DNA of 53,251 nucleotides from Flavobacteriales bacterium (GTDB lineage: Bacteria > Bacteroidota > Bacteroidia > Flavobacteriales_C > GCA-002722245): NCBI GenBank assembly GCA_947444925.1, contig CANFBW010000019.1:1-53251 (forward strand), written 5' to 3'. A program made the translations under genes and the position numbers. The first letter of the stretch is position 1. Every line of letters begins with the position of its first letter. The notes below the pieces were generated by a model that was not told the origin of the DNA, did no database searches, and was given only the letters and a program-made list of their open reading frames with translations. This document shows positions 1 to 53,251 of this stretch, in pieces.

Positions 1-470
1 CCTTGATGCGACACAATAACAAGAAAAGTCAATGCCAATAAATTTTTGTTGCCACGCAAAATGCCGCTTAACGCAAGAAATGAAAAGAGGCCATATATCA
101 CAGCGCTGGCGCCAATGTGCGTTCCCGTATTGGCAAGCGACCATGTCCACACCCCCGACATAAAAAACACCCAAGCAAAAACAGTAAATGCAATTTCTTT
201 GTAGAAGAAAAATAGCATAGTAGCCAGCACTCCAAAAGCAAATGAATTGTTGAGTAAATGACTGAGATCGCCGTGTAAAAAGGGCATAAACACGACTCCA
301 CGCAAACCCTTGATCGATCGAGGCTGAACACCGTAGTTGGCTAAATTTTCGTGGAAATAGCTTTCAAATCCGAACACCATCCAACACACCAAAAGAAACA
401 AAAAGGGAAGCATGGCGCTTTTGAGTACGCTGCTTCTTAGCTCTGCTTCTGCATTTGATGTTTTTCTCAT
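1..470 (-). CDS. Rhomboid-family intramembrane serine protease (partial, 3' end off window)
   Basis: Reading the minus strand from an ATG at 468-470 gives an uninterrupted frame of 156 codons that runs off the window edge. It shows several hydrophobic segments, the rhomboid motif GDLSHLLNN (about residues 67-75) and the serine-loop motif HIGASAVIYG with the likely catalytic Ser122. The catalytic His of the later helix lies outside the window. Rhomboids cleave transmembrane substrates within the inner membrane. The gene begins 10 bp after the stop of tamB on the same strand, so the two probably share a transcript. The usual serine motif is GxSG; here it is GASA. Family assignment is solid; the substrate is unknown. 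Confidence 0.85.
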   Translation of the reverse strand, partial: MRKTSNAEAELRSSVLKSAMLPFLFLLVCWMVFGFESYFHENLANYGVQPRSIKGLRGVVFMPFLHGDLSHLLNNSFAFGVLATMLFFFYKEIAFTVFAWVFFMSGVWTWSLANTGTHIGASAVIYGLFSFLALSGILRGNKNLLALTFLVIVSHQ

Positions 471-480
471 AGTGCAGCCT

Positions 481-3400
481 TCAATTATTTTTTTTCCACA
501 ATTCAGAGAGTGTATCAAATTCTCGCCTAAAGAATACACCAATCCCTTGTGTTGGAATGGAACCGTCTTGATCTTTTTGATTTTGCTGCGACTTGCGAAA
601 AGCCTTCAACGTGATATCTTGCGAGAGTTTGTATTGCACCTCCATATCTGATGCATCTTTACCTATGTCGAAGGTGCCTGTTACAACAACTTTGTCATTT
701 AAAAAGTTTTTACCCACCGTCACCGCAACATTCGACAAACTGTCGGCACCCGCATTGTAGTCAATACCCACATTGAAAGCTTCGCCCGTAATTTGTGACA
801 AGTAGTTATTAACTTGACCGGTTAAAAATTGCTTGGCATTTGACAAGCCTGCATTCAGCACCGATGTACCCGCAGTTTTACTGTTGTCGGGAATTAAAAA
901 AGATCCCTGCATCAATAAAGAAATAGCTTGTTTTGTTCGCTCGCTTTCTCCCAAAATATTGTCGTTCACGATTTCCTGCGCGCGCGGGTTGGTAGAGCTT
1001 ACTTCTAAATCAAGTGTGGGTGTTGGATTCCATAAATTCCCCTTAAGATACATCACTACATTCACAGGCACATTTGAACTCATTTCGCCAATTTGGGTGC
1101 TGCTGTATTTCGTTGGATCCATCAACGAACTTACCTTTGTTCGCACTTTGTAAAGGGCTTTCAAATCAATAGCGGCTTCCATAGGATCTCCTGACCATGT
1201 TACTGTACCACCTCTACTTACCGCAAATTTTTTGCCTAAGAAATTTTTAACCGTAAAAAAATAATCCCCTTTCTCTACTTCGTACGTGCCATTCATAGTA
1301 AACTTTCCATTTGAAGTGATTTGAAATTGCATGTCTGAATTTCCTTGCGCATTGATTTCATCGCCCACCCTCGGATCAAAAATCATTTTTACTTTCGCAT
1401 CAGGAGTGATTTTAAAGTCAAAAGTCATATCGAGCCAAGGCACTTCTACAGCCTGACTGACCACTACTTTTTTGAGCAGCGCACTATCGCCGTCCTTTAC
1501 AAATTCAACAAAATCATACATAGGCAATTCTGATGCGCGATCAAGAGGCAAAACAATGCTGGTGTAATCAACAGTTTGACCGCGATCGAACTTCTCCGTT
1601 TTTAAATTAGCGTACATTACTACGTTGGATGTTGAACCCCCAATCATCACTGACCCTGTTACAAATGCCCTTCCGTAGTAATTTAAATTATTGTTTTGAC
1701 TGGTGTTTAAAGCGATCAACTTATTGGTTTTAATTTCAAGATTGAAATAAACATCCTTAAAACGGTTGTGGGTAATCACCCCATTGACAGTGCCCACACC
1801 CTCTTCTTTTCCTGCATGATAATAAGGCGCTGCGCCCTTAATGCCGAAGTTTTCAAAGTAAATACCATCTTCCTTAAATGTTACTTTATCGTTGAGATCG
1901 TAGTTCACATTTAAATAATCAATTTTTGGACTGAAATCACGGAATTGCAATTCCCCCAATACAATAGGAGCCTTTAGTTCTCCAGTGATGTTTAGTGTTC
2001 CAAACACTTTTGCCTTGCCTATATCAGAAAGTACTCCCGTAAAATAAGGTTGTAACAGCGATATTCTAAAGTTTTTAAAATCAACTGCGCAATGCAATTG
2101 CTCCTTTTCTTTGAAAGGAAAATAATCGCCGTTAAAATCTAACAAGTAGCCCTCTTCACTTGCAGTAATGCGTTTTACTTTGGCACTTAACGTTACTTTT
2201 TCTTCTTCTGGAAAATAGGTACTCGTTATTTCAGTTTCGCCAAACTTTTGTTTGTTGACCACCAAATCTGTCAGCAAGAGTGATGCGTTCAATTTTGCTT
2301 TGCGCAATACGGCTGACAATTGAAGTGCGCCCGTTGCATGGCCCGAAATTTCAACAGCGGGAATAAACACATTCAAAAACTCAAGTGAAACCCCATTGAA
2401 TTTTAAGGCCAATACATCGCTGTCACTTTCACCAACAGCGCCTTCAACTTGAAGGGTTTTGTCTTCCATACTCAGCAGCAGATTGTGCACTTCCCCCCTG
2501 TTTTTGATCCACGATACCCTACTGTCGTTGTTGATCATCCATAATTTATCGCTGAGAAAAAATCGCGTATCCACTAAGTTGAGGGCATAAGCATCTCGTG
2601 CTAAAATATTAATGTTGCCGGCAATGTGGGCATTGTTTTTCAAGGAATCATCGTTGTTCCAATCACATGAAAAGGCAAGATTATTTTGCAGCACATCGGC
2701 ACTAAATTCAAATTTATTAAAAGGTATTTTATTGCCTGGCGCAACTGTGTTTGCTGACAAAAGCACCTTGTAATTGTTGTGGTCACCCACCATCGTTTGC
2801 AGATGCATACCCCTTATACCCACGCCAGGAAAAGCCGCGCTATCGCTCAATACAGACAATTGCACTCCGCTTTTATCGTCGTACAGCATTTGTAAATTTG
2901 AGTTTTTAGCAAAAAAATACTCGGACAAAAACAGGCGTTGAACGGGCATGAAATCTTTCACTTTTATACTCAAATGCACATCTTGGCCCTTATCTACATT
3001 GCTTTGGTGCGACAAGAGATGATTAGAGAAATTGGCAAAATAATGCATTAGCAATCCATCAACATTTGCAATACTGAATTTACCACTAAGCGATGCATCA
3101 GCCACTTCAGAGCGTAAATCAATTTTTCGCGCGCCATTGAAGCGAGAGGCTTTGAAGTATACTTGTCCCAGTTCTTCTTTAAAAATACCTTCCGACCAAT
3201 TTAAATTATTCACCAAAGCGTCGCCCTCCATTTCGTCGATACTGTTTCCTTTTAAATTAACTTCGGTAGACGCCGACACCACCAATGAAGTGTCTCTATT
3301 AACAAATCCAAGTCGCGATAAATAGGCCTTATTCACATTGGCTTTGAAGTGATACGAAATACTGTCTGCTGCAAAGTTCACGTCTCCGTTGAATGCCATG

Positions 3401-4929
3401 TCACAGTATTTGTCGTTGATCTTCATTTCTCCCGAGAAGCGTTTTCCATTCATGGCGGCATTCAGGCTAATGTTGTTGTACGAATAGCCGTTGAAATCAA
3501 AACGATGCACTTTACCATCAAAATTCGCGTCAGTTTTTTCCTTAGAAAACGTCAATTGCGTTGTGCCATTCAACACCATCGTTCCCAAGCTGGGATTGGC
3601 GAGCAATCGACCCAGCTCAAAATTGGGTACATTAATTTTTCCATGAATTTGCTGTGCGCTGTTTTTGTCGACTTTGTACTGCACGTCGGTGATGATTGTT
3701 CCGAGGTCCGTGTTCAATTTTCCATACGCCACAAATTCATTAATGAAGCCAGTGTACTCCCCTTTAAAACTAAGTGCGCCCAACTTCTTGAGCATATCAG
3801 GCAAGGGAAGCGCTGCGAATCCACTGTCTGAGGGATAGGTCAATGCTGCCAAATCGTTGTAGTTGCTTTTTAAACTTTTAAGCTCTGCGAAAATAAAGGT
3901 ATTGTTGATGTCAGGCAGTCCTTCCATTTCAAGATTCCCGTTAAGCAAAGTAGCTATCCCCGTTTCTACAACAAGGTTTTTGCATTTTAAAGAGTTGACC
4001 TTTCCTGTAAATTTTCCCTTCAAATACAATTGCTGCTTCCAATGCATTAAATCGGGCGCGAAGTAACCGATGTCGCCCATCAATATATCCGCTTCATCCA
4101 CCGTGATATTCATTTTTACCTTATTGACAAAATCGCTGTAATCAGCGTAGCTCTTGTATTTAAAAGCGACATCTCCTTTCAAAGAAGTAGAATTATAGGC
4201 TACTGAAAATTTCTGAAGCGTTAAAAACGAGGCGCAATTTTTAATATCAGCACTGAGCTGATGCACATCAAAACCGCTTCTGTCTTTTGCTTTAAAGCTT
4301 TGCAAATGCGCACTTAACGTATCGCCATCAAAGCGCAATTGATGAAGCTCTGTATTCAATTTACGAAGGGATATATGCGCATAATCAATACCCTTAATGG
4401 TTGCCGGCGCATTGGCATCGTTGTAGCGGAATTCAAAATTTTGCAGTGCTATTTTTTTTGCGTCAATGTTCCACTTTGCTGCGACGCTGGTGTCTTTCGG
4501 AAGGTACTCGTTAATAAAATAACTGAGATTGGTGATGCTATCGCCCTTGTATACCTTGAGGTCGATCAGGCCTTTGTCAACATCAAGCAATTGAGCATTG
4601 ATAAAGTGTTGTGACAAACTGAACGAATCTACATCAAAAGCCAATTCGTCTAAATACAGCAAAGTATCTTGCTTATAGTCTAAAATCAGCAGTCCTTCAA
4701 GAGACAACGTGTTTTTTAAAACTTTAATGTTAACACCTCGAATGGAAATTTTACTTTGGTGCCCTTTATTGAGGTAGTCACTGAATTTTTGCACTAAATA
4801 AGTTTGCACTGTTGCGCTTCTAAACACAAGATACGCGCCGCCTGTCAGTAGCAATAGAAAAATTAGCGACGAAAGCAATACACGCTTTAGTCGTTTTTTC
4901 CATTTACTTTTTACTTGAGGCTCTTCCAT
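481..4929 (-). CDS. tamB: TamB-like translocation and assembly module protein (DUF490)
   Basis: This 1482-residue protein has a basic N-terminus, one membrane anchor at about residues 16-36, a very long stretch of short beta-strand repeats typical of AsmA/TamB-like proteins, and a C-terminal TamB (DUF490) domain at about residues 1030-1470. Family members span the periplasm as a hydrophobic groove and take part in outer-membrane protein assembly or lipid transport. The length is usual for Bacteroidota. The ATG at 4929 sits just before the anchor and fits well. A rhomboid gene follows 10 bp downstream. Upstream, a relic and a GH30 gene separate it from tsaD. Family identity rests on architecture and C-terminal similarity. 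Confidence 0.88.
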   Translation of the reverse strand: MEEPQVKSKWKKRLKRVLLSSLIFLLLLTGGAYLVFRSATVQTYLVQKFSDYLNKGHQSKISIRGVNIKVLKNTLSLEGLLILDYKQDTLLYLDELAFDVDSFSLSQHFINAQLLDVDKGLIDLKVYKGDSITNLSYFINEYLPKDTSVAAKWNIDAKKIALQNFEFRYNDANAPATIKGIDYAHISLRKLNTELHQLRFDGDTLSAHLQSFKAKDRSGFDVHQLSADIKNCASFLTLQKFSVAYNSTSLKGDVAFKYKSYADYSDFVNKVKMNITVDEADILMGDIGYFAPDLMHWKQQLYLKGKFTGKVNSLKCKNLVVETGIATLLNGNLEMEGLPDINNTFIFAELKSLKSNYNDLAALTYPSDSGFAALPLPDMLKKLGALSFKGEYTGFINEFVAYGKLNTDLGTIITDVQYKVDKNSAQQIHGKINVPNFELGRLLANPSLGTMVLNGTTQLTFSKEKTDANFDGKVHRFDFNGYSYNNISLNAAMNGKRFSGEMKINDKYCDMAFNGDVNFAADSISYHFKANVNKAYLSRLGFVNRDTSLVVSASTEVNLKGNSIDEMEGDALVNNLNWSEGIFKEELGQVYFKASRFNGARKIDLRSEVADASLSGKFSIANVDGLLMHYFANFSNHLLSHQSNVDKGQDVHLSIKVKDFMPVQRLFLSEYFFAKNSNLQMLYDDKSGVQLSVLSDSAAFPGVGIRGMHLQTMVGDHNNYKVLLSANTVAPGNKIPFNKFEFSADVLQNNLAFSCDWNNDDSLKNNAHIAGNINILARDAYALNLVDTRFFLSDKLWMINNDSRVSWIKNRGEVHNLLLSMEDKTLQVEGAVGESDSDVLALKFNGVSLEFLNVFIPAVEISGHATGALQLSAVLRKAKLNASLLLTDLVVNKQKFGETEITSTYFPEEEKVTLSAKVKRITASEEGYLLDFNGDYFPFKEKEQLHCAVDFKNFRISLLQPYFTGVLSDIGKAKVFGTLNITGELKAPIVLGELQFRDFSPKIDYLNVNYDLNDKVTFKEDGIYFENFGIKGAAPYYHAGKEEGVGTVNGVITHNRFKDVYFNLEIKTNKLIALNTSQNNNLNYYGRAFVTGSVMIGGSTSNVVMYANLKTEKFDRGQTVDYTSIVLPLDRASELPMYDFVEFVKDGDSALLKKVVVSQAVEVPWLDMTFDFKITPDAKVKMIFDPRVGDEINAQGNSDMQFQITSNGKFTMNGTYEVEKGDYFFTVKNFLGKKFAVSRGGTVTWSGDPMEAAIDLKALYKVRTKVSSLMDPTKYSSTQIGEMSSNVPVNVVMYLKGNLWNPTPTLDLEVSSTNPRAQEIVNDNILGESERTKQAISLLMQGSFLIPDNSKTAGTSVLNAGLSNAKQFLTGQVNNYLSQITGEAFNVGIDYNAGADSLSNVAVTVGKNFLNDKVVVTGTFDIGKDASDMEVQYKLSQDITLKAFRKSQQNQKDQDGSIPTQGIGVFFRREFDTLSELWKKNN

Positions 4930-5062
4930 CTGAAATTTGTGCTTACTAAAATAATAGTAATTCAGATGGAATACTATTTATACGTGTTAAAGAATTGGGG
5001 GCGGTGCACACAGTGAAGCGCTATCTTTTAACATGTTTCACAAAGTCATTAGCCTCCTACGT

Positions 5063-5460
5063 TTATACTTGCAAAATAAAAAGTCCTGAAGTGGAATTTC
5101 GACCAATGATTGCAGTGCTGTGACCGTCTCCGTTTTCAATGGCATTGCCATTTATTCACTGATTATGTATGAAAAGGCTCCTTTCACATGAAGCACAAAA
5201 GTTTCACTAAAAGGATTAGTGCAACAACGAACAGTATTTTTTTCTTACGTATTTATTAATATCCGTAGTCAAAACAGATTCGCCCCAAGCGATGCCTATG
5301 CCTACATTGCTCATGTATACGCGACCACAAACATTCATGTCACCCATAACGAATTGCCCCTTGCCTGGACTACCTTACTCCATTCATAAGTTTCAGGGCT
5401 TTGTGCAACTAAGGCTGTGCTAAAAAAAGCGCGAAGGCTATCTTGTGTAAAATTAACGTA
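5063..5460 (-). pseudogene. Decayed gene relic, probably the end of a secreted protein
   Basis: The minus strand reads as protein-like sequence broken across frames. From 5460 downward one frame gives about 41 residues ending in GNSLWVT before a stop; a shift of one base continues as GDMNVCGRVYMSNVGIGIAW and beyond, reaching INKYV. A last block at 5149-5063 reads NGDGHSTAIIGRNSTSGLFI and ends LQV then stop, which resembles the end of a type IX sorting domain (SGLYILQV-like). There is no start codon and there are several stops. It lies directly behind the GH30 gene in the same orientation. I infer a dead, eroded gene; the original family is not recognised. Confidence 0.5.
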
Positions 5461-5461
5461 T

Positions 5462-7474
5462 TTATTGTTTGTTGATTTTAAGGATGGTGTTTTCTGAATT
5501 TGTTTTTATTTGTAAAAGATACACTCCACTAAGCAAATTTGCGCCGATAGATGTTCCTTTTGCAGCGAAACCGCTCTCCACTGTTTTTCCCAAAGCGTCA
5601 AATACTTGATAGTAAAAATCGCTGTCAATTTGCACTTTAAAACTATCGTTGAATGGATTTGGATAACAGTTTATGTTTTTTTTATAGAGCTCTAAAAGCT
5701 CTGCCACAAGCGCAACATCATAGATCACGGTGGTAATGGAGCTGTCGGGTAATACCAACTGTCCTGAAACAGACACCGCTCCCAAACTTTGGTAATACTT
5801 ATTGCCTTGTGACTGAAAGACTGCTGATCCAGTGATGTTGTAGCCATCCAATTTCAAACTTGATGTTACTGCAGACACACCTGTGTTGATCAATACTGTT
5901 ACAATTTGATTGCCTGCCGGGTTCACAAATACTGAGGATTTCACAACTGCGTTGTCGCAACTTCCGCCAATTCTTTTATAGCCGCCCGAAAGCGCTTTGC
6001 TAAAATGCTTCATTGCGTAATACGTAGGATTAATGGAATAACCTTTGGCATTGACCCACGCGTTTTTGGTCCATGGATTTTCAATATTAATCAACCCATC
6101 TCCTGGCCAAATTAAATTCCAATGCAAGTAGGTAGAAGAGTTCGCTGCTGTCAACACATTGTTGATCAACCATCCTGTTTTAAACCATCCATCACTGTTG
6201 ATTTCAAACTCGGTAAGAAAGTTTGGCTTGTCGGAAAATCCATTTGAAATGGCTGACAAAGCAGCGTTGTATGAGTCTGGTGCACTCCCCGTACCTCCAT
6301 GATACATATGAAAGGCATAGCCAAACAAACCCACTTTATTTTTAATAGGCGCTGAGAAATTTGTGAAATTATTATAGCCAATACCCAGTGGTTCAGCCCC
6401 CAACATTTTTGGCACATTGGGAAGATTTTTAATTTGATTGTATACCGAATCAAAAGCCTTATCGTAACCAGGGAAATCAGTTGTTTCAGTTGGTGTGAAT
6501 TTACAAGTTTCCCATTTTGTGGTCAACCAATCGGGTTCATTTTGAATGCTGATTAAATCTGGATAGATGCCAATTTTAGCATAAGCGATCAAAGCATTTT
6601 TCCAATAGGCAGCAAATTTTCCGTAAGCAAAATTACCATTCTCTTTGATAAGTGTACCACTGTCGAGTACACCCAAGCTTTTCAAATTGGCGGGTGGCGA
6701 CCACGAGCACATGAGCACTCTTGTAGCCGGATTGTAATGCTTTGCCTTTTGCACAAATTCCAAATCATTGCTGGTGAAATTGACTTCATTGCGGTAGCTG
6801 TTTCTAATGCGCAGCCAATCAAGACCAAGGTCATCGTAAAGCAATTGATACATTTCTTCTTTGTATTGATGGGCAAGCACCCAGTCGTTGTAAAAAGCAA
6901 TGGCGCCACCAAAACCTTCTAGCGTTTGGTAAATGGTGGTGGGTGTTACAGTAAGTAAATTCGTTGTACTTTGCACTGGCGCAGCATAGGCGCTAATACT
7001 CAAGGCATCAATTAAGAATGTACCGGTTTGCGGAAATTGAAATTTGTGTTGTGGATTGACTTCTAACGCAGTGTAAAGCCATTCGTATTTTTTCCAGGTA
7101 GTAGTCAGCGCCAATGATTGTGAGGCATATTTTGTGTTTTGTTCTACTACCGAAATTGTAGCACCATCAATACTTGCTTTTGCATAAAAGCTAATGGAAT
7201 ACACTTTAGAAACCGTTGCCACCCAGTTCGCCCCCATTGTTTGTATGCTCCAAGCGTTGGTACCCAAAGTGGTGACAACTACTTTTTCCGCTTGAGTTGC
7301 TTCGTATTTGTCGGCAGTAGACAAAGAAAATACAGCTGTACCTCCATCACCAGCGATGTTGGTCCAGCCAGTGAACCCCGATTCATAGCCTCCATTTGAA
7401 ATTAAGCTTTGTGCAGGTAAATAGTAACACAGCAACAGCAACAGCAATGCGAGAGCAGAACATATTTTTTTCAT
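5462..7474 (-). CDS. Secreted glycoside hydrolase family 30 enzyme with N-terminal CBM-like domain and T9SS sorting domain
   Basis: The protein has 670 residues. A signal peptide (about 1-22, ending PAQS) is followed by a beta-sandwich domain resembling CBM4/9-type modules (about 25-165), then a GH30 (beta/alpha)8 catalytic domain (about 172-510) starting TIYQTLEGFGGAIAF. The likely acid/base is Glu313 in QNEPDW and the likely nucleophile Glu422 in FLTEFE. A beta domain follows, and the C-terminus carries a Por sorting domain beginning CYPNPFNDSF (about 605-670), so the enzyme should leave through type IX secretion. GH30 members cleave xylan, beta-1,6-glucan or glucosylceramide; the substrate cannot be fixed here, though the esterases at 25-29 kb make xylan attractive. 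Confidence 0.87.
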   Translation of the reverse strand: MKKICSALALLLLLLCYYLPAQSLISNGGYESGFTGWTNIAGDGGTAVFSLSTADKYEATQAEKVVVTTLGTNAWSIQTMGANWVATVSKVYSISFYAKASIDGATISVVEQNTKYASQSLALTTTWKKYEWLYTALEVNPQHKFQFPQTGTFLIDALSISAYAAPVQSTTNLLTVTPTTIYQTLEGFGGAIAFYNDWVLAHQYKEEMYQLLYDDLGLDWLRIRNSYRNEVNFTSNDLEFVQKAKHYNPATRVLMCSWSPPANLKSLGVLDSGTLIKENGNFAYGKFAAYWKNALIAYAKIGIYPDLISIQNEPDWLTTKWETCKFTPTETTDFPGYDKAFDSVYNQIKNLPNVPKMLGAEPLGIGYNNFTNFSAPIKNKVGLFGYAFHMYHGGTGSAPDSYNAALSAISNGFSDKPNFLTEFEINSDGWFKTGWLINNVLTAANSSTYLHWNLIWPGDGLINIENPWTKNAWVNAKGYSINPTYYAMKHFSKALSGGYKRIGGSCDNAVVKSSVFVNPAGNQIVTVLINTGVSAVTSSLKLDGYNITGSAVFQSQGNKYYQSLGAVSVSGQLVLPDSSITTVIYDVALVAELLELYKKNINCYPNPFNDSFKVQIDSDFYYQVFDALGKTVESGFAAKGTSIGANLLSGVYLLQIKTNSENTILKINKQ

Positions 7475-7507
7475 TTTGAAGTCATTACAAATTGATATTC
7501 GTGCAAA

Positions 7508-7547
7508 AAAATAAGGGGGGCGATATTTCTATCACCCCCCTTATTTT
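7508..7547 (-). terminator. Terminator-like hairpin in the GH30 leader (possible attenuator)
   Basis: A perfect 13-bp stem (7508-7520 with 7535-7547) with six G:C pairs encloses a 14-nt loop. On the minus strand the stem is followed by a run of T, the form of an intrinsic terminator, and it lies about 34 nt before the GH30 start codon. On the plus strand it sits upstream of the rhodanese gene. The neighbouring genes are divergent, so it does not end either of them. It could be a leader attenuator or a leftover terminator of a lost gene. Confidence 0.55.
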
Positions 7548-7669
7548 CACGTCTGTGGTATTTGCACACCGCCGACGCAAGTTCAATTTACACTAATATT
7601 TTGAAAATTAAAAAAAAACGCATTTATATGCCATAGCTTGCTTAATTTTGAGCACACAATAAAAAAAAC

Positions 7670-8380
7670 ATGAAAAACTATATATCACTTCTGCTTTTTG
7701 CTGCAATTACCATTTTCAGCGCTTGCCAAAACACAGAAGTAAAAACATTGTCGGTGGATGAATTTGAAAAACAAATCAAAGCCGATAGCAGCGCTCAAAT
7801 TCTTGATGTGCGCACGGCTGAAGAATTTAACGAAATGCAATTGACGGGTGCCATCAATGCCGACTGGAATAGTGATCATTTTGCAAAAGACATTCAATCT
7901 TTAGATCCCAACAAATCAACTTTTGTGTATTGTTTAGGGGGCAAACGAAGTGCCGCTGCAGCCCAAAAACTATTGGAACTCGGCTTTAAAGATGTGCGCA
8001 ATTTAGAGGGTGGAATGCGCGCTTGGTTGCAAGCAGGGAAGTCAAGTGACATCAAAAACCCTGCTGCCACAAGTGAAATTAAAATGAGTGATTTTCAAAA
8101 GTTGATTGCAGCAAAACCATTGGTGTTGGCCGACTTCAATGCGCCATGGTGTGGTCCATGCAAACAACAAGGACCCATTCTCGATGAAATTGCTGCTGAA
8201 AAAATGGACACCATTGAAATTATAAAACTCAACACCGACGTGCATCAAGAAGTGTCTTCCGCTTTAAAAATCGACGGCATTCCAACGCTGATCCTTTATA
8301 AAAATGGAAAGCAAGTGTGGCGTAACGAAGGTTTAATTGCCAAGTCCGAATTGAATAAAATAATTGCAGCCAACCAATAG
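7670..8380 (+). CDS. Rhodanese-thioredoxin fusion lipoprotein
   Basis: This 236-residue protein has a lipoprotein signal (FSAC, lipidated Cys19), a rhodanese domain at about residues 27-125 with the persulfide loop centred on Cys88 (VYCLGGKRSA), and a thioredoxin domain at about 138-236 with the redox motif WCGPC (Cys161/Cys164). The protein is thus membrane-anchored and faces the periplasm. Rhodaneses carry sulfane sulfur and thioredoxins reduce disulfides or persulfides, so a joined role in sulfur transfer or reduction is a reasonable inference. It lies 45 bp upstream of tsaD on the same strand; cotranscription is possible. No partner is evident nearby. Confidence 0.88.
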   Translation: MKNYISLLLFAAITIFSACQNTEVKTLSVDEFEKQIKADSSAQILDVRTAEEFNEMQLTGAINADWNSDHFAKDIQSLDPNKSTFVYCLGGKRSAAAAQKLLELGFKDVRNLEGGMRAWLQAGKSSDIKNPAATSEIKMSDFQKLIAAKPLVLADFNAPWCGPCKQQGPILDEIAAEKMDTIEIIKLNTDVHQEVSSALKIDGIPTLILYKNGKQVWRNEGLIAKSELNKIIAANQ

Positions 8381-8425
8381 CATCTTATTTAGTTCATCTG
8401 CAAATGGCACTTTAACACAAGAAGT

Positions 8426-9430
8426 ATGAAAGAAGCATTAATTCTCGCTATTGAATCCTCCTGCGACGACACAGGAGCTGCTGTGCTGCGCGGAAGAAAA
8501 GTGCTTTCAAATGTAGTAGCGGGACAATCCGTACACGAAAAATATGGAGGCATCGTGCCCGAACTTGCGTCACGCTCTCACCAACAAAATATTGTTCCAG
8601 TGGTGCAACAAGCGTTGGAAAGAGCAGGCGTCACCAAAGAAGAACTCGATGCAGTTGCCTTTACAAAAGGCCCAGGCTTGCTCGGATCTTTGCTCGTTGG
8701 ATCTTCCTTCGCAAAAGCTTTCAGCATGGCGTTAAACAAGCCCTTGATTGAAATCAATCACATGGAAGCGCATATATTGGCGCACTTCATTGAAGGCGAA
8801 ACACCTCCCCCCCCTTTTCCGTTTATTTGTTTAACGGTATCGGGCGGACATACGCAATTGGTTAAGGTGAGCGCGCCCGACGTTTTTGAAATTCTTGGCG
8901 AAACCATTGACGACGCTGCGGGCGAAGCCTTTGATAAAATCGCTAAAATAATGAACTTCCCTTTTCCGGGCGGACCAATGATTGACAAATTAGCGAAGGA
9001 CGGAAACCCTGATAAATTTGCTTTTGCCCATCCTAAAGTACCCGAATTAAATTTCAGCTTCAGCGGACTCAAAACATCTGTGCTTTATTTTCTAAAAAAG
9101 GAAGTGCTTAAAAACCCCAATTTTATTGAAGAAAACAAAGTTGATTTGGCCGCTTCAGTGCAAAAAACCATCATTGATATTTTAATGAAGCAACTCAAAA
9201 AAGCTGCTGATCAAAATGGCATTACGCATGTTGCTATTGCAGGCGGTGTATCGGCCAACAGCGGACTGCGCGCTGCACTGCAGGCGCAAAACGCATGGAC
9301 AAGCTATGTTCCTAAATTTGAGTTTTGCACTGACAACGCCGCGATGATTGGTATTGCAGCACATTTCAAGTTTATCAAAGGTGAATTCAGCGATCAGTCA
9401 AGCAAAGCATCGGCTCGACTAGAAATGTAA
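8426..9430 (+). CDS. tsaD: tRNA N6-adenosine threonylcarbamoyltransferase TsaD
   Basis: The 334-residue product matches the TsaD/Kae1 family over full length: N-terminal ESSCDDTGAA (about residues 10-19), the metal-binding motif NHMEAH with His112 and His116, SGGHTQLV, and the late GGVSANSGLR glycine-rich motif. TsaD transfers the threonylcarbamoyl group from threonylcarbamoyl-AMP to A37 of ANN-decoding tRNAs, working with TsaB and TsaE in the cytoplasm. It is essential in most bacteria. In Bacteroidota it often lies divergently beside tamB; here the two are separated by about 3.5 kb of other genes. It converges on the SPOR-repeat gene with a 43-bp gap. Confidence 0.97.
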   Translation: MKEALILAIESSCDDTGAAVLRGRKVLSNVVAGQSVHEKYGGIVPELASRSHQQNIVPVVQQALERAGVTKEELDAVAFTKGPGLLGSLLVGSSFAKAFSMALNKPLIEINHMEAHILAHFIEGETPPPPFPFICLTVSGGHTQLVKVSAPDVFEILGETIDDAAGEAFDKIAKIMNFPFPGGPMIDKLAKDGNPDKFAFAHPKVPELNFSFSGLKTSVLYFLKKEVLKNPNFIEENKVDLAASVQKTIIDILMKQLKKAADQNGITHVAIAGGVSANSGLRAALQAQNAWTSYVPKFEFCTDNAAMIGIAAHFKFIKGEFSDQSSKASARLEM

Positions 9431-9473
9431 TTCTTGCAAACACCTCTTGTATTTGACTTACTACAATCGAGTC

Positions 9474-12400
9474 TTATTTCTTGTTTTCATAATAGTGAAT
9501 CGCATTGGCCAAAGTGATTTTCTCACCTTTGAAATGCGCTATTAAAAAAGCATCTTTCAGTCCCTTCGCTTTCAAGCTCTCTTTATACGCCACGGCTTCT
9601 CCCGGATTTTTGTAGTCTCCGCTTACATAGCGTTTCAATCCTTGTGGTGTGATTTCCATTTTAAGATCTGCAATTCCGTCGAAAATCACTTTGATGTCGG
9701 CAGGTACTTCTAATGAAAATAAGCCCACTTGTACTTGAATTTTCAAACTACTGATGTCAAATTTAGCCGTATCGCTTCCGCCTTGCACTTCGCTTGGACG
9801 AATGGTGTTTTCGTCAACTGCTGGCGCGATGGAAATTCGTTTTCCATTTTGGTACGATACCACATATGCATTCGGAAAACCTTTCTTTGCCATCTCCTCT
9901 TTGCGCTTCACCGCATCGGCAAAGTTGTCAAAACTTCCCGACAAATATCTTCTGTAATTGTTTGCCACTTCAATCTCTAATTGCGGAATTTGTTTGGTTT
10001 CCGCTGATTGTTCTGCCGTCACCGATGCAGCAGCCAATTGTACTTTGTACACCACTTTAACGGGGTCAGCTACCACTACTTTCTCTTCCACTTTTTTGGC
10101 AATGATTTCTTTTTCAATTTCTGATTTCGGCGCTACTTTTTCAGTCTTCACCTCAGCACCTGCAACATATTCATTTGCCTTAACCAGATCGGTAATCGAA
10201 ATGCGGTCACCATCTTTGTAGGCAGCAACAAAAGCATCGGCAAAACCATTTCCACGCATTTTCAGTTTGTGTTCTTGTGCTTTGGTATATGCATCGAAAG
10301 ACCCAGTGGCATAGCGCACCAGTAAATCTTTTCCTTCAAAAGAAACCACATTAACTCCTTTAAAGGCTGCCGTTGATACTTTGTTTTTAAAGGCACCCAA
10401 TTGCACACGATATACCACTGCATTGGTGCTTACTTCTGTTTGCGTTGCTTTTGCTTTGGTGTTCGGCACATCTTGAAATTTCTTGCCATCGTGTTTCACT
10501 AATTCGGTATTAAAGCCTTGTTCGTTCAACTGCGATGCTCTCTTTTTTGCATCTGCCTCATCTTTGTATTGACCGGCTGTATAAATGGTTTTACTTGGAT
10601 CAAGTGTGGTTGTGCCTTGAACGTCAGGAATACTCAACAACTTGTCGACTTCTTTACTTGTAACATCTTTTTCAAATTCCCCTACTTTCACAGCGAACTT
10701 GCCTTTCAAGTCACTTTTGTTTTCAGTTGAATCCACCAGGGTTTGTGCAACAGGCTCACTTGAGCTGCTTGCACTTTTCAGTTTTCCATTTTCAACCTTC
10801 AACAATTCAGGAGCAACATACCCTTTCTTTTTAAAGTCGGTCAACGTCTTTGATGCTGCTTCCATTTGCTTGTAAGTTCCAACAACAATGTCTTTACTGC
10901 CATCACCACGGTCTAGCTGCATAGCGTTAGGGATAGACTCTAATTTCTTTTTTTCTTCAGCACTTGTTGCCGCAGAAATATTGCCAACCTTTACAGCGTA
11001 TTCCCCCTCTTTTAATTCAGGTGCCAGTTTAGTAAGCTTGCCGTGTTCAACTTTCAGCAATTCAGCTTTCGCCAGACCTTTTGCTTTTGTGTCTATCAAT
11101 GATTTTTTTCCGGCAGCTACATCATCGCTTTGGGCAACCAAAATATCTTTTGACCCATCAGCATTGGTCACTACAATTGCATTTGGAATTTCCTCCAATT
11201 TCTTTTTCTCAGCAGTAGTTGAAGTGACATCAATTTTACCTGCCTTCACAACATACTTTCCTTCCAATGCCGCCAAAGGATCAACAGTCAAAGGTTTTGG
11301 TTTTTCAAAAAAAGCAGAATCATTTTCGTTTACAATTTTACTGTCTTTCACCTTTACTACTTTAGAGTTTGGAAAAAGTGTTTTATCCAATTCTTTCAAT
11401 TTTAAATTTGCTGCAGTGAGATCGTTGAAAGATCCGACGATGTAGTCGGTAGAGTTTTTCTCAGCCTTCAATGTTTTCACTTCCTCTTTGCCCTCGTAAA
11501 ATTTTGCTTTTTGCTCTAGGTTCGCATCGGCGGAAGTATTGCCAAGCTGAAGGGCATACTGTCCTTCCACATTTTTAAGCTTTTCCGTTTCACGCACTTT
11601 GCCTTCTTTGTCTAAAACTTTATCGAAATCTTCTAAAGCAACAAAATCAGTTCCGCGCTGGATAACAATTTTAGCGATGGGAAACATTGCGCCCAACAAT
11701 TTTTGCTGCAGTGCTTTTGCTGAATCCAAATTATTGAGTTTGCCAACGAGATACATCGTGTGGTTATCTTTAGTTAAGGCACTAATAATGTCGGGTTGCG
11801 CCAAAAAGCGCTCTACCAAAGTATCAGGGATTTTATCAAATTCCCCCACAAAAACTCTGTAAGTAGCACCCTTACCCACATTTTCAGCAGCAATTCTGCG
11901 GCGCACATCTACCGATACGTCAACAGAATCAATGAATCTACGGTACCAATTCATATAATCGGCATCGGTCATCTCTACTCCGTCGTTGTTTACCAGAGCA
12001 CTGTCCGCTGATACTTGTTTGTCTTTGTAATCGGCTACGCCATCAAGATCAGTGTCAATAGGACAGCCATTGCTGTCAACTTCGGCCCCCTTTGGCGTAT
12101 AAAGACAATGGTCGTACCAGTCGAATACCCCATCATGATCGGCATCGGTTGTATTAAGAGCGAAATAGTCGACGAATTGAAATTTCTTAATTGCTGCGGG
12201 CGTACTTCCCAACCAATCGTAATGCAAAGACACTGAATTAAAAAAATAATAATCACTGGCTGCATTTCCAGCTCGAGCGCCTGTGCCTGCAACAGAAATA
12301 TTGTCAACAAGATCTGTAAAGGTATAATGCAAAGTTGTACCCATGCGCAAATGGAAACGATCGGAAATATCAAAGAGCAAACCCATTCCAATCGGAATAG

Positions 12401-12989
12401 CAAAGCTTACTTGTGAATATTCTCCCAGTCCGTCTAAGTTGGCCTTGCGCAAATCGGTTTCGTAAACATAATCGCGAGAGAGCGCAGTCGCATTGGCATC
12501 GCCCTGTGGTAAATTTTTTATTGACCCATCGTTCCAATAATAGTAAGGTGATCCATTTGAAGCCACCATATCACTTTTTGAATTGAACTCAAATGTTTCA
12601 ATACCAATACTGGTATATGGACGCATTACACTGTTGTGAAAAAGGTGTTCCCAATTGTAAAAACCATAAACAGAAATAGCGTTGATACTGGTTTGAAAAT
12701 TAAGATGATTGCCACCTTGCTCATTAGCAGTCATTGTTCCGTTGAGAAAAGTAAAACCTACGTCAAGAAATGAATACAGCTTGCGTGATGCATCAAAGCT
12801 CACCCCTACTTGACCTGTCAACGGAGAACTAACCCCACTGTTGTTGATTTCTCCTTTGAAATTAAAAGCGCCGGTGCCAATGCCAATTTGCAAAGGAGAC
12901 TCTTTAAGCAGACCTTCCTGCGCCTCGAGGGCTGAAAAAGCTACGATCAAAAGTAGCAGCGTCAGTATATGTTTATATTTTGTTCTCAC
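9474..12989 (-). CDS. Large outer-membrane-type protein with calcium-type repeats and eight SPOR-like repeats
   Basis: The 1171-residue protein has a signal peptide (about 1-23), a beta-barrel-like region (about 30-265), a short stretch of aspartate-rich thrombospondin type 3-like calcium repeats (about 272-322, for example DADHDGVFDWYD), then about eight degenerate copies of a 75-80 residue unit from residue 375 to the end. Each unit begins with a pattern like YRVQLGAF or YAVKVGNI and has a second strand like YLSGSFDN, the pattern of SPOR domains that bind denuded peptidoglycan. I infer an outer-membrane protein with a long periplasmic arm touching the cell wall. The C-terminal units are closest to canonical SPOR; the middle units are strongly diverged. 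Confidence 0.72.
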   Translation of the reverse strand: MRTKYKHILTLLLLIVAFSALEAQEGLLKESPLQIGIGTGAFNFKGEINNSGVSSPLTGQVGVSFDASRKLYSFLDVGFTFLNGTMTANEQGGNHLNFQTSINAISVYGFYNWEHLFHNSVMRPYTSIGIETFEFNSKSDMVASNGSPYYYWNDGSIKNLPQGDANATALSRDYVYETDLRKANLDGLGEYSQVSFAIPIGMGLLFDISDRFHLRMGTTLHYTFTDLVDNISVAGTGARAGNAASDYYFFNSVSLHYDWLGSTPAAIKKFQFVDYFALNTTDADHDGVFDWYDHCLYTPKGAEVDSNGCPIDTDLDGVADYKDKQVSADSALVNNDGVEMTDADYMNWYRRFIDSVDVSVDVRRRIAAENVGKGATYRVFVGEFDKIPDTLVERFLAQPDIISALTKDNHTMYLVGKLNNLDSAKALQQKLLGAMFPIAKIVIQRGTDFVALEDFDKVLDKEGKVRETEKLKNVEGQYALQLGNTSADANLEQKAKFYEGKEEVKTLKAEKNSTDYIVGSFNDLTAANLKLKELDKTLFPNSKVVKVKDSKIVNENDSAFFEKPKPLTVDPLAALEGKYVVKAGKIDVTSTTAEKKKLEEIPNAIVVTNADGSKDILVAQSDDVAAGKKSLIDTKAKGLAKAELLKVEHGKLTKLAPELKEGEYAVKVGNISAATSAEEKKKLESIPNAMQLDRGDGSKDIVVGTYKQMEAASKTLTDFKKKGYVAPELLKVENGKLKSASSSSEPVAQTLVDSTENKSDLKGKFAVKVGEFEKDVTSKEVDKLLSIPDVQGTTTLDPSKTIYTAGQYKDEADAKKRASQLNEQGFNTELVKHDGKKFQDVPNTKAKATQTEVSTNAVVYRVQLGAFKNKVSTAAFKGVNVVSFEGKDLLVRYATGSFDAYTKAQEHKLKMRGNGFADAFVAAYKDGDRISITDLVKANEYVAGAEVKTEKVAPKSEIEKEIIAKKVEEKVVVADPVKVVYKVQLAAASVTAEQSAETKQIPQLEIEVANNYRRYLSGSFDNFADAVKRKEEMAKKGFPNAYVVSYQNGKRISIAPAVDENTIRPSEVQGGSDTAKFDISSLKIQVQVGLFSLEVPADIKVIFDGIADLKMEITPQGLKRYVSGDYKNPGEAVAYKESLKAKGLKDAFLIAHFKGEKITLANAIHYYENKK

Positions 12990-13123
12990 GAATTACACAA
13001 GATATTAAATAACAAGTATTTACTTATTTTTCTCAGCATTTTACGCTGCGTTCCTAAATTGGTTCTAATATATATGAAATCATCACGCATGCGATGCTTT
13101 AGCGGAAACAAAAGTTCACAACA

Positions 13124-13131
13124 CAAAGTTA
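13124..13131 (-). promoter_or_regulatory. Candidate -7 promoter element of the SPOR-repeat gene
   Basis: The minus strand carries TAACTTTG, an exact match to the Bacteroidota -7 consensus TAnnTTTG, about 135 nt before the start codon at 12989. No TTG lies at the ideal -33 distance, so the assignment is tentative. It implies a leader of roughly 130 nt. Confidence 0.35.
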
Positions 13132-13156
13132 GTAACCTTGGATAATTCACCATAAA

Positions 13157-13191
13157 TACAAAAAAAAAGTCCCGATACGATCGGGACTTTT
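13157..13191 (-). terminator. Intrinsic terminator of the lpxK-PNP-nif3-zinc ribbon cluster
   Basis: A perfect 12-bp stem (13165-13176 with 13180-13191) with a 3-nt loop is followed on the minus strand by a run of nine or more T. It lies about 20 bp past the stop of the zinc-ribbon gene. Confidence 0.9.
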
Positions 13192-13211
13192 AATGTATAA
13201 AATGGAGTGGA

Positions 13212-14009
13212 TTAATCTTGATCAGCTTCCTCTACTACTCTTTTTTCTTCCTTGATACCGGCCAATTCTTGGTCGATCAAAATTCTACCGCAGTGTTCAC
13301 AAACGATGATTTTCTTTCTAACACGAATGTCCATTTGTCTTTGTGGTGGAATTTTATTGAAACATCCGCCACAAGCATCTCTTTCAACAGAAACAACCAC
13401 CAAACCATTTCTTGAATTGCTTCTGATTCTTTTGTAAGCAATCAACAAACGCTCTTCTATTAAAGCTTCAGCTTTGATAGATGCTTTAGTAAGGTCTTGC
13501 TCTTCTTTTTGAGTTTCGCCTACAATCTCATCCAATTCTTTTTGTTTACGTACCAAATCTTCTTTTCTCATTTGAAGAACTTTCTGTGCGTCAACAATCA
13601 CTTCTTTTTTATTGTCGATGGTAGCACCAAACTCTTTGATTCTTTTTTGAGCCAACTGAATTTCCAAGTTTTGAAATTCAATTTCTTTGGTCAATGAATC
13701 GTATTCTCTGTTATTTCTAACTTTCGCTTGTTGCGCTTCGTATTTCTTGATCAAAGCTTCAGCATCTTTGATGGTGTTTTTCTTTGCTGAGATTTCAGCA
13801 TCCATTGTTTTTGCTTCTTCAGTAAGATTAACCACTCTTGTTTCCAAGCCGATCAACTCGTCTTCAAGATCTCTAACTTCTAAAGGAAGCTCACCGCGAA
13901 CAACTTTTATCTTGTCAATTTTCGAATCAATTTGTTGAAGATTGAAAAGTGCTGTAAGCTTCTTTTCTACTGTAACTTCTTTACTTGCTGATGCAGTTGT
14001 TTTTGCCAT
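13212..14009 (-). CDS. C4-type zinc-ribbon coiled-coil protein
   Basis: The 265-residue protein is almost entirely a charged coiled coil (about residues 10-195) followed by a C-terminal zinc ribbon with two pairs of cysteines, Cys213/Cys216 and Cys237/Cys240. This is the layout of the CT398/Cdsz-like family (zf-RING_7), small cytoplasmic proteins found widely in bacteria. Proposed roles include links to transcription and secretion, but the biochemical function is unsettled. It starts 1 bp after the stop of the Nif3-like gene, so it is translated from the same message, and it is the last gene before a strong terminator. Confidence 0.85.
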   Translation of the reverse strand: MAKTTASASKEVTVEKKLTALFNLQQIDSKIDKIKVVRGELPLEVRDLEDELIGLETRVVNLTEEAKTMDAEISAKKNTIKDAEALIKKYEAQQAKVRNNREYDSLTKEIEFQNLEIQLAQKRIKEFGATIDNKKEVIVDAQKVLQMRKEDLVRKQKELDEIVGETQKEEQDLTKASIKAEALIEERLLIAYKRIRSNSRNGLVVVSVERDACGGCFNKIPPQRQMDIRVRKKIIVCEHCGRILIDQELAGIKEEKRVVEEADQD

Positions 14010-14010
14010 A

Positions 14011-14793
14011 TTATAAATAGTTTACCGGATTTGTATTTATTTTCGATAAATGGAGAGCAAAAGTAGGGAATTTTTCACTAAGAAACTCACAAATTAGCTC
14101 TTTCGTGAATTTTTCAGCTTCATAATGTCCGATATCTACAATGACAATGCGGCTTTCAGCGTCAAAAAACTGATGGTATTTAATATCAGATGTAATAAAA
14201 ACATCGGCTTGCTGAGCGATGGCCTCCTCCAACAGAAAACTTCCTGAGCCTCCGCAAAGGGCAATTTTTGAAACGCTATCCTTTAACAATTCGGTGTGTC
14301 GCAAAGAACCCGCACCAAAAACACTTTTTATCTGATTCATAAAATCGACAGCACCCATCCCTCCTTTTATTTCGCCAATAATTCCTGCTCCCGCATTGCC
14401 GACTCCTTTCTTAGGCAGCAGTATTTTTTTGTTTTGAAGCGACAACAGGTCACTCATCTTTCCGCTAACGCCATGCAACACATTGTCGAGATTGGTGTGT
14501 ATGGCATAAATAGCAATATTGTGTTGAATGGCTTTAATGATACAGCGCTCCACATAAGTAGCTCCCGTTATTTTTTTTACACCCGAAAAAATCAAGGGAT
14601 GATGCGCAATGACCACATTTGCTCCGAGCGCAATGGCTTCATCAATCACCGCTTCAGTACAATCCAAACAAATCACGGCGCCGCTAAACGACTGATCTGC
14701 TTTTCCTACGATCAAGCCACAGTTGTCGTAACTTTCTTGCAGATGGAGGGGCGCCCACTCTTCCAGCGCATTAAATACATTTTGTAAGGTCAT
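14011..14793 (-). CDS. Nif3-like dinuclear metal centre protein (DUF34)
   Basis: The 260-residue product belongs to the NIF3/YbgI family, hexameric proteins that bind a pair of metal ions. Metal ligands are visible as AHHPLIF (His64/His65) and DIGHYEAE near residue 222. Many Bacteroidota and Firmicutes members are about 365 residues with an inserted PII-like domain; this one has the short YbgI-type length. Proposed roles include GTP cyclohydrolase-like or repair-linked hydrolase activity, none settled. It overlaps the purine nucleoside phosphorylase stop by 4 bp, indicating coupled translation. Confidence 0.9.
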   Translation of the reverse strand: MTLQNVFNALEEWAPLHLQESYDNCGLIVGKADQSFSGAVICLDCTEAVIDEAIALGANVVIAHHPLIFSGVKKITGATYVERCIIKAIQHNIAIYAIHTNLDNVLHGVSGKMSDLLSLQNKKILLPKKGVGNAGAGIIGEIKGGMGAVDFMNQIKSVFGAGSLRHTELLKDSVSKIALCGGSGSFLLEEAIAQQADVFITSDIKYHQFFDAESRIVIVDIGHYEAEKFTKELICEFLSEKFPTFALHLSKINTNPVNYL

Positions 14794-15596
14794 TGTATGG
14801 CAATTAAATTTTTGATTAAATGAGTCAATTTGGGTTCTGCTTTGGTAGCAATGGCAATGATTTCAGCCAATGAAACCGGAATAATTTCCCCATGGCAAAG
14901 GTCGGTAACAATTGAACATGCAAAACAAGGCAGTGCCATGTGACGGGCCGCGATGATTTCAGGTACTGTCGACATACCTACTGCATCAGCGCCAATAATA
15001 CGCAAGTACTTGTATTCGGCAGGCGATTCCAGCATAGGTCCGCTGAGCCCGGCATACACACCATTGCGCACAACTATTCCTGCAGCGTAAGCAATAGCGT
15101 TGGCGTCGGCAATCATTTTGCGGTCGTACGGAGCACTCATATCAGGAAAGCGCGGACCCAATTCGTCAATATTTTTTCCGATTAAAGGGTTGCCTGCAAA
15201 CAAATTAATGTGGTCATTAATAATGAGTAAATCGCCTTTTTCATAAGCAGAATGGAGTCCGCCAGAAGCATTCGACACAAATAATTTTTTAATCCCCAAT
15301 AATTTCATCACCCGCAATGGAAAAACAATTTGCTCCATCGAATAGCCTTCATAATAATGGAAGCGCCCTTGCATTGCCACCACATTTTTACCGCTCAGCG
15401 TTCCGAAAATCAATTTTCCGGAATGACTTTCTACAGTTGAAACCGGAAAATTAGGAATCTCATCGTATGAAAATGAATGACTCACAATCATGTCGTTCAC
15501 GAGGCCACCCAAACCTGTACCCAGCACAATGCCGAACTCAGGCGCTATCGATATTTTAGCTTGGAGAAACGCTGCTGTTTCGGTGATGCTGGACAT
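14790..15596 (-). CDS. Purine nucleoside phosphorylase (trimeric type)
   Basis: The protein cleaves inosine and guanosine with phosphate to free base plus ribose-1-phosphate in purine salvage. Family motifs are present: VLGTGLGGL near the N-terminus, VSNASGGLHSAY, GPMLESPAEY (purine-site Glu) and MSTVPEIIAAR. I start it at the ATG at 15596 (268 residues), because an upstream in-frame ATG at 15635 would add 13 residues not typical of the family. Even so its start lies 41 bp inside the end of lpxK, in another frame. The downstream nif3-like gene overlaps its stop, so lpxK, this gene and the next two form one transcript. Confidence 0.93.
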   Translation of the reverse strand: MSSITETAAFLQAKISIAPEFGIVLGTGLGGLVNDMIVSHSFSYDEIPNFPVSTVESHSGKLIFGTLSGKNVVAMQGRFHYYEGYSMEQIVFPLRVMKLLGIKKLFVSNASGGLHSAYEKGDLLIINDHINLFAGNPLIGKNIDELGPRFPDMSAPYDRKMIADANAIAYAAGIVVRNGVYAGLSGPMLESPAEYKYLRIIGADAVGMSTVPEIIAARHMALPCFACSIVTDLCHGEIIPVSLAEIIAIATKAEPKLTHLIKNLIAIQ

Positions 15597-16647
15597 ACTC
15601 AAGTACTTGTTCGTTAAAGGAGGCTGATTCATCATGGAATTTTATTTCAATTGGAAGGTAAAACAAAGGCAGCCCCGCCATCGCTTCTATAGCAGGGTTT
15701 TCAAATAAGCGCACGGCGTCTTTTTCAGTGGTGATCAATATTTTTTTATTGGATAGAATGTTCCTGTATCCGGTAGCAACAAACTGCAAATCTTCTACGG
15801 TGAAGTTGTAGTGGTCAGCAAATTTAACCTCCTTTACCTCTCTACAAATGTCACTAAGATGCGCTAACAATGGCGCTGAATTGGCAATGCCAGTAAACAG
15901 TAAAATTTTGTATTCCGACAATCGAATTTCGCCCATTTCCTGCAATATTTTTTCAGCTGCAGGCGTCATCGCTTTCAAGCGATGATAGTGTATGTATGAG
16001 AAATACAAGCTTTGATGCTGCTGCGGAGCAACTACTTCAATAAAACGCCGCTTCTCCATAGGCGACAATATTTTGGGGGACTTGGTCACAATGATAATAT
16101 TGGCGCGGTCTTGTCCGCTTTTCGATTCACGCATGGTACCCGACGGAATCATGTAATCGGGTTCCTGCAAATAATTGTAGTCTATCAGTAAAATACTCAA
16201 ACCTGCCTTTACCCATCGGTGCTGAAAGGCATCATCGAGTAAAATCACATCAGGCACTGCATTGCTTTTGATTAAGAGATGAATGGCTTCTGCTCTTTTT
16301 TCACTCACAGTAACGGTGGCATCAGGGAAATTCAATTTGAATTGTTTCGGCTCGTCGCCCACTTCATCCACCGTTGATTGCGCAGTAACTTCTACAAAAC
16401 CCTTTGTTTTCCTCTTGTAGCCTCGACTTACCGTTGCCACCTTGTATTGTTTTCGAAGTAAATCCATTAAGTAGTGCACTTGCGGTGACTTGCCAGTGCC
16501 TCCCACCGTGATGTTTCCAACAGAAATAATAGGAATGTCAAATTTCTCGGATTTCAGAATTTTCCAGTCAAACAACTTATTGCGAAAAGCCACAATTCTT
16601 CCATAGAGGAAAGAAATGGGCAATAATAGAATTCGAAGTAGGAGCAT
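15556..16647 (-). CDS. lpxK: Tetraacyldisaccharide 4'-kinase LpxK
   Basis: The 363-residue inner-membrane kinase phosphorylates the 4' position of the lipid A precursor to make lipid IVA. The N-terminus is hydrophobic (about residues 2-17) and is followed by the P-loop region SVGNITVGGTGKSP (about 42-55). DDAFQHR and the downstream TEKDAVR motif are also typical. It shows the organism makes lipid A. It is the first gene of a four-gene minus-strand cluster that ends at the terminator near 13.17 kb. Length is within the family's range. Confidence 0.95.
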   Translation of the reverse strand: MLLLRILLLPISFLYGRIVAFRNKLFDWKILKSEKFDIPIISVGNITVGGTGKSPQVHYLMDLLRKQYKVATVSRGYKRKTKGFVEVTAQSTVDEVGDEPKQFKLNFPDATVTVSEKRAEAIHLLIKSNAVPDVILLDDAFQHRWVKAGLSILLIDYNYLQEPDYMIPSGTMRESKSGQDRANIIIVTKSPKILSPMEKRRFIEVVAPQQHQSLYFSYIHYHRLKAMTPAAEKILQEMGEIRLSEYKILLFTGIANSAPLLAHLSDICREVKEVKFADHYNFTVEDLQFVATGYRNILSNKKILITTEKDAVRLFENPAIEAMAGLPLFYLPIEIKFHDESASFNEQVLEYVQHHRNSSVSPS

Positions 16648-16768
16648 CTATTAAAAGTACAAATTATGAAAGCACTTCGTTTGAAATAGAATTAAAAAAA
16701 TGAAAATATATAAATAGGTCACCTAAGTATTGAAAAAAATTGATTTTGTATGAAAGGGCTAAAAACAA

Positions 16769-16802
16769 AAAAGCCCGTAAATCATACGATTTACAGGCTT
16801 TT
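16769..16802 (-). terminator. Intrinsic terminator downstream of tRNA-Pro
   Basis: A 15-bp stem (16769-16783 with 16788-16802, one G-U pair on the minus-strand RNA) with a 4-nt loop is followed on the minus strand by a T-rich run. It lies 24 bp past the 3' end of tRNA-Pro. Confidence 0.85.
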
Positions 16803-16825
16803 GATAAGAGTTGAAACTCTTTTTG

Positions 16826-16900
16826 TCGGGGCGGCAGGATTCGAACCTGCGACCTCCTGGTCCCAAACCAGGCGCGATGACCGGACTACGCTACGCCCCG
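16826..16900 (-). tRNA. tRNA-Pro (anticodon TGG)
   Basis: The minus strand folds into a full cloverleaf: acceptor CGGGGCG pairing with CGCCCCG, an anticodon stem CCTGG/CCAGG with loop TTTGGGA (anticodon TGG, reading CCA and other proline codons), and a T arm with GGTTCGAATCC. The discriminator base is A and the 3' CCA is not encoded. It follows ychF on the same strand and has its own terminator. Confidence 0.97.
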
Positions 16901-17005
16901 AGTACTTATTTTCAGTTTATCAAAAGAACGTTCTTCAAAACCGGAGGGCAAATTTAGAATATTTTTTTATCCTCACAACTATTCTGCAAACAATCTGCAA
17001 AAACT

Positions 17006-18103
17006 TTAAACATTAAATCTAAAATGCATCACATCACCATCACCCACTACGTATTCCTTTCCTTCAACAGAAAGTTTACCAGCATCTCTGCACGCTGCTT
17101 CTGAACCGTATTTTACAAAATCTTCGTATTTAATCACTTCAGCGCGAATAAATCCTTTTTCAAAATCAGTGTGAATTACGCCCGCTGCTTGTGGTGCTTT
17201 GAAACCAACTTTGATTGTCCACGCTCTCACCTCTTTTACACCTGCAGTAAAATAGGTGCTCAGTTTCAATAATTTATAAGATGCTGCGATCAATTTATTT
17301 ACACCTGGTTCTTTTAAACCTGCGTCTTGCAAAAACATTTGACGTTCTTCGTAGCTTTCTAATTCAGCAATGTCTGATTCTAATTGCGCACAAATCACCA
17401 TCACCTCTGCGCCTTCCTCAGCAGCAACTTTTTTCACTGCGTCAACATATGCATTTCCGGTAGTCAAACTTTTCTCATCAACATTACATACATATAGAAC
17501 AGGTTTTGCTGTAATCAAATTTAGCTCTGCTAAGATCACAAAATCTTCTTCTGTTAATGCAGCTGATCTTGCCGATTTCCCTTGCAACAAATTGTGTTTT
17601 ACCGTTTCTAAAATACTCACCAATTTAATAGCGTCTTTATCGCCATGCTTAGTCATTTTGTTGGCTTTCTCTAAACGCTTATCGATAGTGTCTAAATCTT
17701 TTAAACCCAATTCAAAGTCGATGGTTTCTTTGTCGCGAATCGGATTAATATTGCCGTCTACGTGAATGATATTGTCATTGTCGAAGCAGCGAATAACATG
17801 TAAAATCGCATCGGTTTCGCGAATATTTCCTAAAAACATATTGCCCAGTCCTTCTCCTTCACTAGCTCCTTTAACCAAGCCAGCGATATCTACAATTTCC
17901 ATTACATTGGCTTGCACTCTTTCGGGCTTCACCAACTCTTCTAATTTATTTAAGCGCTCATCGGGAACGATGATCGTTCCAATATTTGGCTCTATTGTAC
18001 AAAACGGAAAGTTTGCTGCTTGTGCTTTTGCACTCGACAAACAGTTGAAAAGAGTTGACTTTCCTACGTTTGGCAATCCTACGATACCACATTTTAATCC
18101 CAT
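17006..18103 (-). CDS. ychF: Ribosome-binding ATPase YchF
   Basis: The start is placed at the ATG at 18103, giving 365 residues, the usual length, and the conserved N-terminus MGLKCGIVGLPNVGKST with the P-loop at residues 9-17. A longer reading to 18214 adds 37 residues with no family counterpart. The base-recognition motif is NVDE, the YchF variant that favours ATP over GTP, and a TGS domain closes the protein (FKAPQAAGVIHTDFEKGF). YchF is an Obg-family P-loop protein that binds the ribosome. It is transcribed divergently from the transketolase operon, with 96 bp between the starts. Confidence 0.96.
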   Translation of the reverse strand: MGLKCGIVGLPNVGKSTLFNCLSSAKAQAANFPFCTIEPNIGTIIVPDERLNKLEELVKPERVQANVMEIVDIAGLVKGASEGEGLGNMFLGNIRETDAILHVIRCFDNDNIIHVDGNINPIRDKETIDFELGLKDLDTIDKRLEKANKMTKHGDKDAIKLVSILETVKHNLLQGKSARSAALTEEDFVILAELNLITAKPVLYVCNVDEKSLTTGNAYVDAVKKVAAEEGAEVMVICAQLESDIAELESYEERQMFLQDAGLKEPGVNKLIAASYKLLKLSTYFTAGVKEVRAWTIKVGFKAPQAAGVIHTDFEKGFIRAEVIKYEDFVKYGSEAACRDAGKLSVEGKEYVVGDGDVMHFRFNV

Positions 18104-18199
18104 GTCAAAAAATTTAAGAATGCGAAAATAGTCAAATAGTTGACAGTAGACAGCGCGTAGTTGACTGAAAATTGTATTTTCGTAAAAAATTAATACAAC

Positions 18200-19045
18200 A
18201 TGGCCGACATCCAAAAATTAGAAAAAATCGTTTCACAAGTGCGTCGCGATATCGTAAGAATGGTTCACCAAAACAATTCTGGACATCCGGGAGGTTCTTT
18301 GGGATGCACTGAATTTTTAGTAACCCTCTACAACGAAGCGATGGAGCACAGCGCCAAATCTTTTTCGATGGATGGAAAAAATGAAGATCTTTTCTTTTTG
18401 TCGAATGGACATATTTCTCCAGTGTTTTACAGTGTTTTGGGTAGAGCTGGATATTTCCCAGTAAAAGAAATGTCGACTTTTAGAAGTTTGAATTCTCGCA
18501 TGCAAGGCCACCCCACTCCGCATGAAGGATTGCCTGGAGTGCGTGTTGCATCAGGTTCACTCGGACAAGGATTATCAGTTGCGATGGGTGCCGCACAAGC
18601 CAAAAAATTAAATGGCGACAATAAATTGGTATATGTATTGATGGGTGATGGCGAGCAGCAAGAAGGACAAGTGTGGGAAGCCGCAATGTACGGTGCAGCA
18701 AAAAATGTAGATAACGTAATAGCAACAATAGATTATAACAGCGCTCAAATTGACGGATCAACAGACGAAGTTCTTTCATTGGGAAATTTAAAAGCCAAGT
18801 GGGAAGCTTTTGGCTGGAAGGTATTGGAGATGAATGGAAATGTTTTGAGCGAAGTTGTTACAACGCTTGAAAAAGCCAAAAGTCTTACAGGCAAAGCACA
18901 ACCGATACTGATTATCATGACGACGCAAATGGGCAATGGCGTTGACTTTATGATGGGCACACACAAATGGCATGGCGTTGCACCCAATGACGAGCAATTG
19001 AAATCTGCTTTGGCACAAAATCCAGAAACTTTGGGCGACTACTAA
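18200..19045 (+). CDS. Transketolase, N-terminal subunit
   Basis: The 281-residue protein is the thiamine diphosphate-binding half of a split transketolase: GHPGGSLG near residue 30 and the diphosphate/Mg motif GDGEQQEGQVWEA continuing to DYNSAQIDG. Transketolase moves two-carbon ketol units between sugar phosphates in the pentose phosphate pathway. The matching C-terminal half lies at 20475-21428, separated by a VWA-domain gene. Split transketolases are common in bacteria and archaea, but the halves are normally adjacent. It is the first gene of an apparent six-gene plus-strand operon. Confidence 0.94.
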   Translation: MADIQKLEKIVSQVRRDIVRMVHQNNSGHPGGSLGCTEFLVTLYNEAMEHSAKSFSMDGKNEDLFFLSNGHISPVFYSVLGRAGYFPVKEMSTFRSLNSRMQGHPTPHEGLPGVRVASGSLGQGLSVAMGAAQAKKLNGDNKLVYVLMGDGEQQEGQVWEAAMYGAAKNVDNVIATIDYNSAQIDGSTDEVLSLGNLKAKWEAFGWKVLEMNGNVLSEVVTTLEKAKSLTGKAQPILIIMTTQMGNGVDFMMGTHKWHGVAPNDEQLKSALAQNPETLGDY

Positions 19046-19054
19046 AAATAGTCC

Positions 19055-20440
19055 ATGAAGAAATTGAAATTCATTTTTCTTGTTTTCATTCTCACTGCGC
19101 TGCACGCAGCGGCGCAGCAGAAAGAAAAAGAAGAACCCAAAATCACCACCCGCATCCTCTTTATTTTTGATGCTTCACAAAGCATGTGGGCCAATATGGC
19201 CGGCGAACGCAAAATTTCTGTGGCGCAAAGACTGCTTTCGCAAGCCCTCGACAGTTTGAAAGGACTCGAAAATGTTGATGTAGCGCTGCGCGTTTACGGC
19301 AACAGAAAAGACATCAATCAGGGCGCTCAAGACTGTGAAGACACCCACCTTGAAGTGCCTTTTGAAGACGACAACATCGACAAAATCAAACACGTATTAA
19401 AGTCTACACAACCCAAAGGAACTACACTTATAGCGCGTTCACTTGAGGCAACCGAGGGAGATTTCCCAGCTTGCACCACCTGCCGCAACGTGGTCATATT
19501 GATTACCGACGGCATTGAAGCCTGTGATGGAGACCCCTGCGCCGTATCTCGCGCCCTACAATTGAATGGCGTCATTTTAAAACCATTTATTATTGGATTA
19601 GGAATGGGTAAGGAATACGACAAATACTTTCGTTGCATTGGCGAATACTACGACGCCTCTACTCCCGCTGCTTTCAAAAACATTTTGTCGGTGGTGATTT
19701 CTGAAGCACTCTCCACCACCACTTGCCAAGTGAATTTGCTTGATGTAAATCAAAAGCCTATTGAAACCAATGTTACGATGACTTTTTACGATCAGCATTC
19801 CCGAGAAATAAAATACAATGTGATTCACACCATGAATGGATCTGGAAATCCCGACACAATATCGGTTGACCCTATTGCCACCTACAATATTGTTGTTCAC
19901 ACCAAACCCGAAATGTCGAAAGACAATGTGCGTTTGAAACCGGGTCAGCACAACATCATCTCCATTGATGCTCCGCAAGGCAGTTTGTACTGCAAATCAA
20001 ATGGCAATTTGAGCAATCAATTCAACATCAAGTGCATTGTTCGACAAAGCGGAAAATCCGCTATCCTCAATGTTCAAGACTTTGAAAAAACCGAAAAATA
20101 CATCGTGGGTGAATACGATCTTGAAATACTCACTGTACCTCGCATCGCAGCAACAGTGCAGATTGCACAAAGCACCACTTCAAAAATAGAAGTACCACAA
20201 CCTGGTAAAGTAAGTTTTACCGCCTTAGGCAGTGGCTTCGCTTTTATTTATCAGTGGGTCGACGGCCAATTGAAACTAATTTACGAACTCAACAGCGAAC
20301 AACCCAATGAAACATTGTACATGCTGCCGGGCACTTATAAAATAGTATACCGCTCTAAAATTGCGCGCCGAACCATGTATTCGATAGAAAAAGAATTTAA
20401 AGTTGAATCAGGTAAGCCGTGTAAAGTAGATTTATATTAA
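19055..20440 (+). CDS. Secreted von Willebrand factor A domain protein
   Basis: The 461-residue protein has a signal peptide (about 1-20, ending HAAAQ) and a VWA domain (about 32-215) with a full metal-ion adhesion site: DASQS at residues 39-43, a threonine in PKGTTLIARS, and ITDGIEACDGD. The C-terminal 240 residues look like tandem beta-sandwich domains. VWA domains bind protein partners through a bound metal ion. It lies 9 bp after the first half of transketolase and 34 bp before the second half, so it splits a metabolic pair. No functional link to transketolase is known to me. Confidence 0.82.
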   Translation: MKKLKFIFLVFILTALHAAAQQKEKEEPKITTRILFIFDASQSMWANMAGERKISVAQRLLSQALDSLKGLENVDVALRVYGNRKDINQGAQDCEDTHLEVPFEDDNIDKIKHVLKSTQPKGTTLIARSLEATEGDFPACTTCRNVVILITDGIEACDGDPCAVSRALQLNGVILKPFIIGLGMGKEYDKYFRCIGEYYDASTPAAFKNILSVVISEALSTTTCQVNLLDVNQKPIETNVTMTFYDQHSREIKYNVIHTMNGSGNPDTISVDPIATYNIVVHTKPEMSKDNVRLKPGQHNIISIDAPQGSLYCKSNGNLSNQFNIKCIVRQSGKSAILNVQDFEKTEKYIVGEYDLEILTVPRIAATVQIAQSTTSKIEVPQPGKVSFTALGSGFAFIYQWVDGQLKLIYELNSEQPNETLYMLPGTYKIVYRSKIARRTMYSIEKEFKVESGKPCKVDLY

Positions 20441-20474
20441 CTTTAGCGCTTCAAAAAAAACAGAACAGCACTCC

Positions 20475-21428
20475 ATGAAAAAATTTGAAATACTAAACAT
20501 CAAAGATACTCGTTCAGGATTTGGCGAGGGATTAACCGAACTTGGACGAAGCAATCCCAATGTAGTAGCGCTTTGCGCCGACTTAATTGGATCTTTGAAA
20601 ATGGACGAATTCATCAAAGAAAACCCAGAAAGATTTTTTCAAATTGGCATTGCTGAAGCCAACATGATGGGCATTGCTGCAGGCTTGACCATTGGTGGTA
20701 AAATTCCTTTTGCAGGAACTTTCGCCAACTTCGCCAGTGGCAGAGTGTACGATCAAATACGCCAATCCATTGCTTATTCCGGCAAAAATGTAAAAATCGC
20801 AGCCTCTCACGCAGGTTTGACTTTGGGCGAAGACGGCGCTACGCATCAGATATTGGAAGACATCGGCTTAATGAAAATGTTGCCAGGCATGGTGGTGATC
20901 AATCCTTGTGACTCCAACCAAACCAAAGCAGCAACGATAGCTGCTGCAGCCTATGATGGTCCGGTGTACCTGCGTTTCGGTCGTCCGAAAGTACCTAACT
21001 TCACCGCTTTAAATCAAAAATTTGAAATTGGAAAAGCAGTAGTATTGAACGAAGGAACAGATGTTACCATCTTCGCAACAGGCCACTTGGTATGGAAAGC
21101 CATACTTGCAGGAGAGATTTTAGAGCAACAAGGTATTTCTGTTGAAATAATAAACATACACACGATTAAACCATTGGATGCACAAGCAGTCTTAGCTTCA
21201 GTTAGAAAAACTAAATGCGTGGTAACTGCTGAAGAACACCAAATGAATGGCGGATTGGGCGACTCAATTGCTCAATTGCTTGCGAGAGAATTTCCTGCCC
21301 CAATTGAATTTGTTGCTGTTAACGACAAATTTGGAGAAAGCGGAACTGAGGAACAATTGATGACAAAATACGGCATCAATACACCTAACATCGTTGAAGC
21401 TGTTCAAAAAGTGATCAAAAGAAAATAG
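20475..21428 (+). CDS. Transketolase, C-terminal subunit
   Basis: The 317-residue protein holds the pyrimidine-binding and C-terminal transketolase domains: RFFQIGIAEANMMGIAAG (with the catalytic Glu that activates thiamine), FASGRVYDQIRQSIAY, SHAGLTLGEDGATHQ, and the terminal domain with VTAEEHQMNGGLG. It forms the active enzyme with the product of 18200-19045. The ECF sigma factor starts 25 bp downstream. Length is normal for the split subunit. Confidence 0.94.
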   Translation: MKKFEILNIKDTRSGFGEGLTELGRSNPNVVALCADLIGSLKMDEFIKENPERFFQIGIAEANMMGIAAGLTIGGKIPFAGTFANFASGRVYDQIRQSIAYSGKNVKIAASHAGLTLGEDGATHQILEDIGLMKMLPGMVVINPCDSNQTKAATIAAAAYDGPVYLRFGRPKVPNFTALNQKFEIGKAVVLNEGTDVTIFATGHLVWKAILAGEILEQQGISVEIINIHTIKPLDAQAVLASVRKTKCVVTAEEHQMNGGLGDSIAQLLAREFPAPIEFVAVNDKFGESGTEEQLMTKYGINTPNIVEAVQKVIKRK

Positions 21429-21453
21429 GCCGTTCCACCCCAAAAGACAAAGT

Positions 21454-22002
21454 ATGGGGCAATGGACAGATCAAGATCTTCTCGATAAATTTCGAAATTC
21501 GGAAACCAAAAACTATGGTTTCAATTTACTCATGCAGCAGTATAAGCAGCGTGTGTATTGGCATGTTCGAAGAATGGTGATCGATCATGATGATGCCGAT
21601 GATCTTACGCAAGATGTATTTGTGAAAATTTGGCTGGCCTTGGACCAGTTCAAGGAAGATTCAAAATTATTCACCTGGATATACCGCATCGCCACCAATG
21701 AATGCATCAGCTTCTTGAATAAAAAGAGAAAACGCTTTTTCATTCCCATCATCAATATTGAAAACCAATTGCTACACTCTTTAGAAAGCGGCATTCATTA
21801 CAGTGGCGACGAAATTCAGTTAAAATTGCAAAAAGCTATTTTGACCTTACCCGAAAAACAGCGATTGGTATTCAACATGAAGTATTTCGACGAACTAAAA
21901 TACGAGGAAATCGCTGAAATAACGGGCACTTCAGTTGGCGCACTAAAAGCTTCATTTCATCTTGCCTCAAAAAAAATAGAAGAATATATCGGTCGTGATT
22001 AA
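21454..22002 (+). CDS. RNA polymerase ECF-type sigma factor
   Basis: The 182-residue protein has sigma-70 region 2 at about residues 22-90 (DHDDADDLTQDVFVKIW) and region 4 at about 128-178 (LPEKQRLVFNMKYFDELKYE and the following helix-turn-helix). No extra domains are seen. Two envelope genes follow: a short single-membrane-span protein and a Spy/CpxP-like periplasmic protein, a typical partner set for an envelope-stress ECF regulon. It sits in the same run as the transketolase genes with only 25 bp in front of it. Confidence 0.93.
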   Translation: MGQWTDQDLLDKFRNSETKNYGFNLLMQQYKQRVYWHVRRMVIDHDDADDLTQDVFVKIWLALDQFKEDSKLFTWIYRIATNECISFLNKKRKRFFIPIINIENQLLHSLESGIHYSGDEIQLKLQKAILTLPEKQRLVFNMKYFDELKYEEIAEITGTSVGALKASFHLASKKIEEYIGRD

Positions 22003-22034
22003 ACCTTTTCGTTTTACAAAAGTCATAGCTAACA

Positions 22035-22433
22035 ATGGAAACAAATACAAAAGACAATATGAGCACCGGTGGATTCTCAACACCTCCTTCTTATTTCAAC
22101 GATTTAGAAACACGAGTTCAGCAGCGCATCAGCGTTTCTACGAAACACTGGATACTGCGATACAAATACGCACTTTCAGCGGCAGCCACCTGCGCAATTG
22201 TTTTATCTGTTTGGCTACTGCAAGCTGAAACAACTCTTGCAATTCCGCAAATGCAACAAGTAGATTACACTGCATATGTAAACGACAACATTGAAGATTT
22301 CAATGACGATGAAGTCACCGACGCTTGCATTGCCAACAACAGCGTTGCTTCGAACGACAGTGAATACGAAGCTTACAGCAATTATTTATTGGATGATAAC
22401 ATTGACGAAAACACTTTAATTGACGAACTCTAA
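22035..22433 (+). CDS. Probable membrane-anchored anti-sigma factor (hypothetical)
   Basis: The 132-residue protein has about 40 hydrophilic N-terminal residues, one membrane helix at about residues 44-63 and a very acidic C-terminal tail (about 70-132, many Asp, Glu, Asn). The layout (short cytoplasmic segment, helix, periplasmic tail), and its place 32 bp behind an ECF sigma gene, suggest it restrains that sigma factor. No zinc-binding anti-sigma signature is present, so the role is inferred from position only. Confidence 0.55.
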   Translation: METNTKDNMSTGGFSTPPSYFNDLETRVQQRISVSTKHWILRYKYALSAAATCAIVLSVWLLQAETTLAIPQMQQVDYTAYVNDNIEDFNDDEVTDACIANNSVASNDSEYEAYSNYLLDDNIDENTLIDEL

Positions 22434-22444
22434 AACCAGAAACC

Positions 22445-22945
22445 ATGAAAACTAAAATCACATTTTGCGTGCTGGCCCTGCTGACATTGGTCAACACAAC
22501 TTTTGCTCAACCTGCAAAAAACAAAGAAGAAATTAAGTCACTAAAAGTGGGTTTCATTACCAAAGAACTCAATTTAAGCAGTGACGAGGCACAGAAATTT
22601 TGGCCAGCGTACAATGAATTTCAAGACAAAATGGAAAAATTGCACAAAGAAAGAAGGGACATGCACAAAGGCGTGAAAACAAAAGAAGCGCTGGACAGTT
22701 TGTCGAACTCAGAAGTAGAAAAGATGGTCGACAAACAAATGTTGCTGCAAGAAAAGGAACTTCAGATCAAAAAAGAATTTCACAGCAAAGTGAAAACTTT
22801 ATTACCCATTAAAAAGGTAGCCAAACTTTACCGTGCTGAGCATGAATTCAGAAGAGAGATTTTACGTAAAATGAAGGAAGGTAAAGGCGGAAACCCCAAC
22901 CACCCTCCGCGCAAAGGAGATGGCGAAGGAGACGATGACGAGTAA
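22445..22945 (+). CDS. Spy/CpxP-like periplasmic protein
   Basis: The 166-residue protein has a signal peptide (about 1-21, ending NTTFA) and an all-helical, strongly charged body with LNLSSDEAQKFWPAYNEFQD and later helices matching the general pattern of LTxxQ/Spy-type periplasmic chaperones and metal sensors. The tail is rich in Gly, Pro, Lys, Asp. It is the last gene before a terminator. Proteins of this kind often accompany ECF sigma genes in Bacteroidota as stress sensors or chaperones; the role here is inferred. Confidence 0.65.
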   Translation: MKTKITFCVLALLTLVNTTFAQPAKNKEEIKSLKVGFITKELNLSSDEAQKFWPAYNEFQDKMEKLHKERRDMHKGVKTKEALDSLSNSEVEKMVDKQMLLQEKELQIKKEFHSKVKTLLPIKKVAKLYRAEHEFRREILRKMKEGKGGNPNHPPRKGDGEGDDDE

Positions 22946-22953
22946 ATCAAGGT

Positions 22954-22990
22954 AAAGTCGGAAGCGCGAATACTTCCGACTTTGTTTTTT
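22954..22990 (+). terminator. Intrinsic terminator ending the tkt-sigma operon
   Basis: An 11-bp perfect stem (22954-22964 with 22973-22983) with an 8-nt loop is followed by GTTTTTT, 9 bp after the Spy-like gene. Confidence 0.9.
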
Positions 22991-23057
22991 ATAGACAATT
23001 TACTTTTATATTAGGCGTATATGTAACATCGCGCACTTGGATATTGTTTGACAATAG

Positions 23058-23726
23058 ATGAAACACCTATTATACATACTACTTTTAATGACTGCATCAG
23101 CACATAACGCATTGGCGCAAAGTACAGCAGCAGGTAATATCATCGTCAGTTTGGGCGCATCTAAAGATTCGTATTTTAGCACTCTATTTCAACGCGCAGC
23201 CACTTTTGAATTTCCAGTAAACATAGAAATAATGCTCAGTTCCGACTTTTCCTTCGGAGTAAAAGGAGCGCCTGTGCTCATTAACAATGTATCCAACAAT
23301 TATTTAGAAAATTCCAATTCAACAAAAAAAAACGACAATACAGGCTATTTACTTTTCGGCTTAGGCAACATCAATTACTACGCCTATAATGAAGATCGCT
23401 TGCTTTGGAAAATTAGCGGCGAGGCGGGATATGGCAAAATGGACAAAATTAAATTTGAAGAAGACATTAGAAGCGAAGTAAAAGCAGCCGGAATGATTTA
23501 CCGTTTGGGCACAAGTTTGCGCTATCACTTGGGCAACGAATACGAAGATATTTATCCTACTTTTTTTGAATTGGGTTTAGGCATTTCTCAATTGGCAATG
23601 AAAGTCAGCGAAAGCACCTTGGCTGGCCTTACTCTACCAAGTATCCATTCCACTTGGTCTCCTTTAAATTTCAGCACTTTTGATGTAGCTTTGACTTTCG
23701 GATACCGATTTGGAAAACCAAAATAA
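23058..23726 (+). CDS. Outer-membrane beta-barrel-like hypothetical protein
   Basis: The 222-residue protein has a signal peptide (about 1-20, ending NALA) and alternating amphipathic strands typical of a small beta barrel, ending in the aromatic strand FDVALTFGYRFGKPK. No specific family is recognised. The aminotransferase gene starts 5 bp after its stop, so the two are probably cotranscribed, though no functional link is obvious. Confidence 0.6.
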   Translation: MKHLLYILLLMTASAHNALAQSTAAGNIIVSLGASKDSYFSTLFQRAATFEFPVNIEIMLSSDFSFGVKGAPVLINNVSNNYLENSNSTKKNDNTGYLLFGLGNINYYAYNEDRLLWKISGEAGYGKMDKIKFEEDIRSEVKAAGMIYRLGTSLRYHLGNEYEDIYPTFFELGLGISQLAMKVSESTLAGLTLPSIHSTWSPLNFSTFDVALTFGYRFGKPK

Positions 23727-23731
23727 AAGAC

Positions 23732-24928
23732 ATGAACAACCGCAGACTTTTTCTTGAATACCTCGCGCAAACCTCCCCTTTTCCTCTGCAAATTGAAATT
23801 GAAAAAGCACAAGGGTGCATTCTTTATGGAGCGAAAGGCGAAGAGTACATTGATTTAATTTCAGGCATCTCGGTAAGTAATGTTGGTCATTGCCACCCAA
23901 AAGTGGTGAAGGCTGTTCAAGATCAAGCCGCCAAATACATGCACCTAATGGTGTATGGAGAAATTGTGCAGGGTCCACAAGTTAAATTGGCTGAAAAAAT
24001 AGCCCAACTGCTTCCGCCTAGTTTGCGCAATATCTATTTTGTTAATTCAGGTAGCGAAGCCATTGAGGGCGCCTTAAAACTAAGCAAAAGGTACAGCAGT
24101 AGAAGTGAAATTATTTCTTTTGAAAATGCCTATCACGGCAGCACCACCGGTGCTCTAAGTATTATTGGATCAGAGAAATTTAAAAATGGATTCCGCCCTC
24201 TAGCACCGATGACGCGGCAAATTCGCTTCAATAACATCAGTGATTTACAACTCATCACCACAGCAACAGCAGCTGTATTTATTGAACCTATTCAAGGAGA
24301 AGCAGGCGTTATTTTACCTGAAAACAATTATCTGCAACTATTACGCAAGAAATGCAATGAGTGCGGAACGCTCTTGGTTTTCGACGAAGTACAAAGTGGC
24401 TTTGGGCGCAGCGGAAAAATGTTCGCTTTTGAACATTATGGAGTGCTTCCTGATATTTTGGTTTGTGCCAAAGGGATGGGTGGCGGAATGCCTATTGGCG
24501 CCTTTATCAGTTCTAAAGAAATTATGAGTTGTTTGATGGAGAGTCCGATTTTGGGTCACATCACCACTTTTGGCGGACACCCTGTTTCTTGCGCTGCCAG
24601 CATAGCTTGCATTGAAGTGATTGAAGAAGAACGTTTACTTGAAGACATTGCCGACAAGGAACAACTCTTTCGCAAGTTACTACAACACCCTAAAATCATA
24701 GCAGTTAGAGGCAAAGGATTATTGCTGGCTGTTGAATTTGCAACGCGTGAATTCAATTTTTCGGTCAACCATCAATGCTTACAGCTGGGTGTTTTTGTGG
24801 ATTGGTTCTTATTCAATGACCAATCATTGCGTATCGCTCCGCCGCTCACCATATCTGCTTCAGAGATACAAAGTGCCTGTGAAAAAATTTTACAAGCTAT
24901 AAAAAACGCTGAAGTCCTCGCTTTGTAA
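23732..24928 (+). CDS. Class III pyridoxal phosphate aminotransferase
   Basis: The 398-residue cytoplasmic enzyme belongs to the acetylornithine/4-aminobutyrate aminotransferase family: NSGSEAIEGALKLSKR (phosphate site), ENAYHGST, DEVQSGFGRSG with the ring-nitrogen Asp, and the PLP lysine Lys247 in CAKGMGGGMPIG. Length matches ArgD/GabT-type enzymes. It moves an omega-amino group to 2-oxoglutarate; neighbours do not tell which substrate (acetylornithine, ornithine, GABA, lysine). A 7-bp hairpin overlaps the stop codon. Confidence 0.9.
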   Translation: MNNRRLFLEYLAQTSPFPLQIEIEKAQGCILYGAKGEEYIDLISGISVSNVGHCHPKVVKAVQDQAAKYMHLMVYGEIVQGPQVKLAEKIAQLLPPSLRNIYFVNSGSEAIEGALKLSKRYSSRSEIISFENAYHGSTTGALSIIGSEKFKNGFRPLAPMTRQIRFNNISDLQLITTATAAVFIEPIQGEAGVILPENNYLQLLRKKCNECGTLLVFDEVQSGFGRSGKMFAFEHYGVLPDILVCAKGMGGGMPIGAFISSKEIMSCLMESPILGHITTFGGHPVSCAASIACIEVIEEERLLEDIADKEQLFRKLLQHPKIIAVRGKGLLLAVEFATREFNFSVNHQCLQLGVFVDWFLFNDQSLRIAPPLTISASEIQSACEKILQAIKNAEVLAL

Positions 24929-24986
24929 AACGAGGACCTCTGATTCGACCACTGCGCTGGTTCAATTCACCGCATGCGGCTATAAG

Positions 24987-26339
24987 CTACTCAAAAACTA
25001 CTTTCATTGCCGTTGAATCTAAGTGTTCACCCCTCACTTTCACAATGTACATCCCCCCGCTTAATTGACTTTGGTCCCACAGCAAGGTATTCACTCCAAT
25101 ATTGTCAAAACTAATTTCGTTGTGGTACACTTCTTTTCCTGCGATAGAATACAAATATACCGCATACTTTCCGCTGTATTTCACTTGCATTTGCAGGCGA
25201 CCCGAGTTAATCGTAGTGATGCTTATTCCTGCATTCACTTGTTCCATCTCAATTGCATTGACGCTTAAGGCACAGTTGTTTATTTTAGCATACAAATTGT
25301 TGGCGAACAGATTGGCGCCATATTCACTTAAGTGCGTGGGATCACCTGAAGCCAGCATTGATGCATCAGAAATATCAGGACCATAGATCAAACATAAATT
25401 CTTGTCACTTACTTGCCTGTCGGTCACTACTTCGGTGACCATGGTTCTGAAGTCTTCCAATGCGTAAGGCGCAGCACCAGAATAGTCATTTGAAAAAATT
25501 GGCGTAATGCAATATATTTTAGCGTTGGGATGATTGGCGCGCAGCGTATCTACGAGTTTACCATACTCCGTTTTTTTGCTCGCTAAAGTGGCTGTTGAAT
25601 ATTTAAAATCGTTGAAACCTATTTTAATAGTGATGTGGTCAACATGTTTTCCTTTGATGTTTTTTGCGATAGACCAACCCAATGTAGCACCAGCCACCGC
25701 AATATTGTGCAAGTCCCAACCCATTTTATTGGCCAAAATGAAGGCATAGCCTTTTGCTGAAGAAACATACTGCCCTGTGCCATGGGTAATAGAATTTCCA
25801 ATAGCAACGTAAACAGGCTTGTTTAGTGCGCCTGGATCTTCAAGCGAATAACCATCAGCGAGGTTCATCCCAGTGAAATCTACCGACCACAGATTCGGTA
25901 ATGAAACTTCAAAAGTACTTGCTGTGCCAGGATTAGGATTACTCACCGTAAATGCCAACGAAGAATAGGTAGCTATTGAAACACCAGCTACGAAAACAGA
26001 GAATCCAGAGGTCGGTGTTCCGCCTATTGTCCCTCCAGTGGCACGTTGCGTAAAGGCGAGATCAATGGTTGGACTCGCTGTTTTAAAGCGAATGCGAACA
26101 CCTGTTTGCGTGATGACCCATTGGTTGATCCACGCTCCAGCAATACCCGACTCCCAATCGTTCAACATGGCTGGCAAATGTCGATTCAAAATAACCTTTG
26201 AAGTGGTGATTTCCGGATAATACACACCGTCGTAGGAAATATAAGGATTGTCAAGAGGCACCACCACCGTTGCAAATAAAGTTTGCATGCCAAGCAAGAA
26301 CAGAATAAAGAATCCTAATGTATTTTTCATTTTTTTCAT
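24987..26339 (-). CDS. Secreted SGNH/GDSL esterase with T9SS sorting domain
   Basis: Starting at the ATG at 26339 gives 450 residues with a clean signal peptide; ten extra upstream residues in frame seem unlikely. An N-terminal beta-sandwich (about 20-160) precedes an SGNH hydrolase domain with the nucleophile in AIGNSITHGTG, the block IKIGFNDF and the Asp/His motif GDPTHLSEYG. The C-terminus (about 365-450) is a Por sorting domain. Enzymes of this architecture deacetylate polysaccharides such as xylan. It faces the AraC-type regulator gene from downstream on the same strand, and its promoter region carries the same paired CTTTGC repeats as the other esterase. Confidence 0.82.
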   Translation of the reverse strand: MKKMKNTLGFFILFLLGMQTLFATVVVPLDNPYISYDGVYYPEITTSKVILNRHLPAMLNDWESGIAGAWINQWVITQTGVRIRFKTASPTIDLAFTQRATGGTIGGTPTSGFSVFVAGVSIATYSSLAFTVSNPNPGTASTFEVSLPNLWSVDFTGMNLADGYSLEDPGALNKPVYVAIGNSITHGTGQYVSSAKGYAFILANKMGWDLHNIAVAGATLGWSIAKNIKGKHVDHITIKIGFNDFKYSTATLASKKTEYGKLVDTLRANHPNAKIYCITPIFSNDYSGAAPYALEDFRTMVTEVVTDRQVSDKNLCLIYGPDISDASMLASGDPTHLSEYGANLFANNLYAKINNCALSVNAIEMEQVNAGISITTINSGRLQMQVKYSGKYAVYLYSIAGKEVYHNEISFDNIGVNTLLWDQSQLSGGMYIVKVRGEHLDSTAMKVVFE

Positions 26340-26449
26340 AATGCAGTTCATTTTAGTTTGAGCCAGCAAGATAAATGCTCCTCTAAAAAATTGCTTTACA
26401 TCCTACAAACAACTCTTGATCTTTTTGTAATTATCCTTTGACTACAAGC

Positions 26450-26480
26450 AATGCAAAGCAATTCAACAAAAAACGCAAAG
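26450..26480 (-). promoter_or_regulatory. Paired CTTTGC operator upstream of the SGNH esterase
   Basis: On the minus strand two CTTTGC boxes (one followed by GTTTT, one by ATTG) are spaced 22 bp apart, about 115 nt before the esterase start. The same pair, spaced 21 bp, lies about 100 nt before the second esterase gene. Two direct half-sites about two helical turns apart are the usual AraC-family binding arrangement. Function is inferred. Confidence 0.6.
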
Positions 26481-26498
26481 CAATGTTATGCTATGTAC

Positions 26499-27584
26499 TT
26501 AAGGCTGTTCTCTAAATTGCTTTGGACTCAGCCCCAGCTCTGATTTAAACACGCGGTTGAAATGCGAAATGTTATTGTACCCTGACTTATACGCAATATC
26601 GGATATTGGCAAATCACTTTCTTTCAAAAGACGTTTCACTTCGGCAAGACGAATTTGATTCAAGTAATTTTTAAATGAAGAATGATGCCCCTCTTTCAGC
26701 AGCTGCCCTATCTCGCGAGCCGAAATACCCAATTCTCTTTGCACTTCCATTTGACTCAAATCAGGATTGCTGTAGTTTTTCGATAGGAACTGAACAATCA
26801 AACCCGTTTTATCCTTGGTATCGCCTTTAATGTCATTCGCCACAAAAGGAACCAAAACTTTTTTCTTGCGCGAAAGCAAAATCATGATCCAGTAAATACT
26901 GTAGCCAAGCAATGCAGAAATAGCATAGCCAATGCATACCGAAAAATTATCGTTTACCAATTCCAACGAAGAAATCTCAATTTCATCCTCCTTTCCACCA
27001 CCAATGACCAAGCAACTTCCTACAATAAAATAGTTGACGCGTGAGAAATCAGGTTGGTTAAAATCCGCATCCGTTTTGCGGTGCGCTCTGTACCACCAAC
27101 TCGGACTAACAAAGTCTTTTACTGCTATTACATAATCCTTCTCTCCTTCGTACAGTAGCTCATAAGTGAAAGGCATGCTCGATAACTCTTTATTAGGAGA
27201 AGTAAAACCTTTGTAATCCAAGGTAAAAGTGATGGGAATGCGCTTCGCTTTTTTTGCCTTCACATGAATTTTAATGGCGTTATAATCATTTAAACTCAGC
27301 AACATCGCCAATGAGTCTTTTTTGCGAAGATAAAAACCAACAAAGGGATCGTCCTTAGTTGACGACAATTTGTATTTTAAGTGAAGCGCCCCTAAAGTAT
27401 CTTTAGTAACAGTTGCTACTGAAAAATCGACAATCTTGGGTTCGTGGTAGGTTGCAAAAAAATAAGCAGACGGCTTGTCGAAAGGTATTACTTTCTTGCT
27501 GCTAAAATCGAATACAAAAGGCATTGAAAGCAACAAAAGCGATGTGAACACCAATACATAAATATTTCTTTGTCGTTTCGTCAT
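26499..27584 (-). CDS. Membrane-spanning AraC-family regulator with extracytoplasmic sensor domain
   Basis: The 361-residue protein has a membrane helix at about residues 8-26, an extracytoplasmic domain (about 28-212), a second helix (about 215-237) and a cytoplasmic AraC-type double helix-turn-helix (about 260-360; ISDIAYKSGYNNISHFNRVF, LGLSPKQFR). The outer domain has the strand pattern of a CBM11/CIA30-like jelly roll (LNDYNAIKIHVKAKKAKRI, VKDFVSPSWW). I infer a one-component transmembrane sensor that reads a sugar outside the membrane and controls the flanking esterase genes. Gene order (esterase, regulator, divergent esterase) and shared operators support this. Confidence 0.85.
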   Translation of the reverse strand: MTKRQRNIYVLVFTSLLLLSMPFVFDFSSKKVIPFDKPSAYFFATYHEPKIVDFSVATVTKDTLGALHLKYKLSSTKDDPFVGFYLRKKDSLAMLLSLNDYNAIKIHVKAKKAKRIPITFTLDYKGFTSPNKELSSMPFTYELLYEGEKDYVIAVKDFVSPSWWYRAHRKTDADFNQPDFSRVNYFIVGSCLVIGGGKEDEIEISSLELVNDNFSVCIGYAISALLGYSIYWIMILLSRKKKVLVPFVANDIKGDTKDKTGLIVQFLSKNYSNPDLSQMEVQRELGISAREIGQLLKEGHHSSFKNYLNQIRLAEVKRLLKESDLPISDIAYKSGYNNISHFNRVFKSELGLSPKQFREQP

Positions 27585-27630
27585 CTACTTTGAAAGATAA
27601 GTAAAATCAAGTCATTTGCAAATAAGGTCA

Positions 27631-27667
27631 ACTTTGCATTTTATGTAAATGACTTTGCGTTTTGTGT
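27631..27667 (+). promoter_or_regulatory. Paired CTTTGC operator upstream of the CE2-type esterase
   Basis: ACTTTGCATTTTATGT (27631-27646) and ACTTTGCGTTTTGTGT (27652-27667) are direct repeats spaced 21 bp apart. They lie between the divergent starts of the AraC-type regulator (47 bp away) and the esterase, just upstream of a candidate -33 element. A matching pair lies before the other esterase. I infer binding of the neighbouring regulator. Confidence 0.65.
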
Positions 27668-27669
27668 TT

Positions 27670-27703
27670 TTGACTGCGCACACAACAAAGGTCACTTCGT
27701 TTG
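27670..27703 (+). promoter_or_regulatory. Candidate promoter of the CE2-type esterase
   Basis: A TTG (27670-27672) and TTCGTTTG (27696-27703, one mismatch to TAnnTTTG) are separated by 23 bp, at the upper limit for Bacteroidota promoters. The paired repeats end directly before the -33 element, the position expected for an AraC-type activator. Confidence 0.4.
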
Positions 27704-27768
27704 CAGAAAAAACAAAATCGAAACACTAACTTGCCCTTACATTTGATTTGAACCAATAAACCAATTGT

Positions 27769-29247
27769 ATGACTAATAAACTACTTTCTACTCTCTTTGT
27801 CATTGTTGCAATGGCATTTACCCTACCCTCTTTTGCGCAAACACCAAGTCATTTTATTCCCGCCGATGACGCCAACATTCAATATGTGGGACGCATCGAT
27901 TTCAGCAATCCACTTGCTCCCGCTTACACTTATCCAGGGGTTAGTATTTCAGCAAAATTCAATGGCACCGCGATTACTGCCGACTTTAAAGACTATGCAT
28001 TTGGTGGCGCCACATCAACCAACTATTACAACATATACGTTGACAACGTATTTGTGAAATCACTTAAGATGTACAGCAATACGACCAATTACCCTTTGGT
28101 TTCAGGGCTGCCCGCCGGCGCACACAGCATTCGCATTACAAAAAGAACCGAATCTTCTGTTGGTAAAAGTTCATTCAAAGGCTTTTACATAGAGGAAAGC
28201 GCTCTGCTCACACCAGACGTCTTACCTACCCGAAAAATTGAATTCATTGGCGACTCTTGGACTTGTGGTTATGGCGATGAATACTCTGGTGCTGGCGCCA
28301 ATACTGGATTTACTTCTGTGAACGAAAACAATGACGCCGCTTGGGGCGCCATCACCAGTCGTCGACTCAATGCACAATACCATTGCACAGCCTATTCAGG
28401 TCGAGGATTGTACCGCAACAATGATGGCAACACTGCTTCAGTGCTTCCTAACATTTTCAACCGCATTTTTCCCGATGACGCAAATTCTACCTGGAACCAC
28501 AGTTCATACATTCCCGACGTTGTTGTTGTTCACTTAGGAACCAATGACTTTGCCAATGAACAAACATGGGCCAATAACCACAGCGTCTTGGACTCAACAG
28601 CTTACGTTCAAAAATACATAGGCTTCATCAGTGACTTAAGAAACGATTATGGCGTCAATACCAAAATTATTTGTGTCAATGGGAGTTCCATTTCAATTTG
28701 GAACGATTTCAATCAATTCAACAGATGGAACAACTACATGACTGCAATTTTTCAGCATTTTGCAAACCTCAATGACCACAATGTTTTCAAATTCAATTTG
28801 GTTACACAAGCCGCTCCATATGGTGAAGATTGGCATCCAGCAAAACACGAACACATCAAGATGGCCAATCAAATCACCCCCTACATTCAAAACATAACGG
28901 CGTGGCAAGATTGCGCAAACGTGACCTCTGGAACTGCTTATCTGGACGATTGCGCTGTGTGTGTTGCAGGCACAAGCGGCAATGTAGCTTGTGTGCCCGG
29001 TGTACTTACTTCTCAAGAAATTGTTGCCAACACAAGCACTTTAAAAATCTACCCCAATCCCGCCGCTTCGCAATTCGCTATTGAAGGCGTTAGCGAACAA
29101 ATTCAGTGGACCATCTACAATACACTAGGAGAAAGTGTTGCCATAGGACAAGGCAAAAAAGCAAACGTTGAGCTGCTTGCAAATGGACTGTACCACTTGG
29201 TGCTGTATTCAGCACAACAACAATCACTTTCCTTTTTAAAAGAATAA
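27769..29247 (+). CDS. Secreted CE2-type SGNH acetylesterase with T9SS sorting domain
   Basis: The 492-residue protein has a signal peptide (about 1-23, ending SFAQ), an N-terminal jelly-roll domain (about 28-150) and an SGNH domain with the nucleophile Ser163 in FIGDSWTCGYG, the block HLGTNDF and the catalytic Asp/His motif DWHPAKHEH. This two-domain order is that of carbohydrate esterase family 2 (acetyl xylan and related esterases). A cysteine-rich linker (about 383-415) leads to a Por sorting domain starting IYPNPAASQF. It is divergent from the AraC-type regulator and carries the paired CTTTGC repeats in front of it. Confidence 0.86.
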   Translation: MTNKLLSTLFVIVAMAFTLPSFAQTPSHFIPADDANIQYVGRIDFSNPLAPAYTYPGVSISAKFNGTAITADFKDYAFGGATSTNYYNIYVDNVFVKSLKMYSNTTNYPLVSGLPAGAHSIRITKRTESSVGKSSFKGFYIEESALLTPDVLPTRKIEFIGDSWTCGYGDEYSGAGANTGFTSVNENNDAAWGAITSRRLNAQYHCTAYSGRGLYRNNDGNTASVLPNIFNRIFPDDANSTWNHSSYIPDVVVVHLGTNDFANEQTWANNHSVLDSTAYVQKYIGFISDLRNDYGVNTKIICVNGSSISIWNDFNQFNRWNNYMTAIFQHFANLNDHNVFKFNLVTQAAPYGEDWHPAKHEHIKMANQITPYIQNITAWQDCANVTSGTAYLDDCAVCVAGTSGNVACVPGVLTSQEIVANTSTLKIYPNPAASQFAIEGVSEQIQWTIYNTLGESVAIGQGKKANVELLANGLYHLVLYSAQQQSLSFLKE

Positions 29248-29269
29248 GACCTATTACATTTCAAGAGAC

Positions 29270-29305
29270 GGATGCAAGAACGAAAGTTGTTGCATCCTTT
29301 TTTTA
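29270..29305 (+). terminator. Intrinsic terminator of the CE2-type esterase gene
   Basis: GGATGCAA (29270-29277) pairs with TTGCATCC (29290-29297) and is followed by a run of T. It lies between the convergent esterase and TPR genes. Confidence 0.8.
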
Positions 29306-29311
29306 TATCAA

Positions 29312-29923
29312 TTAAAAACAAAATGTATTGAATACCATACTGGCGCGAATGTCATTTGCACTCTGGTTTCCAGCATAGGAGCAATTTTTTTCCAATACAA
29401 GCACACCTTGAACACGCATAAAACTATAGTGCGCTACTGCTGCGTCACGGTCAATTTGAATGGCAATAGAAAAGTCGTTTATCGCATTCTCAAACAAAGA
29501 CATTTCTGAATAAAGGAAGCCTCTATTTAAATATGCATCCAACATAGTTGGCTTTTCTGCAATAGCTTGTGAATAATCACTTAAAGCAAAACTAAGCATA
29601 CCCATATCCGTATAGATATTGGCTCGCACAAAGTGCGCGTCGGCATTTTGTATATCGTATTGTAAAGCAGTATTGAGCTCCATAAGTGCTTTTTCATAGC
29701 GATCACACTTGTGATACAAGATCCCCAAAGCAATGCGCACTGCAACATTGGTACTATCTACATACAAAGCCAATCTAAAAGATTCTTCCGCCTTAGAAAA
29801 CTCTCCCTTTTGATCTTGCACACGCCCCTCTACCAATAGTTTTTGCACTTGAAAACTAACCGATTGTGCTGCACAAGAAAATGTGATCAACATTAAAAAT
29901 ACACCCGCTTGAATACCTTTCAT
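29312..29923 (-). CDS. Exported tetratricopeptide-repeat protein
   Basis: The 203-residue protein has a signal peptide (about 1-19, ending FSCAAQS; the Cys could also be a lipobox) and about four TPR units from residue 30 to 170 (for example ALGILYHKCDRYEKALMELN, ANIYTDMGMLSFALSDYSQA). TPRs mediate protein-protein contacts. It converges with the CE2-type esterase. No partner can be named. Confidence 0.78.
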   Translation of the reverse strand: MKGIQAGVFLMLITFSCAAQSVSFQVQKLLVEGRVQDQKGEFSKAEESFRLALYVDSTNVAVRIALGILYHKCDRYEKALMELNTALQYDIQNADAHFVRANIYTDMGMLSFALSDYSQAIAEKPTMLDAYLNRGFLYSEMSLFENAINDFSIAIQIDRDAAVAHYSFMRVQGVLVLEKNCSYAGNQSANDIRASMVFNTFCF

Positions 29924-30092
29924 TCGTTTTATTTAATTAAATTCAACCACTAATTACAAAGGCACAATTTATGTAATAGTTCTTTTGCAAAATCACTTAT
30001 TCAACTCAAATCGACCAACTACTTATTTTTACCGATCAATGAAATACACCGAGCAAAAACGTTTTGAATTTCTTTTCTCAATAGATCATTCA

Positions 30093-30938
30093 ATGCGTCT
30101 TTTACTTGCTGTTATTACACTTTTTTTTAGCTCAATTTATACTTACGCTAACACTGACGGAGGTATTCAACTTCAGGGATTTATAAAAAATGAATCTGGT
30201 TACGTCGTCGATAAAATTGAAATTGCTATTTTCAAAGGCGGCATATTGATTTGCGAAGGGAAATCTGATCGTGACGGAAAGTATTCTGTCACATTACCTG
30301 AAGACGGGAAATACCATATTATAGTTGGAAATGGAAACAACAACTATTACACCATCAACGATACCAATATTCAAATTTTGCCTTTAAAGGTATTTCGAAA
30401 AGATTTCACATTATACATCAACAAACAAGAGCTGCAACATAAAACGACACGACTGCTGGAGGCTCACGATCACCTTGTTAAAAATCCAATGAACATTTAC
30501 TACAAAGGAATTTTTTTCAACCGCTTTCCTCGCAACATGGACGAAATGCTTTTGTTTTTCAGTCCAAGAATCCCCTATTTCAACCTCAAAAAAGAAAGTG
30601 AGAAAGTAATAACAAAATATGTTGACACTAAAATGGTCAGCGACACCTCCTACTTTTTTCGCCATTGCGCGATAATTATGGGATACACAGAACAAGTTGA
30701 CATCAAATGCCTTAAGTACTACTCAGCGCGCATGAACGGAATGATCTTTACCAACACAAAAGGTTTTTTCGATGTATTACACACCTACAACAACAATGAC
30801 ATGCGCTTTTTGCTAAATCTCACTGTAAAAGGTTTTACCCGAATTCAATTAGACGAATCTTTTGAAAAACTAGGCGCCTATATTCCGCGCGTTTACGCGA
30901 TATACAAGGAAGTTGACAAGCAACTCGGCATCAAATGA
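30093..30938 (+). CDS. Exported hypothetical protein with carboxypeptidase regulatory-like domain
   Basis: I start the gene at the ATG at 30093, which puts a good signal peptide (MRLLLAVITLFFSSIYTYA) at the N-terminus; in-frame starts at 29985 and 30039 are possible but would bury the signal. A small beta-sandwich follows (IQLQGFIKNESGYVV ... SDRDGKYSVTLPEDGKYHI), of the carboxypeptidase regulatory-like type common in Bacteroidota surface proteins. The remaining ~180 residues match no family I recognise. The stop overlaps the start of the next gene by 4 bp, so the pair is coupled. Confidence 0.65.
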   Translation: MRLLLAVITLFFSSIYTYANTDGGIQLQGFIKNESGYVVDKIEIAIFKGGILICEGKSDRDGKYSVTLPEDGKYHIIVGNGNNNYYTINDTNIQILPLKVFRKDFTLYINKQELQHKTTRLLEAHDHLVKNPMNIYYKGIFFNRFPRNMDEMLLFFSPRIPYFNLKKESEKVITKYVDTKMVSDTSYFFRHCAIIMGYTEQVDIKCLKYYSARMNGMIFTNTKGFFDVLHTYNNNDMRFLLNLTVKGFTRIQLDESFEKLGAYIPRVYAIYKEVDKQLGIK

Positions 30939-31366
30939 AAATCCTCATCAGCGCATTAATCCTTGGCATTGGATTATCGGCGTGCTCGAAAGAAAGCAGT
31001 TACCGCGAAAGACTCAAAGGAACTTGGACCATCAATGAATTACAAGTAACAGAAGGCGTAGACACCACTAGTTCTAAATACATTATTCAAAACGCAGGTA
31101 TTTACAGCTTTAACAAAAGCGGCGACGGTAGTCTCATCGAAAGCAGCGACACCACTACTTCCAATAGAACTTTCAAATGGTCGGTCATCAGTAACCACAA
31201 AGTAATTCTAAACTTTAGCGCAAGCAATACTGAAGAATGGACAGTCCTCAGCAACCAAGCAAGTGCGCAAATTTGGGAAAACACAAGCAGCGATAACCTT
31301 CAAAAAGGAGGATTGACCGCTACCCACACGCTCTATCGAAAAATCAGCTTGCAAAAATTAAAATAG
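30935..31366 (+). CDS. Small lipocalin-like lipoprotein
   Basis: The 143-residue protein has a lipoprotein signal (LSAC, Cys17) followed by a beta-rich body starting RLKGTWTINELQV, the opening of lipocalin-like DUF4923/DUF5004-type lipoproteins of Bacteroidota. The start codon overlaps the previous stop (ATGA). A 9-bp hairpin without a T run lies 40 bp downstream. Ligand unknown. Confidence 0.7.
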   Translation: MKILISALILGIGLSACSKESSYRERLKGTWTINELQVTEGVDTTSSKYIIQNAGIYSFNKSGDGSLIESSDTTTSNRTFKWSVISNHKVILNFSASNTEEWTVLSNQASAQIWENTSSDNLQKGGLTATHTLYRKISLQKLK

Positions 31367-31559
31367 AGTAGTTGTTCAAAACTTTTGAAAACACGTGAAG
31401 CATCCTAAGTCGCTTACAAAAAGCGACTTAAAGTCAAATACACACATTTTACAAACTAAAATAGCAATAGGCTCGGACGTGTCTATTGAATTTACTATTT
31501 TCGCGTGAGACCAAAAGGTAGATTGAGCTGCAGATACACTAAATTAACAGCACAGGCAT

Positions 31560-33983
31560 ATGAGCAAAACCAACAACGAGAAAAATAGCGTTAAGGAATT
31601 GTCGCTCAGTGAATTTAAAGAAATTGTTTTAGCCGACTACCGCCTCGCCTGCGAAAGTCGGGAGGCCAGCCTCTTGGGCAGAAAGGAAGTGCTCACAGGT
31701 AAAGCAAAATTCGGGATTTTCGGAGATGGTAAAGAATTGGCTCAAATCGCCCTAGCCAAGCAATTTCAGGAAGGCGATTACCGAAGTGGCTATTACCGAG
31801 ACCAAACGATCATGCTGGCCATTGGCTCAGTGACTCACCAACAAATATTTGCTCAATTGTATTCACACACCAGCATACAAGCAGAGCCGCATTCAGCTGG
31901 TCGCCAAATGAACAGCCACTTTACCACGCGCTACATCAATGAAGATGGCACGTGGAAAGACATGACGAAATTAAAAATCACCACTACCGACCTTTCTCCT
32001 ACCGCTGCTCAAATTCCTCGTACGGTTGGACTTGGGTTGGCTTCAAAATTATTTCGCAAAAACAAAGAACTCCACCAATACAATACGCTGTCGAACAACG
32101 GCAACGAAGTAGTGTTTTGTACTATTGGCGACGCCAGTACTTCGGAAGGAATTTTCCTGGAAGCTTTCAACGCCATGGGCGTGCTGCAAGTTCCTGTTAT
32201 ACTTTCTGTTTGGGACGACGGCTACGGAATTTCTGTTCCTACCAGCATGCAAACCACCAAAGCGAGTATCTCCAAAGCTTTGGCAGGATTTCAGCGCGAT
32301 GAAAAATACAAGGGCTGGGAAATCATGACCGTCAACGGCTGGGACTACAGCGCACTGTGTTTGACTTATAAAAAAGCTGCAGAACTGGCCCGTGAGCAAC
32401 ATGTTCCTGTTTTGGTGCACGTTCAACAATTGACACAGCCGCAAGGGCATTCGTCATCAGGCTCTCACGAGCGCTACAAATCAGAAGAGCGCTTGGCTTG
32501 GGAAAAAGAATACGACTGTAACAAACAATACAAAGAGTGGATCATTCAACAAGCATTTGCATCAGAAGAAGATTTAAAAAAGATTGAAGAAGAGGCTTTT
32601 TTAAAGGTGAAAGAAGGAAAAGAAGCTGCTTGGAAAGCTTACATCACGCCCATCAAAAACGAAGTCAAAAACCTTTGCCTACTTTTCGACAGACTAGCCG
32701 CTGCCAGTGCCAATAAAGAACAAATTCAGCAAACCAAGTACAAATTACTAAATGGTTTAGACACCAATTGGAAAGATCTTACAATGGCAGCAAAAAAAGT
32801 TTTGCGCTACGTTAGTAAAGAAGACAGCAACGAACGAAAAACACTGCAAGACTGGCTGTTGCAAGAAAACATTGCCAACTTCGATCGATACAACTCTTTA
32901 CTTTATAGTCACGACGATTATTCAGCTATCAACATCAAAGAAGTTAAGCCGATCTACAATGACGACGCTCCTATTGTTGATGGACGTATTATCATTCGCG
33001 ACAATTTTGACGCACTACTCGCTAAGGAACCAAAACTGGTCATCTTTGGAGAAGACTCCGGTAAAATTGGTGGTGTCAATCAAGGTTTAGAAGGACTGCA
33101 AAAAAAATATGGCGAAGCGCGCGTCAGCGACACGGGCATCAGAGAAGCCACCATCCTTGGAAAAGGCGTGGGCATGGCCATTAGAGGATTGCGCCCCATT
33201 GCCGAAATTCAATACTTAGATTACCTGATCTACGGATTGATGACCATCTCTGACGACCTGGCTTCACTTCATTACCGAACAAAAGGCGGACAAAAAGCAC
33301 CGCTCATCATACGTACACGTGGCCACCGTTTTGAAGGCATCTGGCATTCGGGATCTCCCCTTGGTATGATCATCAACTCGCTTCGCGGCATCTATATTTG
33401 CGTGCCTCGCAACATGACACAAGCCAGCGGAATGTACAATACCTTGTTAAGCGCACTAGACCCAGCATTGGTAATTGAACCACTTTTGGCATACAGAAGA
33501 AAAGAAAAATTACCCAGCAATCTTGGAGAATTCAAAGTAGCCCTTGGCGTTCCTGAAATACTGGTGCAAGGCAGCGATGTCACCATCGTTACTTATGGTT
33601 CTTGCGTAAGCATTGTTTTAGAAGCTGCTGAACAATTGAAAGAATTTGACATCCATTGCGAGATCATCGACATTCAAACACTTCTTCCTTTCGATACGCA
33701 CAAAATAATTTTGGAGTCCATCAAAAAAACAAGTCGTTTGATTGTGATGGACGAAGATGTATCGGGGGGCGCAACAGGCTTTATGCTGCAACAAATACTT
33801 GAAGAACAGGGCGCTTATTTTTACCTTGACTCAGAGCCAAAAACGATTTCGGCCCAAGACCACCGTCCCGCTTATGGATCAGATGGCAATTATTTCTCGA
33901 AGCCGAATGTTGAAACCGTATTCGATAAAGCGTACAAATTAATGAGAGAGGCGCAGCCTAATAAATTCCCCGGCATCTACTAA
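31560..33983 (+). CDS. Fused E1 alpha-beta 2-oxoacid dehydrogenase (branched-chain or pyruvate type)
   Basis: The 807-residue protein joins both E1 subunits. The alpha part (about 15-345) holds the thiamine diphosphate motif starting at GDAS (190-193) and closing near WDDGYGISVPTS. A linker of about 100 residues leads to the beta part (about 465-800: GEDSGKIGGVNQG, SDTGIREATILGKGVGMA, the Pro-rich EYLDYL-type block and VMDEDVSGGATG). E1 decarboxylates a 2-oxoacid and passes the acyl group to lipoyl E2. Fused E1 genes are frequent in Bacteroidota. The substrate cannot be decided from sequence. murQ starts 1 bp after the stop. Confidence 0.9.
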   Translation: MSKTNNEKNSVKELSLSEFKEIVLADYRLACESREASLLGRKEVLTGKAKFGIFGDGKELAQIALAKQFQEGDYRSGYYRDQTIMLAIGSVTHQQIFAQLYSHTSIQAEPHSAGRQMNSHFTTRYINEDGTWKDMTKLKITTTDLSPTAAQIPRTVGLGLASKLFRKNKELHQYNTLSNNGNEVVFCTIGDASTSEGIFLEAFNAMGVLQVPVILSVWDDGYGISVPTSMQTTKASISKALAGFQRDEKYKGWEIMTVNGWDYSALCLTYKKAAELAREQHVPVLVHVQQLTQPQGHSSSGSHERYKSEERLAWEKEYDCNKQYKEWIIQQAFASEEDLKKIEEEAFLKVKEGKEAAWKAYITPIKNEVKNLCLLFDRLAAASANKEQIQQTKYKLLNGLDTNWKDLTMAAKKVLRYVSKEDSNERKTLQDWLLQENIANFDRYNSLLYSHDDYSAINIKEVKPIYNDDAPIVDGRIIIRDNFDALLAKEPKLVIFGEDSGKIGGVNQGLEGLQKKYGEARVSDTGIREATILGKGVGMAIRGLRPIAEIQYLDYLIYGLMTISDDLASLHYRTKGGQKAPLIIRTRGHRFEGIWHSGSPLGMIINSLRGIYICVPRNMTQASGMYNTLLSALDPALVIEPLLAYRRKEKLPSNLGEFKVALGVPEILVQGSDVTIVTYGSCVSIVLEAAEQLKEFDIHCEIIDIQTLLPFDTHKIILESIKKTSRLIVMDEDVSGGATGFMLQQILEEQGAYFYLDSEPKTISAQDHRPAYGSDGNYFSKPNVETVFDKAYKLMREAQPNKFPGIY

Positions 33984-33984
33984 T

Positions 33985-34800
33985 ATGGATTTCAAAAAAA
34001 CAACCGAGTCTGAATCTCAATACCAACACCTCGATCAAATGAGTGTTGCTGAGCTACTGCAAAACATCAATAGAGAAGACAAAAAAGTAGCCAATGTCAT
34101 TGAAGACATCCTTCCCGACATTGAAAAACTGGTGGCCGTTGTTGTTGAAAAAATGAAGATTGGAGGTCGCTTGTTTTATATGGGCGCAGGAACAAGCGGA
34201 CGAATGGGTGTGCTTGACGCATCAGAGTGCCCTCCCACTTTTGGCATAGATCATGGCATTGTTGTTGGCCTAATTGCAGGTGGTGACACCGCCATTCGTA
34301 AAGCAGTTGAATTTGCCGAAGACAGCACTACACAAGGTTGGATAGATCTTCAACAATATAAAGTAAGCAACAAAGACGTTGTAATAGGCATTGCAGCCTC
34401 AGGCACCACGCCTTACGTGATAGAGGCTTTACTGAAATGCAATGAACAAGGCATTACAACAGGTTGCATTACTTGCAATGGCGGAAGTCCGCTAGCTGCT
34501 GCGGCACAACACAAAATTGTTGCTGTTGTAGGTCCTGAATTCGTAACAGGCAGTACGCGCATGAAATCTGGCACAGCACAAAAACTAATTCTCAACATGA
34601 TCTCCACAACGGTGATGATTCAACTGGGAAAAGTGAAAGGCAACAAGATGGTCGATATGAAATTGGCGAACGTTAAACTCATTGACCGAGGCGTTAAAAT
34701 GGTGATGGACGAATTGAAATTAAGCGATTACGCACAAGCAAAAGAATTACTCACAAAATATGGCAGCGTGCGCGCTGCTATTGATAACATGAAAAAATAA
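33985..34800 (+). CDS. murQ: N-acetylmuramic acid 6-phosphate etherase MurQ
   Basis: The 271-residue protein has the SIS sugar-phosphate domain with GAGTSGRMGVLDASECPPTF (about residues 70-90) and later GSTRMKSGTAQKLILNM, both diagnostic of MurQ. The enzyme splits the lactyl ether of MurNAc-6-phosphate to GlcNAc-6-phosphate during peptidoglycan recycling in the cytoplasm. Its length is slightly below the 300 residues usual in E. coli, as in other Bacteroidota. It is one base after the E1 gene, implying cotranscription, and its stop touches a methyltransferase pseudogene. Confidence 0.94.
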   Translation: MDFKKTTESESQYQHLDQMSVAELLQNINREDKKVANVIEDILPDIEKLVAVVVEKMKIGGRLFYMGAGTSGRMGVLDASECPPTFGIDHGIVVGLIAGGDTAIRKAVEFAEDSTTQGWIDLQQYKVSNKDVVIGIAASGTTPYVIEALLKCNEQGITTGCITCNGGSPLAAAAQHKIVAVVGPEFVTGSTRMKSGTAQKLILNMISTTVMIQLGKVKGNKMVDMKLANVKLIDRGVKMVMDELKLSDYAQAKELLTKYGSVRAAIDNMKK

Positions 34801-35621
34801 ACGAGACCAGTTCTACGCCTAGTCAAACGCATTTGGTTTTTAAATTTCATCAGAAGAATTGCATACGCATCGGCGTAGTAGAATAAAAAATATCCGCAAA
34901 TTTTAAAATGGGGCTTCAGCTCTCGAGAAGACACTAATTTTACTTACGATCTCAGCGAGAGAAATATTTCGTACATGGCCCACACCATTGCCGCTGTTAC
35001 AAAAAAAGACTACCAAACCATAGTTGAACTACTTTAACGAAGCAGCCAACAACAAAGAACTGATGACGCATATTCTTTCAGAAACAGCGAAATCAGAATT
35101 TGGTCGATATGTCGATAAAGAAATTCGCTTCGGCAAAAGATTGGGATGGCAAACCTTTGCGCGCATCATGAAACCCAAGGTAGTCATTGAAACCGGAATC
35201 GATAATGGATTGGGCTCAGTAGTACTTTGCGCTGCCTTGCTAAAAAATAAAGAAGAAGGTTTTGAGGGAAGATATTATGGCACCGATATCAATCCGCAAG
35301 CTGATTACTTGCTCAGTAGAAAGTACAAGGAAGTGAGCGAAGTACTTTAAGGCGATTCAATAGAAAGCCTGAGAAAATTCAATCAACAAATTGATCTGTT
35401 TATAAACGACAGCGACCACTCTGCCGAATATGAATACCAAGAATACCTTGCTATTGAAAAACTTCTAAACGACAAAAGCATCATTCTGGGAGACAACGTC
35501 AACTGCACCGACCAGCTCGCTGCATATTCAGCGCAAACTGGCAGAAATTTCCTTCGTTTTCAAGAAGAACCAAAAAAATCATTGGTATCCTGGTGCCGCA
35601 ATTGGCATTTCCAACAGGTGA
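34801..35621 (+). pseudogene. Class I SAM-dependent methyltransferase pseudogene
   Basis: Joined across lesions, the region reads as one methyltransferase. An ACG at 34801 (perhaps a lost ATG) opens RPVLRLVKRIWFLNFIRR; two stops follow near 34873; the same frame continues as SERNISYMAHTIAAVTKKDY and hits a stop near 35035. One frame over, NYFNEAANNKELM runs through the SAM-binding block VVIETGIDNGLGSVV and the acidic YYGTDINPQ, is cut by a stop at 35348-35350, then resumes GDSIESLRKF and LFINDSDHSAEYEYQEY. After a poly-A run near 35575 the frame shifts again to NHWYPGAAIGISNR and a natural stop at 35619-35621. So one start loss, two stop sites and two frameshifts. Confidence 0.8.
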
Positions 35622-35623
35622 AA

Positions 35624-36223
35624 TTACAACAGCGACGATAAAGACTTGCGGTCTTTTGCGCCGTGACTTTTGTACTCACTCAGCGTTAAGCCAGTAATCT
35701 GCTTAAACTGATTGCTGAGATACTGCACCGAGCTATAGCCCATCATGTAGGCAATTTCACTCAAGGAGTGCTCGTCGTAAGCAAGCAGCTCTTTAATTTT
35801 TTCAATTTTAATCAAGATTATATATTTCTCCAGTGTTGAAGAAGTTGCTTCTGAGAACAACTTGCTCAAATAGGGATACGGATGTCCAAGGCGTTCACTC
35901 AAATAATCTGAATTTCTTATGAGCGAACTTGAATTTGCACCATAGAAAACATGTTCAATCACCACCTTCTTGATCAGTTCAACCAACTTGGCACTATTGT
36001 CTTGAATGAGTTCAAATCCGTTTCTTTGAAGAATGGTATTGATAACAGCCAAACTTACCACCTGAGCATCGTAGTTGATTTCGGCTTCACCCAGTTGCAC
36101 ATTTACCACTTGAATAAAACCTGTGCGCTGCAACTCCTCAAGCACCACTTTAATACAGCTGTTGCTCACCATATTTTTGATATGCAGCACAGCATGAGTG
36201 GTAATGAAGTTGTGGTTTTGCAT
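35624..36223 (-). CDS. AraC-family regulator with degenerate metal-binding-like N-terminal domain
   Basis: The 199-residue protein has an N-terminal ferredoxin-like segment of the HMA type (about 10-75) and an AraC double helix-turn-helix (about 95-190; LSEIAYMMGYSSVQYLSNQF, TGLTLSEYK). In related Bacteroidota proteins the first part carries a NMVCxxC-like pair; here it reads NMVSNSC, so the first cysteine is replaced by Ser20 and only Cys23 remains. A metal-sensing role is thus doubtful. It is last in a minus-strand run behind a DUF5723 protein and a lipoprotein, 27 bp after the former. Confidence 0.82.
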   Translation of the reverse strand: MQNHNFITTHAVLHIKNMVSNSCIKVVLEELQRTGFIQVVNVQLGEAEINYDAQVVSLAVINTILQRNGFELIQDNSAKLVELIKKVVIEHVFYGANSSSLIRNSDYLSERLGHPYPYLSKLFSEATSSTLEKYIILIKIEKIKELLAYDEHSLSEIAYMMGYSSVQYLSNQFKQITGLTLSEYKSHGAKDRKSLSSLL

Positions 36224-36250
36224 CTTTACAATATTGCTGTAAAAGTATAT

Positions 36251-37480
36251 TTAAAACACATATGACGCCATTACAAATGCGCCTTGATTTGAAAATGAGG
36301 ACGGCGCAACGAATCCTAAAAAATCTGACGCTCCGGCACTCAACTGCACATGCGCCGCACTATACTTTGCCGCTAATCCAGCGTGCATTTGCCCGTATCC
36401 GCCATAACCACCACTCAACTCAACACTCCACAATGTTGACAAACGATAGCCGTAACTCAACATTAATTTAGGAATGTAGTTCGCCCAGTATTTATAATTC
36501 AACTCCGCCGTTAAATAGTTGTTCGCATTTAAAGGATAAAGGTACTTTCCGCGAATAGTAAATGGAAGAACCATTGTTTGACTCTTTGTTTCGCTTTTTA
36601 AATGGTCACTTGCACCTGCAACACTAATGTTGTTAAAGGTAGAGTCACTAATGGTGAATATATTGTTGATGGCCAAGCCTTCAAAATGAAAAGAAGTATC
36701 TACACTACTGTGCACGCTATGCGCGCCCCATTGCATCAAACCCAAATTCGCCAATTCAACACTGTATTGAATACCATTTTTTTTCTCCACTTTATATGCG
36801 AAATTCAAACCTAAGCCCACACCATTAAATGCAGCTAAATCACTGCGTGTGTTGTCAGAATGATAACTATTCCCCTTTAGCACGATATCTAAAAACGCAC
36901 CATTTTGCTCAGTAAACAACGAACCTTTATCTACCTTAATGTCATACCAATTTTGCCCTTTGACCACATTGAAGCCAAACTGAATGCTTTTTTTAGCAGT
37001 TGACGAATCCGTTTTTAGCGCTCGAGACAAGCCGAAGTGTAGTGATTGACTTTCCAAATACTTCACTTGTGTTTCGCTCAGATCAGCCGTTTTATTAGCG
37101 TAAGCCGCATTGCCATAAAACACCACATTAAACAAATCTCTCGTAAACTGGGTACCCAAATCAACACTATAGCCCAATCCGGCGTAAACCGACCACTGTC
37201 CAATTATCGGCTCCGAAAAATACAACACCTTACTTTCTGCCTCCACACCAAAACTATTGTTAGCACTCAAGCGATGTGCAACCTGATCTTTCAGTTCATT
37301 GTCAATAAAACCTCCATAGTAGAAATGCTCATAAAATTTTGCTGTGATGGCATTGCTGTTGATGGCATAGTTGCCCGACAATTCAATTCTAGCCTTTGTT
37401 GCACTGCTGTCTTGCGCCATTTGATTAGTTGCTGTGGCAAGAAGGAGTCCGAGACTCAATACTTTATTTATTCTCATCAT
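36251..37480 (-). CDS. DUF5723 family outer-membrane protein
   Basis: Starting at 37480 (or the adjacent ATG at 37477) gives about 409 residues with a signal peptide ending ATNQMAQ. The start of the mature protein, with SGNYAINSNAITAKFYEHFY and GGFIDNELKD, is the signature of DUF5723 proteins. The rest is a beta-barrel-like pattern of aromatic strands ending VMASYVF, with the terminal Phe usual for BAM substrates. The function of the family is unknown. It lies 10 bp after the lipoprotein gene, so the pair is probably cotranscribed. Confidence 0.78.
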   Translation of the reverse strand: MMRINKVLSLGLLLATATNQMAQDSSATKARIELSGNYAINSNAITAKFYEHFYYGGFIDNELKDQVAHRLSANNSFGVEAESKVLYFSEPIIGQWSVYAGLGYSVDLGTQFTRDLFNVVFYGNAAYANKTADLSETQVKYLESQSLHFGLSRALKTDSSTAKKSIQFGFNVVKGQNWYDIKVDKGSLFTEQNGAFLDIVLKGNSYHSDNTRSDLAAFNGVGLGLNFAYKVEKKNGIQYSVELANLGLMQWGAHSVHSSVDTSFHFEGLAINNIFTISDSTFNNISVAGASDHLKSETKSQTMVLPFTIRGKYLYPLNANNYLTAELNYKYWANYIPKLMLSYGYRLSTLWSVELSGGYGGYGQMHAGLAAKYSAAHVQLSAGASDFLGFVAPSSFSNQGAFVMASYVF

Positions 37481-37490
37481 TCTGCGTCTG

Positions 37491-39647
37491 TTATTTGAGT
37501 TTGACTTTAAAATCGAAATCACCACTCAACTTGAAATCAATTGCGTAATCACTATAAATTTTAGCGAAATCTGTTTTGGGTTGCGCCGTATTGAAATCGG
37601 CCAAAACCAATAATTTTTTGGTATTGAAAAGATTTTCGATTTTTCCCGCCGGCACCTCAAATACGATGGTAGACATCGTTTTTTCAGTAACCTTCCACTC
37701 ACCTCCCTCTTGCGCTACTGTACCCGCGGCAACCAAACCATTGACAAATAGTGAATCCATTTTTTGCATGGAAGCATCCAACATGTAAATGCTAATATTG
37801 GTTGAAAAAGGAAAGCCATTTTCAGTGATCAAAGTAAATTTAGCGCTGTTTAAGCGCTCCGACTGATCTGATTTCGCCAAAGAAAAATCCATAGTATCCG
37901 CCAGCAACAAACTGTCTGCCATAAGCGACAGTGGAATTTCCACATTCATTGTTGCTTCAAGACCTGTGGCGCTGTAAACAAAATTAGGAGGTGTAGCCAG
38001 CACTGTTTGATAAGGAATCGAAGGCAGGTCAGGATTCAATTGTGCGGTCATTTGATAATTCAATTGATTTGGAAAAATCTCCATGAAATCTTTGATGTTC
38101 GAATTCGACTTGTTGAGCGAAATCAACTTCGTAGAATACGTTATATCACCATTCACAAAAGGATCCAATGCCTTGTCAAGCATAATCGGCGCCGATGTTT
38201 CTGCATTAGTCAAAACCACCGTTTTACCTGTTTTACTGTTGTGTCCCGAAATGTTTTGAGCGTCAACCTTAAGCTTTACACCAAAACCATTTTTTACTTC
38301 TAAACTGACATTGAGATCTTCCATTTTCAGCGAACCCGATTGGTATTTATCAAACACCGACATACCCACTGTTGACGGCCCCACCTTCATCGTTTGATCA
38401 GCTACATATCCCAATACGTAAGAAGGAACAATGCCGTGTAATCCAGCATTAACATAAAAAGTATCACCCAAGGCCAAAGTCACCATTTGATTTTTACTTT
38501 TTATTTTTCCCACCAATTGCTGCACAATAGTATTAACAGTATCTGCATCGAGGTGTCCGTTTTGATTCAAATCCACATTCAATTGATTTTCTATACCAAA
38601 ACCCCTCATATTCAAATGATACCCTTTAAAAGGATAAGAATAGATGAGCGATACCTTTTCGCCAATGGGTGCCGGCGGCACAAAAGTGTCTATTTGAAAA
38701 GGAACCCCTCCAATAGAAGCACTTGGAATTTTATAACTAAAAAATATAGTATCGTTGATGCTGCTGAAAAACTCAACATTCACAGTCCCTTCCTTCACCG
38801 TCATGTCGCTCAACATCATTTTCCCTCCTGTACCCAGCATAATGCCCTGAGTTTCATTGAATACATCTTGATCGGGAAAAAAGGCAGTTGCAGTTTTGGG
38901 TTTAAGATCCCGTATTTTAATGACCGTTGTTACGGCATTGTTGGTGTCTACCAGCACGGTGCCAGGTGATGCGGCTGTATTGAGTGTTGTAATTTTACCG
39001 AGCATCTTGCTGTTAATGGTTTTACCGTCAAGCACAAAACTCATCAACTGTGATGTTCCCGCAGGAATTGGCGGAAAAGAGCCCGAAACAATAGTACTCA
39101 AGCCTACTTGATTGCTCAGTAAAAAATCCAAAGTGGTAATATCAACTTTCAATCCATTGCGAATGGTAATGTCCATGAAGCCACTTTGAACATCCATCGT
39201 TTCAAAAAAAGCACCCCCATCAATAGCAATATTCGATGAAGAAATATTGTTCAGTGCAGGAAATGAAACCATATTCCCTTGACTGGCAAGAATAATCGCA
39301 CCTAAAAACCCTTGTCCACGCGCAATACTTCCCAAAGTAATAGGATGCACCACTGAGTCGTCGGTCAAAATCAATGTGCTCAAACTTGCGCCATAGGTAA
39401 AAGTCGTATCTCTAAAGCGCAGCATTGAGTCGGTGTTGGCCGAGTACATCAATTGTTTGTAAACAACACTTACACTGTTATCATTGTTTTTTTGAGCAAG
39501 ATCAGAGCCCATTAAATCTTCAATTGACATTGACGAATGTATCAAAGGCGTAATTTCGTGTGCGTCCCATGAAGACGAACTGAGGTCCTTGCGACAAGCA
39601 CTAAACACAGCACAAAGCGCAAAAAACAAAACAATAATTTTTCTCAT
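37491..39647 (-). CDS. Large surface or periplasmic lipoprotein, hypothetical
   Basis: The 718-residue protein has a lipoprotein signal (FSAC, Cys18). The body is rich in beta strands and in Asp, Asn, Ser and Thr; segments such as LKVDAQNISGHNSKTGKTVV look like repeated immunoglobulin-like or LEA-type folds. No enzyme motif is seen. Bacteroidota often pair such a lipoprotein with a DUF5723 protein, as here. I cannot name its function. Confidence 0.7.
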   Translation of the reverse strand: MRKIIVLFFALCAVFSACRKDLSSSSWDAHEITPLIHSSMSIEDLMGSDLAQKNNDNSVSVVYKQLMYSANTDSMLRFRDTTFTYGASLSTLILTDDSVVHPITLGSIARGQGFLGAIILASQGNMVSFPALNNISSSNIAIDGGAFFETMDVQSGFMDITIRNGLKVDITTLDFLLSNQVGLSTIVSGSFPPIPAGTSQLMSFVLDGKTINSKMLGKITTLNTAASPGTVLVDTNNAVTTVIKIRDLKPKTATAFFPDQDVFNETQGIMLGTGGKMMLSDMTVKEGTVNVEFFSSINDTIFFSYKIPSASIGGVPFQIDTFVPPAPIGEKVSLIYSYPFKGYHLNMRGFGIENQLNVDLNQNGHLDADTVNTIVQQLVGKIKSKNQMVTLALGDTFYVNAGLHGIVPSYVLGYVADQTMKVGPSTVGMSVFDKYQSGSLKMEDLNVSLEVKNGFGVKLKVDAQNISGHNSKTGKTVVLTNAETSAPIMLDKALDPFVNGDITYSTKLISLNKSNSNIKDFMEIFPNQLNYQMTAQLNPDLPSIPYQTVLATPPNFVYSATGLEATMNVEIPLSLMADSLLLADTMDFSLAKSDQSERLNSAKFTLITENGFPFSTNISIYMLDASMQKMDSLFVNGLVAAGTVAQEGGEWKVTEKTMSTIVFEVPAGKIENLFNTKKLLVLADFNTAQPKTDFAKIYSDYAIDFKLSGDFDFKVKLK

Positions 39648-39804
39648 AATGTTGTAAAAAAAATAATAAAAAGAAGAAGTCCCCTTAGTATCGCAGACCT
39701 AATATAAGACAGAAAGCCTTAAAAAAGGTTGCTTGTCGTTAAGATTATCTTAAAAAAGTTGCAATAAAATTTCGTGAATTAAAAGTTTGTCGTATTTTCG
39801 CGGC

Positions 39805-39892
39805 GGAGAAGTGGCAGAGCGGTTGAATGCAACAGTCTTGAAAACTGTCGTACCGCAAGGTATCGGGGGTTCGAATCCCTCCTTCTCCGCCA
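39805..39892 (+). tRNA. tRNA-Ser (anticodon TGA)
   Basis: Acceptor GGAGAAG pairs with CTTCTCC, the anticodon stem ACAGT/ACTGT holds loop CTTGAAA (anticodon TGA), a long variable arm (GTACCGCAAGGTATC) marks a class II tRNA, and the T arm has GGTTCGAATCC. The discriminator is G at 39889 and the 3' CCA is encoded (39890-39892), unlike tRNA-Pro in this window. Confidence 0.97.
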
Positions 39893-39893
39893 A

Positions 39894-39926
39894 AAGCCCC
39901 GCATTTTATGCGGGGCTTCTTTTTTT
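39894..39926 (+). terminator. Intrinsic terminator of tRNA-Ser
   Basis: An 11-bp stem (39894-39904 with 39908-39918), rich in G:C, is followed by CTTTTTTT, directly after the tRNA's CCA. Confidence 0.92.
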
Positions 39927-40111
39927 ACATTAAGCCGCACCCTTTCAATGAACACGAATTTTCGTTGAACCACCTGTAAACACAACAATTATTGCGATTT
40001 TGGCAACAACTCCATTTTTAAGTAGCTCTAAAAAGTGAACTTCATTTTCCACTTCTTACTTGAAAGCACAGTTACCCTATTCGTTATCCTTGCGCACTGA
40101 TTTCCACGCAC

Positions 40112-40143
40112 TTGTTATAGTTGAGAATTTATCGGAACTTTGC
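40112..40143 (+). promoter_or_regulatory. Candidate promoter of the U32 peptidase-like gene
   Basis: A TTG at 40112-40114 and GAACTTTG at 40136-40143 (one mismatch to TAnnTTTG) are spaced 21 bp apart, about 47 nt before the chosen start at 40190. This also argues against the longer reading from 40121. Confidence 0.35.
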
Positions 40144-40189
40144 ACGCATATTTTACGCGAACAAAGCCTTGGTTCATACAGAAATACAC

Positions 40190-42049
40190 ATGAAAAAGAA
40201 GATAGAAATACTGGCGCCTGCAAAAGATTTGATTCACGGCATGGCTGCCATCAACAGCGGTGCTGATGCTGTGTACGTTGGCGCACCGCAATTTGGTGCG
40301 CGCTCAAATGCTACCAATTCGATTGCTGATGTTGAGGCATTGGTGAAATACGCCCATCTTTTTAACGCGCAAGTTTTTGTGGTGATCAACACCATTCTCT
40401 ACGACAACGAGCTTGAAACGTGTCGACGAATGATTTGGGATTTGTACAAAATTGGCGTTGATGCATTGATCATTCAAGACATGGCCTTGCTGGAAATGGA
40501 ACTACCTCCCATTACCTTGCACGCCAGTACGCAAGCCAACAACAGAGATGCTGCCAAAATGAAATTCCTTTCTGATGCGGGTATCAAACGCGTGGTACTC
40601 GCTCGCGAATTGAATCTCCACCAAATAAAAGAGATCAGTACAGCCACCGACGTTGAACTCGAATTCTTCGTAACTGGCGCCCTATGCGTTTCCTTCAGCG
40701 GAAACTGCTACATGAGTATCGCCAATGGCGAACGCAGCGCCAACCGTGGATCTTGTGCTCAAAACTGTCGTTTACCATACAATCTGATCGACGGAACAGG
40801 AGAAACCCTTATCAAAAACAGCCACCTTTTGTCCATCAAAGATTTCGACGTCACCGATCAAATTCCAAACTTAATTGAAGCAGGCATCACTTCATTTAAA
40901 ATTGAAGGTCGCCTCAAAGATATCGTGTACGTGAAAAACAATGTGGCTTATCTGCGCAAAAAGGTAGATGCTTTTTTAGCAACCAACGACCAATACACCA
41001 AGGCATCTTCGGGCACAACGGTTTACGGTTTCGAATCGGCCCTGGACCGCAGTTTCAACCGCGGCTATACAGACTATTTTGTAAACGAGCGTCACAATAA
41101 AATTGGCTCTTGGGAGAGTCCGAAATCAAAAGGACAATACATTGGCAAACTCATTCAAAGCAAAGGAAATACCTATGTTATTGAAAACGGAAAAATGCTG
41201 AACAATGGTGATGGACTTTGTTTCATCAACGATGAAGGTGAAGCCGATGGCATTCAAGTTAACAAAGTAGTGGACGGCATTGTGCATCCCAATATGATGA
41301 AACTGATTGCTGCCGGAACAGAAATCTACCGCAACAACGACGCCGCCTTCATAAAATCGGTGGAACGCGAAGACAGCGCTGTACGCAAAATAAGTACAAC
41401 TTTAACGCTCAGCGAAAACGAAAGCGGCTTTGAACTTTTAGTAAGCGATGAAGATGGCAATCAAAGCACAGCAACTTGTATTCATGCGAAAGAAAAAACA
41501 AAGAACAGCGAATCTATAGCCGAAAATATAAAAACGCAACTTTCAAAAACCGGCAATACGCCTTTTGTTGCCAACGCCATAGAAATACACTTCTCTGAAA
41601 ACTGGTTCCTTCCCATTTCAAAAATCAATGAAATGCGCCGAACGGTTTACGAACAATTGACGACCACACGCTTGGCAAATTACAAACGCAGAGAACAGAA
41701 AATCGTAAAAACCGATCATCCTTATCCTGTAAGCAAACTCGACTTCACCTACAACGTATCGAACAAATTGGCGCGACAATTTTATGAGCGTCACGGCGTA
41801 ACAGAAATTGAAAAAGCTTTTGAATTACAATGGGATCCTGGTAAATCTCGCGTAATGGTAACGAAGTACTGCGTGAAATACGAATTGGGAAAATGTCCGA
41901 AATACCACAAAAACACCATGGGCACCAAATTGGTTGAACCACTGACACTTCAGCACGGCGCAGTAGAATACAAATTAAAATTCAACTGCAAGCCTTGTGA
42001 AATGGAGATTTGGGAAAAAGACGCTGAACTGGAATATGAGGAGGAATAA
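40190..42049 (+). CDS. U32 family peptidase-like tRNA hydroxylation protein (TrhP/YegQ type)
   Basis: Starting at the ATG at 40190 gives 619 residues and the family N-terminus MKKKIEILAPAKDL; an earlier in-frame ATG at 40121 adds 23 residues across the candidate promoter. The U32 signature with its cysteines is present (ALCVSFSGNCYMSIANGERS ... GSCAQNCRLPY), with further cysteines near the C-terminus (KYCVKYELGKCPKYHK, FNCKPCEMEI) that probably bind an iron-sulfur cluster. Members such as E. coli TrhP act in 5-hydroxyuridine formation at the tRNA wobble base using prephenate; older annotation as protease is likely wrong. Confidence 0.88.
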   Translation: MKKKIEILAPAKDLIHGMAAINSGADAVYVGAPQFGARSNATNSIADVEALVKYAHLFNAQVFVVINTILYDNELETCRRMIWDLYKIGVDALIIQDMALLEMELPPITLHASTQANNRDAAKMKFLSDAGIKRVVLARELNLHQIKEISTATDVELEFFVTGALCVSFSGNCYMSIANGERSANRGSCAQNCRLPYNLIDGTGETLIKNSHLLSIKDFDVTDQIPNLIEAGITSFKIEGRLKDIVYVKNNVAYLRKKVDAFLATNDQYTKASSGTTVYGFESALDRSFNRGYTDYFVNERHNKIGSWESPKSKGQYIGKLIQSKGNTYVIENGKMLNNGDGLCFINDEGEADGIQVNKVVDGIVHPNMMKLIAAGTEIYRNNDAAFIKSVEREDSAVRKISTTLTLSENESGFELLVSDEDGNQSTATCIHAKEKTKNSESIAENIKTQLSKTGNTPFVANAIEIHFSENWFLPISKINEMRRTVYEQLTTTRLANYKRREQKIVKTDHPYPVSKLDFTYNVSNKLARQFYERHGVTEIEKAFELQWDPGKSRVMVTKYCVKYELGKCPKYHKNTMGTKLVEPLTLQHGAVEYKLKFNCKPCEMEIWEKDAELEYEEE

Positions 42050-42204
42050 CTTTCACTATCTCTATCCATTGCATTTAAAAAAAATAGTTTTCGTCTTCTG
42101 AACAGGGCTACCCCTTTTTCCGACAAATACATAGCGGCTATCACTGACGAATACAATCAAATAATTCCGATGCAGTGTCATATCCAAATGTAGAATTCAG
42201 CGTC

Positions 42205-42756
42205 TTAATTTGTAAAAAAGCTCCAACATTCAAAGGCCAAAACCGCTCCCAAAAAAAATGGAGTGGCAAAAACCAAAAATGAAATACTCAGCCACAACAT
42301 AAAGCTTTTGTTGTTTTGTTCTTTTCTCTGCAAATGAAGCTTAAGATCGGACACAGTCATCTTTAAAAGTTCTTCTATTGTTAAATTACTACCCAATGGA
42401 TTGCGGGAGCTTCTGCCCAGGATGAAAGCACGGTAAACTTCCTTTGGATAAAAAACCACACCGAGTCCCATCGCCCATAAAGTCAGCAACCACGGAAAAA
42501 CAAAATTTCCCCATCCACCACTGGCGATTTCCCAAGATGCGCCGGCGCTTTCACCTTTCCACGTGGTATCGTAACCGGTCAATAAATGACCAATGTCGTG
42601 AAAGCACACATTCTTTTTTCTGCTTTCGGCATTGGGAATGGGAACAGAAAAAAAACCAAATTTAATCCACGCTACTTTTTTGGTGACACCACCATCTTCT
42701 CCAAAATTATTGTCTTTGTAAAATATTGCTAGGGCGCTCTGAATGGTCAATTCCAT
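42205..42756 (-). CDS. Coq4-like membrane protein
   Basis: The start is placed at the ATG at 42756 (183 residues), as 28 further in-frame residues upstream are cysteine-rich and atypical. Residues 53-69 read HDIGHLLTGYDTTWKGE, exactly the HDxxHx11E metal motif of the Coq4 ubiquinone-biosynthesis family. Two membrane segments follow (about 86-103 and 152-174), which Coq4 proteins lack. Bacteroidota use menaquinone, so a role in ubiquinone synthesis is unlikely. The gene is divergent from hrpB. The fold call is an inference from the motif and the surrounding helices. Confidence 0.6.
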   Translation of the reverse strand: MELTIQSALAIFYKDNNFGEDGGVTKKVAWIKFGFFSVPIPNAESRKKNVCFHDIGHLLTGYDTTWKGESAGASWEIASGGWGNFVFPWLLTLWAMGLGVVFYPKEVYRAFILGRSSRNPLGSNLTIEELLKMTVSDLKLHLQRKEQNNKSFMLWLSISFLVFATPFFLGAVLAFECWSFFTN

Positions 42757-42871
42757 TGCATACTGTTTTAGGTATTCGCAGTACAAAAGTATGAATACAC
42801 AACAACAAATGCAGCTAAATATACTTGCTGTAAAAAACAATTTTCCTTTTTATCCTGACTCTTGCTTTACT

Positions 42872-42879
42872 TACCTTTG
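42872..42879 (+). promoter_or_regulatory. Candidate -7 element of hrpB (leaderless arrangement)
   Basis: TACCTTTG matches the Bacteroidota -7 consensus exactly and ends 5 bp before the ATG at 42885. Transcription would then begin at or next to the start codon. No well-spaced -33 element is seen. Confidence 0.4.
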
Positions 42880-42884
42880 TTGCA

Positions 42885-45380
42885 ATGATTGATTTTAAAG
42901 AAACAGGTTTACCCATTTGCGATGTACTGGAAACATTGCAAAACACACTTTCACAGAGCAGTACTGCCATACTCAGTGCACCTCCTGGCGCTGGAAAAAG
43001 CACATTAGTACCTTTGGCTTTATTGAATGCACCTTGGCTTAAACAGCAAAAAATAATCATGTTAGAGCCGCGGCGATTGGCCGCCAAAACAGTAGCTACG
43101 CGCATGGCTCAGTTGCTCAACGAAAATGTTGGCGAAACAGTAGGCTACCGCATTCGTTTTGAATCGCGCGTGACATCAAAAACAAAGATAGAAGTTGTCA
43201 CCGAAGGCATCCTAACGCGCATGCTGCAAAGCGACAATTCATTGGAAGGCATTGGCATTGTCATCTTTGACGAATTTCACGAACGCAGCATTTATGCTGA
43301 CGTGGCCTTGGCCTTGTGTCGCGAAGCACAACAAATTTTACGCGACGATCTGCGCATTCTTGTCATGTCAGCAACACTAAATTTAGAAGTATTACAAAAC
43401 CTTTTGCAGGCTCCTGTTATTGAAAGCCTAGGTAAGCAATATGCCGTCGACCTCATTTACAGCCAACAAAATGACCAGAATCCTTGGCTCATTGGAGAGA
43501 GTGCCGCACATATGGTGATTCGCGCACTTGAAGAACAAAAAGGAGACATTCTGGTTTTTCTTCCTGGTGAGGCAGAGATTAGAAAATGCGAAGAAATATT
43601 GTTGCGCAGCAGCAGCAGTGCGGAGATCCATCCCTTATATGGCACTTTGCCACCGCAACAGCAAATGGCAGCGATTATGCCCTCCAAAAATGGCAACAGA
43701 AAAGTAGTCATCGCAACGTCGATTGCCGAAACAAGTTTGACCATTGAAGGCATCACTGTGGTGGTGGATTCAGGTTTTGGACGCGTGCAAAAATTTGACA
43801 CACGTACAGGCTTGTCTAAACTTGAAACTATATTTATTTCGAAAGACAGTGCTGATCAACGCGCAGGCAGGGCTGGACGCTTGTCTCCCGGTGTGTGCTA
43901 CCGCATGTGGTCAAAACCCATGCACGCTAAACTTGCCGAACACCGCACGCCAGAAATATTAGAAGCCGATTTAGCTTCCTTCGTTTTAGACATGGCGCAA
44001 TGGGGCGTGCAGGATGTAAATACGCTGACCTGGCTAAATCCACCACCAGCGCACAATGTGAAAACGGCACGTGAACTGTTGGAAGAATTGAATGCTATCG
44101 AAGAAGGTCGAATCACCGAGCACGGAAAAAAAATGCACGCACTCCCCTGTCACCCTCGCGTAGCACACATGATGTTAAAAGCCCACGAACAAAAAAAAGT
44201 GCATCTCGCCGCTGACATAGCCGCCTTGCTTGAAGAACGCGATCCCTTGGGAAAAGAAACAGGCATCGACATTAACTTGCGAATTGAAGCACTGCGTCGA
44301 CAAAGAGCGCAGCGATCAGTAGGCAAAAAATTTGCACGCATTGTGAAAATAGCTGAACACTACCGACAAATGTTCGACGAAGTTGAAAACAACAATCCTG
44401 CTGATCCATGCGAAACCGGAGTGCTTTTGGTGCACGCCTATCCCGAGCGCATCGCTTGCGCTCGCCCTGGAAACAACGCACAGTTTCAATTGTCGGGAGG
44501 CAATTTAGCGCAAGCTTCCCATCACGACGATCTCGCGCATGAAGCTTGGCTTGCCATCGCCCATCTTGATGCGCGCGACGGCATGGGTAAAATATTTATG
44601 GCATCGTCGCTCAACCCTAAAGATTTGATGCCTCTATTGAAAGAAAAAGAGAAAATGCATTGGGACTTAAAGAAAGGCGCTCTGACTGCTCTTCGCGAAA
44701 TGCGACTGGGAAGCATCGTACTCAAATCAACCGCAATTCAAAAACCTGACACCATAAAAGTGCAAGAAATAATTTGTGAGGTTTTAAAAAAAGAAGGCTC
44801 CCACTTGCTCGACTGGAATGACAAAGTATCGCAGTTTCAAAATAGAATTCTCTCGCTAAAAAAATGGAATCCTCAACAAGATTGGCCAAATGTTTCAACC
44901 GAACTTTTGTTGCAACAAACTGAACAATGGCTGCAACCCTATTTACTACAAATAAAATCAAACGAGGATTTAAAAAAACTTGACCTACACGAAATTTTGT
45001 ACAACTTTTTAGACTACACGCAACAGCAAGAACTCAATAAATTGGCACCATCAACGATAGAAGTACCGAGCGGATCGAACATCAAAATTGAGTATTTCGC
45101 CAACGGTTCAGCACCTGTAATTGCGGTGCGCATACAAGAAGTTTTCGGACTGGAAGACACCCCAAATGTGAATCAAAACAAAATCAGTGTGCTCATGCAT
45201 TTGCTGTCGCCGGCCTACAAACCCGCGCAAATCACCGGCGACTTAAAAAGCTTTTGGCAAAATACCTATTTCGAAGTGCGCAAAGAATTAAAACCACGTT
45301 ATCCAAAGCACGCCTGGCCCGACGATCCATGGAATCATCCTGCGATTAGAGGAACTAAAAGACAAAATGGATTGAAGTGA
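42885..45380 (+). CDS. hrpB: ATP-dependent helicase HrpB
   Basis: The 831-residue DEAH-type helicase has Walker A APPGAGKST (32-40), the Walker B variant DEFHERS, SATLN, the helicase C block with STSIAETSLTIEG-like residues and QRAGRAGR, the HA2 domain, and the C-terminal HrpB domain ending with YPKHAWPDDPWNHPA, the family's characteristic tail. The cellular role of HrpB is not well defined, though related proteins act on RNA. A -7 promoter element lies immediately before the start. It converges on a membrane-protein gene. Confidence 0.95.
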   Translation: MIDFKETGLPICDVLETLQNTLSQSSTAILSAPPGAGKSTLVPLALLNAPWLKQQKIIMLEPRRLAAKTVATRMAQLLNENVGETVGYRIRFESRVTSKTKIEVVTEGILTRMLQSDNSLEGIGIVIFDEFHERSIYADVALALCREAQQILRDDLRILVMSATLNLEVLQNLLQAPVIESLGKQYAVDLIYSQQNDQNPWLIGESAAHMVIRALEEQKGDILVFLPGEAEIRKCEEILLRSSSSAEIHPLYGTLPPQQQMAAIMPSKNGNRKVVIATSIAETSLTIEGITVVVDSGFGRVQKFDTRTGLSKLETIFISKDSADQRAGRAGRLSPGVCYRMWSKPMHAKLAEHRTPEILEADLASFVLDMAQWGVQDVNTLTWLNPPPAHNVKTARELLEELNAIEEGRITEHGKKMHALPCHPRVAHMMLKAHEQKKVHLAADIAALLEERDPLGKETGIDINLRIEALRRQRAQRSVGKKFARIVKIAEHYRQMFDEVENNNPADPCETGVLLVHAYPERIACARPGNNAQFQLSGGNLAQASHHDDLAHEAWLAIAHLDARDGMGKIFMASSLNPKDLMPLLKEKEKMHWDLKKGALTALREMRLGSIVLKSTAIQKPDTIKVQEIICEVLKKEGSHLLDWNDKVSQFQNRILSLKKWNPQQDWPNVSTELLLQQTEQWLQPYLLQIKSNEDLKKLDLHEILYNFLDYTQQQELNKLAPSTIEVPSGSNIKIEYFANGSAPVIAVRIQEVFGLEDTPNVNQNKISVLMHLLSPAYKPAQITGDLKSFWQNTYFEVRKELKPRYPKHAWPDDPWNHPAIRGTKRQNGLK

Positions 45381-45415
45381 AAATTGTGCCTTATAAAAAC
45401 AGTTGGTACATGCAC

Positions 45416-45447
45416 AAAAAAAGACAGTAGTACAACAACTACTGTCT
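45416..45447 (-). terminator. Intrinsic terminator of the membrane-protein gene at 45.5 kb
   Basis: A perfect 10-bp stem (45422-45431 with 45438-45447) with a 6-nt loop is followed on the minus strand by seven T. It may also stop hrpB transcripts from the other side. Confidence 0.85.
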
Positions 45448-45478
45448 CTTGAATATTGAGATTATTTATTTGCACCGA

Positions 45479-45961
45479 TTAATGCATCAAAGAAAATTTA
45501 AACCCTTCGTAACCAGCAATACCGTATAACAGAATGTCAATGACACTGAAATTTTCTTTCATCGCTTCAAATACGGTTGAAAAAGAAAACGAATTAAAAG
45601 CTTCAATATAACCCATATTTAATTCACCCGCGGTAAAGCCAATAATGGTCATGTAATTACCGAGAACACAACCCAACAAAGCCATAACAGCACCCACTAC
45701 TCCAAACACAATTGTATTTCCTCTGCCAGTAAAGTGATTTACTTTTCCAACCAAGAACCCCAACCCAATAGCCATATAGCCAATTTGATATCCCGACGCC
45801 ACTGTAATCGCGGCCCAAATTAAGGCACACACAATTGCTGTTAACAACGAGCAAATAATGCCCAAAACCAAATTTTGATTTGCCCCCACCTCTGCGAAAG
45901 AATCGTTAAATGTTTCCTCATTAGTAGCTGCAACGCTTTCAATACTTTCGTTTTCTTCCAT
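45479..45961 (-). CDS. Integral membrane protein, hypothetical
   Basis: The 160-residue protein has an acidic N-terminal tail (about 1-28) and three to four membrane helices (about 30-50, 57-72, 82-104, 140-155). Related short proteins occur in many Bacteroidota without known function. It has its own terminator and lies 70 bp past the GyrI-like gene on the same strand. No motif suggests a role. Confidence 0.65.
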   Translation of the reverse strand: MEENESIESVAATNEETFNDSFAEVGANQNLVLGIICSLLTAIVCALIWAAITVASGYQIGYMAIGLGFLVGKVNHFTGRGNTIVFGVVGAVMALLGCVLGNYMTIIGFTAGELNMGYIEAFNSFSFSTVFEAMKENFSVIDILLYGIAGYEGFKFSLMH

Positions 45962-46031
45962 TATTTTTTTTTAACAATGATACATATTAATACTCAAAAA
46001 CATCATCCTGAATTTTGACAAAAAAGCAACA

Positions 46032-46508
46032 TTAAAATTTCAATCGAATTGGAATCCACGCTTCCTCCTCAGAGTCTGGCGACAAAGGATGGTACTTTTC
46101 GCCCATGATTTGAAAATGAGGCCTATCGTCTAAAATGTAAGGAGATTGAGACAACCAATTTTGATAGAAATCCACTAAAGTTTTTAAGGCTTCTGTATGA
46201 ATTCCTTGCAGTAAAATCACAGCATAAAGTCCTTCTGGAATAGTGAATTTTTCCATTTCAGGAGGAAGCGTAGCAGCATCATTCACTTCAACAGCAGCCC
46301 ATTTATCAAAGTAGACATCAACATTAGAATTTAAAGCCCCCTCGTAAACCTGCAGACACCAAATAGTAGCATTCAACTTTCCTTCAATTAATCCAAGATG
46401 CGGTTTGAAACCGCGAAACAAGGCAACTGTTCTATCGTCGCTTCTAGACATGCGCATTCGTTTTCCAACGAGTTTCTTTTGCGGCAAATTTTCAATCTGT
46501 ACTTCCAT
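46032..46508 (-). CDS. GyrI-like (effector-binding domain) protein
   Basis: The 158-residue protein is a stand-alone GyrI-like/SOUL-type domain: VQIENLPQKKLVGKRMRMS, the central WAAVEV strand, IPEGLYAVILLQG, and the closing block HFQIMGEKYHPLSPDSEEEA with IPI near the end. Such domains bind small hydrophobic ligands and in AraC/MerR regulators sense drugs; alone they may bind or hydrolyse toxins. Its start overlaps the stop of the alpha/beta hydrolase by one base (TAATG), so the two are coupled. Confidence 0.8.
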   Translation of the reverse strand: MEVQIENLPQKKLVGKRMRMSRSDDRTVALFRGFKPHLGLIEGKLNATIWCLQVYEGALNSNVDVYFDKWAAVEVNDAATLPPEMEKFTIPEGLYAVILLQGIHTEALKTLVDFYQNWLSQSPYILDDRPHFQIMGEKYHPLSPDSEEEAWIPIRLKF

Positions 46509-47329
46509 TATTTGTTCTCAAGTAAACCAATTCTTCTCACTTCCTGAAGCAACAGCGGAAAAGCAGGCTCAGTCATTTGGTGCCCATAACCTTTCAGCTC
46601 AATTAACTTAGTTTCGCTGTGGCCAACAACTTTCATCATGCGCATCAAATAGGCATTTTCTTCGTAGCGGCCCAACATTTCCATTTCCCTATCACCTGTA
46701 ATCAAAAGCATGGGCGGCGCATCGGCACGAATATGAAACAGAGGTGCAAGCGCATCAATAAAGGGCTGTGTTTCCGGCAAACCTTTTTCTTTTCGGACTT
46801 CAAAATGTGTAATCACTTGTGCGCTGAGCGGAATTAAACCTGCAATACGATTCGCGTCAACCCCTTCCGCTTTCAACCATTTTTTATCCAATCCAACCAT
46901 AGCCGTCAAGTAAGCACCGGCCGAATGTCCGGATACAAATATCTTTGTGGTGTCACCACCCAACTGCGCAATATTTTTAAAAACCCAAGCTATTGCAGCA
47001 GCAGCATCTTCAATATATTTTGGTGCGGAAACATTTGGCACCAAACGATAACCAACACCAACAACACAAAAACCTTGATTTTTTAATGCTTCAGGGATCT
47101 CTTTATTCCCGCTGGTCAATCCACCGCCGTGAAACCAAACAATGGTTGTGAAATTCCTTTCGTTTGTTGGATAATACAAATCCAAATTACAGAGCTCACG
47201 AATATATGCATCACTTTTATTTAGTGAATCACCATAGTACAATACATTGCGTTTGGTAATGTAATTGACGTTTTGTGCGAAAGACAGCACGCAAGCAAAA
47301 ATGAGCAGCAATAATAAATATTTTTTCAT
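46508..47329 (-). CDS. Secreted alpha/beta hydrolase (esterase/lipase type)
   Basis: The 273-residue protein has a signal peptide (about 1-18) and an alpha/beta hydrolase fold of the HGGG class: oxyanion motif WFHGGGLTSG, nucleophile elbow VSGHSAGAYLT, an Asp in LLITGDREM, and the catalytic His in GYGHQM. It is probably a periplasmic carboxylesterase. BD-FAE-type feruloyl esterases share this layout, but the substrate is not determined. It is translationally coupled to the GyrI-like gene. Confidence 0.85.
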   Translation of the reverse strand: MKKYLLLLLIFACVLSFAQNVNYITKRNVLYYGDSLNKSDAYIRELCNLDLYYPTNERNFTTIVWFHGGGLTSGNKEIPEALKNQGFCVVGVGYRLVPNVSAPKYIEDAAAAIAWVFKNIAQLGGDTTKIFVSGHSAGAYLTAMVGLDKKWLKAEGVDANRIAGLIPLSAQVITHFEVRKEKGLPETQPFIDALAPLFHIRADAPPMLLITGDREMEMLGRYEENAYLMRMMKVVGHSETKLIELKGYGHQMTEPAFPLLLQEVRRIGLLENK

Positions 47330-47705
47330 GTACAGAATTTCGACAAAGATGCCGAAGTGCTATGACATAGCCAATATTTTGTGCCAATACCTGTAACAAT
47401 AAAACAGTGAATTCTATATAACTCCGTATTTTTAAAAACAAGAATTTCTCATTGATTTCATTGAAACTTCCGCATAGAATAACAGTTGTCCTCCATTCAA
47501 AAAATGAATTAGGAAATTATACTACCATTTATTTGAGCTGCGGTCAAATTTAAAAAACCATCAACTTTAGACATGAGGATTCTGTTAAAACACAGTATCA
47601 AATCAAAGCACAACCGTCCACTACTAGAAGTAAAAAGCCGTTATAACATCGATTATAATGAACAAACAAATGAATTCACTTACAGCTTCAAAGTGCCAAT
47701 CACCT
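47330..47705. other. Intergenic stretch without a supported gene
   Basis: This 376-bp AT-rich stretch lies upstream of the alpha/beta hydrolase and downstream of the DsbA-family gene, both on the minus strand. A plus-strand frame from 47573 reads 43 codons before entering dsbA in antisense; it has no recognisable family. I see no RNA gene, clear promoter or terminator. Confidence 0.5.
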
Positions 47706-48350
47706 CTAACTCACCTTCCACTCTTCAAAAGACTGTTGCAGTGTTTTTAAAAAGACTGAACTCTCTTGTGCCCCAGAAGCAGCATACTTCCTGTCGAAAA
47801 CAAAAAACGGAACCCCTCGCACTCCTATATCCTGCGCTTCTTGAATGTCAGCTTTCACCGCCTTCGCAAAATGTCCATTGAGCAATGCATCACTCAACTC
47901 TTCAGCAAACAATCCTATTTCTGTTCCTAAAGCGATAAGAGTGGGAATGTCATCAATATTTTTTCCATTGGTGAAATAGGATTCAAACAACAGTTCCTCC
48001 GCTTCGTTTTGCTTGCCATTTTGTTTAGCAAAATGAGCAAAACGATGGGCATTAAATGAATTGGCCAAAATCGATTGCGCGAAATTAAATTGCAATCCTA
48101 CCTTTCTTGCTAAATCAGTTACCTGCGCATTCATGCGCTGTGCTTCAGCCAAAGAAATGCCTTTGTGCGTGGCCAAGTACGCATTAATATTGGCACTTGT
48201 ATCCGTTTTCATATCGGGAGACAATTGAAAACTCTTCCATTCCACTTCTACTTGATCGCTATTCTCAAATTGCGCCAAGGCCTGCTCAAACTTGCGCTTA
48301 CCTATATAACAAAAGGGACACATCACGTCGCTCCATATTTCCACTTTCAT
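47706..48350 (-). CDS. DsbA-family (FrnE-like) oxidoreductase
   Basis: I start at the ATG at 48350, which gives 214 residues and the family opening MKVEIWSDVMCPFCYIGK with the redox pair Cys11/Cys14; six further in-frame residues upstream are optional. The helical insertion and the closing block GVRGVPFFVFDRKYAASGAQ (cis-Pro loop) match FrnE/HCCA-isomerase-like DsbA members. There is no signal peptide, so it acts in the cytoplasm. The gene is divergent from the ABC-F gene. Confidence 0.9.
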   Translation of the reverse strand: MKVEIWSDVMCPFCYIGKRKFEQALAQFENSDQVEVEWKSFQLSPDMKTDTSANINAYLATHKGISLAEAQRMNAQVTDLARKVGLQFNFAQSILANSFNAHRFAHFAKQNGKQNEAEELLFESYFTNGKNIDDIPTLIALGTEIGLFAEELSDALLNGHFAKAVKADIQEAQDIGVRGVPFFVFDRKYAASGAQESSVFLKTLQQSFEEWKVS

Positions 48351-48437
48351 TTTCACTGCACTTTCCATCGCTTTTTTTTGTTTAAAAGGTAATAATTTTA
48401 AATTTAGCTTCCATTACCGCTCTTAGCAAACTCTGCT

Positions 48438-48445
48438 TATCTTTG
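48438..48445 (+). promoter_or_regulatory. Candidate -7 element of the ABC-F gene
   Basis: TATCTTTG is an exact match to TAnnTTTG, ending 19 bp before the ATG at 48465, so the leader would be about 14 nt. No clear -33 TTG is seen. Confidence 0.4.
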
Positions 48446-48464
48446 CCGCTTAAAATTAGTATAG

Positions 48465-50099
48465 ATGATTTCGATAGATGCACTTTCCGTTCAGTTTTCC
48501 GGTACAACGCTCTTTAGCGGCGTTTCCTTTGTGATCAATGAAAACGACAAAATAGCTTTGATGGGAAAAAATGGAGCTGGCAAGTCAACACTCTTGAAAA
48601 TCATCGCCGGCGCATACAAACCCACCAGCGGATCTGTTTCGGCACCTAAAGAATTTGTTGTCGCGTACCTGCCGCAACACTTGCTTACCGAAGACCATTG
48701 CACTGTTTTTGAAGAAACATCAAAGGCTTTTGCAAGTATTTTCGCCATGAAAAACGAAATTGACGCACTCAACAAAGAACTTGAAACGCGCACCGATTAC
48801 GAGTCTGATGAGTATTCAAAAATCATTCAGGACGTAACCGATCTAAGTGAAAAATTTTATTCGATTGAAGAAGTAAACTACGAAGCCGAAGTTGAAAAAG
48901 TACTGAAAGGCCTCGGTTTTTTGCGCGAAGATTTCAATCGTCCCAGCTCTGAATTCAGCGGCGGATGGCGAATGCGCATTGAACTTGCGAAAATTTTATT
49001 GGTAAAACCCGACTTGATTTTACTCGATGAGCCTACCAACCATATGGACATCGAATCAATACAATGGCTCGAAGATTTCCTCATCAATAGCGCCAAAGCA
49101 GTGGTGGTTATTTCGCATGACAAGGCCTTTGTTGACAATATCACCAACCGAACGATTGAAGTTACGATGGGGCGAATTTACGACTACAAAGTGAATTACA
49201 CCCGTTACCTCGAACTGCGCAAAGAACGTCGCGAACAACAACAAAAACAATACGAAGAACAACAGCGCGTAATTGCCGATATTCAACAGTTTATCGACCG
49301 ATTCAAAGGCACTTACTCTAAAACACTGCAAGTGCAATCGCGGGTGAAAACCTTAGAGAAAATTGAATTGATAGAGGTGGACGAAGTTGATTCGTCGGCA
49401 CTGCGACTCACCTTTCCCCCATCACTGCGCTCAGGAAACTACCCTTTAATTGTGACCGAATTGTCAAAAAAATACGGCAACCACGTAGTTTTCAATGACG
49501 CCTCGCTCACCATTGAGCGCGGTCAAAAAGTGGCTTTCGTCGGAAGAAATGGCGAAGGTAAATCTACTTTGGTAAAAGCCATTTTGGGTGAAATTGAATT
49601 CGACGGAAAACTCGAATTGGGCCACAATGCACAAGTAGGCTACTTCGCACAAAATCAGGCTTCACTGCTCGATGAAACATTAAGCGTTTACGAAACCATT
49701 GACCGCATTGCAGTGGGTGACATTCGCAGCAAAATCAAAGATATGCTTGGTGCTTTTATGTTTAGCGGCGATGACATTCACAAAAAAGTAAAGTCCTTAT
49801 CGGGCGGAGAAAAAACGCGACTTGCACTTATGAAACTCTTGCTTGAACCCGTCAACTTTTTAATTCTTGATGAGCCTACAAACCACCTTGACATGAAAAC
49901 CAAAGACATTATCAAAGATGCGCTGAAGGAGTTTGATGGCACGCTGGTATTGGTATCGCACGACCGCGATTTTTTAGATGGACTTGTCACCAAGGTTTAC
50001 GAATTCGGCAACAAGCGCGTAAAGGAACACTTTGAAGACATCAATGGATTTTTGGCACGTAAGAAAATGGAAAACCTGCGTGACATCGAAAAAAAATAG
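48465..50099 (+). CDS. ABC-F family ribosome-associated ATPase
   Basis: The 544-residue cytoplasmic protein has two ABC ATPase domains without membrane segments: Walker A GKNGAGKST (34-42), signature FSGGWRMR and LDEPTNHMDIE in the first; GRNGEGKST, LSGGEKTRL and LDEPTNHLDM in the second. A charged linker with many Arg, Glu and Gln lies between them (about 240-310). ABC-F proteins bind the ribosomal E site and aid translation; some give antibiotic resistance. Its closeness to housekeeping types suggests an EttA/YbiT/Uup-like role, not a resistance one, but this is inference. Confidence 0.93.
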   Translation: MISIDALSVQFSGTTLFSGVSFVINENDKIALMGKNGAGKSTLLKIIAGAYKPTSGSVSAPKEFVVAYLPQHLLTEDHCTVFEETSKAFASIFAMKNEIDALNKELETRTDYESDEYSKIIQDVTDLSEKFYSIEEVNYEAEVEKVLKGLGFLREDFNRPSSEFSGGWRMRIELAKILLVKPDLILLDEPTNHMDIESIQWLEDFLINSAKAVVVISHDKAFVDNITNRTIEVTMGRIYDYKVNYTRYLELRKERREQQQKQYEEQQRVIADIQQFIDRFKGTYSKTLQVQSRVKTLEKIELIEVDEVDSSALRLTFPPSLRSGNYPLIVTELSKKYGNHVVFNDASLTIERGQKVAFVGRNGEGKSTLVKAILGEIEFDGKLELGHNAQVGYFAQNQASLLDETLSVYETIDRIAVGDIRSKIKDMLGAFMFSGDDIHKKVKSLSGGEKTRLALMKLLLEPVNFLILDEPTNHLDMKTKDIIKDALKEFDGTLVLVSHDRDFLDGLVTKVYEFGNKRVKEHFEDINGFLARKKMENLRDIEKK

Positions 50100-50163
50100 C
50101 CGAAAGATTTGTCTACATTCATCGGCGCTTTGCGCTCCGTAACTTTTAAATAAATACATCCGC

Positions 50164-51264
50164 ATGAAATGGTTGAAGTTAATCCTTAAGGTCATCGTTG
50201 TTGTTTTCGCCTTGGTGGGCTTATTTTTCACAGGCACCTACCTCGCGATGCAAATGAAACTCACCAATGACGGCGGACATGTAGATGGCAATGACCGCTA
50301 TTTTCACGAAATCAAAGACAAGTACAACCAGTCGTTTAAAACCGACACTTCAAAATTCCAAATGAAAAATTTTGAAGCATTGCAACGCATTTTGATCCTT
50401 AATAAATACTGTCCGAAAAATGCCGAAATGATTTTGAAAGTTTACCAAATCGGCAACAACGATGTGTCAGTGTTGCGCATGCTCGATGCAGCCGACATGT
50501 ATATGCAAGGCAATGCTGAGTATAGTGCTGAATTGAACCAATTCAAGACAAAGCAAACGGGACCTCAACCCGCTTACATCAATGGCAGTGTTTTTGATTG
50601 GATGAATATCTCTGAATGGTCAGATTTTAAAATTGCCGTGGTAAAAGACAAAATACTCATCGATTCTGTAGCCCTGCTCACCGGTGTTGAACCTCGCCTA
50701 ATCGTATCGGTGCTTGTGGGAGAGCAAATCCGTTTGTTCAACTCAAAACGCGAGGCTTACAAAAAATGGATTGGTCCCCTTAAAATTCTTTCTGTTGAAA
50801 GTAAGTTCTCATTGGGTGTTACTGGTATTAAAGAATTTACCGCCAGAAGAATTGAATATTACATCAAAGACAGCACTTCTGTTTTTTACTTAGGAAAGCC
50901 CTGCGAACACTTGCTCGACTTCAGCAGCGACTCAACCGACAGTGAACGATTCAAAAGACTGACCTCTTTCAAAAGCCATTACTACTCCTATATGTACGCA
51001 GCATTGTTTATCAAACAAATGAAAGTGCAATGGGAAAAGGCAGGTTTTCCGATCACTGATCGCCCTGAAATTTTAGCTACCTTATTCAACGTTGGATACG
51101 AACAATCGATACCCAAAAGCAATCCGCGCGTAGGCGGATCAAGCATTACCATTTATGAAAAAATACATTCATTTGGCTCCATTGCGTATGAATTTTACTA
51201 CTCCGGAGAGTTGTACGACGAGTTTCCGTATAAGTCGAAAAAATTCGATTGGGATGTGGAATAA
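50164..51264 (+). CDS. Membrane-anchored protein, possibly lysozyme-like (DUF1402-like)
   Basis: The 366-residue protein has one N-terminal membrane anchor (about 7-29) and a long extracytoplasmic part. The segment VEPRLIVSVLVGEQIRLFNS has a Glu in a helix, and ILATLFNVGYEQS with PRVGGSSITI later resembles the layout of lytic-transglycosylase-like DUF1402 proteins. This is a weak pattern match; the function should be treated as unknown. Its last 11 bp overlap the start of the phosphodiester glycosidase gene. Confidence 0.6.
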   Translation: MKWLKLILKVIVVVFALVGLFFTGTYLAMQMKLTNDGGHVDGNDRYFHEIKDKYNQSFKTDTSKFQMKNFEALQRILILNKYCPKNAEMILKVYQIGNNDVSVLRMLDAADMYMQGNAEYSAELNQFKTKQTGPQPAYINGSVFDWMNISEWSDFKIAVVKDKILIDSVALLTGVEPRLIVSVLVGEQIRLFNSKREAYKKWIGPLKILSVESKFSLGVTGIKEFTARRIEYYIKDSTSVFYLGKPCEHLLDFSSDSTDSERFKRLTSFKSHYYSYMYAALFIKQMKVQWEKAGFPITDRPEILATLFNVGYEQSIPKSNPRVGGSSITIYEKIHSFGSIAYEFYYSGELYDEFPYKSKKFDWDVE

Positions 51265-52090
51265 AAAAACATTGACCTTGGCCGTAGCTGCCATTTGCTC
51301 TTTCTGCGTTTGCGCGCAAGACAGTGCACTCCTCTTGAATTGGCAGCATCTGCAAGACGGACTCGATTACTGCGAAACAAATGCACCGGAAAAATCCATT
51401 GTCAATGATTCAAAAATCAGCATTCTCAAAATCAATCCTGATCGTTTTGAATTTCGAATGCTGGCTGGCAGTGAAAATGGTGACAGCACCCGCACGGCAG
51501 CACAGTGGGCCAAGGACTTCAATATGGACGTAATCATTAATGCAGGTATGTATGACCTTGGAAAAACCTTGAGCAACAAAGCTTACATGCAAAATTACCA
51601 GCATTTCAACAACCCAAATTTCAATCCCAATTTCGGTGCAATGATTGCCTTCAACCCAAAAGATTCCTTGCTTCCGAATTTTACAATTGCGGATTTATCC
51701 TGCTATAAATGGGATTCATTAAAAACAAAATACAATTCATTTTCACAAGGCATGCGTATGCTAGATTGCAATGGAAAAGCATTGACTTGGAACAAACGCA
51801 ATCAGTCGTGCTCCATGCTGCTTGCCGCTGCCGACAATGATGGCAACATCTATTTTATTTTCAGCAGATCACCTTATACTCACAACGACATGATTTGCTT
51901 TTTGCTTGCAATGCCCATCGCATTAAAAAACGCAATCTACCTTGAAGGTGGCCCCGAAACAAGTCTTTATGTTCATGCAGCTGATACTAACATTGAAAAA
52001 GTGGGTTCGTACATCTCAGGATTGTATCCCAATGACGACAACAAAAGTTTTTGGAAATTACCGAATGTCATTGGCTTGCGACACAAGTAA
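51254..52090 (+). CDS. Phosphodiester glycosidase domain protein (NAGPA/DUF2233 family)
   Basis: The ATG at 51254 gives 278 residues with a signal peptide ending CVCAQ; an upstream in-frame ATG at 51155 would read through the previous gene and bury the signal. The body matches the NAGPA/DUF2233 fold: DVIINAGMYD, the repeated strand pattern, and IYLEGGPETSLYV with its glycine-rich loop near the end. Relatives remove GlcNAc from phosphodiesters, or act at the periplasmic cell wall. The 11-bp overlap with the previous gene implies coupled translation. It converges with the sensor gene, leaving 9 bp. Confidence 0.83.
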   Translation: MWNKKTLTLAVAAICSFCVCAQDSALLLNWQHLQDGLDYCETNAPEKSIVNDSKISILKINPDRFEFRMLAGSENGDSTRTAAQWAKDFNMDVIINAGMYDLGKTLSNKAYMQNYQHFNNPNFNPNFGAMIAFNPKDSLLPNFTIADLSCYKWDSLKTKYNSFSQGMRMLDCNGKALTWNKRNQSCSMLLAAADNDGNIYFIFSRSPYTHNDMICFLLAMPIALKNAIYLEGGPETSLYVHAADTNIEKVGSYISGLYPNDDNKSFWKLPNVIGLRHK

Positions 52091-52099
52091 GCCAGTATT

Positions 52100-53251
52100 T
52101 TATTGTGCTTTTTGTTCAATACTCTTTCTTACCGCGCGCACTCTCAAAATTACCAACCCGTAGAAGAGCAATAAAATTAAAGCAACAACAACTGCCTTTA
52201 CCCACAGTTCTTGATACCATTGCGGCAAAATTGTGATTTCAACCGATTGTGACCTTAATATTTCTTGCCCGATCAAATTCGTAGCCTTTACTGAAAAAGT
52301 GTAGTTTCCAGGCGACAAATTGGTGTAAACGGCACGATTCCCTTCTCCCGCCTTTTGCCACTCCGCATCAAAACCGTCAAGTTTATAAACGTACAAATAC
52401 GCTCCTCTATTCGATGGATCGAGGGTTGTAAAATCAATGGCGAAGTTGTTTTGATCGGGCTGTAATTCAATAGACTTGGTCAAATACATTTGCTTTGTGA
52501 GCGACTTGCTTTGCGAATCGTAAGGATCAATAGTTGTGTTGTTCAGACTTAAAGACTTCAATATTATTTTTAAACCCTTCAAATCTGGCTTCACCTCATC
52601 AGGTGAAATGCACGTAAAACCTAAGGCATGACCAAAATACAAATCTCCGTTGTCGTCGGCATATACTGATCCTTCAAAATAAGGAGGCATTTCAACTCCA
52701 TCAATTTCCAGCAAAGCAATCACACTGTCTTTTTGCGAATTGTATTTAACAATATTACTGTTTACTGAAATCCACATATTGCCGTCATCATCTGAAATCA
52801 TTCCCTTAATAGCGCCTTTCAAAAGTGGCTGAGCACTTACTACAAAAGAACGACTCGTATAGTTATACATACATAACCCTTCAATCGTTCCCACCCACAA
52901 ACTACCAAAATTATCTTCGTACACTGTTGCGTTATAACTAGAGGCAATCGCATTCTTTTTTGTAGGATCTACGAAAAAGCCATGTAGTTTTTTCTTATCG
53001 TACAGGTACAATCCTTCACTGGTTGCCATCCACATGAATCCTTTTGAATCTTTATACAACCCAATAATCCACAATGGTGTTTTCAAATTAAATGGAGCTC
53101 GTGGGTCAGTATTAGAAGTGATGAATTCTTTCTTTTTCCAATCGTACAAATTGATTCCGTCGCCGTGCGTCCCAATCCATACATATGCTCCATCAAATAG
53201 TATAGATTTCACATTATCAAAAGTCACTGTGCCTGGAACTGAACTTGAATA
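52100..53251 (-). CDS. Two-component-type propeller sensor protein lacking a kinase domain (5' end off window)
   Basis: The frame is open from the window edge (no in-frame start is needed; the GTG at 53227 is internal) to a stop at 52100. It holds repeated WD-like propeller blades (GLYLYDKKKLHGFF, GSLWVGTIEGLCMYN, GNMWISVNSNI), a Y_Y_Y domain (YVYKLDGFDAEWQ, YTNLSPGNYTFSVKATN), and one membrane helix (WVKAVVVALILLLFYGLVIL), then ends 16 residues later at IEQKAQ. Bacteroidota relatives continue after this point into a LytS-type or HisKA kinase, so this one seems cut. Only the C-terminal 383 residues are visible. Confidence 0.85.
   Translation of the reverse strand, partial: YSSSVPGTVTFDNVKSILFDGAYVWIGTHGDGINLYDWKKKEFITSNTDPRAPFNLKTPLWIIGLYKDSKGFMWMATSEGLYLYDKKKLHGFFVDPTKKNAIASSYNATVYEDNFGSLWVGTIEGLCMYNYTSRSFVVSAQPLLKGAIKGMISDDDGNMWISVNSNIVKYNSQKDSVIALLEIDGVEMPPYFEGSVYADDNGDLYFGHALGFTCISPDEVKPDLKGLKIILKSLSLNNTTIDPYDSQSKSLTKQMYLTKSIELQPDQNNFAIDFTTLDPSNRGAYLYVYKLDGFDAEWQKAGEGNRAVYTNLSPGNYTFSVKATNLIGQEILRSQSVEITILPQWYQELWVKAVVVALILLLFYGLVILRVRAVRKSIEQKAQ

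Follow-up and report, generated by a model that had tools for sequence, protein, structure and literature searches.

In the window, which here denotes the whole 53,251-nt stretch of DNA analysed, an AraC-family regulator gene (araC) lies between two genes for secreted esterases, as the initial annotation had described; est1 was found to encode a GDSL hydrolase and est2 a CE2 acetylesterase. All gene starts are predicted. The features of the locus are as follows.

24987..26339, minus strand: est1, secreted SGNH/GDSL hydrolase with a possible T9SS tail (Pfam Lipase_GDSL_2, E 1e-17); start at 26339 or 26330
26366..26373, minus strand: est1 -7 box TATCTTGC, TAnnTTG type, conserved in five species, 33-35 nt before the ATG
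26393..26405, plus strand: est1 proximal element, a weak inverted half-site 32 bp upstream of the -7 box, a lead only
26450..26458, minus strand: predicted est1 operator, promoter-proximal half-site CTTTGCATT (pattern matches, conservation, matrix tests)
26472..26480, minus strand: predicted est1 operator, distal half-site CTTTGCGTT (same evidence)
26499..27584, minus strand: araC, membrane-anchored AraC-family regulator of 361 aa (HTH_18, E 8e-22; two hydrophobic segments)
26505..26738, minus strand: AraC-type DNA-binding domain, residues 283-360 (Pfam; nearly invariant among orthologues)
26946..27503, minus strand: predicted periplasmic CBM11-like sensor domain, residues 28-213 (AlphaFold2 pLDDT 90.6; Foldseek CBM11, E 1e-7)
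27632..27640, plus strand: predicted est2 operator, distal half-site CTTTGCATT (pattern matches, conservation, matrix tests)
27653..27661, plus strand: predicted est2 operator, promoter-proximal half-site CTTTGCGTT (same evidence)
27706..27718, minus strand: est2 proximal element, a weak inverted half-site 32 bp upstream of the -7 box, a lead only
27738..27745, plus strand: est2 -7 box TACATTTG, TAnnTTTG in all five species, 31-33 nt before the ATG
27769..29247, plus strand: est2, secreted CE2 acetylesterase with a T9SS tail (CE2_N, E 5e-27; Por_Secre_tail; PDB 2wao, E 2.7e-48)

The est2 product combines a CE2_N domain (94.5 bits against a cut-off of 27.9) with a GDSL/SGNH catalytic domain, and among solved structures it is closest to the CE2 domain of C. 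thermocellum endoglucanase E and to the C. japonicus CE2. In est1, Pfam detected GDSL domains only, with no CE2 N-terminal domain; its T9SS match is weak, its motifs GNSIT, GFND and DPTH are invariant in five species, and its structure model (pLDDT 55) was too poor for a fold search. Judged from their families, the esterases would act on acetylated plant or algal polysaccharide.

The regulator carries hydrophobic segments at residues 7-25 and 218-236 and a C-terminal HTH_18 domain scoring 77.8 bits against a Pfam cut-off of 33.6. The region between the two segments matched no Pfam family, and a profile of 22 homologues found no PDB sequence match, so that a fold comparison was needed. The AlphaFold2 model of this 186-residue domain, built from the 22 homologues, had as its top Foldseek matches the CBM11 structures 6r31, 6r3m and 1v0a, which adopt a beta-sandwich fold; the complex I assembly factor NDUFAF1 was also among the best solved-structure matches, with CBM30 at a lower rank. 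Few genomes have the sensor domain, 8 in a sample of 295 from the class; its relatives occur in Cytophaga aurantiaca and Fibrobacterota, groups with cellulose degraders; the gene neighbouring the C. aurantiaca relative encodes a GH5 cellulase. The regulator is a one-component protein with the predicted topology of a transmembrane segment, a CBM11-like periplasmic domain, a second transmembrane segment and an AraC helix-turn-helix. Pfam found AraC HTH families only, and the absence of kinase and receiver domains from the 361 residues indicates that it is not an HTCS.

Rarity and conservation of the repeat pairs

The CTTTGC direct repeats lie where they had been reported. Upstream of est1 they occupy 26480-26475 and 26458-26453 on the minus strand, 22 bp apart (full sequence CTTTGCGTTTTTTGTTGAATTGCTTTGCATT, 26480 to 26450, period 22), and upstream of est2 they occupy 27632-27637 and 27653-27658 on the plus strand, 21 bp apart (full sequence CTTTGCATTTTATGTAAATGACTTTGCGTT, 27632 to 27661, period 21). 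Their near edges are located approximately 110 nt 5′ of the est1 ATG at 26339 (119 nt with the start at 26330) and 107 nt 5′ of the est2 ATG at 27769, in line with the 100-115 nt given in the initial annotation. The same annotation had stressed that one copy of each pair is followed by ATT and the other by GTT. This alternation holds in the window's genome, with GTT then ATT before est1 and the opposite order before est2, but not in the relatives, where the copies mostly read ATT; judged from these sequences, the detail is not meaningful.

Single copies of CTTTGCRTT are not rare in the window (6 against 3.1 expected, with 18 of 100 shuffles reaching 6), and a lone repeat therefore carries little weight and was not used as evidence. 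Two further copies of CTTTGCATT, at 12221-12229 and 12326-12334 on the minus strand, stand 105 bp apart and are unpaired in form, and a one-mismatch search for single CTTTGCATTTTATG was dropped as too loose. The paired pattern CTTTGCRTT-N9-16-CTTTGCRTT, in contrast to the single one, had exactly two matches in the 3,237,989-base genome, both at the est1-araC-est2 locus, and a reversed-pattern control had none in the same sequence. By this exact-pair search as well as by the profile search of the genome described below, the pairs are not equally frequent at unrelated promoters.

The window's genome (G000) was compared with four congeneric genomes, a set from one genus in which at least the four relatives are MAGs. 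All four preserve the arrangement, with est1 and est2 diverging around araC (loci L033, L034, L035 and L036), and their regulator orthologues share 65 to 51% identity with that of the window. A record titled Chryseobacterium gleum (CAMBXP010000111.1, L098) also carries the locus and corresponds to G001; its species label looks wrong. A TTTGC-type pair occurs in both intergenic regions of every congeneric genome, some copies having one changed base (e.g. CTTTAC or CTTTGT), and few blocks in the est2-region alignment are as well conserved as the pair. Both pairs are thus kept in each of the four relatives that retain the three genes. The half-site consensus is ACTTTGCATTTT(A/T)TG, and the repeats are spaced 21 bp apart before est2 in every one of the five species and 21 or 22 bp apart before est1; all ten operators of the five species accordingly display the tandem spacing of AraC/XylS-type sites, which bears out the earlier suggestion of two half-sites about two helical turns apart.

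Matrices of the shared motif were scored against a background made up of the neighbourhoods of paralogues and of unrelated loci rather than whole genomes, the genome-wide tests being the pattern and profile searches. When a matrix trained on four species was scored on the fifth, the operators of the latter were equalled or beaten by 0-7 of 586,240 background positions. A matrix trained on est1 sites only recovered every est2 site, with none of 518,612 background positions as good, and a matrix trained on est2 sites only recovered the est1 sites, with 0-5 positions equal or better among the same number. As a paralogous locus on contig C17 of G000 contains the motif too, it was excluded from the cross-promoter background. 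It was at this paralogous AraC-CE2 locus (L048) that the highest-scoring background site of the matrix tests was found, and the paralogue might therefore share or compete for the motif.

Since lone CTTTGCRTT copies are common, the pairs might be regarded as chance repeats in AT-rich intergenic DNA. We consider this extremely improbable: the pairs are better conserved than their flanks among species with 51-65% protein identity, which already contradicts it, and genome-wide rarity, cross-promoter training and the fixed phasing described below argue in the same direction. Conservation and rarity could each have overturned the interpretation of the pairs as dedicated operators, and both upheld it.

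Promoter architecture and extent of the predicted regulon

The est2 and est1 -7 boxes match, respectively, the sigma-A box mapped in Flavobacterium psychrophilum and its TAnnTTGY variant (PMC9723704), and were picked by consensus and alignment before any distance was measured. From the second repeat to the -7 box, the gaps in the five species were 79, 79, 79, 78 and 78 bp for est1 and 79, 78, 78, 68 and 68 bp for est2, and the gap was 69 bp for the second CE2 gene of one relative (G002). Operator-to-box gaps in the 11 promoters are therefore either 78-79 or 68-69 bp, two classes approximately one helical turn apart, as would be predicted for a protein that works from a single face of the helix. 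This spacing would be as expected for a helix-phased upstream activator.

These distances also bear on whether the repeats are themselves core promoter elements, that is, -33/-7 boxes of the Bacteroidota housekeeping sigma factor. CTTTGC does resemble the right half of TAnnTTTG, and its TTTG core is invariant or nearly so; nevertheless, no conserved -7 TA precedes the repeats, the two copies are too close to form -33 and -7 boxes, and each ATG has, 31-35 nt ahead of it, a conserved -7 box that is distinct from the repeats and 68-79 bp downstream of the pair. A core promoter function is thus very unlikely. We likewise think it unlikely that the role of the regulator at these sites is repression, or control of its own gene, instead of activation of the esterases. 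The est2 operator is about 47 bp upstream of the araC start, and could for this reason also act on araC, but the sites lie approximately 80 bp upstream of the esterase -7 boxes in a helix-phased, activator-like position, and the est1 pair lies 3′ of the araC stop codon.

Beyond the tandem pair, all 11 promoters have their best reverse-strand half-site at one and the same position, 32 bp upstream of the box. These sites are individually weak (p 0.01 to 0.36) and may represent a third half-site or a promoter element; a third half-site sought on the forward strand of the promoters was inconsistent.

A profile of the ten operators was then run over the five genomes, and its top ten matches were the training sites. 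The best new match (G000:C80:3144-3178, E 1.1e-4) belongs to the window's own genome and lies about 130 nt upstream of est3, which encodes a secreted CE2 esterase of 756 aa. The C80 gene has a box-like TAGCTTTA at a similar distance from the operator, which is weak evidence, as it was picked afterwards. In G002, a 21-bp-spaced pair precedes another CE2 esterase gene, which itself follows a GH9 endoglucanase gene next to est2. Two sites are weaker candidates: one adjoins a GH9 gene in G001, in the wrong orientation for that gene, and the other lies 112 bp before a gene for a 1030-aa secreted protein in G002. Weak profile matches at G002:C6, G000:C60, G001:C11 and G004:C82 (L137-L140) fall on open reading frames and were taken to be chance.

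A correctly oriented pair is present at seven of the ten CE2 genes of the five genomes; the gene at G000:C17 has three opposite-strand copies, and the remaining two, on contigs C83 and C55 of G004, lack the operator pair. The regulon of one sensor and two enzymes proposed in the initial annotation thus stands as regards the operators shared by est1 and est2, but was drawn too narrowly: as predicted from these sites, the regulon is at least three enzymes in this genome, with further candidates in the relatives.

The G002 locus is also extended in gene content. A TPR gene adjoins est2 in the window, and in G002:C14 (L033:9832-16001, L136:1-7354) extra secreted-protein genes lie between the two; they include the GH9 endoglucanase gene and the second CE2 esterase gene, and two further operator-like sites occur among them.

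Paralogous membrane AraC loci

In these genomes, paralogous membrane AraC genes adjoin GH18-CBM6, GH9, apiosidase-like, L-type lectin or other secreted-protein genes, and several have repeats of their own. One repeat, TTGTCCGGT, is present in five species as two copies 22 bp apart, of which the second carries one change in L043. Another, ACAATAATGTGAGT/ACAAAAATGTTAGC at 21 bp, was found in two species (L049:7784-7960 and L050:4099-4270) between the paralogous AraC gene and a secreted apiosidase-like gene. Upstream of yet another paralogous AraC gene, at L046:7560-7600 (G000:C67), lies a CGATCG-centred 21-bp repeat, which was not found in the orthologous locus L044. These repeats would generalise the earlier idea into one sensor, one repeat and one small gene set.

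At the C17 paralogue (L048:6977-7030), GCAAAGT, the same core as in the est1 and est2 repeats in the opposite orientation, occurs upstream of the adjoining CE2 esterase gene in three copies spaced exactly 21 bp apart. The pairs at our locus might accordingly be true operators bound by another regulator, e.g. this paralogous AraC protein or an HTCS, with araC a mere neighbour. Against such a binder, the two operators flank the regulator gene in each of the five species, and no C17-like AraC gene adjoining CE2 was found in the four relatives searched, yet the operators are kept; we therefore regard it as improbable.

Beside one group of paralogous membrane AraC genes, downstream of the TTGTCCGGT 22-bp direct repeat, lies a probable small RNA gene of approximately 68 nt (L041:8932-8999, minus strand, about G000:C58:16931-16998), also present in L039, L040, L042 and L043, with further copies at G002:C23:268 and G004:C143:9940. 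It has a near-invariant 5′ part, AAGAAAAGTAGATTGAATCCC, followed by a terminator-like hairpin in which three of seven pairs show changes on both sides, a covariation that is modest owing to the few sequences. No Rfam family came near threshold at this locus.

SusD_RagB (PF07980) had one match in the control genome, Bacteroides ihuae, and none in the whole G000 genome; having none is unusual for a polysaccharide degrader of this phylum. A broader scheme, in which a scarcely described family of CBM11-like/transmembrane/AraC single-protein glycan sensors replaces HTCS/SusR in the absence of SusD, each paralogue reading its own 21-22 bp repeat beside its own secreted-enzyme genes and one group also lying beside a small RNA gene, is offered tentatively, as a possibility that falls somewhat short of probable.

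Proposed mechanism and comparison with known systems

The pairs are very probably docking sites of the intervening AraC-family regulator. In the mechanism that we propose, the regulator would reside in the inner membrane, exposing the CBM11-like domain to the periplasm and the AraC domain to the cytoplasm, and the former would bind a glycan fragment, probably released from acetylated hemicellulose or beta-glucan. Upon glycan binding, the DNA-binding domains would dock in tandem on the two half-sites, 21-22 bp apart on one helix face, and from approximately 80 bp upstream the helix-phased regulator would activate est1, est2 and the third CE2 esterase gene elsewhere in the genome, with autoregulation of araC through the est2 operator possible. 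The conservation and rarity of the pairs, their common motif and phasing, the new target, the identities of the genes and the predicted fold were obtained by computation. We infer that the pairs are bound by this AraC protein, that its effect is activation and not repression, possibly also on its own gene, and that a glycan is the signal. Taken as a whole, this explanation, from operators of the intervening regulator to glycan-triggered activation of the three esterase genes, appears likely to us, and we hold it with good confidence.

If so, membrane-bound AraC sensors gain from this locus a concrete predicted operator sequence and regulon; the class was reported from a polysaccharide degrader in 2008, and the literature searched describes no binding sites for it. 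The locus also suggests a way in which, in a Bacteroidota lineage without SusD, a single protein may link the sensing of polysaccharides directly to the expression of deacetylases, and such a link could serve as a simple glycan biosensor.

The AraC I1-I2 and XylS sites consist of tandem half-sites about two helical turns apart. The present regulator, with its presumed DNA binding, resembles the AraC/XylS activators in its AraC-type HTH and tandem half-sites, whereas their ligand domain is soluble and cytoplasmic and that of the present protein is membrane-anchored and periplasmic. Its predicted sensor fold is like CBM11 of C. thermocellum Lic26A-Cel5E (TM 0.62-0.68, E 1e-7), although the sequence identity is approximately 10%, that CBM11 is part of an enzyme, and glucan binding is putative here. 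No protein combining CBM11, AraC and transmembrane parts was described in the open-access full-text literature searched. In Saccharophagus degradans, many membrane-bound AraC regulators have been reported, several beside cellulose-degradation genes, and polysaccharide sensing was proposed for them (PMC2386152). By that description they are likewise two-TM AraC proteins encoded beside polysaccharide-degradation genes; unlike the present case, the passages that describe them give no operators, sensor fold or regulon.

The predicted operator architecture follows the known AraC/HTCS form. Predicted operators of Bacteroides HTCS are direct repeats averaging 21 bp (PMC3878776). The setting differs from that of HTCS in that the regulator is a one-component protein of 361 aa with a CBM11-like rather than a COG3292 sensor, in a genome with no SusD gene (PF07980). 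It is like the Bacteroides HTCS (PMC3878776) in the putative membrane-anchored glycan sensing, the AraC output domain, the direct-repeat operators of approximately 21 bp, and targets that are polysaccharide enzymes, esterases included.
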